Below are positions 1 to 40,058 of a DNA stretch of 40,058 bases, in pieces (positions within the stretch are counted from its first letter, which is position 1; every line of letters starts with the position of its first letter). The position numbers were made by a program, and so were the translations under genes. Below the pieces are notes generated by a model. That model was given only the letters and a program-made list of their open reading frames with translations, was not told where the DNA came from and did not search any database. The DNA is from Acidimicrobiia bacterium (GTDB lineage: Bacteria > Actinomycetota > Acidimicrobiia > Spongiisociales > UBA5794), in the NCBI GenBank assembly GCA_030066265.1, contig JASJCF010000002.1, positions 1 through 40,058 on the forward strand, in the 5' to 3' direction.

Positions 1-257
1 CCTCCAACGCCTGATCCCGACAGGATCATGATGTCGCGCAGCAACGAGATCCGCTGAATGCCCTTCATCCCGAGCTTCGGGAACCAGAGCGACTTCCACA
101 CCGCCCAGTTCGTGCGGGGAAAGTCTTCGGCCTCCCACCGCCGACCCGCCTCGAGCACGCACACGCGATAGCCCTTCTCGGTGAGGCGATGCGCAGTGAC
201 GCTGCCACCGAAACCAGAGCCGATGACGACGACGTCGAAATCGTTGGCGTTCGCCAC
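1..257 (-). CDS. GMC-type FAD-dependent oxidoreductase, N-terminal fragment
   Basis: Only the first 85 codons are in the window; the gene runs off the left edge. The GTG at 257 gives a product that opens directly into an FAD-binding Rossmann motif, [16 protein letters not shown] (residues about 10-25), followed by the acidic end of strand 2 in [10 protein letters not shown]. The form GSGFGGS with a following LEAGRRW is typical of the cholesterol-oxidase/GMC branch, which oxidises alcohols, often sterols, using FAD. The start lies 2 nt after the stop of the upstream SDR, so the two are probably co-transcribed and coupled, and a redox pair acting on a hydroxylated substrate is plausible. The family call rests on the dinucleotide domain alone. 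Substrate and length cannot be judged. Confidence 0.75.
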
Positions 258-259
258 GT

Positions 260-973
260 CTAGATGACGGCCGAGCCCCACACGGGGAGGAAGGCGCCGT
301 TCACGACCTTGGACTCTCGGCTCGCGAGGAAGTTGATCACATCGGCGATCTCCGCGGGCTGGGGCCAGTTGACGTAGTCGGCGTATGGCAATGCGGCTCT
401 CGTGGCATCCGTGTTGATCACGGACGGGAGCAACGCATTGCACGTGGTGTTGGTGTCGAGGAGCTCGATCGCAACCGACTTGGCGAGGGCGAGCACGCCA
501 GCCTTGGCGACGTTGTAGGCGGCTTGACCGGCGGGGGAGTCCTGGGCGTGCTTGGATCCCATCAACACCACCCGTCCCCAGTCGTCGGCCATCTTCGGGA
601 TCGCAGCGCGAGCGCAGTTCCACGCCGTTCGGAGATTCAGGTCGAGCATGCGATCCAGCCGTACATCGTCGGTCTCGGCGACATCGCGTCCCCCGGCCCA
701 ACCACCGACGAGCGATGCCATCACGTTGATCGGGCCGAAGGAGTCCGCTGCTTCGTCGAAGAAGCTGTCGACGGCTGTTGCGTCCGTGCAGTCGACCCGT
801 CGAAGGATGAGGCGATCCTCGTCGAGGTCGAGCTGCTCTTCGAGCGCCGTGGCCTCATCGGGGATCAGGTAGGTGGTGGCGACCTTGAAGCCACGATCGA
901 TCAGCTTGGGAACGAGCTCACGGCCGACCGAGCCCGTTCCACCCGGCACCACTGCGACATTGGTCTCGGTCAT
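260..973 (-). CDS. SDR family oxidoreductase
   Basis: This 237-residue protein is a classical short-chain dehydrogenase/reductase. It has an N-terminal cofactor motif GGTGSVG (11-17) and a catalytic set Ser140, Tyr153, Lys157 in [12 protein letters not shown] and AAYNVAK. The Ser-to-Tyr spacing of 13 residues is normal for the family. It should carry out NAD(P)-dependent oxidation or reduction of an alcohol or carbonyl in the cytoplasm; the substrate is not evident. The ORF track extends 46 residues further upstream, but the ATG at 973 is preferred because the family fold starts there and a TAGGGT hexamer sits exactly 7 nt before it, suggesting a leaderless mRNA. It is followed 2 nt later by the GMC oxidoreductase gene, and upstream lies the divergent ABC ATPase gene. 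Confidence 0.85.
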
Positions 974-986
974 GGCGCTCACCCTA
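974..986 (-). promoter_or_regulatory. leaderless-type promoter of the SDR gene
   Basis: On the minus strand, TAGGGT (981-986) is followed by 7 nt and then the ATG. This is the arrangement expected when transcription starts at the start codon. There is no Shine-Dalgarno sequence. No convincing -35 is visible. Confidence 0.4.
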
Positions 987-1011
987 GTTGCGGTCACGAG
1001 TGGTACGGCGC

Positions 1012-1040
1012 CTGACCGGAGCGGCGGCACGTGGTACGCT
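1012..1040 (+). promoter_or_regulatory. sigma70-type promoter for the ABC ATPase gene
   Basis: CTGACC (1012-1017) and TACGCT (1035-1040) are separated by 17 bp and resemble -35 and -10 elements. They leave a leader of about 30 nt that contains the strong GGAGGAG ribosome site before the ATG at 1080. Confidence 0.4.
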
Positions 1041-1079
1041 GGGCCACGTTCTGGCGGAGTCGACCACGGAGGAGCCCGA

Positions 1080-2303
1080 ATGGCGTCTATCACGCTCGAG
1101 GACATTGGCAAGATCTATCCGGATGGGACGCGAGCCGTCGGGTCGGTGAACCTGTTCGTTGAGGACGGCGAGTTCTTGGTGTTGGTGGGCCCGTCGGGCT
1201 GCGGCAAGTCCACCGTGCTGCGCATGATCGCAGGCCTTGAAGACATCTCCGAAGGGAAGCTCTCCATCGGTGATCGCGTCGTCAACGACGTCCCGCCCAA
1301 GGATCGCGACATCGCAATGGTGTTCCAGAACTACGCCTTGTACCCGCACATGACGGTGTACGACAACATGGCGTTCGGGCTGAAGCTGCGCAAGATGCCC
1401 AAGGATGAAATCGATCGTCGCGTCAAGGAGGCTGCGGAGGTCCTCGAGATCACCGAATTCCTCGACCGCAAGCCGAAGGCACTGTCCGGTGGTCAGCGCC
1501 AGCGTGTGGCCATGGGGCGTGCCATCGTGCGCGAACCTGCTGCCTTCCTCATGGATGAGCCGCTCTCCAACCTGGACGCGAAGCTGCGTGTGCAGATGCG
1601 GACGGAGCTGGGCCGGCTGCATCAGCGGCTGAAGACCACAACGGTGTATGTGACCCACGACCAGGTCGAGGCGATGACGCTCGGCCATCGGGTCGCCGTG
1701 CTGCGGGCAGTGAGCCAGAAGCGCCCGTACAACCTCCAGCAGGTGGCTCCTCCCACGGAGCTGTTCAACAACCCTGCGAACCTCTTCGTGGCTGGGTTCA
1801 TCGGCTCGCCTGCGATGAACATGATCTACGGCGAGCTGTCTGCCGACGGTGAGGGCCGGGTGCACGCATCGTTCGCCGGACATCGCGTCTACGTCGAGAA
1901 GGCTGCGATCGATGGCCATCCAGGGATCGAGGACTACTACGGCAAGCAGATCGTGATCGGTATGCGGCCGGGCGCGTTCGAGGATGCCAGAGTCGTCAGC
2001 GGACACCATGCCGATCGGACGATCAGGGTCATGACCGATGTCAACGAGCTCCTCGGCTCAGAGTCGTACGTGCACTTCATGTTGGACTCGCCGCCGGTGA
2101 TCACTCCCGACATCGAGGAGCTGCTCGCCGACGAAGGAACCGAGCCCGAGGCGCTCGGGGACAAGTCGCAGTTCACGGCACGCGTCTCCGCCGATGTGCC
2201 GGTGCCGGACGGGACCGAGGTGGATCTGGTCGTCGACACCTCGAAGCTGCACTTCTTCGACGTCGACTCGTCCGAGAAGATCGGCTACTCGCCGAAGGCC
2301 TAG
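1080..2303 (+). CDS. ABC transporter ATP-binding protein, MalK/UgpC/MsmK type
   Basis: This 407-residue protein is the ATPase of a carbohydrate (CUT1) importer. Visible motifs are Walker [10 protein letters not shown] (37-45), Q-loop Gln83 in [13 protein letters not shown], signature LSGGQ (135-139), Walker B FLMDE (156-160) and H-loop His193, followed by the MalK-type regulatory region with GFIGSPAMN. The start at 1080 is set by GGAGGAG 5 nt upstream; the ORF track begins 69 codons too early. No sugar permease or binding protein gene is adjacent, so it may be a shared ATPase in the manner of MsmK/MsmX. One oddity: after the H-loop the usual short turn (RVAVLKDGxLQQV) is replaced by [19 protein letters not shown], an apparent insertion of several residues. 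Its stop codon overlaps the convergent gene's stop in a shared CTAG. Confidence 0.9.
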
Positions 2304-3412
2304 GCCCTCTCGACCTCGATACCAACCGAAGTGAGCTCCGGGAGGAGCTCACTTCCGCGTACGGCTTCGTGCATCGCCAACACCCCTGGCCGGAGCACCT
2401 CGCCTCGGATGATCAAATCGGCGAGGGCACTGGCGGGGAATGCCGTGGTTCGCGCCAACGCCGAGAATGCGCCGTGCGCGCGGTCCTCGAGCTGGAGCAT
2501 CGTCCGTTCCCCGTGCTGGTCGCGCCATACGCGCACCAAGACGATGTCCGGCTCATCCCTCGGCAGCGTGCGATCGAGCGCTCTGATCAAGACGCTGCGC
2601 GGCGCAACCTCGATGCCGCTCCCTGCCGGCCGTGGTGACTCGTCGAACATCCCGGTCTCGTACAGGGCCCGGAAGGCGCCTCCATGCCCGGGGTACCGCA
2701 GGGTCTTGTACTCGAGGTTCTGAACGCGATCGGCGTGGGTGATGCACATGGTCGATGTACCACCCGCCGTCGAGAAGGCCTCGAGTGGGCCCCATTCAGC
2801 CCACGAGACGTCCTCGAACCGGGCCAGCGGCTCGACCGTGGCGTGGTGGCCGTTCTCGAGGACCTCGCAAGGCTCGGCGTACTCGTTGATGAGCCCCTCC
2901 GGGCTGAACGCCAGTTGGTACTTCAGCGCTCCGATAGGCCGTTGGGGCAAAGCGCCGACACGCATCTGGATCGAGTTGATCACGCCCGGCTCGGCCTGCT
3001 CGATCAGTTCCTCGGCCATGACGTTCGCAAGCCCGGGGGCGAGGCCGCAGTCCGGGACCACCATGATCCCGTTGTCGGTTGCGTCGTCGTGCATCCGCTT
3101 CTGCGCAGCGACGACGGAGGGGTTCCCGCCGAAGTCGAGGTAGTGCGTGGCGGTGGCGAGGGCAGCCGACGCAACGGCGTAGCCAAATCGATACGGAACA
3201 GCGGAGATCACGAGATCGTGGAATCCGATCAGCTCCATGAGATCGCGGCCCCTGGTGACGTCGACGGTGACCGGCGTTGCGCCGAAGGCCTTCCCGACGC
3301 GATCTGCAGCGTCGCCGTCGGCATCGGCGACGGTGACGTCGTGCCCACGCCTCCGGAGGTCCCACGTCGCTGCAGAACCGACGATTCCGGCTCCCAGAAC
3401 GAGGCTGGCCAC
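2300..3412 (-). CDS. saccharopine dehydrogenase / lysine 6-dehydrogenase-like NAD(P)-binding protein
   Basis: This 370-residue protein has an N-terminal Rossmann motif [15 protein letters not shown] (GAGIVG at 7-12). Its middle region follows the saccharopine-dehydrogenase pattern: [23 protein letters not shown] and [13 protein letters not shown]. The last motif is characteristic of the lysine 6-dehydrogenase/saccharopine reductase group, which interconverts amino acids and their semialdehydes. It is the last gene of a minus-strand run with the amino-acid transporter, cofC and a PIG-L deacetylase, 12 nt after the latter. A role in catabolism of an imported basic amino acid is therefore reasonable but inferred. 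The exact substrate is not determinable. The stop overlaps the convergent ABC ATPase stop by 4 bp. Confidence 0.75.
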
Positions 3413-3424
3413 GGCGTTTCCCTC

Positions 3425-4168
3425 CTATGGTGTGATGCGTTTGAACGTCTCTGCGGGCCCGGCGTTGAATCGGGCGCCGGCCTCATCCTGCCACGCCGAG
3501 AGCTGCTTCTCGAATGCTCGTGTTGCATCGGGGCTGGATCCCGCATCACCCATCGTCGTTTCTGCCTGCGATCGGTGACAGAGCAACGCCGAGACCTTGC
3601 GGTCGAAGCTGGCTGGATCAACCGGCTCCGCGTGGTCTGGTTCGTCGGCTGACCACAGCAGCACCGCATCGGGGCGATGCGCGTCCACTCCGGACGCGAG
3701 CTCGAATCGAGGCTCGCGAGCGGTCACGACGCCGTCGACGGTTGCGAGGCCGCAAGCGCGATGATCGGGATGGAGCTGATACCGCTGCCATGGGTCGTGG
3801 CCGAGCACGATGTCAGGCTGCTGGATGCGGATCTGCATGGCGATCTCGGTCCGCAGATCCATCGAGTAGACGAGCTCACCGTCGACGTGGTCGAGGTGAA
3901 TGGTCCTGGCGATCCCCAGGACGCGCGCCGCAGCGCGTTGCTCCTCCTTGCGGCGGGCAACAAGGTCCGAAGCCGACTCATGCGGATCCCACGATCCCTT
4001 CGAGCCGTCAGTCACGACGCACAAGGTGATGTGCGTTCCGGCATCCGCCCACCGTGCGAGCGTGGCCCCCGCCCCGAACTCTGCGTCGTCGGGATGCGCA
4101 CCGATGACGAGGACGCGTTCGGGAGGGTCGAGGGGTGCAGGGCCGGGTTGGGTGTGGATTGCGGTCAC
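3425..4168 (-). CDS. PIG-L family (LmbE-like) zinc deacetylase
   Basis: This 247-residue protein belongs to the PIG-L/LmbE N-acetylglucosaminyl deacetylase family. The metal-binding motif AHPDD is at 24-28 and the second motif HPDH at 133-136. These enzymes remove acyl groups from amino sugars or related conjugates using zinc. It starts with GTG at 4168, overlapping the cofC stop in a 4-base GTGA, which fixes the start and indicates translational coupling. It differs from the Mca protein later in the window: it lacks the HPDDESSKG signature and is shorter, so a mycothiol role is not assumed. Its substrate is unknown. Confidence 0.85.
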   Translation of the reverse strand: MTAIHTQPGPAPLDPPERVLVIGAHPDDAEFGAGATLARWADAGTHITLCVVTDGSKGSWDPHESASDLVARRKEEQRAAARVLGIARTIHLDHVDGELVYSMDLRTEIAMQIRIQQPDIVLGHDPWQRYQLHPDHRACGLATVDGVVTAREPRFELASGVDAHRPDAVLLWSADEPDHAEPVDPASFDRKVSALLCHRSQAETTMGDAGSSPDATRAFEKQLSAWQDEAGARFNAGPAETFKRITP

Positions 4169-4725
4169 GACGCCGCCACCAGGACGCCGGACGATGTGAG
4201 CGCACGATACTCCGCTTCGGTGTCGAGGTCGATGGCCAGCTCGGGGCGCACGATCACGGCGGCGTCAGGGACGAGTGAGAGATGGCGGGCGAACGATCCC
4301 GGCCCGTAGGCGAACGGGAAGGCTCCTCTGCCGGCAACGACGTTGGTGCCGCCATCTCGGCTCGGTGCGAGGACGGGCTGACTGTCCAACGCCGAGTTCA
4401 CGGTGGTGAGCGACTGCGCGGTGACGAGCGGGAGATCGGCATGCGCCACGATCCACGGACCGGTCGAGGACGCAACGGTCGCCGTGCAGGCGTCGTCGAG
4501 GCCGGACCCGGGGTCGTGCGCCACGCGCACGCCGATGTCTGATGCCCACTGACCGACCCCAGGATCGGGCGTGACGACGATCACGTCGAGACCCGCCGCC
4601 CTGCCGGCGGTGACAATGCGCGTGCCGAGCTTGATCGCCAGTTTCCGGCGCTGCTCCGGACCCAGGATGGCCGAGAGTCTGGTCATGCCCGCAAAGGTGC
4701 GAATTGGGAGAACGAGGCGGGTCAT
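4165..4725 (-). CDS. cofC: 2-phospho-L-lactate / phosphoenolpyruvate guanylyltransferase (CofC/FbiD)
   Basis: This 186-residue protein is a small nucleotidyltransferase that activates 2-phospholactate or phosphoenolpyruvate with GTP in coenzyme F420 synthesis. Family features are the N-terminal LVLPIRTFAGMTRL with RLSAILGPEQRRKLA, VVTPDPGVGQWA, the metal-site stretch PWIVAHADLPLV and the donor-site DGGTNVVAGRG near FAYGPGSFARH. The ATG at 4725 overlaps the permease stop as ATGA, so I use it rather than the ORF-track start 10 codons upstream. It sits inside an amino-acid transporter operon with a PIG-L gene immediately downstream (GTGA overlap). No other F420 genes (fbiA, fbiB, fbiC) are in the window. 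A probable F420 user is the LLM oxidoreductase near 25 kb. Confidence 0.8.
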   Translation of the reverse strand: MTRLVLPIRTFAGMTRLSAILGPEQRRKLAIKLGTRIVTAGRAAGLDVIVVTPDPGVGQWASDIGVRVAHDPGSGLDDACTATVASSTGPWIVAHADLPLVTAQSLTTVNSALDSQPVLAPSRDGGTNVVAGRGAFPFAYGPGSFARHLSLVPDAAVIVRPELAIDLDTEAEYRALTSSGVLVAAS

Positions 4726-5534
4726 CCCGGAACGCTGATTCTCCGCTCGTACCACTGGAGCACGAAGCTCAGTGACACCGTCAACGTCAGATAGAGCGCC
4801 GCGAGGATCATGTAGCCGGCGAAGAACTGGAAGGTCACGCCGGTCCAGAGCTTGGTCATCTGCGTCAATTCACGGACCGCCAGGATGGAGACCAGCGACG
4901 AATCCTTCAGAAGTGCGATCAGGTCGTTGCCGAGCGCCGGCATGATGTTCTTGAGCGCCTGGGGCCACACGATCAGGCGGAACACCTGGACGTTGCCGAG
5001 CCCGACTGCCTTGCCTGCCTCTCGCTGTCCCTCGCTGACGGATTCGATCCCGGCACGAAAGACCTCGGCGATGAACGCTCCGTAGATGAGCCCGAGGGCG
5101 AAGGTGGTCTTCACCGCCGGCTTGCCGAGGAAGGACTGCGGCGAGACGTTGAGGAGATCGAGCATCGCAGGCCACGCAACGAGGCCGATGAAGAAGATGG
5201 TGACCAGGACGGGGATGCCGCGAATCAGCTCGATGTAGAACATGGCCAGATTCCGCGCAACGACGTTGTGCGACATACGCCCGAGCGCCACGATCAACCC
5301 CAGGATCATCGAGATCACGAAGCCGCCGATGGTGGTGATGAATGTCAGGGTGATGCCGTCGATGATGAAGCGGAAGCCTTCTTCCCACGTCTCGTCGGTG
5401 AGGATCTTGAAGACCGGGTATGCGATGACCAGCAGGATCCCGACGAACCACCAGGGGAATCCGGACCACTCGTATGACGCCTTGGCTCCTGGCGGCGTTG
5501 GGTCGGCGGCGATGTCGGAGTCGAGCGTGGTCAT
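4722..5534 (-). CDS. polar amino-acid ABC transporter permease (HisM/GlnP family)
   Basis: This 270-residue inner-membrane permease has several hydrophobic helices and the cytoplasmic EAA loop AFIAEVFRAGIESVSEGQ followed by EAGKAVGLGN, which docks the ATPase. The FIEL-type stretch FYIELIRGIPVLV is typical of the His/Glu/Arg (polar amino acid) uptake group. I prefer the ATG at 5534; the ORF track adds 28 residues that cross an intercistronic hairpin. It follows the binding-protein gene and overlaps cofC by ATGA. No cognate GlnQ-type ATPase gene is present in the window; the MalK-like ATPase at 1080 is of a different subfamily, so the ATPase is presumably encoded elsewhere. Confidence 0.9.
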   Translation of the reverse strand: MTTLDSDIAADPTPPGAKASYEWSGFPWWFVGILLVIAYPVFKILTDETWEEGFRFIIDGITLTFITTIGGFVISMILGLIVALGRMSHNVVARNLAMFYIELIRGIPVLVTIFFIGLVAWPAMLDLLNVSPQSFLGKPAVKTTFALGLIYGAFIAEVFRAGIESVSEGQREAGKAVGLGNVQVFRLIVWPQALKNIMPALGNDLIALLKDSSLVSILAVRELTQMTKLWTGVTFQFFAGYMILAALYLTLTVSLSFVLQWYERRISVPG

Positions 5535-5604
5535 CGGGTCCTCGTGGTTGCGTGGAAGCAATGTACCGGAACCCGGCTGGTCGGCATCGACGCAACCCAC
5601 GAAG

Positions 5605-5632
5605 GAGGGGGCCGGCATCGGCCGGCCCCCTC
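5605..5632 (-). terminator. strong intercistronic hairpin between binding protein and permease
   Basis: A perfect 12-bp GC-rich stem (5605-5616 with 5621-5632) has the tetraloop ATCG. It lies 22 nt after the binding-protein stop and about 70 nt before the permease start. There is no U-tract, so it looks like an mRNA-stabilising or attenuating element that gives more binding protein than permease, rather than a full terminator. Confidence 0.6.
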
Positions 5633-5654
5633 GGGTCGTGTGAGATTGTCCGGA

Positions 5655-6431
5655 TCAGCCGGCGTCGTAGTCGATGAACCACTCGACGATCAGCGCTTCG
5701 AGCGTGCCGTCGTCTTCCATCTCCTTGAGCACATCGTTGACGGGCCCGACCAACTCGGAGCCTTGCGGGTAGATGAACCCGAGTGGATCCGATTGGAGCT
5801 CGTCCGGAAGGAGCTTGGTCTGATCGGCGTTCACGCCCACGTACCCCTGACCGGCGGTGTCATCGATGATGACGGCGTCCACGTCGCCTGCGATGAGGGC
5901 CTGCACGGCGACACCGAACTGATCGAACGCATCGATACGCGGATCTCCGACGAGCTCCACGCCGAGCTCGTAGTTCGTCGTCCCGACCTGGGTACCGAGG
6001 CGGTAGTCACCCGCAATGAACTCGTCGGCCGTCGAGAAGCGCGTCTCGTCGAGCCGCACCATGAATCGCTGGGTGATCGTCATGTACGGATCGGAGAAGT
6101 CGACGACTTCCTTGCGCTCGTCGGTGATCGAAATCCCGTCGGCCGCCGTGTCGTAGACGCCTTGACCGGTCTCCTCGATCACTGCGGGCCAACCGGCTTC
6201 GACGAATTCGGCAGTGCAGCTGAGTCGGCTGCAGATCTCACGCCAGATGTCGTAGTCGAACCCGGCGCCCTCTCCGGTCGCGTCGTCGATGAAGTTGTAT
6301 GGCGGGTATGCGTTCTCCACACCGACCGAGATCGTTTGGCCTTCGATGCTGGAGGCATCGTCGCTGCCGCAGGCTGCGGCGAGCAACGCAAGCGCCGCCA
6401 ACACGAGGACAAGCTTGCTGGTCTTCTTCAT
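5655..6431 (-). CDS. amino-acid ABC transporter substrate-binding lipoprotein (SBP family 3)
   Basis: This 258-residue secreted lipoprotein has signal peptide MKKTSKLVLVLAALALLAAAC with lipobox Cys21, followed by a family-3 solute-binding fold. Diagnostic stretches are ISVGVENAYPPYNFIDD, GFDYDIWREIC, VDFSDPYMTITQRFMV, LGTQVGTTNYELG and AVIIDDTAGQGYV. It captures a polar amino acid outside the membrane and delivers it to the permease encoded next. The start at 6431 is chosen because the lipoprotein signal starts there and GGAGGG lies 8 nt upstream; the ORF track starts 8 codons earlier. It is the first gene of the minus-strand operon and has a dyad-rich leader. The exact ligand is not predictable. 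Confidence 0.9.
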   Translation of the reverse strand: MKKTSKLVLVLAALALLAAACGSDDASSIEGQTISVGVENAYPPYNFIDDATGEGAGFDYDIWREICSRLSCTAEFVEAGWPAVIEETGQGVYDTAADGISITDERKEVVDFSDPYMTITQRFMVRLDETRFSTADEFIAGDYRLGTQVGTTNYELGVELVGDPRIDAFDQFGVAVQALIAGDVDAVIIDDTAGQGYVGVNADQTKLLPDELQSDPLGFIYPQGSELVGPVNDVLKEMEDDGTLEALIVEWFIDYDAG

Positions 6432-6449
6432 GGATGTCCCTCCGTTGGT

Positions 6450-6481
6450 GTTCACGCATCGGGATGCGTCCGTGAACGGTA
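6450..6481 (-). promoter_or_regulatory. promoter with nested dyad operator of the amino-acid transporter operon
   Basis: On the minus strand a TACCGT -10-like hexamer (6476-6481) is followed by two nested inverted repeats. The outer pair is GTTCACG (6450-6456) and CGTGAAC (6471-6477); the inner pair is ACGCATC (6454-6460) and GATGCGT (6463-6469), separated by 2 bp. The dyads cover the predicted transcription start and stop about 10 nt short of the ribosome site. A repressor operator is likely; the regulator is unknown. Confidence 0.5.
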
Positions 6482-6573
6482 CCCGATCCGTGGATACCGA
6501 GCCAGGCGACCAGGGCGCCGACCACCGATCTCAAGCCCTCCGCGCATGCGCCCCAACCCCTGCCGGTACCTTC

Positions 6574-6579
6574 TAAGGT
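6574..6579 (+). promoter_or_regulatory. leaderless-type -10 of pyk
   Basis: TAAGGT ends 8 nt before the pyk ATG at 6588. TACCTT (6567-6572) is an alternative -10. No clear ribosome binding site lies between the hexamer and the start. Confidence 0.35.
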
Positions 6580-6587
6580 TCCCCGGG

Positions 6588-8015
6588 ATGGAACGGAAGA
6601 CCAAGATCGTTGCGACCCTGGGGCCGGCATCGGACTCGCCCGAGATGATCCGCAAGATGATCGAGCGCGGGCTCAACGTCGCCCGTTTCAACTTCAGCCA
6701 CGGCTCCCACGAGGAGCACGAGCGAAGATTCTGGATGGTTCGGAAGGTCGCCGACGAGCTGGATGTGCCGGTGGCGATCATGCAAGACATCCAGGGTCCC
6801 AAGATCAGAGTCGGCACGTTCCCCGATGGCGAGATCACGCTCCAGGCGGGGGATCAGGTCAAGCTGCTCCCCGGAGAAGCCGAGGGCGACCGGTCGCACA
6901 TCCACGTCGCATACCTGGATGCCGTGAAGATGAACCCCGGCGGCAGGGTGCTCCTCGCCGATGGCTTGATCGAGCTCGAGGTGGTCGACGTGGCCGGCGG
7001 AGAGGTCGACGCTGTGGTCTCCGGAGGAGGGGTGCTGAAGGATCACAAGGGGGCGGCGTTTCCCGGGGCGATCACCACCGTGCCGGTGGTCACGGACAAG
7101 GACGAAGCCGACCTCGAGTTCGGGAGGGAGCTCGGGTTCGATCTGCTTGCCGCATCGTTCGTGAACAGCGGCCGCGACATCAGAACCGTGCGCTCCTACG
7201 CCGGGTCGATACCCATCATCGCCAAGATCGAGACGGCGATCGGCTACATCAACCTCGACGACATCCTGATCGAGGCCGAGGGTGCGATGGTGGCGCGCGG
7301 CGATCTCGGCGTCGAGCTGTCGTTGGAGTCGGTGCCGCGCGCACAGAGCGACATCCTGCACCGCACCAATGCGGCGGGCAAGATCGCCATCACGGCGACA
7401 GAGATGCTCGAGTCGATGATCTCTGCGCCCCGTCCCACCCGGGCGGAGGTCACCGATGTCTATCGGTCGGTCATGGACGGCACCGACGCCGTCATGCTCT
7501 CGGCTGAGACGGCCATCGGCGCCTACCCGAGCCGTGCGGTGAACGTGATGGCCGTCGTGTGCCGGGAGGCCGAGAGCTCACCCGACTGGGGTCGTGCGTC
7601 GGGCATCTCGAGCCTCGATGCCGGTGCGGCGTTCGCGTCGGCGACGACCGAAGCGTCGGTGGACACGGCCGACCGGCTCGGGTTGTCCACGATCGTGGCG
7701 TTCACGGAGTCGGGCACCACGGCTCGGCTGCTCTCGAAGTACAAGCCGAGAGCCGACGTCTACGCATTCACTCCCCTGGTGGAGACGTATCGACGGATGG
7801 CCGGGTACTCGGGTATCCGGCCGATGTTGCTCGATCGTGTCAACTCGACGGACGGCATGATCGCCGTGGCAGAGGCGAGACTGCTCGAGTTGGGCCTCGT
7901 GGAACGCGGCGAGGGTGTCGTGATGGTGGCGGGCATCCCGCCGAATCAACTCGCATCGACGAACCTCATGAAGCTGCATGTGATCGGATCGGGGGATGTC
8001 CTCTCTCCCGGGTGA
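6588..8015 (+). CDS. pyk: pyruvate kinase
   Basis: This 475-residue protein is the glycolytic enzyme that transfers phosphate from phosphoenolpyruvate to ADP. It starts at the family N-terminus MERKTKIVATLGPAS. Other hallmarks are LNVARFNFSHGSHEEH, MQDIQGPKIRVG, LAASFVNSGRDI, IAKIETAIGYINLDDIL, GAMVARGDLGVEL, TATEMLESMI with PRPTRAEVTDV, and MDGTDAVMLSAETAIG. The C-terminal allosteric domain is present (IVAFTESGTTARLLSKYKP). Length is normal for bacterial PykA/PykF. The ORF track starts 348 codons upstream, across the divergent lipoprotein gene, which is clearly artefactual. The ATG at 6588 lacks a good ribosome site but has a close -10 hexamer. It is divergent from the amino-acid transporter operon. 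Confidence 0.97.
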   Translation: MERKTKIVATLGPASDSPEMIRKMIERGLNVARFNFSHGSHEEHERRFWMVRKVADELDVPVAIMQDIQGPKIRVGTFPDGEITLQAGDQVKLLPGEAEGDRSHIHVAYLDAVKMNPGGRVLLADGLIELEVVDVAGGEVDAVVSGGGVLKDHKGAAFPGAITTVPVVTDKDEADLEFGRELGFDLLAASFVNSGRDIRTVRSYAGSIPIIAKIETAIGYINLDDILIEAEGAMVARGDLGVELSLESVPRAQSDILHRTNAAGKIAITATEMLESMISAPRPTRAEVTDVYRSVMDGTDAVMLSAETAIGAYPSRAVNVMAVVCREAESSPDWGRASGISSLDAGAAFASATTEASVDTADRLGLSTIVAFTESGTTARLLSKYKPRADVYAFTPLVETYRRMAGYSGIRPMLLDRVNSTDGMIAVAEARLLELGLVERGEGVVMVAGIPPNQLASTNLMKLHVIGSGDVLSPG

Positions 8016-8025
8016 CAGCACCCGG
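8008..8025 (+). terminator. hairpin overlapping the pyk stop codon
   Basis: CCGGGTG (8008-8014) pairs with CACCCGG (8019-8025) around the loop ACAG, and the pyk TGA lies inside it. There is no U-run, so it may be a weak or Rho-assisted terminator. Confidence 0.35.
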
Positions 8026-8086
8026 ATGACTGCACCTGGGCGACAGAGGCCAACCGACCTGGGCCGGAGACGCCCCGGCACCTCGG

Positions 8087-8113
8087 TACCATGTTCTCCA
8101 CGGCGACCGGGAG
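8087..8113 (+). promoter_or_regulatory. promoter and ribosome site of the small protein gene
   Basis: TACCAT (8087-8092) resembles a -10. GGGAG (8109-8113) lies 6 nt before the GTG at 8120, which supports that start. Confidence 0.35.
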
Positions 8114-8119
8114 TGGCGA

Positions 8120-8425
8120 GTGGGTCAGCGAATCGAGATCGACGGCACGAGACGAGTCGAGGACTCCGTCATCGTGTCCACGAACCGCAGCCTCACCGGC
8201 ACGCTCGGAGAGGGCTACGAGAGCGCAGACGATGCCCGGGAGGTCGATACCTTCGGCGCCAAGGCTGCCGTCGATGTGTTTGCGTCGGATGAGCGCATCA
8301 ACCGCGTGTACGTCGATTCGAACATGCTCGTGATCCGCCGCGACGGGGGATGGGACGACGACTCCGTGTCTGCGGTCTCGAGGGTCATCGAGGAGTTCTT
8401 CCTCTTCTACCCTGACGCCGCTTGA
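8120..8425 (+). CDS. small conserved-looking protein, possible Nfu/NifU N-terminal-like domain
   Basis: This 101-residue acidic cytoplasmic protein has no signal peptide or membrane segment. The second half, AAVDVFASDERINRVYVDSN then MLVIRRDGGWDDDSVSAVSR and IIEEFF-like VIEEFFLFY, has the layout of the Nfu/NifU N-terminal domain: a strand, a valine-rich hinge, a tryptophan and a final helix. The resemblance is by eye only and may be superficial. It starts with GTG, supported by GGGAG 6 nt upstream, and has its own -10-like hexamer, so it is probably transcribed separately from pyk. It is convergent with the VanW gene, with 22 nt between the stops. I assign no function. Confidence 0.6.
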   Translation: MGQRIEIDGTRRVEDSVIVSTNRSLTGTLGEGYESADDAREVDTFGAKAAVDVFASDERINRVYVDSNMLVIRRDGGWDDDSVSAVSRVIEEFFLFYPDAA

Positions 8426-8447
8426 GCCCGATCGAGACGCACGGCGC

Positions 8448-10472
8448 TCAACCGTCGTCTCCGCCGCCTCCGCCTCCGCTGCTGCCGTCCGAGTAGACGC
8501 CGACCTGGAGTGTCACCGTCGACCCTGCCGGCGCCCACGTGCCTGACGCCGGATCCTGCCCCTGAACGATGTCGTTCTGGCTCTCTTCATCCACCGTGAC
8601 ATCCGATCTCGCAGCAAGCATGCCGATCTCCTGGAGAGTCTCGAGGGCTGCCTGCCAGGACAGACCGGCCACCGAAGGCAGCTGGATCGGACAGTTCACC
8701 GGCTCGCCGCTCGCCTCGCACGGGTGGACGAGATACTGCTCGGTCAAGGGTGCGTATCGCCACGTGAGCCGGAGGTCGATGTCCTCCCTGCCGTCGGGGT
8801 ACGTGACGACTCGGTTGACACGAACGAGGAACCCGTCGATCCCGCTGCGCTCCTTCACGCGCTGGCCGGGAACGAGCTCACCCTCCGTGTCGGCGATCAG
8901 CTCCTCTTCGAACTCGACGATGTCCTCTCGTTCGGAGGTCTCTGCACTGCACTCCTTGCCACCATTGTCACCGTAGATCTTCACGGTCACCGTGGTCGAC
9001 GAGTAAGTCGTCTTGATTACGACGGGCGCATCGGTGTTGTTGCGGAACCGGACGTCGGGATGGGGATACCCGAGCGTTGCCTCGATTCCCTCCGGGTAGC
9101 GACTGAACGAGAGGGAGTGCGGGCGGTGCTCCACGTCCTCGAGGCAGGCGTAGAAGACGGCGTTGAACAGCGTCGTTCCGAATTGGCTGACCCCGCCGCC
9201 GATGTTCGCCGGATGGTCGCAGCAGTAGGGCTGGCCGTTGATGATCGCAGGAGCGGCGACGTATCCCTTCGCTTCAGTTCGTTGACCGACGGCGTCGTTG
9301 ATGCTCCATTCGCGTCCAGGTTGAACAACGGCACCGTCGACGTCCTGGGCCATCTGCTGGATGTTGGTGACGCGGTCCTCACCCGAGGTGTAGGTGGTGC
9401 GGAAGCTCGCAAGGAGCTCGAGAGCGGTGTACGCCTCAGCGTCCTCGGTGGTGAAGGCCGGCTCGGCGCCGACCAGGAGGGGGAAGACGCCCTCACCGCC
9501 TCCGAGTGCGGCGTTCTTCATGGACACGAGCAGCCCCTCGACATCCAGGAGCGTCCCGTTGCTGCCAGGGACCACCGTGATCCGGTCAGTGGAAACGTCG
9601 ATGTCGAATTGGGCATCGACCGGTGCGAGCTCGAACTCCGATTGTCGGGGTTCGAGCATGCCGAGCACGGTTGCCTCGTCGAACGAGAGGGTGATCTCGG
9701 AGTTCTGTGCATCGACCTCGGCCCTCGCAGCCTCGGCGAGCTGGTCGGCGGTGAAGGTTGCCCGGAACGAGATGTCCTTGGCGGTGAGGGTGATGTCAGA
9801 GTCGATCATCAGCTCGAGTACTGCGGCAGCGCTTTCGACGTCGGCTCTCGTGAAGTTCGGCGTCGACTCGATCACCGGGAGGGTTGCACCGTTCTTGTCC
9901 AGGGTGGACATCTCGTCGACGATCATCCGTTGAGCGGTCAGGCGATCGATCTTCTCGCCTGCCCTGGGATAGTCGACGACGACCTCGCCGTCGGTGACCT
10001 CGAGCGCCCCGTCGAAGGCAGGGTTGGGGATCGCCGACTGCTCCCACGCCTCCAGCTCGGCTTCGATGGCCTCATCCGAGAACGCGAGCGGCAGGTCCAC
10101 GTCCTCGCTCGTGCCAAACGACGCGATCCAGGACCAGAAGTTGGCGAACATGCCGCCGTCTCGGCGGACCTCCATCGCATCAGAGACGGCTTCCGTCGTC
10201 GCAGCGGACAGCTCCACCGTCACGGGGGACAGCTTGAAGGTCGTGTCGTTGACCGTGAAGACCCCGGTGCTCTGCCTCAGTTCCTGCTCGTATGCCTCGA
10301 CGGTCACCAGGGCGTCGGACTCGGTCAGGCCACCGACGGGGATGCCGGCGATCGAGACATTCCGCGCTACGTGATCCTCGGATGTCGCACGGTCGGCCCA
10401 GTAGACGCCGAGCGGGAGGAGGAGGATCGAGAGCGGGCCGAGTACGACGAGTGCGATGCGAGGGAGGATCAT
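8448..10472 (-). CDS. VanW family surface protein with G5-like and PASTA domains (copy 1)
   Basis: This 674-residue protein has an N-terminal membrane anchor (about 5-24, PRIALVVLGPLSILLLPLGV). Two YoaR-type putative peptidoglycan-binding repeats follow (about 35-345). A VanW domain covers about 357-500, with PANIGGGVSQFGTTLFNAVF and RYPEGIEATLGYPHPDV. Then come a G5-like segment (about 515-575), a PASTA domain (about 595-660) and a Gly/Asp tail. VanW proteins with G5 domains are cell-surface proteins of Gram-positive bacteria; their biochemical role is not settled, and the VanW name does not imply vancomycin resistance here. PASTA domains bind cell-wall muropeptides, so a wall-associated role is likely. 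It lies 79 nt downstream of a paralogue on the same strand. TACACT at 10499-10504 may add an internal promoter. Confidence 0.85.
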   Translation of the reverse strand: MILPRIALVVLGPLSILLLPLGVYWADRATSEDHVARNVSIAGIPVGGLTESDALVTVEAYEQELRQSTGVFTVNDTTFKLSPVTVELSAATTEAVSDAMEVRRDGGMFANFWSWIASFGTSEDVDLPLAFSDEAIEAELEAWEQSAIPNPAFDGALEVTDGEVVVDYPRAGEKIDRLTAQRMIVDEMSTLDKNGATLPVIESTPNFTRADVESAAAVLELMIDSDITLTAKDISFRATFTADQLAEAARAEVDAQNSEITLSFDEATVLGMLEPRQSEFELAPVDAQFDIDVSTDRITVVPGSNGTLLDVEGLLVSMKNAALGGGEGVFPLLVGAEPAFTTEDAEAYTALELLASFRTTYTSGEDRVTNIQQMAQDVDGAVVQPGREWSINDAVGQRTEAKGYVAAPAIINGQPYCCDHPANIGGGVSQFGTTLFNAVFYACLEDVEHRPHSLSFSRYPEGIEATLGYPHPDVRFRNNTDAPVVIKTTYSSTTVTVKIYGDNGGKECSAETSEREDIVEFEEELIADTEGELVPGQRVKERSGIDGFLVRVNRVVTYPDGREDIDLRLTWRYAPLTEQYLVHPCEASGEPVNCPIQLPSVAGLSWQAALETLQEIGMLAARSDVTVDEESQNDIVQGQDPASGTWAPAGSTVTLQVGVYSDGSSGGGGGGDDG

Positions 10473-10551
10473 GGCCGATCGTGTGGGGGCGGTGCGAAAG
10501 TGTAGGTTCGAGGTCCAATAAGCGGATGGACCTGGGGCGGCTCAGCGAGGC

Positions 10552-12675
10552 TCAGTCGCCACCGTCTCCACCGCCATCACCGTCACCACCGCCGCCATCA
10601 CCGTCACCACCGCCGTCACCACCGCCTCCATCACCGCCGCTGTACTGGCCGATGACGATCGTGATCGCAGTTCCGGGCGGTTGCCATCCTCCGGGGCTCG
10701 ACGACAGCACGACGCCGCCCTGGGCAGGATCCGATGTCTCCTCGAACGTCACCGAGACCGGGAAGCCCGCAGCCTCGAGTGTTGCCGTCGCCGAGGCCTG
10801 ATCCAAGCCTCCGACTCCCGGAACCTGGATCGGGCAGACTCCGTTGCCGCCGACCCTCGGGTCGCACGGATGGAGCAGGATCACGTTCTTCCCGCCGCGG
10901 TAGCGCCAGTAGAAGGGCTCCCGATCGATCTCGTTTCCCTGAGCGTCGTAGAAGATTCTCGTGTTGGTGACACTCCAACCCTTCGACCCGCCGGACTTCG
11001 TGACCTCGTCACCGGGCAGAACCACGCCATCGGGGTCGGCCTGATACTCCCGGACGGGATCGGTGACGTTGGAGCGCTCTGATCGCGCAGTGCCGCACGT
11101 GACGCCGTTCTGATTGCCGAAGAACGTGACGGTCACGGATCGATTGGTGTACGAGGTCCGGATGATCACTGGAGCCTCGGAGTTGTTGCGGAAGGCGACG
11201 TCGGGGCTCGGGTATCCGAGCGTGGCTTCCCGCCCCTCGGGGTACTTCGTGAAGTAGATGCTGTGGGGCGTATGCGTGACGTCCTCGTAGCAGCCGAAGT
11301 AGATGGCGTTGAAGATGGTCGTGCCGAACTGGCTGACGCCCCCGCCCACGTTGACCGGTTCTTCCTCACACGACAGCTCGCCCTTGACGATGGCGCAGTC
11401 GTACTTGAACCCCTTCTCGAGGGTTCGGCGTCCCACGTGGTCGTTGACGGAGAACGTGTCCCCCGGCCACACGATGGTGTCATCCACGAGGTCGGCCATG
11501 AGCCTGATGTTGTGCGCACGGTTGACGCCGGGCATGTACGTGGTGAACTCCGACACCTCGTACAGCTCGCCATATGCCTCGGCCATCTCGGTCGTGAATG
11601 GAGGGAGGGCGTCGAGGATGATCGGCAGCTCACCGGTTCCATCACCTCGAGCGGCCAGTTCCACGGCGGCGGCGACCTCTGCGACATCGATCGTGGTCCC
11701 GTTCTTGTGGGGAACGAGCCGAACGGTGTCATCGGCGGGGAGGTCCGAAGGGTCCTGCTTGCTGTCCTTGATGCGGTAGTTCTCGTCCACGTCCTCGAAG
11801 TCGTCCACCAGAGTGGTCGCCCACGTGGCGTCCACCGGAGCGAGCTCGAGATCGGGTTGTGCAGCCTCGATCAGCGGCTCGAACACGGAGTGATCGAAGG
11901 CGAACGCGATGGTTGCGGGTACCTCGTCCGTGACCTCGGCCGACAGTGACCGAGCCACGTCTTGCGCTTCGACCGTGAACTCGAAGTCGTACTCGTCCTG
12001 GCGCAGGGTCACGGTCGTTGCCATGATCCGATCCGCCTCTGCTTCCGCTGCGTCGAAATCGGCGTTCGTGAGCGTGGGAAAGGAGGCTGCCGTGGGGAGC
12101 ACGATCACCTCGTCGGAGCCGACACGCAACGATTCGAGGATCAGCGATTCCGCCTGGTCCCGATCGATGGCTTCGCCGTCCCTCGGGTACTCGACTTCGA
12201 CGTTTCCGCTCACGATTGCGATCGAGCCTTCGAACGCGGGATTGGGGATTGCCTCTGCCTCCCACACGCGGAGCTGCTCCTCGAGCAAGTCGGCGTCGAT
12301 CGAAGCTGACATCGACACTTCGACGGCGCTCGTGAAGGCCATGATCCAGTCCGTGATGCCCTCTCGCCGCTGCTCCATCGCAGCATCGATCGCCGTCTCC
12401 GTGTCGAAGGTGAGCCCAACTGCCGCGGGATCCAGCGTGAAGGTCTGGCCGTTCACCTGCACGGTTGCCGGTTGTGCGGTCAGAGCATCCGTGTAGGCGG
12501 TTACGGCAGCGGTCGCCTCGTCAGCGGTCTGGCGCGCCACGTCGACGCCGGCGATGGTGACATTGCGGGCCACGCGATCGGACGCCGCTGCGCTGTCGAT
12601 CATGTAGATCGAGACCGGCATCAGCAAGATGAACACCGGCATGGCGATGAGGAGAAGCGCACGAAGTCGAATCAT
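10552..12675 (-). CDS. VanW family surface protein with G5-like and PASTA domains (copy 2)
   Basis: This 707-residue paralogue of the downstream gene has the same order: membrane anchor MIRLRALLLIAMPVFILLMPVSIY, two YoaR-type repeats starting near DRVARNVTIAGVDV, a VanW domain with VNVGGGVSQFGTTIFNAIYF and KYPEGREATLGYPSPDV, a G5-like segment ending in EPFYWRYRGG, a PASTA domain opening VPGVGGLDQASATATL, and a 28-residue tail made only of Gly and Asp. Cysteines flanking the G5/PASTA junction (HPCDPRVG...VCPIQ) are conserved in both copies and may form a disulfide outside the cell. The ATG at 12675 is preferred over the ORF-track start because the anchor begins there. A TATACT hexamer lies 38 nt upstream. 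Function beyond a wall-associated role is unknown. Confidence 0.85.
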   Translation of the reverse strand: MIRLRALLLIAMPVFILLMPVSIYMIDSAAASDRVARNVTIAGVDVARQTADEATAAVTAYTDALTAQPATVQVNGQTFTLDPAAVGLTFDTETAIDAAMEQRREGITDWIMAFTSAVEVSMSASIDADLLEEQLRVWEAEAIPNPAFEGSIAIVSGNVEVEYPRDGEAIDRDQAESLILESLRVGSDEVIVLPTAASFPTLTNADFDAAEAEADRIMATTVTLRQDEYDFEFTVEAQDVARSLSAEVTDEVPATIAFAFDHSVFEPLIEAAQPDLELAPVDATWATTLVDDFEDVDENYRIKDSKQDPSDLPADDTVRLVPHKNGTTIDVAEVAAAVELAARGDGTGELPIILDALPPFTTEMAEAYGELYEVSEFTTYMPGVNRAHNIRLMADLVDDTIVWPGDTFSVNDHVGRRTLEKGFKYDCAIVKGELSCEEEPVNVGGGVSQFGTTIFNAIYFGCYEDVTHTPHSIYFTKYPEGREATLGYPSPDVAFRNNSEAPVIIRTSYTNRSVTVTFFGNQNGVTCGTARSERSNVTDPVREYQADPDGVVLPGDEVTKSGGSKGWSVTNTRIFYDAQGNEIDREPFYWRYRGGKNVILLHPCDPRVGGNGVCPIQVPGVGGLDQASATATLEAAGFPVSVTFEETSDPAQGGVVLSSSPGGWQPPGTAITIVIGQYSGGDGGGGDGGGDGDGGGGDGDGGGDGGD
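10555..10638 (-). repeat. Gly/Asp-coding tandem repeat at the VanW copy 2 C-terminus
   Basis: These 84 bases encode 28 consecutive Gly/Asp residues. They include a perfect 21-bp tandem duplication (10571-10591 and 10592-10612) in a wider mix of CCACCG/TCACCG units. Such a tract can change length by slippage in whole codons. It is coding DNA, not a CRISPR array. Confidence 0.75.
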
Positions 12676-12713
12676 GGTTTGGGAAGCTCGAAAGTCCTGG
12701 CGACAGATTGGCG

Positions 12714-12719
12714 AGTATA
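12714..12719 (-). promoter_or_regulatory. -10 element of the VanW operon
   Basis: TATACT on the minus strand is a near-consensus -10, located 38 nt before the ATG at 12675. This leaves an untranslated leader of about 30 nt. The -35 is not convincing. Confidence 0.4.
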
Positions 12720-12771
12720 TGAATCCGTCCCGAATAGCTCTTGGGTTTCGCGCCTTCCGGCACGCTCGCCG

Positions 12772-12777
12772 TACGCT
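12772..12777 (+). promoter_or_regulatory. leaderless-type -10 of the nuclease gene
   Basis: TACGCT ends 6 nt before the GTG at 12784. This supports the GTG as both transcription and translation start, since no ribosome site exists. Confidence 0.45.
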
Positions 12778-12783
12778 TTGACG

Positions 12784-13560
12784 GTGAAGCGGCTCTCGGC
12801 GGTTCCATCGGGCGAGCCCATCGCCATCTCGGCCACCCTCTTCGTGACCTATCGTCGGTGCCCACAGCAGGCGCTGGCGAGGCTGCGTGGCGTCTACCCC
12901 GAGCCGAGCCGAGCAACCTTCAAAGGTGCCCTCGCCCATCGCATCTTCGCCCGTCACCTCACCGATGGGCCGATCGGTGAGGAAGGCTTCAACCTCGTGT
13001 GTCGCCAGGAGACCGGGGCGAACCTCTCGGGTCAGATGGCCGCCGCGGGACTGAGGAAACCCTCCGAGTTCGACGCCGTGGTGTCCGAGATCGCCGATCT
13101 CTACGAGCGATTCCGCAGGCTCCCCGCCGATGGCTTCACGTCGGCGGAGGTGGCCTTCGACCACGATGTCACGGACGACATCGCGGTCCGGGGACGGATC
13201 GACGCAGTCTTCGAGGGCGATGCCGGAGCCCGGCTCGTCGACTGGAAGACGGGCTCCGACCTCGGGCACGACGTCGAGGCCCAGCTCGGCTTCTATGCCT
13301 TCACCTGGTCGCTCGAGAACGGGTCGCCGCCTGCCGAGACGGTTGCCGTCTCGCTCGCGACGGGCGAGCGCGTCGCCTCCAACCCGTCAGCCGATGACGT
13401 TGCCGCGATCGAGGACGAGGTGGCGTCGATGGTGGTCGCCCTTCGGTCGGCCTTGGAAGCAGAGACTGACCTCAGCCGGACTGCAGGCCCGTACTGTCGA
13501 TGGTGCCCGATCTGCCCGGAGTGCTCGGAGGGCAAGGCTGCCGTTGCGCTGCTCGGCTGA
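12784..13560 (+). CDS. stand-alone RecB/Cas4-like PD-(D/E)XK nuclease with putative Fe-S cysteines
   Basis: This 258-residue protein carries the RecB-family nuclease core: His52 in GALAHRIFARH, Asp140 in GRIDAVFEG, Asp153 and Lys155 in LVDWKTGSD, and Gln167 in EAQLGFYAF. One N-terminal cysteine (Cys26, TYRRCPQQA) and a C-terminal cluster C238-x2-C241-x2-C244-x2-C247 fit the split-cysteine iron-sulfur arrangement of Cas4/AddB-type nucleases. It should cut DNA with Mg2+, acting in repair or end processing. The GTG start is chosen from the leaderless-type promoter; the ORF track start 104 codons upstream overlaps the divergent VanW gene, and a TTG at 12778 is an alternative. There is no fused or adjacent helicase, no cas gene and no CRISPR array, so its partner is unknown. 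Confidence 0.8.
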   Translation: MKRLSAVPSGEPIAISATLFVTYRRCPQQALARLRGVYPEPSRATFKGALAHRIFARHLTDGPIGEEGFNLVCRQETGANLSGQMAAAGLRKPSEFDAVVSEIADLYERFRRLPADGFTSAEVAFDHDVTDDIAVRGRIDAVFEGDAGARLVDWKTGSDLGHDVEAQLGFYAFTWSLENGSPPAETVAVSLATGERVASNPSADDVAAIEDEVASMVVALRSALEAETDLSRTAGPYCRWCPICPECSEGKAAVALLG

Positions 13561-13602
13561 ACGTCTCGGAGTGTCGGCGAGGCGGCCATACTCGTTCGTC
13601 TC

Positions 13603-14451
13603 ATGAGTCGGAGCATCCTCGCAATCCACGCACACCCTGACGACGAATCGTCCAAGGGTGCCGGCACGGTTGCTCGCTACACGGACGACGGCGTACACGC
13701 CGTGCTCGTCACGGCGACCGGAGGTGAGGCGGGCGACATCCTCAATCCGGCGATGGAGCATCCCGACATTGCCGCGAACCTCGCAAGGATCCGTCAGCGT
13801 GAACTCGAGGATGCCGCCCACATCATCGGCTACGACGAGGTGATCATGCTCGGGTACCGGGATTCGGGTATGCCCGACAGCGACGACAACCGCCGCGCTG
13901 ACGCCTTCTGCAACCAGCCCCACGACGAGGTCTTGGAGCGTCTCGTGACCATCGTGCGGGCCCAGCAGCCCGATGTCGTCCTGGGCTACGACGATCACGA
14001 GTTCTATCCCCACCCCGATCATCTCTTCGTCCACCGCCTGTCGCTCGACGTGTTCGCCGCTGCATCCGATCCACGGCGGTTCCCCGATGCCGGTGCGCCG
14101 TGGCAGGTCTCGAGGCTGTTCGCTCCCGTCTTCACGATCGAACGGATCGTCACCCTCCACGAGGCGATGCTGGCGCGCCTCGGAACCTCGCCCTACGAGC
14201 GCTGGATCGAACGGATCACCGAGAGTGAGGAACCAGACCGCCTCATCGTCAAGGTCGACGTCACGGGGTACGTGGAGCGCGGTCGCGATGCCCTTCGGGC
14301 CCACCGGACCCAGATCGACCCGGACGGGTTCTGGTTCATGGCGCCGACTGAGCTCGTCGAGGAGGTCTATCCCTGGGAGGACTTCGAACTCCTGGCGACA
14401 TCGGGCGAAGGGGCTCTCGCCGACGGGGACCTCTTCGCGGGCATTCCCTGA
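13603..14451 (+). CDS. mca: mycothiol S-conjugate amidase
   Basis: This 282-residue zinc amidase of the PIG-L family cleaves mycothiol S-conjugates to release a mercapturic acid for export, a detoxification step specific to Actinomycetota. Its N-terminus AIHAHPDDESSKGAGTVARY, then TGGEAGDILNPAM, YPHPDH and ATQID-type RTQIDPDGFWF, agrees closely with what I recall of the mycobacterial Mca rather than MshB. Metal ligands are in HPDD (about 11-14) and HPDH. The C-terminal ending DLFAGIP also matches the family. The ATG at 13603 matches the expected N-terminus. A CATACT hexamer lies 10 nt upstream. It is followed 52 nt later by the GTPase operon. Confidence 0.9.
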   Translation: MSRSILAIHAHPDDESSKGAGTVARYTDDGVHAVLVTATGGEAGDILNPAMEHPDIAANLARIRQRELEDAAHIIGYDEVIMLGYRDSGMPDSDDNRRADAFCNQPHDEVLERLVTIVRAQQPDVVLGYDDHEFYPHPDHLFVHRLSLDVFAAASDPRRFPDAGAPWQVSRLFAPVFTIERIVTLHEAMLARLGTSPYERWIERITESEEPDRLIVKVDVTGYVERGRDALRAHRTQIDPDGFWFMAPTELVEEVYPWEDFELLATSGEGALADGDLFAGIP

Positions 14452-14503
14452 GTGGCACACTCGATCGATCCGCTGCGACGAGTCGATCTGCTGGAATGAG
14501 ACG

Positions 14504-15802
14504 ATGACGACGATCGGGGAGCTCCGGGAGGCTTTGGAGGACATCCCGGGGCCGCTCCTGGATCAGGATGACACCCGGGTCCTCACGGAGACCAAGACGA
14601 GCCTCGACGCCCTCGAGAGCCTCGACATCGTTCCGACCGTGGTGGTCTTCGCCGGGAGCTCGGGTTCCGGAAAGTCGTCGCTGGTCAATGCAACGCTCGG
14701 AACCGATGTCGTCCCCGTCGGTCCGATCCGTCCGACGACGGAACGCGTGATGATGATCGGGAGCTCCGGCCCGGTGTCCCTATCCGCCCGATCCGAGTAT
14801 CTCCACGTTCCCAGCGTCCGGCCGGGCCTGCTGGTGATCGACACGCCGCCCTGGGAGCACGATCCCGACGGGGTCGAGTCGTCCGTCGCTGCTGCGGATC
14901 TCGTCGCCATCGTCGTGACACCGCTGCGGTACGCAGATGCGGCCGTTGCGAGACTGGTTGCGAGGATCGACGATGGTCGCCCCTCGGCACTGGTCCTCAA
15001 CCGGGTCGATGTCGATCCGGAAGAGCTCGAGGTGCTCCTGACGTCGGTCGAGGAACGCTTCGGCGTCGTCCCCCTCGTGGTCCGGGAGGGGGAGTCGATG
15101 GCGCAGGCAGCGACCCACTTGGTCGAGGCGCTTCGGATCGATTCGGTCGAGTATCAGCGCTCCGCCGTGCTCCGATCGGCTGCTGCCTCGGGTAGCACCT
15201 TCCTCGCCCGTCGGATGGGCCAGGTTGCGGTCGAGCTCCAACGTCTGTCCGCTGCGGTCGGACGAGTGGGCCAGGACTCCACGGGGTTCACGGGGCCGTT
15301 GGTGCTGACGGACGATTGGGACACGACGAGGGATGCGCTCGTGCGCCTCGCCGTTGCGGGAGCTGAGGCGCTCGACGACGACATCCTGAGCCGCGGGGGG
15401 CCGCTTGCCCCGAGGGTTCTCGACTCGCTGAGCCCGGTCGATACGGAAGCTGCCGGTCGAGCCTTCGACGCTTGGAGGATCGATACCACCACTGCGTTCT
15501 CCGCAAGCGCAACGATTCGGTGGCGCCGCAGAGCGGCCGAGTCCACCATCGAACGGCACGGATGGCGAATCGCCGTCCACGAAGGGGTCAAGGTCCCATC
15601 GCGGTTCCGGCGCATGTTGGGAGACCGACTCGCCACCGTTGCAGACCAACAGGCACGGCGCCTACGCGTCGAAATCGATGCCGTGCGCACGGACCGGTTG
15701 CAGCAATGGCGGACCACGATCGAGGAGTTGGGCGACTACGCACCGGGCACGCTCCTCGCAGCCGCACGGCAGTTCGATCGCTCGGATACGCACGATGGCT
15801 GA
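14504..15802 (+). CDS. dynamin-like / P-loop GTPase 1 of a coupled pair
   Basis: This 432-residue protein has a G domain at the N-terminus and a long helical, Arg-rich C-terminal half with no clear membrane segment. G1 is FAGSSGSGKSSLVN (P-loop 51-59), G2 is in PIRPTTERV, G3 is VIDTPPW (113-116, DTPP in place of DTPG) and G4 is VLNRVD (166-169, NRVD in place of NKxD). This fits the bacterial dynamin-like/GTPase group that binds GTP and often acts on membranes. The start at 14504 precedes the fold correctly; the ORF track adds 177 codons that overlap mca in another frame. The last 8 bases overlap the second GTPase gene. The altered G4 lysine may lower guanine specificity. Function is unknown. 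Confidence 0.8.
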   Translation: MTTIGELREALEDIPGPLLDQDDTRVLTETKTSLDALESLDIVPTVVVFAGSSGSGKSSLVNATLGTDVVPVGPIRPTTERVMMIGSSGPVSLSARSEYLHVPSVRPGLLVIDTPPWEHDPDGVESSVAAADLVAIVVTPLRYADAAVARLVARIDDGRPSALVLNRVDVDPEELEVLLTSVEERFGVVPLVVREGESMAQAATHLVEALRIDSVEYQRSAVLRSAAASGSTFLARRMGQVAVELQRLSAAVGRVGQDSTGFTGPLVLTDDWDTTRDALVRLAVAGAEALDDDILSRGGPLAPRVLDSLSPVDTEAAGRAFDAWRIDTTTAFSASATIRWRRRAAESTIERHGWRIAVHEGVKVPSRFRRMLGDRLATVADQQARRLRVEIDAVRTDRLQQWRTTIEELGDYAPGTLLAAARQFDRSDTHDG

Positions 15803-16709
15803 CCTTCGCACCCTCCTGGATCTCGCCGATCTCGCCACCGTTCGCTCGTCGGGCGTGGTGTCGGAATCGACGACGGCTGATCTGGCGGCACAGGTCCAGC
15901 GTGCGCGGCTCCGGATGGGCTTTCTCGGCGACGCTCTGGTCATCGCCCTCGCCGGTGGCACCGGCACGGGCAAGTCGTCGATCGTCAACGCGCTCGTGGG
16001 CCACCAGGTCGTCGAGACCGGTGTGGTCCGTCCCACCACGGACAAGGCCACGGCGATCGTTCCGGCGGTGATTCACGGCGACCTCGGGACCCTTCTCGAG
16101 TCGATGGCGATCGATGAGCTGGTGCGGGTCGAGGGATGGTCCGATCTCGTGCTCGTCGACATGCCCGACATCGATTCCACCGAGGAGGCTCACCGAGCGA
16201 TCGTCGAGGAGGTGCTTCCTCGGGTCGATGCCGTGGCCTGGGTCCTCGATCCCGAGAAGTACGCGGATCCGCTGCTCCACGACGTGTTCCTCGCACGGCT
16301 CGTGCCGTACGAATCCCAGTTCGTGTTCGTTCTGAATCAATCCGACCGGCTCGGTGACAGCGTCGGTGAGGTGGTGGCCGACCTGGAGGAGCTGTTGCGC
16401 CGAGATGGCTTCGCCGAGCCGGTCGTCGTGTCGTGCATCGCCGTCGACCGCCCCGACCACGATGCAGATGTCACGAGGCTTGCCGCGGTCCTCGACGACC
16501 ATCTCGATGCGAAGTCGACGGCGATCGCAAAGATCGCCGTCGACCTACGCGCAGCGGCGAATGGAGCGTGGTCCGAGGTTCGTGCACCGTCCGACGATGG
16601 GGATGACATCGAGCGTGCGGCCCTAGCGGCGGCGACGTTCGTAGGGTTGGGCGTCCAGGCGTATGAAGTCGAAGTTGCCCACCGGAGGCATCGTCAGGTG
16701 AGCGAATGA
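15795..16709 (+). CDS. dynamin-like / P-loop GTPase 2 of a coupled pair
   Basis: This 304-residue GTPase has G1 ALAGGTGTGKSSIVN (54-62), G2 VVRPTTDKAT, G3 LVDMPDID (122-125, DMPD) and G4 VLNQSD (181-184, NQSD in place of NKxD). A helical lead of about 45 residues precedes the G domain, and a short helical tail of about 90 residues follows it. It resembles GTPase 1 in the RPTT switch and the altered G4 but is shorter and lacks the long C-terminal half. The ATG at 15795 overlaps the end of GTPase 1 by 8 bases and its own stop overlaps the MscS start as ATGA, so all three are translationally coupled. A heteromeric pair, like tandem bacterial dynamins, is a reasonable inference. Confidence 0.8.
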   Translation: MADLRTLLDLADLATVRSSGVVSESTTADLAAQVQRARLRMGFLGDALVIALAGGTGTGKSSIVNALVGHQVVETGVVRPTTDKATAIVPAVIHGDLGTLLESMAIDELVRVEGWSDLVLVDMPDIDSTEEAHRAIVEEVLPRVDAVAWVLDPEKYADPLLHDVFLARLVPYESQFVFVLNQSDRLGDSVGEVVADLEELLRRDGFAEPVVVSCIAVDRPDHDADVTRLAAVLDDHLDAKSTAIAKIAVDLRAAANGAWSEVRAPSDDGDDIERAALAAATFVGLGVQAYEVEVAHRRHRQVSE

Positions 16710-17632
16710 GCGATATCGGAGACTGGTTCAGCGACTTCTGGGCCGAATACGGATACGAAGTCGGTGCGACTCTCGCCGTGATCGTGGCGGGCATCGTCGT
16801 GCTGATGCTGATCCGGGGTGCCGTCCGCCGTTGGCTCAGCCGTGTCCAATCGAAGTTCGTCGAGTCCGACGAACACGATGAGCGTGAGCGCGGCCAGCGA
16901 TACGTCACGATCACGCAGGTCGTTCGGATCGTGAGCATGATCACCGTGTGGCTGGTCGTCGGGCTGACGGTGATGGCGATCTGGGGATTGCCGCTCGGTC
17001 CGCTCGTTGCCGTGGGCGCCACGTTGGGCGTCGGCCTCGGCTTCGGAGCCCAGAGCTTCGTGGCAGATGTGATCGGTGGGTTCTTCGTGCTCGTCGAGGA
17101 CCAATACCGCGTGGGGGATGTCGTGAGGATCTCGGACGTCTCGGGGCAGGTCGAGGAGATCACGCTCCGGACCACGGTGCTGCGGGATCTCGACGGCAAC
17201 CGGCATCACGTGCCCAACGGCCACGACAGTGTCGTGACCAACCTCACGTCCGAATGGACACGTGTGGTCATCGACACTCCTGTGAGCTACGACACGGATC
17301 TGGATCAGGCGATGCGCGTGATCGAGGAGGAGGCTCGGGCTCTGTACGGCGAAGAGCAGTGGGAGAGCTCATTCCTCGAAGAACCGGTGATGCTCGGCGT
17401 CGAGCGGCTGGACGGGTCGTCGATCAGCATCCGCCTCCTGCTCACGACGGTTGGCGATGATCAATGGCCGATTCGGAGGGCCCTGCTCAAGCGGCTGAAG
17501 GAGCGCCTCGACGCAGAGGGCATCGAGATCCCATACCAGTACATCAACGTGATCCACGCCTATGCGGGATCCCCACCTGACGAATCCTCAGCGCCTGCTT
17601 CGTCGTCGGGGGGCGGTGTGGAGTCGGTCTGA
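16706..17632 (+). CDS. small-conductance mechanosensitive channel (MscS family)
   Basis: This 308-residue membrane protein has three transmembrane segments: about 19-37 (ATLAVIVAGIVVLML), 72-95 (VRIVSMITVWLVVGLTVMAI) and the pore-lining TM3 at about 98-125, with GATLGVGLGFGAQSFVADVI and the conserved GGFFVLVEDQYRVGDVV entry to the beta domain. The cytoplasmic vestibule follows (SGQVEEITLRTTVLRDLDGN, VPNG). It opens under membrane tension to release osmolytes. The ATG overlaps the GTPase 2 stop (ATGA), linking the channel to the two GTPases. Its last 73 bases overlap the 3' end of the convergent diacylglycerol kinase gene, where both proteins end in Ser/Gly/Asp-rich tails. Confidence 0.93.
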   Translation: MSDIGDWFSDFWAEYGYEVGATLAVIVAGIVVLMLIRGAVRRWLSRVQSKFVESDEHDERERGQRYVTITQVVRIVSMITVWLVVGLTVMAIWGLPLGPLVAVGATLGVGLGFGAQSFVADVIGGFFVLVEDQYRVGDVVRISDVSGQVEEITLRTTVLRDLDGNRHHVPNGHDSVVTNLTSEWTRVVIDTPVSYDTDLDQAMRVIEEEARALYGEEQWESSFLEEPVMLGVERLDGSSISIRLLLTTVGDDQWPIRRALLKRLKERLDAEGIEIPYQYINVIHAYAGSPPDESSAPASSSGGGVESV

Positions 17633-18543
17633 GGCCGCAGGACGAGGATCGCATCCTCCACCGGTGTGATCACGATGTGAGATGCGTAGCCGAGGAGCTC
17701 GCCGTCTGCCTGGAACGGTGTCCGCGGTTCGGCTTCGACGGTGAGCTCTCGATAGCAGGACCACACCCGAACGCCGATCGAGGTGCGCGGGCGGAGCCCG
17801 ACCGCGGCACGCGACAGGATCTCGGTAGCGCGTGCAACCCCGAGATCGTCGGCGGCCATCGTTGCGATTCCGCCGGGGGGATCCGGCAGGAGGCGAAGCG
17901 GAAAGCGGCCGAAGTAGGTGTAGGGATCGTGGATCTGCGTCAGGGCGGCCACGGCGTCGAACCGATCTCCGTCACACGTCATCCGGAGATTCGGGTGCTC
18001 GCTCCGCCAGTTGGACAGCAACCGGCCGATGGCTGTGGAGGCGAAATGCAGACTGCCGAATCGGACCTTTGCGAAGGGTCGGGTCTCAGCCATCTCCACC
18101 ACATCGGCATCGAACCCGATGCCGATCGAGAATGCAGCGAAGCGCTCGATCGTGCCGAGCGGCGTCTCGGCAGCCACTCGCCCCATCCGCGTGGGCTGCG
18201 GCTCCCATTGGTTGGCGGCCTCAACCGCCTTGATGGGCTTCTGGGTTATGCCGAGGATGCGAGCAAGGACGTTCGTGGTCCCGGCGGGAACGAGGCCCAG
18301 GGCCGTCGATGTGCCGGCGAGGCCGTTGGCCACGTGATGGGCGACTCCGTCTCCTCCCATGGCGAAAACGGCATCAACGCCATTCCGGGCACTCGCTTCG
18401 GCGATGCGTTCGGTCTCGCGTGCGCTGACCGGCCATTCGGTGTCGAGGTCATACGATCGCGCCAGGATTTGCGTCACTCGCCGGTACATGCCACCGGTGA
18501 ACTGCGAGGCGGAGGGGTTGGCGATGAGCACCGCAGAGGGCAT
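17560..18543 (-). CDS. diacylglycerol kinase / sphingosine kinase family lipid kinase
   Basis: This 327-residue protein has the DagK catalytic domain: VLIANPSAS at the start, AMGGDGVAHHVANGL (nucleotide-site GGDG at 63-66), GLVPAGTTNVLARIL (86-95) and the C-terminal FQADGELLG characteristic of this family. It likely phosphorylates a membrane lipid, diacylglycerol or a long-chain lipid, at the cytoplasmic face. The ATG at 18543 is 7 nt after a TAGGCT hexamer, so a leaderless transcript is likely. The response-regulator gene lies 102 nt upstream on the same strand, and the 3' end overlaps the convergent MscS gene by 73 bp. The exact lipid substrate cannot be told. Confidence 0.88.
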   Translation of the reverse strand: MPSAVLIANPSASQFTGGMYRRVTQILARSYDLDTEWPVSARETERIAEASARNGVDAVFAMGGDGVAHHVANGLAGTSTALGLVPAGTTNVLARILGITQKPIKAVEAANQWEPQPTRMGRVAAETPLGTIERFAAFSIGIGFDADVVEMAETRPFAKVRFGSLHFASTAIGRLLSNWRSEHPNLRMTCDGDRFDAVAALTQIHDPYTYFGRFPLRLLPDPPGGIATMAADDLGVARATEILSRAAVGLRPRTSIGVRVWSCYRELTVEAEPRTPFQADGELLGYASHIVITPVEDAILVLRPQTDSTPPPDDEAGAEDSSGGDPA

Positions 18544-18550
18544 GGCTGAG

Positions 18551-18556
18551 AGCCTA
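18551..18556 (-). promoter_or_regulatory. leaderless-type -10 of the lipid kinase gene
   Basis: TAGGCT on the minus strand is separated from the ATG at 18543 by exactly 7 nt. No ribosome site is present. Confidence 0.45.
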
Positions 18557-18645
18557 AGGAGCTATCGGGCGGCGATGCAGCACGCAGAAGCGGAGACGTG
18601 ACGCGTCGTCGTGCCCGACGGCGCACGTGCGACGAAGTCCCGACG

Positions 18646-19014
18646 TCAGCCGGCCAGCAGCTTCTCGACCTGGACGCGGAGATCGAGCGGGCGGAAGGGC
18701 TTGGTCATGAACGAATCCGCCCCGCCCTTGGCAGCTTTGTCGGCCATCTCGGGCTGGGCGTGCGCCGTGAGGACCAACACCTTGATCGATGCGGTCTCGT
18801 GGTCGTTGCGGATCCTCCGGAGCACCTCCCAGCCGTCGAGCCCGGGAAGGCCGATGTCCAAGACGACCGCGTCGGGCCGGTGGTCCTTGATGGCGTCGAG
18901 GCCACCGACACCGTCGGCGGCCGACGAAACCTCGACCCCGAGTACGCGTAGGCAGACTTCGATCAGTCTGCGGACGCTTGCAGAGTCCTCGATCACGAGC
19001 ACACGCTGTTCCAC
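18646..19014 (-). CDS. single-domain response regulator (CheY-like receiver)
   Basis: This 122-residue protein is a complete receiver domain and nothing more. The acidic pocket is Glu9-Asp10 (VLVIEDSASVRRL), the phosphoacceptor is Asp53 in AVVLDIGLPGLDGW, and the switch residues are Thr83 (VLVLTAHA) and Lys105 (FMTKPFRPLDL). It has no DNA-binding or enzymatic output domain and no adjacent histidine kinase, so it probably acts through protein contact or as a phosphorelay intermediate. The GTG at 19014 is preferred over the ORF-track ATG 37 codons upstream: the receiver fold begins there and a GATAGT hexamer lies exactly 6 nt before it. Confidence 0.88.
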   Translation of the reverse strand: MEQRVLVIEDSASVRRLIEVCLRVLGVEVSSAADGVGGLDAIKDHRPDAVVLDIGLPGLDGWEVLRRIRNDHETASIKVLVLTAHAQPEMADKAAKGGADSFMTKPFRPLDLRVQVEKLLAG

Positions 19015-19020
19015 ACGTTG

Positions 19021-19026
19021 ACTATC
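19021..19026 (-). promoter_or_regulatory. leaderless-type -10 of the response regulator gene
   Basis: GATAGT on the minus strand ends 6 nt before the GTG at 19014. It supports that start codon, since no Shine-Dalgarno sequence is present. Confidence 0.4.
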
Positions 19027-19153
19027 GGTCGGTCCCAGACCCGACTTCAGCGGTTGTTGGCAGATCCAGGACGGAGTGGTGATGCCGCAGAGCCGGTCCG
19101 TCGGGCGTAGCCTGGGCGACGGCAATACCGCTCCTCGATCGCGTCAAGGAGGC

Positions 19154-20704
19154 ATGGTGCTCCCTCCGTACCACTCGCTGCCGTACTCCGACTTCACCGA
19201 CGGTGCCGTGAGCGCCAGGTACGAACAAGCGCTCCGAGCGGTCAGGGCGTCGCTCGGTGAGCGTTCGCCGCTCGTGATCGCCGGTGAGCGAGTCGACACC
19301 AAGCCTTCGATCGAATCGGTGAACCCCTCCGATCCTTCGATGATCGTCGGAACTGCGGCGTCTGCAGACACCGGTCATGTCGACACGGCGATCGATGCGG
19401 CGTGGCAGGCGTTCCCCGGATGGGCGCGAAGGACGGCGGCGGAACGAGCGGGGCTGATCCACCGTGTTGGTGACCTCATCGCCGAGCGTTCATTCGATTT
19501 CGCCGCATGGCAGACGTTCGAAGCCGGGAAGAACTGGGCTGAAGCCGAGGCGGACGTCGCCGAAGCGATCGACTTCTGTCGGTACTACGCGCACCAGGCG
19601 CTCCAGATGGCCGAGCCGGTGCCCGTGCACGAGTACCCGGGTGAGGAGAATCGGTCGTGGCTCCAGCCGATCGGGGCAGGTGCCGTCATCCCCCCATGGA
19701 ACTTCCCGCTTGCGATCCTCGTCGGGATGACGGTCGGCCCTGTCGTGGGCGGCAACACGGTCGTGCTCAAGCCTGCGTCGAACACGCCCCTCGTCGGGTG
19801 GGGATTCATGAAGGTGCTCGAGGAAGCGGGCCTCCCTTCGGGCGTCGTGAACTTCCTCCCTGGGTCTGGCGGCTCGATCGGCGATGCATTGGTCGATCAC
19901 CCGAAGACACGATTCGTGAACTTCACGGGCTCCAAGGAAGTCGGTCTCCGGATCGCCGAGCGTTCCGCAAGGGTCGTGCCTGGGCAGACCTGGCTCAAGC
20001 GCGCCTACATGGAGATGGGCGGCAAGGATGCGTTGGTCGTCGACGACACGGCGGACCTCGACGCCGCAGCGGACGCCGTGGTCCAGTCGGCGTTCGGCTT
20101 CCAGGGTCAGAAGTGCTCGGCGTGCTCTCGGCTCATCGTGTTCGAGAGCGTGCATGATGCCCTCGTGGACCGCGTCGTGGAGCGAGCGGCGCACCTGCGG
20201 GTGGGCCCGGCAGTCGAGAATCACCCGATGGGGCCGGTGATCTCGCAGGCGCAGTATCGAGCCATCCTCGATGAGATCGAATCGGGCAAGTCGGAGGCGA
20301 CGCTCGTCATGGGCGGGAAACCGATCGATCTCGGGGGCGGCTACTTCATCGAACCGACGGTCTTCGACGGTGTCGACCCGCAGGCGCGGCTTGCCCAGCA
20401 CGAGATATTCGGTCCGGTCCTGTCCGTGATCGCCGTGGCCGACTTCGACCACGCGATGGCTGTGGCCAACGGCACCGAGTTCGGGCTCACGGGTGGAGTC
20501 TTCTCCGAAGACGAGCAGCGCCTCGAGCGTGCTCAGCGCGAGTTCCACGTCGGGAACCTGTATCTCAACCGCAAGATCACCGGTGCGCTGGTGGGTATCC
20601 AGCCATTCGGCGGCTTCAACATGTCCGGGTCCAATGCCAAAGCGGGCGGACCCGACTACCTGCGCCTGTTCCTCGAGATGAAGACCGTGGCCAGGCGGCA
20701 CTGA
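19154..20704 (+). CDS. pruA: L-glutamate gamma-semialdehyde (1-pyrroline-5-carboxylate) dehydrogenase
   Basis: This protein of about 516 residues is the ALDH-family enzyme that oxidises glutamate semialdehyde to glutamate with NAD, the second step of proline and ornithine breakdown. It matches stand-alone P5C dehydrogenases: EAGKNWAEAEADVAEAIDFC, VIPPWNFPLAI, FVNFTGSKEVGL, the substrate-site PGQTWLKRAYMEMGGKDALV, catalytic Cys321 in GFQGQKCSACSRL, and the ending KITGALVGIQPFGGFNMSG. A strong AAGGAGG lies only 1 nt before the ATG at 19154, which is unusually close; the next codon, GTG at 19157, is 4 nt away and may be the true start. No proline dehydrogenase gene is next to it. Confidence 0.93.
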   Translation: MVLPPYHSLPYSDFTDGAVSARYEQALRAVRASLGERSPLVIAGERVDTKPSIESVNPSDPSMIVGTAASADTGHVDTAIDAAWQAFPGWARRTAAERAGLIHRVGDLIAERSFDFAAWQTFEAGKNWAEAEADVAEAIDFCRYYAHQALQMAEPVPVHEYPGEENRSWLQPIGAGAVIPPWNFPLAILVGMTVGPVVGGNTVVLKPASNTPLVGWGFMKVLEEAGLPSGVVNFLPGSGGSIGDALVDHPKTRFVNFTGSKEVGLRIAERSARVVPGQTWLKRAYMEMGGKDALVVDDTADLDAAADAVVQSAFGFQGQKCSACSRLIVFESVHDALVDRVVERAAHLRVGPAVENHPMGPVISQAQYRAILDEIESGKSEATLVMGGKPIDLGGGYFIEPTVFDGVDPQARLAQHEIFGPVLSVIAVADFDHAMAVANGTEFGLTGGVFSEDEQRLERAQREFHVGNLYLNRKITGALVGIQPFGGFNMSGSNAKAGGPDYLRLFLEMKTVARRH

Positions 20705-20744
20705 CCGGCGGGATCATCATCGCGAGAACCGGCCGAGGTCGGTG

Positions 20745-21680
20745 CTAGGCGCCGCTTCCGTCGTAGGTGTACCAGATGACGGCGTTGCCGAGGGTGTCGG
20801 AGACGATCACCGTGTCACCGCCGTTGGACCACACCGGAGTATCGGAACACCACCGGATCGCATTCGCCGGCCCGCCTTCACAGCCCGTGATCACGGTGAC
20901 GGACTCGCCAGGTGCGAGAACGGTGCCGTCGGGGAACGCCAGGCGATTCGAGGAGCTCTCATCTCGGAGGATCCACCCCGAAATGGCAACACGCCCGTAT
21001 CCCTCGTTGACGATCGTGACGAACTCGTCGGCCAGCGCATCGTCATCGGGACCGGATGGATCGAACGAGACCTCGCCGATGCGGATCACCGGGCGATCGG
21101 CGCGCAAGCCTTCATCGTCGCCGCAGGCGAACGTCCCCCACATGCCTTTGCCCGACTGGAACGCCCTGGCTTCGAACGCCTTCCACTCGGCGGCGTACTC
21201 GTGTCCGTTCTGGAGGGCGACGGCGTTGCCGTCCCGGACGAGCTCGGCGTTGACGAGTTCGATGCCGTCAGGTGACTCGAGGTAGACGTAGCGAAGAGCC
21301 CGGCCGAAGGAATCGAGGTCCTCCTCACCGGCGATCAGGAGAACCTCCCGGCCGTTGAGCCTGTTGGCGAGGACGGTGGCGGCTTCAGGCCCCCAGCATT
21401 CGGTCATCTCCGGCGCATTGATCCCGAGCATCCGGACGTCGGTCGGGATACCGTCGATGGACACCGAGAGCGTGTCGCCGTCGGTGACGTCGAGGACGGA
21501 GCCCGTCACCCGCTCCTCCTCGGGAGGCAGGGTGGGTGTCGTGGTGGACGGAGGGGCCCCTCTCGGCAGTGTGGAGGTGGTCGTGGTGGTCTCTGCGAAC
21601 TCCGGCGCCTGGGGTCGGGTGTCGCACGCCACCACGAGGAAGCCGACCATCACGATGACCGATGCCAGCCGTCTGTGCAT
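20745..21680 (-). CDS. secreted thermonuclease-like lipoprotein with lamin-tail domain
   Basis: This 311-residue lipoprotein has signal peptide MHRRLASVIVMVGFLVVAC with lipidated Cys19, then a Thr/Pro linker (TTTTTSTLP...STTTPTLPP). A staphylococcal-nuclease domain follows (about 57-180) with DVTDGDTLSVSI, VRMLGINAPE and LDSFGRALRYVYL, which supply the Arg-Glu-Arg catalytic triad and calcium-site Asp. The C-terminal region (about 200-311) looks like a lamin-tail (LTD) domain: ADEFVTIVNEG, ISGWILRDES, FPDGTVLAPGESVTVITG. It should degrade DNA or RNA outside the membrane, perhaps for nutrient scavenging. The ATG at 21680 is set by the signal peptide and a TACCGT hexamer 6 nt upstream. It is convergent with pruA and divergent from an SDR gene. 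Confidence 0.88.
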   Translation of the reverse strand: MHRRLASVIVMVGFLVVACDTRPQAPEFAETTTTTSTLPRGAPPSTTTPTLPPEEERVTGSVLDVTDGDTLSVSIDGIPTDVRMLGINAPEMTECWGPEAATVLANRLNGREVLLIAGEEDLDSFGRALRYVYLESPDGIELVNAELVRDGNAVALQNGHEYAAEWKAFEARAFQSGKGMWGTFACGDDEGLRADRPVIRIGEVSFDPSGPDDDALADEFVTIVNEGYGRVAISGWILRDESSSNRLAFPDGTVLAPGESVTVITGCEGGPANAIRWCSDTPVWSNGGDTVIVSDTLGNAVIWYTYDGSGA

Positions 21681-21686
21681 GACGGA

Positions 21687-21692
21687 ACGGTA
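21687..21692 (-). promoter_or_regulatory. leaderless-type -10 of the nuclease lipoprotein gene
   Basis: TACCGT on the minus strand is 6 nt before the ATG. A 17-bp spacer upstream leads exactly to the first half-site of the phased operator array (21710-21715), which occupies the -35 position. Confidence 0.45.
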
Positions 21693-21709
21693 GGGGCCGA
21701 TTGCCTGAA

Positions 21710-21748
21710 GTCGGCTGACTGCCGACAGCGCGCCGACGTATAGTCGGC
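21710..21748. promoter_or_regulatory. phased array of four inverted half-sites over a divergent promoter
   Basis: The sequence reads GTCGGC-N5-GCCGAC-N5-GCCGAC-N5-GTCGGC, at 21710, 21721, 21732 and 21743. Each half-site is exact and each step is exactly 11 bp, giving two palindromes side by side. The array covers the -35 and -10 of the rightward SDR promoter and the -35 position of the leftward nuclease promoter. It looks like a cooperative repressor operator; the regulator is not identified. Confidence 0.6.
21715..21744 (+). promoter_or_regulatory. sigma70-type promoter of the SDR gene
   Basis: CTGACT (21715-21720) and TATAGT (21739-21744), spaced 18 bp apart, form the best promoter in the window. 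The leader carries AGGAAG (21769-21774), 6 nt before the ATG at 21781. Confidence 0.55.
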
Positions 21749-21780
21749 ACGCACGGATCCCAGCTGATAGGAAGCCCTCG

Positions 21781-22542
21781 ATGGATGCGTTCAATCTGAC
21801 CGACAAGGTCGCCCTGGTCACGGGCGGCAACAACGGCATCGGCCTGGGGATGGCCGAGGGCCTCGCGGGAGCGGGAGCAGACGTGGTGATCTGGGGTCGG
21901 AACGCCGAACGCAACGAGAGCGCAGCGGAGTCGGTCGGGCGCCACGGCACTCGGGTGCTCGCCCTCCGGGTCGATGTCGCCGACGAAGCCCAGGTCGTCG
22001 AGGCATTCGGTGAGACGGTCGAAGCGATGGGTCACGTCGATGCTGTCTTCGCAAACGCGGGCGTGGGCGCTGCGGGAACCCGGTTCGACGAGATGACGAC
22101 GGATGAATGGCGAAGGATCTTCGGCGTGAACATGGAAGGTGTCTTCTGGACCTTTCGGGAGGCGGTCAGACACATGAAGCCGAGGGGATCCGGATCCTTG
22201 GTGGTCACCTCGTCGCTGTCGGCCGATCTCGGGTTCTCCCGCGGCGAGCACTACGCCGCAACGAAGGCAGGTGTTCGCGCGCTGATCCAGGGTCTCGCTG
22301 TCGAGTACGGGAAGTACGGCATCAGGGCGAACGCCATCTCGCCAGGCTGGGTCGTGACCGGCATGACTGATGCCTTCATCGAAGGTGATCAATTCGAGTC
22401 GGTGGTCAAGCCCCGCATCCCCCTCGGTAGGTGGGGTCATCCCGACGACTTCGCCGGTATCGCGGTGTACCTCGCGTCCGACGCGTCGGCGTGGCACACC
22501 GGGGACACCATCACCGTCGATGGGGGGTTCCTCCAGCGGTAG
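21781..22542 (+). CDS. SDR family oxidoreductase (FabG-like)
   Basis: This 253-residue classical SDR has cofactor motif TGGNNGIG (15-21), ANAG at 91-94, catalytic Ser145, Tyr158 and Lys162 (VVTSSLSAD, HYAATKAG) and the C-terminal substrate loop IRANAISPGWVVTGMTD, ending DTITVDGGF. These are features of the FabG/3-oxoacyl reductase and gluconate-dehydrogenase-like groups, so it reduces or oxidises a small alcohol or beta-hydroxyacyl group with NAD(P). It has a good ribosome site and its own promoter under the phased operator array, which implies regulated expression. Another SDR and a thiolase follow, suggesting a link to acyl-chain metabolism. The substrate is unknown. Confidence 0.9.
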   Translation: MDAFNLTDKVALVTGGNNGIGLGMAEGLAGAGADVVIWGRNAERNESAAESVGRHGTRVLALRVDVADEAQVVEAFGETVEAMGHVDAVFANAGVGAAGTRFDEMTTDEWRRIFGVNMEGVFWTFREAVRHMKPRGSGSLVVTSSLSADLGFSRGEHYAATKAGVRALIQGLAVEYGKYGIRANAISPGWVVTGMTDAFIEGDQFESVVKPRIPLGRWGHPDDFAGIAVYLASDASAWHTGDTITVDGGFLQR

Positions 22543-22610
22543 CGGACCGTCCGTCGGCTGTCTGCGGGCTGTCCCGGTCTCTCGCCAAGTGCAGCGCGAC
22601 GGTCGTCTCC

Positions 22611-22646
22611 TAGAATCGAACGTGGCTGCTGTCACGAGCCGAGGAG
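22611..22646 (+). promoter_or_regulatory. -10 and ribosome site of the MFE2-like SDR gene
   Basis: TAGAAT (22611-22616) is a good -10 match. GAGGAG (22641-22646) lies 5 nt before the ATG at 22652. A matching -35 is not clear. Confidence 0.4.
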
Positions 22647-22651
22647 TCCTG

Positions 22652-23569
22652 ATGATCACGTTCGATGAGCAGGTCGCGATCGTGACGGGCGCCGGTCAAG
22701 GCCTCGGGAGATCCCACGCACTGGCACTTGCCTCACGCGGCGCTCGCGTCGTGGTGAACGACCCCGGCGGCGCCAGAGATGGCACGGGGGTATCGACCGC
22801 TCTCGCTCGAGCCGTGGTCGATGAGATCGAGGCCGGCGGTGGGGAGGCCGTGGCCGACACCGCCAGCGTGACCGACGCAGCGGCCGTGTCCGACATGGTC
22901 GAGCGAACCATCGACCGATGGGGACGCATCGACATCCTGGTCAACAATGCCGGGATTCTCAGAGACAAGTCGTTCATGAACATGACGCTCGAGGACTTCT
23001 CCGCCGTGCTGGAAGTCCATCTGGTGGGGACGGCGATCTGCACGCACGCCGTCTGGGGTCACATGCGAGGTCGCAGCTACGGCCGGATCCTGGTGACCTC
23101 CTCGGCCTCGGGGCTGTACGGCAGCTTCGGACAGGCGAACTACGCCGCAGCGAAGCTCGGTGTCATCGGGCTCATGAACACCCTGAACCTCGAAGGGGAG
23201 AAGTACGACATCCGGGTCAACGGTCTCGCCCCGGTGGCACACACCCGCATGACCGATGAGCTCCTGCCGGAGGACGCCAAGGCCCTTCTCCTGCCCGAAG
23301 CGGTCACCCCGGCCGTTCTGTTCCTCGTGTCGGAGGATGCGCCGAAGGGCGTCGTCATGACGGCGGGCGCAGGAGGCTTTGCGGCGGTCGAGATCGTCGA
23401 GACCGAGGGGATCTGGCTTTCCGAGGAGGTTCGGACGCCGGAGGAGATCGCCGAGCATTTCGACGAGATCGTCGACCGTGAGCATCCTCGCGTGTTCCGT
23501 GCGGGAAGCGAGCAGACCATGAAGTTCCTGGGACAGGCAATTGCATCCGTTTCGAGTGGAGGAGAGTGA
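22652..23569 (+). CDS. (3R)-hydroxyacyl-CoA dehydrogenase-like SDR (MFE-2 type)
   Basis: This 305-residue SDR resembles the dehydrogenase domain of peroxisomal multifunctional enzyme 2: GAGQGLGR (13-20), [14 protein letters not shown], the long second helix, [46 protein letters not shown] with Ser151, Tyr164 and Lys168, and [19 protein letters not shown]. It also has the longer C-terminal tail (about 250-305, [14 protein letters not shown]) seen in this group. It likely oxidises 3-hydroxyacyl-CoA to 3-ketoacyl-CoA in a beta-oxidation step. The thiolase gene starts 1 nt after its stop, and a thiolase would cleave exactly this product. The ORF track start is 94 codons too early. Confidence 0.88.
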
Positions 23570-23570
23570 C

Positions 23571-24752
23571 ATGCGGCGAGCTGCCATCGTGTCGGCGGCG
23601 AGGACGCCCATCGGCAAGGCGTATCGCGGGGCGTTCAACAACCTGGAGGCGCCGAGCCTCGGTGCCGAGCCGATCCGAGCTGCCGTCGAGCGGGCCGGCG
23701 TCGAGCCTGCCGACGTCGACGACGTGATCATGGGATGTGCCATGCCGCAGGGCACCCAGTTCCCCAATCTCGGTCGACTGGCTGCCCTGCGGGCGGGTCT
23801 GCCTACGTCGGTGAGCGGCATGACGATCGATCGGCAGTGCTCGTCGGGCATGATGGCGATCGCAACAGCGGCCAAGCAGGTGCTGTACGACGACATGGAT
23901 GTCGTGGTGGCTGGAGGCATCGAGTCGATCTCGCTGGCCCAGAACGAGCACACCAACATGTGGCGCATGGTGGATCCGGCGTTGGTGGAGGACCACCCGG
24001 CCGCCTACATGTCGATGCTCGACACCGCCGAGGTGGTTGCCGAGCGGTTCGACGTCTCGCGGGCGGCACAAGACGAGTACGCGTTGCAGTCCCAGGAGCG
24101 CACGGCGGAGGCGCAGAGCGCTGGACGGTTCGATGCCGAGATCATCCCCGTTCGGGCGACCAAGACCGTGGTCGATCGTGCCACAGGGGACACCTCCGAA
24201 GAGGATGTGGAGCTCACCGTTGACGAAGGCAACCGGCCGACGACCACCTTGGATGGCCTCGCTTCCCTTTCCCCCGTGTTCGAAGGGGGATCGATCACCG
24301 CCGGAAACGCCAGCCAGCTCTCCGACGGCGCGGCGGCAACCGTCGTGATGTCCTCCGACGAGGTGGCTCGGCGTGAACTCGAGCCCCTCGGCTACTACCG
24401 GGGGATCGCCGTCGCCGGCGTCGACCCCGACATCATGGGGATCGGGCCGGTGTTCGCGGTACCGAAACTGCTCGCCAACGCAGGCCTCTCCGTCTCCGAC
24501 GTCGATCTGTGGGAGCTGAACGAGGCGTTTGCCGTCCAGGTCGTGTACTGCCGTGACGAGCTCGGCATCCCCGACGAGAAGCTCAATGTCGACGGTGGTT
24601 CCATCTCGATCGGTCACCCATACGGCATGACCGGTGCCCGCATGGTGATGCACGCCCTCCTCGAGGGGCGTCGGCGCGGGGCGCGATATGTGGTGTCGAC
24701 GATGTGCGTTGGTGGTGGCATGGGCGCCGCCGGCCTCTTCGAAGTGGCCTGA
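23571..24752 (+). CDS. acetyl-CoA acyltransferase (thiolase)
   Basis: This 393-residue degradative-type thiolase carries nucleophile Cys90 in [32 protein letters not shown] (catalytic His) and the second Cys379 in [10 protein letters not shown]. It cleaves 3-ketoacyl-CoA to acetyl-CoA and a shortened acyl-CoA in the cytoplasm. Minor oddities: the usual GHPxGxSG is GHPYGMTG and the loop after the nucleophile is [11 protein letters not shown]. The ATG at 23571 follows the MFE2-like stop by 1 nt with GGAGGAGAG upstream (GTGGAGGAGAGTGAC), so the two are coupled. The acetyl-CoA produced links to the glyoxylate genes 2.5 kb downstream. Confidence 0.93.
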
Positions 24753-24762
24753 GGTCACGCAT

Positions 24763-24790
24763 ATCACCCGGATCAGTCGACCCGGGTGAT
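24763..24790 (+). terminator. inverted repeat after the thiolase gene
   Basis: ATCACCCGG (24763-24771) and CCGGGTGAT (24782-24790) form a perfect 9-bp stem with a 10-nt loop, 10 nt after the thiolase stop. No U-run follows. It may terminate the thiolase transcript, or act as an operator just upstream of the LLM promoter. Confidence 0.45.
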
Positions 24791-24811
24791 GCCGCCGGTC
24801 CGAGGCCTGCC

Positions 24812-24817
24812 TAGGGT
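24812..24817 (+). promoter_or_regulatory. leaderless-type -10 of the LLM oxidoreductase gene
   Basis: TAGGGT ends exactly 6 nt before the ATG at 24824. There is no Shine-Dalgarno sequence. Confidence 0.45.
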
Positions 24818-24823
24818 CGCAGT

Positions 24824-25816
24824 ATGCAGATAGGTACCTTCGTTCCCCAAGGCTGGCGGCTCGATCTCGCCGGCATCGAAACAGACGCTCAGTGGCAGAC
24901 CATGAAGCGGGTCGCCTGGCAGGCCGAGCAGCTCGGCTTCGACTCCATCTGGGTCTACGACCACTTCCACACCGTGCCCGTGGCGACCCAGGAGCCGACC
25001 TACGAGGCCTGGACGCTGATGGCGGCCCTGGCCGCCGTCACCGACCGTGTGCGCCTCGGGCAGATGTGCACATGCAACGGGTATCGGCCACCGGCATACC
25101 TCGCCAAGGTCGCCGCCTCCATCGATGCGATCTCGGATGGTCGCCTGGAGATGGGTATCGGTGGCGGGTGGTACGAGGAGGAGTACCTCGCCTACGGGTA
25201 CCCCTTCCCCAAGCCATCAGTCCGTCTGGGCGAGCTCGACGAGGCCGTGCAGATCATGAAGCGCATGTGGACCGAGGACGAGGCTTCATTCGAGGGGAAG
25301 CACTACACGATCGACAAGGCGATCTGCCGACCACGCCCCATCCAGGCCGGTGGGCCCCCGATGTGGATCGCCGGAGGGGGCGAGCAGCTCACGCTCCGCA
25401 CCGCTGCACGCTACGCCGACTACACCAACTTCGTGGGGACGACCGACGTGTTCCGACACAAGTCGGAGGTGCTGGCGAATCACTGCGCCGACGTGGGTCG
25501 CGACTTCGACGAGATCACGCGATCGTCGAACTTCAATGTGGTCGTGGGGGAGTCGTCGAGTGATGTCCGTGCGAAGCTCGATGCCATGGCCGACAGGATC
25601 ACCGGGCTGGTCGATGACCCAGCGGCACTCATCGAGCGCGTCTTCCAAGGGGTTGGTGGGGCCTCAGGGACGCCCGAACAAGTGATCGACGCAATCTCGG
25701 CCTTCGGAGACCACGGCATGGAGTACGCCATCGTGTACTTCCCCGATGTCGCCTTCGACCCGGGATCGATGGAGCTCTTCGCCAGCGACGTCATGCCGGC
25801 ACTGCGCACGGTGTAG
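24824..25816 (+). CDS. LLM class flavin/F420-dependent oxidoreductase
   Basis: This 330-residue luciferase-like TIM-barrel protein has the family markers LGFDSIWVYDHFHTVP, VTDRVRLGQMCTCNGYRPPAYLAK, AASIDAISDGRLEMGIGGGWYEEEYLAYGYPFP and PMWIAGGGEQLTLR. The WVYDHF and GRLEMGIGGGW forms are common in actinobacterial F420-dependent reductases, and cofC in the same window shows the organism probably makes F420; the cofactor assignment stays an inference. The substrate is unknown. It has its own leaderless-type promoter and is separated from the thiolase by an inverted repeat. It is convergent with aceA across a strong hairpin. Confidence 0.85.
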   Translation: MQIGTFVPQGWRLDLAGIETDAQWQTMKRVAWQAEQLGFDSIWVYDHFHTVPVATQEPTYEAWTLMAALAAVTDRVRLGQMCTCNGYRPPAYLAKVAASIDAISDGRLEMGIGGGWYEEEYLAYGYPFPKPSVRLGELDEAVQIMKRMWTEDEASFEGKHYTIDKAICRPRPIQAGGPPMWIAGGGEQLTLRTAARYADYTNFVGTTDVFRHKSEVLANHCADVGRDFDEITRSSNFNVVVGESSSDVRAKLDAMADRITGLVDDPAALIERVFQGVGGASGTPEQVIDAISAFGDHGMEYAIVYFPDVAFDPGSMELFASDVMPALRTV

Positions 25817-25849
25817 CTGGGCGTCGGATCAGGACGGGCGGACGCGCAA

Positions 25850-25875
25850 CGGCCGGCCACAGATTTGGCCGGCCG
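25850..25875. terminator. bidirectional terminator between the LLM gene and aceA
   Basis: A perfect 10-bp stem, CGGCCGGCCA (25850-25859) with TGGCCGGCCG (25866-25875), closes a 6-nt loop. It is centred between two convergent genes and should stop transcription from both sides, although it lacks long T-tracts. Confidence 0.6.
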
Positions 25876-25900
25876 CCGCTGATCGTTCTGGCGTCGACGG

Positions 25901-27202
25901 TCAGTGATCGCCGTCGTAGAACTGCTCCTCTTCCGTGGATCCCTCGAGAGCGAGGGTCGAGCTCATGCCTCCGGTGACGACCTGGCTAACCTGGTCGAAG
26001 TAGCCGGCCCCCACCTCGCGCTGGTGGCGGGTTGCCGTGTAACCGGCCTTCTCCATGGCGAACTCTGCCTCCTGGAGCTCCACGTAGGCCTCCATGCCCC
26101 GCTGGGCGTAGCCTCGGGCCAAGTCGAACATGGTCGCGTTCAGTGCATGGAATCCCGCCAGCGTGATGAACTGGAAGCGGTAGCCCATTGCACCGAGCTC
26201 CTTCTGGAACGTCGCAATCGTCGCATCGTCCAGATGTCGCTTCCAGTTGAAGGAAGGCGAGCAGTTGTACGCGAGCATCTTGTTCGGATACTCGGCATGG
26301 ATCGCTTCGGCGAATGCCGCTGCCTCGCCGAGATCCGGGGTCGACGTCTCGCACCAGACCAAGTCGGCATACGGCGCGTATGCGAGACCCCTGGCAATGG
26401 CTGCCTCCATCGAGTTGTCGACCACGAAGAAGCCCTCGGCCGTCCGCTCACCCGTGATGAACTCGCGATCGCGATCGTCGACGTCGGTGGTCACCAGGTT
26501 CGCGCCCAGGGAGTCGGTCCTCGCGACGATGAGCGTCGGGACACCCATGACGTCCGCTGCGAGCCGAGCCGAGGTCAGCGTCCGGACATGCTGTGAGGTC
26601 GGGATCAGAACCTTTCCTCCCATGTGGCCGCACTTCTTCTCGGACGACAGCTGGTCCTCGAGATGCACGGCGGCCGCTCCAGCGCGTATGAACGCCTTGG
26701 TGAGCTCGAACACGTTGAGTGGGCCGCCGAACCCGGACTCGGCATCGGCCACGATGGGAACGAACCAGTCGGTAGCGACGCCGCCCTCGGACCATTCGAT
26801 CTCGTCGGCCCGCTTGAGGGCGTTGTTGATGCGCCGCACCAGCGACGGTGCCGAGTTCGCTGGATACAGCGATTGATCCGGGTACACCGACTCAGCGAGG
26901 TTGGCGTCTGCCGCGACCTGCCACCCGGAGAGGTAGATGGCCTTCAGCCCGGCCTTGACCATCTGCACGGCCTGCCCGCCGGAGATGGCACCCAGGGCAT
27001 TGATGTAGTCCTCGGTGGTGAGGAGATCCCAGAGCTTCTGGGACATGGCCGACGCAAGCGTCTGCTCCTCGACGAAAGAGCCTTGGAGCCGCACCACGTC
27101 CTCTCCGCTGTAGTCGCGGGTGATGCCGTCCCATCGCTCGTTGGAGGCCCAAGATGCCTCGAGTGCTTCCGCTCGCTGCTTGATCGCGTGTTCGTTGGTC
27201 AT
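25901..27202 (-). CDS. aceA: isocitrate lyase
   Basis: This 433-residue enzyme splits isocitrate into glyoxylate and succinate, the entry of the glyoxylate shunt needed for growth on acetate or fatty acids. The active-site signature [17 protein letters not shown], together with [23 protein letters not shown] and [11 protein letters not shown], is unmistakable. Two starts are possible: ATG 27229, which overlaps the aceB stop as ATGA, and ATG 27202, which has AGGAG 6 nt upstream. I list 27202 because of the ribosome site; the 9 extra residues do not affect the fold. It is the second gene of the aceB-aceA operon, ending at a bidirectional hairpin. Confidence 0.96.
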
Positions 27203-27225
27203 CGTCGTCTCCTGATCGGCGTCGG

Positions 27226-28821
27226 TCATGGTCGCTCGAGGATCTCGTAAGCGGGCAGGGTGAGGAAGTTCGGGAAGTCATCGGCGAGGGCGACCTTCTC
27301 GAAGAGTCCCCGAGCCTCTTCGAAGCGGCCCTCGTCGTAGACCTCGTGTCCCAGTTCGGCTCGGAGACGGTCGGTCTCCTCATCGGCGATCTTGCGAATG
27401 AATGAGGGAGTGATGTCATCGCCTTCGGCGGTGCGCGCCCCCGACTTGATCCACTGCCAGATCTGCGACCGGGAGATCTCCGCCGTTGCGGCGTCCTCCA
27501 TCAGGTTGTAGATGCCGGCTGCACCCGTGCCCCGAAGCCAGGACGCCAGGTACTGGATGGCGACATCGACATTCTGCCGGACGCCACCATCGGTGATGGC
27601 GCCTCCGGCGACCTCGAAGTCGAGCAGGTCGGAGGCACCGACATGAACGTCGGGTCGCTGGCGATCGATCTGGTTCGGTTGGTCGCCGAGCACCTCGTCG
27701 AAGATCTCCGTCGCCAGGGGAACGAGGTCCGGATGTGCGACCCATGTCCCGTCGCAGCCATCGTTCGCCTCCCTGAGCTTGTCCTCTCGGACCTTCGCAA
27801 ACGCGATCTCGTTCACTGCTTCGTCGCGTCGTGATGGGATGAAGGCCGCCATGCCGCCCATTGCATGCGCCCCGCGACGGTGGCATGTCTTGACCAGCAA
27901 CTCGGTGTACGCACGCATGAAGGGCACGGTCATCGAGATGTCTCCTCGATCCGGCAGGGCGAATCCCTCCCGATTCCGGTGCTTCTTGATCACCGAGAAG
28001 ATGTAGTCCCACCTGCCGGCATTGAGCCCGGCAGAGTGCATGCGGAGCTCGCACAGGATCTCGTCCATTTCGAACGCAGCTGCGATCGTCTCGATGAGTA
28101 CCGTTGCTCGAATGGTCCCCACGTCGATGCCCATGGCGTCTTGTGCGGCCACGAACACGTCGTTCCACAGGCGGGCTTCGAGGTGGCTCTCGAGCTTCGG
28201 GAGGTAGAAGTACGGTCCCGAGCCTCGCTCCAGGAGCTCGTGTGCGTTGTGGAAGAAGTACACGCCGAAGTCGAACAACGATGCAGACACCGGTTCGCCG
28301 TCGACGAGCATGTGCCGTTCGACCAGGTGCCATCCGCGTGGTCGAACCATGAGCGTCGCCGTGTCATCGGCGAGGGCGTACTCCTTGCCGGTCTCGGCTG
28401 CCACGAAGTCGATCTGGCGACGGATGGCATCGAAGAGGTTCTTCTGTCCGTGGGCGACGTTGTCCCACGTGGGTGAGTTCGAGTCCTCGAAGTCCGCCAT
28501 GAACACGCGAGCGCCGGAGTTCAACGCATTGATCACCATCTTGCGATCCGTGGGTCCCGTGATCTCGCATCGCCGGTCTGCGAGATCCGGTGGGGGGGCG
28601 GGGACGCTCCAGTCGCCGTACCGCACGGAGGCCGTGTCCGGAAGGAAATGGAATCCCTCGCCGTCGTCGAGCGAACGCTGACGCTCCTCTCGGGTCTGCA
28701 ACAGCTCGAGGCGACGCGCATTGAACTGCCGATGCAGCTCGGTGACGAAGGCGAGGGCGTCATCGGTGAGGATGTCCTCGGTTCCTGCCGGTGGCGGCAT
28801 CGCGAGTTCGTACGGGGGCAT
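27226..28821 (-). CDS. aceB: malate synthase A
   Basis: This 531-residue enzyme condenses glyoxylate with acetyl-CoA to malate. It is of the A type by length and motifs: [79 protein letters not shown], and [16 protein letters not shown] with the catalytic Asp. The ATG at 28821 has a consensus AGGAGG 7 nt upstream and gives the expected N-terminus, so the ORF-track extension of 17 residues is rejected. It is divergent from the ramB-like regulator across 109 bp that contains several candidate operator elements. The aceB-before-aceA order with stop/start overlap ensures coordinated synthesis. Confidence 0.97.
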
Positions 28822-28844
28822 TCGGTTCCTCCTGGTTGCTGAAA

Positions 28845-28901
28845 GGAAACGGGCATGTTTCCCGAAATGCAACTTTGCGTACTGATAAGAAATGCTACTC
28901 T
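28845..28901. promoter_or_regulatory. aceB-ramB divergent control region with putative RamB box
   Basis: Three elements are visible. A palindrome GGAAAC-N6-GTTTCC spans 28845-28862. A direct repeat GAAATGC is at 28864 and 28889, 25 bp apart. AACTTTGC (28871-28878) after the first copy matches the core of the RamB box as I recall it from Corynebacterium; the second copy is followed by TACTCTTTCG. TACTCT (28896-28901) could be the regulator's own -10. Confidence 0.5.
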
Positions 28902-28930
28902 TTCGTCGATCGCTAGGGAAAGCGCGCTTT

Positions 28931-30373
28931 ATGATCGATCCGCTGGTGTTCGGCCACCGGGTTCGCCACTATCGCAAGCGGGCCGGAATGACCCTCGACG
29001 ACCTCGGTGCGAGCGTCGGGCGGCCGGCGCCGTACCTCTCGCTGCTCGAGAACGGGAAGAAGGAACCAAAGCTCAGCCTCATCAACGAGCTGTCCGTTGC
29101 CTTGGGTGTGCCCGTCGCCGAGCTGCTCGAGGCCGAACCTCCGTCACACCGCGCCGACCTCGAGGTGACGATCGAACGCGCCCAGCGTGATCAGGCCTAC
29201 CGGGATCTCGGACTGCCGTATCTCAAGCCCTCGGCCCGGATTCCGGACGTGGCGCTCGAGCACATCGTTGCGCTGTACGAAGAGCTTCGGGGCCGCGACA
29301 ACGCCGCCCCGTTCACCCGCGACGAGGCTCGTGCGGCGAATGCCCAGCTGCGAGCCGAGATGACCGAGCAGGGCAACTACTTCCCCGACGTGGAACGCAT
29401 CGCGGCCGCAGCGGTGGAGGCGGCCGGGTTTGCCACGCAGGGAGCGTTGTCCAAGGGCGACTTGAACACCCTCGCCGAATACTTCGGTTTCAAGGTCATC
29501 CGCACGCCGGATGTCCCGGCATCGGTCCGCTCCGTGACCGACACGCGGAACGGGAAGATCTTCGTGCATGGGCGCGACAGCTACGACTCCAAACAAACGC
29601 GCTCGGTGATCCTGCAGACACTCGGGCACTTTGCGCTGGGCCATCCTGAGCCGAAGGACTTCAGGGACTTCCTCCGCCAGCGGGTCGAGGCGAACTACTT
29701 CGCCGGGGCCGTGCTGGTGCCCGAGGCGACCGCCGTGCCATTCCTCTCGTCGGCCAAGTCCGACCGCAATCTGTCGGTCGAGGACCTCAAGGATCGGTTC
29801 TTCGTGTCGTACGAGATGGCCGGTCACCGATTCACCAACCTCGCAACACGCCATCTCGGTCTCGAAACCCACTTCGTGCGCTCCGACGACCAGGGGATCA
29901 TCTGGAAGGCCTACGAGAACAACGGCGTGCCGTTCCCCAAGAACTCCGCAGGCGCCATCGAAGGGCAGCGGCTCTGTCGGGAGTGGGGAACCCGTCAGGC
30001 GTTCTCCTCAGACGCTCGGTACACGATCCACTACCAGTACACCGACACTCCGTCCGGGAGCTACTGGTGTGCGACCTTCGTCGAGACGGCTCGGGAACCT
30101 GCTTCGGCGATCACCGTCGGCGTGCGCTTCGAGGATGCGAAGTGGTTCCGCGGCTGGAACACCGAACGCCGTTCCGTGTCACGATGTCCCGACGGCGACT
30201 GCTGCCGTCACGTGTCCGAGCGCATGGTGGACCAGTGGTTCGGGCAGGCCCGTGCCTCGGTGAGGCCCAACTCGCACATGCTCGCGGCCATGCCCGTCGA
30301 GACCCTCCCGGGTGTCGACATGGTCGAGATCTACGAATTCCTCACGAGGCAGGAGAACGAAGCCTTCCAGTGA
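28931..30373 (+). CDS. ramB: RamB/ScfR-type transcriptional regulator (XRE HTH, short-chain fatty acyl regulator)
   Basis: This 480-residue regulator has an N-terminal XRE helix-turn-helix (about 8-65, [38 protein letters not shown]). A degenerate IrrE/M78 peptidase-like domain follows: where catalytic members have HExxH, this reads [12 protein letters not shown], so the protease site is lost. The C-terminus is a DUF2083/ScfR-type domain ([22 protein letters not shown]). The C-terminal [12 protein letters not shown] (about 417-428) could hold an iron-sulfur cluster, as reported for mycobacterial PrpR, a relative. RamB-type proteins control acetate and glyoxylate genes, and the divergent aceB-aceA operon is the obvious target. 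Whether it acts on glyoxylate or methylcitrate genes is uncertain. I chose the ATG at 28931 from the HTH start; an ATG at 28892 is in frame. Confidence 0.85.
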
Positions 30374-30403
30374 TCGTGGCGAAGGCGCGATCCGTCGCCT
30401 CCG

Positions 30404-30425
30404 CTGGGTCGCGAACCCAGTTCTT
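30404..30425 (+). terminator. terminator of the ramB-like gene
   Basis: CTGGGT (30404-30409) pairs with ACCCAG (30415-30420) around CGCGA and is followed by TTCTT. It is a compact intrinsic-type terminator, 30 nt after the stop. Confidence 0.5.
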
Positions 30426-30434
30426 CGCTCTCGG

Positions 30435-30440
30435 TACGCT
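30435..30440 (+). promoter_or_regulatory. leaderless-type -10 of the sugar dehydrogenase gene
   Basis: TACGCT ends 7 nt before the ATG at 30448, and the intervening CCCCTCC is not a ribosome site. Confidence 0.45.
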
Positions 30441-30447
30441 CCCCTCC

Positions 30448-31728
30448 ATGCCACTTCGAACCCGGGTCGGCATCGTCGTCTGTTCGCTGGCGGTCGCAGC
30501 GGCCGCATGCTCGACAGCTGATTCACAGAGCCCGTCGACCGCTCCGATCCTCACCACCACAACGTCCGATCCCGGGGCTCTTCCCCAATCGTCGACGACC
30601 ACGACAGCGGCGGAACCTCTGCCTTCAACCGATCCCTCGACCACCACGACCACCACGGTCGCCCCGACGACCACGACGGTCCCCCTCGCCGACCTGACCC
30701 TGACCGCCGTGTCGGTGGCCGAGGGATTCGACAACCCCGTGTTCCTGACGGCCGACCCCGATGGTGGCCAGGACCTCGTTGTCGAGCAGCCGGGCAGGAT
30801 CGTGAGAGCCCAAGACAAGACCGTGGTGCTCGACATCACCGAGGAGGTGATCTTCGGGGGCGAGCGGGGATTGTTGGGCCTTGCGTTCCATCCGGATTTC
30901 GCAGGCAACCGCCTGGCCTACGTCAACTACACCGGCGATGGCAACGCAACGACGATTGAGCAATTCGAGGTCGGTGCCGACGGCACGTTCGACGAGGCCT
31001 CGCGGCGAGTGATCCTGACGGTGCCGCAGCCGGCGCGGAATCACAATGGCGGAATGATCGCCTTCGGCCCCGACGGGTACCTGTGGATCGGCATGGGCGA
31101 CGGTGGTGGTGCCAACGACCGGTTCCGGCAAGCTCAGCGATCCGACACGCTCCTCGGCGCCATGTTGCGGATCGCCGTGGGCATCGATGGAGTCGAGACG
31201 TACGCCATCCCCCCGGACAATCCCTTTGCCGACGGTTCGGGCGGTGCTCCGGAGGTGTTCTGGACCGGTCTGCGGAACCCCTGGCGCTTCTCGTTCGACG
31301 GGGGCGATGTCTGGATCGCCGACGTGGGTCAAGATCGGATCGAGGAGGTCAACGTCGCTCCGGCCGCCGAGCCTGGTCTGAACTTCGGTTGGCCCGTGAC
31401 GGAGGGCTCGGAGTGCTTCCAGTCGTCCTCGTGCGACACGAGCTCGTTCGTTGCTCCCGCCACCGAGTACTCCCATGCTGCGGGGTGCTCGGTCACGGGA
31501 GGCTATGTCTATCGGGGATCCGCCATCCCCGAGCTCGTCGGCGAGTATCTCTTCTCCGACTTCTGTTCCGGATTCCTGGCCTCGTACTCGGCGGAGAACG
31601 GCTCCATCGACTGGACAGCCAGCGTCGGATCGCTCGGCAACGTCTCGAGCTTCGGCATCGGCGGGGACGGCGAGGTCTACGTCGTGACGGCATCGGGTTC
31701 GATCTCCCGCATCGAGCGCACGTCGTGA
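30448..31728 (+). CDS. PQQ-dependent sugar dehydrogenase-like lipoprotein (glucose/sorbosone dehydrogenase fold)
   Basis: This 426-residue lipoprotein has signal peptide ending VAAAAC (Cys21), a long Thr/Pro/Ser linker (about 30-80, STDPSTTTTTTVAPTTTT) and a six-bladed propeller. Propeller markers are FDNPVFLTADPDGGQDLVVEQ, GGERGLLGLAFHPDF, RNHNGGMIAFGPDGYLWIGM with the putative catalytic His, LRNPWRFSFD, IADVGQDRIEEVN and GLNFGWPVTEG. Members oxidise aldose sugars with PQQ at the cell surface, though some relatives bind no PQQ. No PQQ synthesis gene is present here. The start is set by the signal peptide and the leaderless promoter; the ORF track starts 155 codons upstream. Its stop overlaps the ribokinase start as GTGA. 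Confidence 0.87.
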   Translation: MPLRTRVGIVVCSLAVAAAACSTADSQSPSTAPILTTTTSDPGALPQSSTTTTAAEPLPSTDPSTTTTTTVAPTTTTVPLADLTLTAVSVAEGFDNPVFLTADPDGGQDLVVEQPGRIVRAQDKTVVLDITEEVIFGGERGLLGLAFHPDFAGNRLAYVNYTGDGNATTIEQFEVGADGTFDEASRRVILTVPQPARNHNGGMIAFGPDGYLWIGMGDGGGANDRFRQAQRSDTLLGAMLRIAVGIDGVETYAIPPDNPFADGSGGAPEVFWTGLRNPWRFSFDGGDVWIADVGQDRIEEVNVAPAAEPGLNFGWPVTEGSECFQSSSCDTSSFVAPATEYSHAAGCSVTGGYVYRGSAIPELVGEYLFSDFCSGFLASYSAENGSIDWTASVGSLGNVSSFGIGGDGEVYVVTASGSISRIERTS

Positions 31729-32591
31729 TCACCGTCGTCGGGTCCATCAACCTCGACACGGTCGCCATCGTCGATCGCTTCCCCCGGGCCGGCGAGACGC
31801 TGATGGCGAGGTCGACGTTCCAGGTTCACGGTGGCAAGGGTGGGAACCAGGCCGTGGCAGCTGCGAGGTTGGGCGCCGAGGTCAGGTTCGTCGGTTGCGT
31901 GGGCTCGGATGCCATCGGCGACCAGTTGGTCGAGGGTCTGCGGTCCGAGGGCATCGATGCCCGGGATGTCGCAATCGTTCCAGGCTCATCCGGCGTCGCC
32001 ATGATCACCATCGACGCGGGAGGGGAGAACGCCATCGTCGTGGGACCCGGGGCAAACGGCGAGGTGGTCGTGACCCCGGACAACGAATCGGCGATACGCG
32101 ATGCATCCACGCTGCTCGCTCAGCTCGAAGTGCCGCTGTCAACCGTCGAGGCGGCGATGGGCCTCACGGGTGGGACCACGATCCTCAATGCCGCGCCCGC
32201 ATCGCGCCTCCCGGACTCATTGCTTGCGAACCTCGACGTCCTGATCGTCAACGAGACCGAACTGCACCACCTCACCGGATCGACCGATCCTGCGACGGCG
32301 CGGTCGCTCGGCGTGCCCACGGTGGTCACGACCCTGGGTGAGCGCGGGGCTCAGGTGGTCACTGCCGCCGATATCGGGTACGTTCGAGCACCAGCGGTCA
32401 CCGTGCAGGACACCACGGGAGCCGGAGATGCTTTCTGCGGTGCATTCGCCGTGGCGATCGAGGAGGGGCGAGATGTGTTCGAAGCGGCTGCGAGGGGCGT
32501 GGTCGCCGGTTCGTTGGCGACCACCCGGATGGGAGCGAGGTCTGCGTTGCCCTCGTCGTCCGCAATCGATCGATTGATGCCCGGCCGATGA
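31725..32591 (+). CDS. rbsK: ribokinase / PfkB family sugar kinase
   Basis: This 288-residue kinase has the PfkB N-terminal signature FQVHGGKGGNQAVAAARLGA and the C-terminal VQDTTGAGDAFCGAF, where Asp of GAGD is the catalytic base. VVGSINLD at the N-terminus is typical of ribokinase. It phosphorylates ribose to ribose 5-phosphate in the cytoplasm. The GTG at 31725 overlaps the sugar-dehydrogenase stop as GTGA, and its own stop overlaps the nucleoside hydrolase start as ATGA. The hydrolase would release ribose for this kinase, which supports the ribokinase reading over other PfkB kinases. The ORF track start is 214 codons too early. Confidence 0.88.
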   Translation: MITVVGSINLDTVAIVDRFPRAGETLMARSTFQVHGGKGGNQAVAAARLGAEVRFVGCVGSDAIGDQLVEGLRSEGIDARDVAIVPGSSGVAMITIDAGGENAIVVGPGANGEVVVTPDNESAIRDASTLLAQLEVPLSTVEAAMGLTGGTTILNAAPASRLPDSLLANLDVLIVNETELHHLTGSTDPATARSLGVPTVVTTLGERGAQVVTAADIGYVRAPAVTVQDTTGAGDAFCGAFAVAIEEGRDVFEAAARGVVAGSLATTRMGARSALPSSSAIDRLMPGR

Positions 32592-33514
32592 CGCTTGCTC
32601 GCCCGATCATCATCGACACCGACCCGGGTCAAGATGACGCCATCGCCATCCTCCTCGCCCTTGCGTCGCCTGAGGTCGACGTGCTCGCCGTCACGACCGT
32701 TGCCGGCAACGTTCCACAGCCGTTGGTGACCGACAACGCCCTCGCTCTGCTCACGCTTGCCAACAGGACGGACGTGCCGGTGTACCGGGGATGCGAACGA
32801 CCGCTGCTGCGGCCGCTGTACACGGCGGAGTACGTGCATGGCCCATCTGGGGTCGACGGGGCAGAGCTCCCGGAACCGACGGTCAGACAGGAGCCCGGTC
32901 ACGGCGTCGACTTGATCATCGAAGCCTGCCTCGATGCCGACGAGCCGGTGACGCTCTGTCCCCTCGGGCCGCTCACCAACATCGGGATGGCGATTGCGAA
33001 GGAACCAAGGATCGTGGACCACATCCGCGAGATCGTGTGGATGGGGGGAGCTTTCGACGAGCCGGGAAACACCACGGAGCTCGCGGAGTTCAATGCCTAC
33101 GTCGACCCGCATGCGGTCCACGTCGTGTTCACTGCGGGCGTTCCGCTCACGATCATGCCGCTCGACGTGACCCACCGTGCGTTGATGACGCCGGACCACG
33201 TCGAACGCCTCGAGGGATACGAGGCGCCGGTTGCCCAGGCCGCCGCTGGCATGATCCGGTTCTATGAGCGCTACGACATCGACAAGTACGACATCCCCGG
33301 CGCCCCGATGCACGATCCTTGCGTCATCGCCTATCTGATCGATCCCTCGATGTTCTCGGGGGTCGATGCCCTCGTTGCCGTCGACATCACGAACGAGGCG
33401 ACGATCGGCAACACCACGGCCGACCGCCACGCCGAGCCGACGGCCACGTACATGGATGGCGTCGACGCGGACAGGTTCTTCGATCTGCTCGTGACCCGTC
33501 TCGGGCGGCTGTGA
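32588..33514 (+). CDS. inosine-uridine preferring nucleoside hydrolase
   Basis: This 308-residue enzyme hydrolyses the N-glycosidic bond of ribonucleosides, giving base and ribose. The calcium-binding DTDPGQDDA (10-18) is the family signature. VTTVAGNVPQPLVTDNAL, LCPLGPLTNIGMAI, IVWMGGAFDEPGN, EFNAYVDPHA and the C-terminal catalytic His in MHDPCVIAYLI complete the site. It overlaps ribokinase (ATGA) and the CoA-transferase-family gene (GTGA). Together with ribokinase it forms a two-step nucleoside-ribose salvage module. Whether it prefers purines or pyrimidines cannot be read from the sequence. Confidence 0.94.
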   Translation: MTLARPIIIDTDPGQDDAIAILLALASPEVDVLAVTTVAGNVPQPLVTDNALALLTLANRTDVPVYRGCERPLLRPLYTAEYVHGPSGVDGAELPEPTVRQEPGHGVDLIIEACLDADEPVTLCPLGPLTNIGMAIAKEPRIVDHIREIVWMGGAFDEPGNTTELAEFNAYVDPHAVHVVFTAGVPLTIMPLDVTHRALMTPDHVERLEGYEAPVAQAAAGMIRFYERYDIDKYDIPGAPMHDPCVIAYLIDPSMFSGVDALVAVDITNEATIGNTTADRHAEPTATYMDGVDADRFFDLLVTRLGRL

Positions 33515-34665
33515 TCGACCGAACGCTCCCGCTCGACGGCGTGAAGGTCGTGGAGCTCGCCGGAATCGGGCCGGCTCCGTTCGCCTCGGGCGTGCTGTCG
33601 GACTTGGGGGCTCTCGTGATCCGGATCGAGCGACCTTCCGGCCAAGCCGGTGCCCTCGGCGGCCTCGAGCGGCTCGGTGTCCGCGATGCTCTGATCGTGG
33701 AACTCGACCTGAAGACCTCGGAGGATCTCGTGCTTGCTCGCGAAGTGTGTGCCGAGGCCGACGTCCTGATCGAGGGGTTTCGGCCCGGTGTCGCCGAGCG
33801 GCTGGGACTCGGCCCTGGCGAGCTCCACTCCCGCAACCCGGGACTCGTGTACGTCCGCATCACCGGATGGGGTCAGGACGGTCCGTACTCGACGATGGCC
33901 GGCCACGACATCAACTACATCGGGCTGAGCGGCGTCTTGGCAGCGATCGGAGACGAGCTCCCGCTCCCTCCGCTCAATCTGATCGGGGATTATGCCGGTG
34001 GCGCGCTCTATGGCGTCATCGGTGCCCTCGCCGCGCTCCTCTCCCGGTCGATGACCGGCCAGGGGAGGGTCGTCGACGCAGCGATGATCGACGGTGCCGG
34101 GGCACTGATGGCCCCGATCGGCGCGCTGCGGACCCTGGGCATGTGGAGCGACGATCGCGCCTCCAATCTCCTCGACGGCGGCGCCCCTTTCTACCGTGCC
34201 TACGAGACGGCCGACGCCCGGTTCGTTGCCGTCGGTGCACTTGAACCGCCGTTCTACGCCCAGTTGTTGCACGGCCTGGGCCTCGATGCGGCTTCGCTGC
34301 CGGACCGCCACGACCGAGCGAACTGGCCTGCCCTCGAGGCGGAGTTCGCAGCGGCATTCGCCACCCGCACGCAGGCTGAGTGGGGTACCGTCTTCGACGG
34401 AACGGATGCGTGCGTCACACCGGTGCTCGGCCTCGGTCAGGTGGCCGAACATCCCCACCATGTCGCCCGCTCGGTGACCCACGACGACCCGGCATTGCGA
34501 CCAGGTATTCCCGCCCCGAGGACGGGGCATGGAGGCAGAAGCCGTGCGGAGGCGTCGGTATCCGATACTCTTGTCGCAGCCGGGATCCAGCCCGAGCAGG
34601 CGAATCGCCTGGAATCGAGCGGCCTGGCGTACTGGGTGGATGTGGCCCATCCCCGCCCTTCCTGA
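33511..34665 (+). CDS. CoA-transferase family III / alpha-methylacyl-CoA racemase-like
   Basis: This 384-residue protein belongs to the CaiB/BaiF/AMACR family. Markers are LDGVKVVELAGIGPAPFASGVLSDLGA, VLIEGFRPGVAERLGLGP, YVRITGWGQDGPYSTMAGHDINYIGLSG with the racemase His and Asp, and LNLIGDYAGGALYGVIG. The GHDINY/IGDYAGG pair favours racemase over transferase: it would epimerise 2-methylacyl-CoA so that branched chains can enter beta-oxidation. The GTG at 33511 overlaps the nucleoside hydrolase stop as GTGA. Why an acyl-CoA racemase is coupled to nucleoside salvage is unclear and may only reflect genome compaction. Confidence 0.88.
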   Translation: MIDRTLPLDGVKVVELAGIGPAPFASGVLSDLGALVIRIERPSGQAGALGGLERLGVRDALIVELDLKTSEDLVLAREVCAEADVLIEGFRPGVAERLGLGPGELHSRNPGLVYVRITGWGQDGPYSTMAGHDINYIGLSGVLAAIGDELPLPPLNLIGDYAGGALYGVIGALAALLSRSMTGQGRVVDAAMIDGAGALMAPIGALRTLGMWSDDRASNLLDGGAPFYRAYETADARFVAVGALEPPFYAQLLHGLGLDAASLPDRHDRANWPALEAEFAAAFATRTQAEWGTVFDGTDACVTPVLGLGQVAEHPHHVARSVTHDDPALRPGIPAPRTGHGGRSRAEASVSDTLVAAGIQPEQANRLESSGLAYWVDVAHPRPS

Positions 34666-34705
34666 GGCGCGGTGATTCAGGCCACGTCGGAGCCATGGAG
34701 GAGCG

Positions 34706-36148
34706 ATGAGAGCGGTTGTCGTGGGTGCGGGCGCAAGCGCTCGCGAGCTGATCCGGCGCCTCGGCGACTCGTGGGACGTGACGGTGATCGATCCCGATCC
34801 CGAGCGGCTCATGCTCGCAGAGAAGATCCGACCCATGGAAACCGTCGAGGGCGATGGCTCGAGCGCCCTCGTACTTCGAGACGCAGACATCGCCCACGCC
34901 GTCACCGTGGTGGCAGCGACCGGCTTCGATGACGTCAACCTGGAAGTCACGAAGCTGGCGAAGGTCGCCGGTGTCGAACATGTCGTATCGGTCGTCCGGC
35001 TGCCTGACCGGCTCGACGAGTTCCGTGCACTGGGCGCAGAGACGGTGACGCCGGCTTCGCTGGCCGGACGCGACATGGAGATCGCCATGGAGCCGCGGAA
35101 GCTCACCTCGACGACGTTTGCGGACGGCCGTGCGGAGGCGATCGAGTTCGAGATCACGCCCGATTCACCCGTCCAGGGTCGGGCGCTGAAGGACATCCAC
35201 TCGGAGACCTGGGTGGTCGCGGCCATCCTGCGGACCGGTCAGCTCGTCGTGCCGCACGGCGCAACCCGGCTGCTGACGGGGGATCGTGTCACGGTGGTCG
35301 GTGCGGCTGCCGACTTCACGCAGATCGTGCGCACATTCGCGGGGGGAGTCTCGCGCTTCCCGCTCAACTTCGGCCGAAAGGTGGTGGTTCCGCTCGTGAC
35401 CGAGTCGGACGTCGACGGCGTGGTTGCCGAGGCAGCCCAGTTCGTGAGGAACTCGAATGCCGTCTCGCTCATCGTGGTCCACCGCGACCCGAGAACGGTC
35501 AAGAGCGCAGCCGATGCCGACGTGATCGAGCAGCTCGTCGAGTGGACCGATCGCGAGGCGCTCGGGATCGAAGTCGAACATCGCGCGGTCGATGCTGATC
35601 CGTCGATTGCCGCAGTGGAGATCGCCAAGGGTGAATCGGTCGGCGTCATCGCCGTCCCGATGTCCCGTGCGTCGGCTCGGCGTCCGTTCGCGGGAATCCC
35701 CAAGGCCTTGAATCGGTCAGGAACAGCCGGCGTCCCTGTCCTCCTGACTCGCGGCGCCATGAAGTTCGAGGCGATCGTCGCACCGAGTCGTCGGACCATC
35801 TCGGGAGACTCGGCTGCGCGAGCTGCGATCGACATCGCAAAGCGGGCAGGCGTCAAGGTCGTCGGTGTCGCCGTTGCGAATCCCTCGTTCATGGGCGCCG
35901 ATGACCTCATGGAGAAGAAGCACGCAACGGCGTGGCTCAGGCAGGAAGCGTCCGTCCAGGACGTCGACGTCGAGCGGCACGTGGTTCGGGGAAACCCCGT
36001 GCGGGTGCTCTCGGATGTGAACGAGCGGGACCGGCTGCTCGTCGTGTCGATGCCTTCCCTTCCGGTGAGCCGCGTGAACCCTGGCACAGCCGTGTGGGCG
36101 GCGTCCCGAGGCGAGGGATCCGTGTTGTTCGTACCCGTGGTCGAGTGA
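34706..36148 (+). CDS. TrkA/RCK-domain protein fused to two USP-like domains
   Basis: This 480-residue soluble protein starts with an RCK_N/TrkA-N nucleotide-binding domain (about 1-115: VVVGAGASARELIRRL, VTVIDPDPERLMLAEKI, VEGDGSSALVLRDADI), then an RCK_C (TrkA-C) domain (about 140-215: ITPDSPVQGRALKDIH, LVVPHGATRLLTGDRVTVVG). The rest (about 220-480) looks like two universal-stress-type alpha/beta domains, each ending in a GVPVLLTRG or GSVLFVPVVE strand. RCK domains gate potassium channels or antiporters in response to nucleotides. The CPA2 antiporter gene starts 1 nt after the stop, so this is probably its regulatory subunit. GGAGGAG lies 2 nt before GCGATG-type spacing at the ATG, confirming the start. 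Confidence 0.85.
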   Translation: MRAVVVGAGASARELIRRLGDSWDVTVIDPDPERLMLAEKIRPMETVEGDGSSALVLRDADIAHAVTVVAATGFDDVNLEVTKLAKVAGVEHVVSVVRLPDRLDEFRALGAETVTPASLAGRDMEIAMEPRKLTSTTFADGRAEAIEFEITPDSPVQGRALKDIHSETWVVAAILRTGQLVVPHGATRLLTGDRVTVVGAAADFTQIVRTFAGGVSRFPLNFGRKVVVPLVTESDVDGVVAEAAQFVRNSNAVSLIVVHRDPRTVKSAADADVIEQLVEWTDREALGIEVEHRAVDADPSIAAVEIAKGESVGVIAVPMSRASARRPFAGIPKALNRSGTAGVPVLLTRGAMKFEAIVAPSRRTISGDSAARAAIDIAKRAGVKVVGVAVANPSFMGADDLMEKKHATAWLRQEASVQDVDVERHVVRGNPVRVLSDVNERDRLLVVSMPSLPVSRVNPGTAVWAASRGEGSVLFVPVVE

Positions 36149-36149
36149 C

Positions 36150-37382
36150 GTGTTATCCGTCATCGCTGCCACGACAAACGAGATCCTGCCGAATGCCGTC
36201 ACCTTCGTGGTGATCGGCTTCGCAGCGTTTCTCCTCCCCCTCGTCGCACGCTTGGTCCGGGTGCCGGCAGTCGTGCTCGAGATTCTCTTCGGTCTACTGA
36301 TCGGGCCACAGGTGCTCGGATTGATCGGCTCAGAGACCGCAAGTGAGGGATTCGTCCTCGTGCTCGCCGAGATCGGCCTGTTCCTGCTGATGTTCCTCGC
36401 AGGCTTCGAGATCGACTTCACCTCCCTCGAGCGGGAGGGAGTTGGGCCGATCCTCTTCGCGATTGCGTTCTTCGTGATCGTGGTGCTGCTGGCCTGGCTC
36501 GGGCTCGGCTACGTCGATCTGGCGACCACGGCGGAACGCGTCTATCTCACGTTGCTGATCTCGGCGGCGTCGATCGGAATCATCGTCCCAGCGCTTCGCA
36601 GCACGAATCGCACCAACACCCGGCAAGGGCAGACGACGCTCGTCATCGGGATCATCGCCGAGTTCCTCGCCGCAACCGGCATCATCGTGTACTCGGTCTG
36701 GTACTTGAACGGCTTCGGTGTCGAGCTGCTCTATGTTCTCGTGTTCGCCGCAGTGCTCTTGAGCTCGCTGTGGGTGATGCGCACCTTGGCGTGGTGGTTC
36801 CCCGAGCAGGCCGAGCGGCTCTTCTCGGGTGAGGACCCGGACGAGCTGGGGATCCGATTCAGCCTTGCCTTGCTCTTCGTCTTCGTGGGCTTGGCGATCG
36901 CCCTCGGCATGGACCCGATCCTGGGGGCGTTCATGGCGGGGGCCTTGTTCGCATTCGTCTTCCGAGATTCCGGCCAGCTCGAAGAGCGGCTGTCCGGGTT
37001 CGCCTACGGCTTCCTGATCCCCATCTTCTTCATCTCGGTGGGAATCCGGTTCCCGCTCGATGCCCTCAGCGACACGGCCGTCCTCGTTGCGGCGTTGTCG
37101 ATCATCGTGGTCGCCATCGCAGCGAAACTGATCCCTGCTCCGCTCCTGATGGTCCGCGGTCTTTCGTTCCGCGAGAGCATCGGAGCAGGCGTGTTGCTGT
37201 CCGGGCAGTTGAGCGTGATCATCGCCCTCGCCGAGGTGGGCGTGCAGATCGGCATCGTCAGCGAAGGGGTCTCGGCTGGCGCCGTTCTGCTCGTGGGCGT
37301 GACGGCGCTGCTCGCACCTGTGGTCTACAAGGTGCTCTGTCCGCCTCTCGAGGTCGATGCCGACGTGGCGGTGTCGGCCTGA
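36150..37382 (+). CDS. cation:proton antiporter, CPA2 family
   Basis: This 410-residue integral membrane protein has about 12 hydrophobic segments. CPA2 features are VVLEILFGLLIGPQVLGLIG near the N-terminus, LAEIGLFLLMFLAGFEIDF, LISAASIGIIVPALRS, ALGMDPILGAFMAGALFAF and GFLIPIFFISVGIRFPLDAL. It exchanges K+ or Na+ for protons. It begins with GTG at 36150, 1 nt after the TrkA-USP stop, and its TGA overlaps the next ATG as TGATG. Unlike KefB/KefC it has no fused RCK domain; the upstream gene supplies one in trans. Ion preference cannot be predicted. Confidence 0.9.
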   Translation: MLSVIAATTNEILPNAVTFVVIGFAAFLLPLVARLVRVPAVVLEILFGLLIGPQVLGLIGSETASEGFVLVLAEIGLFLLMFLAGFEIDFTSLEREGVGPILFAIAFFVIVVLLAWLGLGYVDLATTAERVYLTLLISAASIGIIVPALRSTNRTNTRQGQTTLVIGIIAEFLAATGIIVYSVWYLNGFGVELLYVLVFAAVLLSSLWVMRTLAWWFPEQAERLFSGEDPDELGIRFSLALLFVFVGLAIALGMDPILGAFMAGALFAFVFRDSGQLEERLSGFAYGFLIPIFFISVGIRFPLDALSDTAVLVAALSIIVVAIAAKLIPAPLLMVRGLSFRESIGAGVLLSGQLSVIIALAEVGVQIGIVSEGVSAGAVLLVGVTALLAPVVYKVLCPPLEVDADVAVSA

Positions 37383-37582
37383 TGGATGACGGGCGAAGAC
37401 CCCGCGATCTCGAAGCGATCAGGGCGGCCGTCGCATCGGGGGACTACTCCGTCGACGCGCTCGTCGTAGCGGATGCCGTTCTCGAGCGATGGCGACGCTT
37501 CGACGTCCTCATGCCCGACGAGAGCACGGCTGCCGATCAATCCGCCTCGACGGATACCGCCTCGGACTCCTCGAGGCGCTGA
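37382..37582 (+). CDS. small FlgM-like anti-sigma-type protein
   Basis: This 66-residue protein has a central motif, LEAIRAAVASGDYSVDALVV then ADAVLERW, that resembles the C-terminal sigma-binding helices of FlgM (pattern IRxAVAxGxYxVDxxxVAxAIL). The tail after residue 45 is Ser/Asp-rich and probably disordered. The start overlaps the antiporter stop (TGATG), so it is translated from the same mRNA, which argues that it is a real gene. The last 46 bases overlap the 3' end of the convergent DUF368 gene. No flagellar gene is in the window, so a true FlgM role is doubtful; it may bind another sigma factor or regulate the transporter. Confidence 0.65.
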   Translation: MDDGRRPRDLEAIRAAVASGDYSVDALVVADAVLERWRRFDVLMPDESTAADQSASTDTASDSSRR

Positions 37583-38457
37583 GCCGCCCCTCCGATCAGC
37601 ACCACGGCGGCGAACGCGATGATCGCGACGATCAGGGAGGGGAGCACCTGCCGATCGGGAGCTCCGAGATCTGTCGAGTCCACGCCGAGCGGCCACGGCC
37701 ACAGGACACGCAGGGAACCGGCCATCAACCCGATCAATGCTGACAGAACGACGTCGTGGTATCGCTTGAGGGCGCGGTCGAGGACCTGGGAGAACAGCGC
37801 CAGGCCGACGATGGCCCCGAGCATGAAGGCACTGAGCGAGACGATGTCGCCATCGGTGACTGCGGACAGAACCGGGGCATACATCCCGAGGACGACCAGG
37901 AGGAATGACCCGGACACCCCCGGCAGGATCATGGCGCAGATTGCGATCGCTCCAGCGCCGAAGAAGGCCCACAGCGACGGGTCCGACACCTGAGAGACCG
38001 TGTCCTCGGTGGTGCCCCCTCGGATCCCCAGGGCGACGAAGACGGCAATGCCGACGGCGGCAACGATCACTGCGTTGCGTGCGGACGGTTCACGGATGAG
38101 GCGCCAAGCGATCACCACGGAGCCTGCAACCAATCCGAGGAAAGCCGAAGCCATGATCACCGGCTGGGTGTGGAGCAGGTCCTCGAGCACGGGTGCCAGA
38201 GCGACGATCGCAAGCAGGATGCCGGACCCGAGCGGGATGATGAACCACCAGTCGACTCGGCCCATCCAGCGGCGGAATCCGCCGAGGTCGCCCTTGATCA
38301 GATGCCCGAGCGCCGAGGAACCCGCTCTGACGGATGCGACCAGTCGCTCGTAGATCCCGAAGATGAGCGCGATCGTGCCTCCGGACACGCCGGGCACGAT
38401 GTCTGCGGCACCCATGGCAAAGCCGCGAACGACAGTGAGGAGGACCTTCACAACCAT
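37537..38457 (-). CDS. DUF368 family polyprenyl-phosphate translocase (PopT-like)
   Basis: This 306-residue membrane protein has two copies of the family's re-entrant motif: GFAMGAADIVPGVSGGTIALIFGIYERL near the N-terminus and AICAMILPGVSGSFLLVVLGMY in the second half, separated by transmembrane helices, consistent with an inverted repeat fold. DUF368 proteins were recently reported to flip undecaprenyl phosphate back across the membrane for re-use in cell-wall synthesis. The ATG at 38457 starts the protein at the first motif and has a TACACT hexamer 8 nt upstream; the ORF track adds 73 residues that overlap dtd. It is convergent with the FlgM-like gene (46-bp overlap) and divergent from dtd. 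Confidence 0.88.
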   Translation of the reverse strand: MVVKVLLTVVRGFAMGAADIVPGVSGGTIALIFGIYERLVASVRAGSSALGHLIKGDLGGFRRWMGRVDWWFIIPLGSGILLAIVALAPVLEDLLHTQPVIMASAFLGLVAGSVVIAWRLIREPSARNAVIVAAVGIAVFVALGIRGGTTEDTVSQVSDPSLWAFFGAGAIAICAMILPGVSGSFLLVVLGMYAPVLSAVTDGDIVSLSAFMLGAIVGLALFSQVLDRALKRYHDVVLSALIGLMAGSLRVLWPWPLGVDSTDLGAPDRQVLPSLIVAIIAFAAVVLIGGAAQRLEESEAVSVEAD

Positions 38458-38465
38458 GACCGGCG

Positions 38466-38475
38466 AGTGTAGGTT
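38466..38475. promoter_or_regulatory. back-to-back -10 elements for DUF368 and dtd
   Basis: On the minus strand TACACT (38466-38471) lies 8 nt before the DUF368 ATG. On the plus strand TAGGTT (38470-38475) could serve dtd. The two overlap, so the promoters may exclude each other. Confidence 0.35.
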
Positions 38476-38502
38476 CCGGCGGTCCCCACTCCCGGGAGCG
38501 GT

Positions 38503-38970
38503 GTGAGAGCGGTCATCCAACGAGTGACGGAGGCTTCGGTGCACGTCGGCACCGAGGTCGTCGGTGCAATCGGTTCGGGATTCGTCGTGCTCGTCGCTGT
38601 GGTTCACACCGACACCGACGAGGACGTCCACGCACTGGTCGACAAGGTCGTGCACCTGCGGGTGTTCAACGACCACGAGGGGAAGATGAACCGTTCGCTC
38701 CTCGACGTCGCGGGCTCCGTGCTGGTGGTGTCGCAGTTCACGCTGGCGGGAGAGGTGCGCAAGGGGCGTCGACCTTCGTTCTCGTCGGCTGCCGAGCCGG
38801 CGTACGCAGCACGCATGGTGGACGAGGTCGTCACAGCCTTCTCCGACCGTGGGGTGAATGTGGCGACTGGCCGCTTCGGGGCCATGATGTCGGTTCAGTT
38901 GGTCAACGACGGTCCGGTCACGTTCGTCATCGACGTCGACGACGGTTCGGTGCTCGCGTCGGCGAGGTGA
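38503..38970 (+). CDS. dtd: D-aminoacyl-tRNA deacylase
   Basis: This 155-residue enzyme frees tRNA from D-amino acids. It has the full set of DTD motifs: [15 protein letters not shown] at the N-terminus, [36 protein letters not shown] (the SQFTL active-site strand) and the C-terminal [13 protein letters not shown] containing the Gly-cisPro region. The start is GTG at 38503 with GGGAG 5 nt upstream. Length matches the family. Its last 76 bases overlap the 3' end of the convergent helicase-nuclease gene, a long overlap between two conserved genes. Confidence 0.95.
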
Positions 38971-40058
38971 GCCTGTCCGGCGTCACAGAGGTGCAGGAAG
39001 TCGCACCATCGGCACGACGCAGATGGTTCCGGCTCGAAGGGACCGGTCTCGGCGGTGGCGAGGAGCTGACTGACCGTGGTCACTGCAGTGTCCAACCACG
39101 GTTCATCCACTCGCCGGGTGAACGTCTCGGCGGGCTCAGTACCGAAGTAGGCGAACGCGACGGTGAGGTCTTCGGGCCGGCTCGATGTGAGCAGGCCCCG
39201 ATCCGCTGCGACGGCGTACGCCTGGAGCTGGACCGCCTTTGCGTCCGACGGCGTTGGCGCGCCGGACTTGTAGTCGACGATCTCCCACGATCTCTCGTCG
39301 CCGTACACGGCATCCACCTTGCCTCGGAGTCGGCGTCCGTCGAGCGTGATCTCGAACGGAGTCTCCACGAGGAACGGTCGATCAGATGCGAAACGCGATC
39401 GCTGGAACGACTGCCACGGGTCACCGCGACGGCCTCCGCCTTGGACAGTGATGTCGTCGGGGCCGGCGGTGTCATCCGGTGATGGAATCGAGGCCTCTTC
39501 GAGGGTGGCGATGCCGAGGTTGTGGAGTTCCACCCTGCGGTGGAATGCAGTGCCGAGCACGGCGGACGTGCGCGGCCGGCGGGGAAGCCGGTCGTGGTGG
39601 AGCCAGCGAAAGCGGAGGGGGCACTCTGCCAGAGCCACGAGCGCGGTCACCGACGTGGAGAAGACCTCAGGCTCAGGTTCGACTCCCGGGAGCTCCAGAT
39701 CGCCGAGTTCGAGCGTGAACTGCTGCGCTCGTCGTTCGACGTCGTCTGCCAATTCCGGATGGTCGCGTCGGATCCAGCCGGGGTCCTCGATCGTCTGTCG
39801 CAGCGCAGCGCCCCATCCGTCCTCGAATGACGGATCGGGAGGCTCCACCCGTGGGATGACGGGCATCGGCGCGGGACGCTCGCCGGGATCGTCGCAGAAG
39901 ACCTCCGAAACGACCCCGTCGACCGCACGAATGGCGCGGAGGAGGTCGCTCGGCGCCTTGGGCCGTCGATTGTCACCGTGCCAGGCGTGCCCCGTCGCCA
40001 CCAGGGTGCGTCGCGCCCGAGTGGATGCGACGTATGCAAGGCGCCACTCCTGTGCATC
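38895..40058 (-). CDS. UvrD/RecB-type ATP-dependent helicase-nuclease (AdnA/AdnB-like), C-terminal part
   Basis: The last 387 codons of a larger gene are visible; the 5' part lies beyond the right edge. The first visible residues [20 protein letters not shown] are UvrD helicase motif VI, so the ORF-track start at 40001 is internal. The C-terminal RecB nuclease domain follows: GTAFHRRVE (motif His), [18 protein letters not shown] (Asp and Lys of the active site) and [11 protein letters not shown]. Cysteines in [10 protein letters not shown] and [12 protein letters not shown] form the split arrangement of an iron-sulfur nuclease. Actinobacterial AdnA/AdnB resects double-strand breaks with this domain order, and the nuclease residues appear intact. 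The gene ends inside dtd (76-bp convergent overlap). Confidence 0.85.

Follow-up and report, generated by a model that had tools for sequence, protein, structure and literature searches.

The intergenic gap and its phased half-sites

The window, by which we mean the whole 40,058-nucleotide stretch analyzed, contains an intergenic gap of about 100 bp between two divergent genes, one encoding a nuclease lipoprotein and the other an SDR oxidoreductase that is the first member of an SDR - SDR - thiolase set. Within this gap, positions 21710-21748 read GTCGGC-tgact-GCCGAC-agcgc-GCCGAC-gtata-GTCGGC, giving four half-sites in the orientation R-F-F-R. The genes, promoter elements, and sites are as follows.

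20745-21680, minus strand: nuclease lipoprotein gene with SNase and lamin-tail domains (Pfam; orthologues)
21687-21692, minus strand: leftward -10, TACCGT; TANNNT in the same register at 11/11 syntenic loci
21707-21713, minus strand: upstream element CGACTTC (consensus CGANTTC), separated by 14 nt from the leftward -10 (11-locus ungapped alignment)
21710-21715, minus strand: half-site 1, GTCGGC, overlapping the conserved CGANTTC-like element of the leftward promoter
21710-21726, no strand: palindrome 1, GTCGGC-N5-GCCGAC, 17 bp, perfect
21715-21720, plus strand: rightward -35-like CTGACT, not conserved in orthologues
21721-21726, plus strand: half-site 2, GCCGAC, within the spacer between the rightward -35 and -10
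21732-21737, plus strand: half-site 3, GCCGAC, within the same spacer
21732-21748, no strand: palindrome 2, GCCGAC-N5-GTCGGC, 17 bp, perfect, its center 22 bp (two turns) from that of palindrome 1
21739-21744, plus strand: rightward -10, TATAGT; one TANNNT per orthologous region in all 11
21743-21748, minus strand: half-site 4, GTCGGC, overlapping the final two bases of the rightward -10
21781-22542, plus strand: SDR oxidoreductase gene (adh_short_C2; Pfam, orthologues), first of the SDR - SDR - thiolase set

The four exact half-sites described in the earlier note, which start at 21710, 21721, 21732, and 21743 and are each separated by 5 bp, were all found in the sequence, as were its two palindromes in strict 11-bp phasing. 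Since the palindrome centers are two turns apart, both lie on the same face of the helix. The array has the generic geometry of a two-dimer operator, that is, in-phase 17-bp palindromes with half-sites one turn apart, located over conserved -10 elements.

The promoter elements had also been placed correctly, both for CTGACT and TATAGT on the plus strand and for TACCGT on the minus strand, and both -10 elements were conserved in 11/11 loci. Specifically, six bases separate the leftward TACCGT from the ATG (21678-21680), and a TANNNT (mostly TACCGT) occurred exactly 6 nt before the ATG, in ungapped register, in all 11. Additionally, a CGANTTC-like element was present at a fixed distance of 14 nt from this -10 (TT in 11/11 loci, TTC in 8/11, and CGA in 7/11), and likely represents the -35 region of the leftward promoter. 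The full consensus, CGANTTC-N14-TANNNT-N6-ATG, was thus kept ungapped over 11 Acidimicrobiia loci (window 21678-21713; L040-L049), its upstream element being unusual. By analogy with mapped actinobacterial starts, the nuclease lipoprotein gene is probably leaderless. We also noted that lipoproteins combining SNase and lamin-tail domains (20745-21680; L040-L074) came almost exclusively from Acidimicrobiia and other MAGs of actinobacteria; the one haloarchaeal match, in Haladaptatus (L073), was weak.

On the rightward side, CTGACT is separated from TATAGT by an 18-nt spacer, and, leaving the leftward promoter aside, each of the 11 regions contained exactly one TANNNT. A shuffled region had at least one TANNNT with a probability between 0.18 and 0.71, which multiplied across all eleven gave 6e-6, a value that overstates the conservation of the rightward -10 because the regions are related.

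Orthologous loci with and without the array

The 11 intergenic regions compared included that of the window, the others coming from eight whole-genome relatives and from two genomes located by a GTDB contig scan. All were chosen for having the same divergent nuclease-lipoprotein/SDR pair, and, within the reach of the contigs, most also had the neighboring aldehyde dehydrogenase, the second SDR, and the thiolase. One locus, L046 (QQUL01000111.1, titled Armatimonadetes), is an Acidimicrobiia-like copy that is probably mislabelled or contaminated, and its intergenic region was close to that of L047.

The array was not found in any of the ten other syntenic loci, including that of the sole same-genus species found, which has 67% identity in both flanking proteins. 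The best placements in the ten regions matched 10-15 of the 24 fixed positions, and shuffles of the same regions averaged 11-13, with maxima of 15-17. A single copy of GCCGAC/GTCGGC was present in the gap at L040, L042, and L049, and none of the ten had two. Half-sites 2 and 3 had no counterpart in any of the relatives' regions. For half-site 1, the overlap with the leftward CGACTTC offers a promoter explanation for three of its six bases. The earlier note had put its operator at risk on just this comparison, and the half-sites were missing upstream of the orthologous SDR genes at 10/10 loci. A conserved operator that had drifted in sequence was likewise rejected, since phased inverted repeats were not in excess elsewhere among the regions, one unrelated perfect palindrome in L043 apart.

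Two other repeats were seen in relatives. In the L043 intergenic region (reverse-complement 2887-2979), the leftward promoter is covered by this perfect palindrome, GCGAGTTC-CAGC-GAACTCGC, which is unrelated to the array and has the conserved CGAGTTC element as one arm. In the relative L004, at 1331-1468, a 26-27 bp unit that contains GCCGAC is repeated six times immediately past the SDR gene at its 3′ end.

Loss or gain of operators is common at divergence of this order. The absence of the array from the relatives therefore counts against a conserved operator, but only weakly against one specific to the species, which is represented by one genome. On balance, we give an even chance to a double operator that is specific to the species or lineage and placed in the divergent promoter of the nuclease lipoprotein gene and the SDR - SDR - thiolase set.

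Chance, recurrence, and regulators

The close rival of a species-specific operator is coincidence, in which a common GC-rich word fell four times in phase by chance and was then picked out by a scan. GCCGAC/GTCGGC is indeed among the commonest 6-mers (rank index 25 of 2009), and the promoter elements impose part of the match, half-site 1 sharing the leftward CGA and half-site 4 lying on the rightward -10. That the array is not conserved while the promoters are, and that it lacks genomic enrichment, also fits coincidence. From 6-mer frequencies in 405 kb of this genome, arrays in which any 6-mer, irrespective of orientation, appears four times at steps of 11 bp were expected 0.0089 times per genome, or 0.00015 times per 40-kb window; with the steps widened to 9-13 bp, the genome figure was 0.044. 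When thousands of windows are scanned and other steps, word lengths, and arrangements are allowed, a few such arrays would arise by chance. The array is thus rare for one genome, yet not extreme for a large scan.

Other counts show how unusual the array is. The only N5 pairings and three-in-phase runs of GCCGAC/GTCGGC in the window were those in the array itself. Across 405,562 bases of the genome, no 6-mer gave a four-in-phase match at 9-13 bp steps except in the array, and when steps of 7-21 bp were allowed, all further matches were tandem repeats. A 4.8-Mb simulated sequence that preserved short-range composition had zero four-in-phase arrays at steps of 9-13 bp. Symmetric arrangements make up a quarter of all four-in-phase arrangements (0.0022 expected per genome at 11 bp), and the intergenic region had two exact inverted repeats where shuffles gave 0.19. 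Speaking against coincidence are the lack of any other non-tandem case in the 405 kb and the fact that symmetry, one-turn phasing, and position over two conserved promoters are jointly rarer than the bare count conveys. The strengths that we attach to operator and coincidence are matters of judgement, not of calculation, and by that judgement coincidence is a serious possibility that falls somewhat below an even chance.

Many short tandem arrays with 7- and 8-bp units (CGAGTCC, GCTCCTCA, GGCTCCTT, and others) were present on other contigs of the same genome (L075 2498-2793; L080 2704-2758; L083 41-100; L088 45-99 and 10024-10182).

The earlier note had also suggested a regulon operator, in which the array would be one of many genomic sites under a global regulator. 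Members of regulons are typically divergent and lack an adjoining regulator gene, and both features apply here. However, the palindrome was at background in the genome scan: given how often the half-site occurs, 3.2 exact copies of GTCGGC-N5-GCCGAC were expected and four were present, the reverse arrangement GCCGAC-N5-GTCGGC had two against 3.2, and with up to one mismatch there were 51 places against about 81 expected, i.e., no enrichment. The other exact copies were in coding DNA. Among the other exact and near places checked, 48 of 53 were inside coding-like ORFs, an approximate split since the ORF calls came from a simple codon-composition filter, and none of the remaining five was evidently a promoter. 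The four-site array with at most two mismatches recurred in only two of 394 other genomes of the class, at two mismatches in both; when three were allowed, it occurred at scattered places in 60 relatives. For this motif the regulon reading is therefore largely refuted, and we regard it as improbable; the putative operator serves one locus, and no regulon is recognizable by the motif. A direct-repeat reading in the style of response regulators was also rejected, with GCCGAC-N5-GCCGAC at seven places, against about 6.5 expected on both strands.

No regulator gene adjoined the array. The earlier note's statement that none is nearby must be qualified, since a RamB-like XRE/IrrE gene, which encodes the only DNA-binding regulator recognized in the window, is located about 7 kb away (28892-30373), next to the genes for malate synthase and isocitrate lyase. 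"RamB-like" here denotes architecture and neighborhood rather than family membership, the protein scoring 30.5 bits against a RamB cut-off of 700. The window's only GCAA-N2-TTGC palindrome (28869-28878) lies at the junction of this gene and malate synthase, which suggests that the RamB-like protein has a site other than the array; gene and palindrome look like a glyoxylate-shunt regulator and its site. The array itself was rejected as a RamB-type site, its half-site being GCCGAC and not of the GCAA/TTGC type found next to the RamB-like gene. A receiver-only response regulator was also present at 18646-19125, and neither protein is a good candidate for binding the array. The Pfam scans covered part of the window's ORFs.

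The least probable alternative, to which we attach very little weight, is that the palindromes work by forming hairpins or extruded DNA structures and not by binding a protein: a single strand does fold into two 6-bp stem-loops (-17.9 kcal/mol versus a shuffle mean of -8.7, z -5.7), but such folding holds for any exact palindrome, 6-bp stems are short for cruciform extrusion, and both inferred transcription starts lie downstream of the array, which would thus be absent from both mRNAs. An RNA hairpin or terminator was rejected as well, as there is no T-run and the array is outside both inferred transcripts.

A candidate double operator and its known counterparts

The species-specific operator is favored by the exact fourfold 11-bp phasing, by its symmetry, and by its overlap with promoter elements conserved in 11 loci, and is opposed by its absence at ten orthologous loci, by an unenriched palindrome, and by the lack of an adjoining regulator gene. 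The sites and their phasing were observed, as was their overlap with conserved promoters; from these we infer that a protein may bind here and repress, with a response from both genes. Specifically, a helix-turn-helix repressor whose gene lies elsewhere would bind as two dimers, one on each 17-bp palindrome. Bound two turns apart, and hence on the same helix face, the dimers would block the rightward -35/-10 and the leftward upstream element, shutting both genes. More tentatively, and with a probability well short of even, the operator may have newly arisen at this single locus, gained after the split from the sister species while the promoters stayed fixed, and may couple the nuclease lipoprotein gene to the SDR - SDR - thiolase set via a two-dimer regulator. 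Should the operator be real, it would provide a modest example of operator birth, with a control site gained in one lineage at a conserved divergent promoter whose own elements stayed fixed. The locus also illustrates that a striking phased array from one genome can fail both conservation and regulon tests.

A literature search by terms found no such array. The leftward promoter resembles the leaderless TANNNT promoters of actinobacteria in that its -10 is positioned 6 nt before the start codon: in Mycobacterium tuberculosis, TANNNT is centered 7-12 bp before starts and many mRNAs are leaderless (PMC3898074). The two differ in that no conserved -35 motif was found in M. tuberculosis, whereas the leftward gene here has a conserved CGANTTC-like element 14 nt upstream, and in that starts were mapped in M. 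tuberculosis while those of the window's genes are inferred (PMC3898074).

Paired-dimer operators of the TetR family (QacR, CprB) likewise have two dimers, as proposed here, on one short stretch of promoter DNA. CprB binds cooperatively, with two dimers on opposite sides of a 22-bp sequence, and the half-site word itself appears in the same paper within a primer (PMC4150764). In contrast to those dimers on opposite sides, the palindromes of the array abut without overlap, have centers two turns apart, and share one face. The TetR-family systems differ further in that no TetR gene was found adjoining the array.

The array also has a likeness in layout to Cro/CI-type (lambda-like) operators, although the setting differs, with no phage genes or Cro/CI gene near the array, palindromes that are both exact and share an identical half-site, and an XRE protein in the window, the RamB-like one, that has a different candidate site. 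Operators of the Cro/CI type are palindromes of 17 bp whose half-sites are roughly one turn apart and which are set serially between divergent promoters, and the array is like them in its 17-bp size, in its half-site spacing, and in its serial placement.
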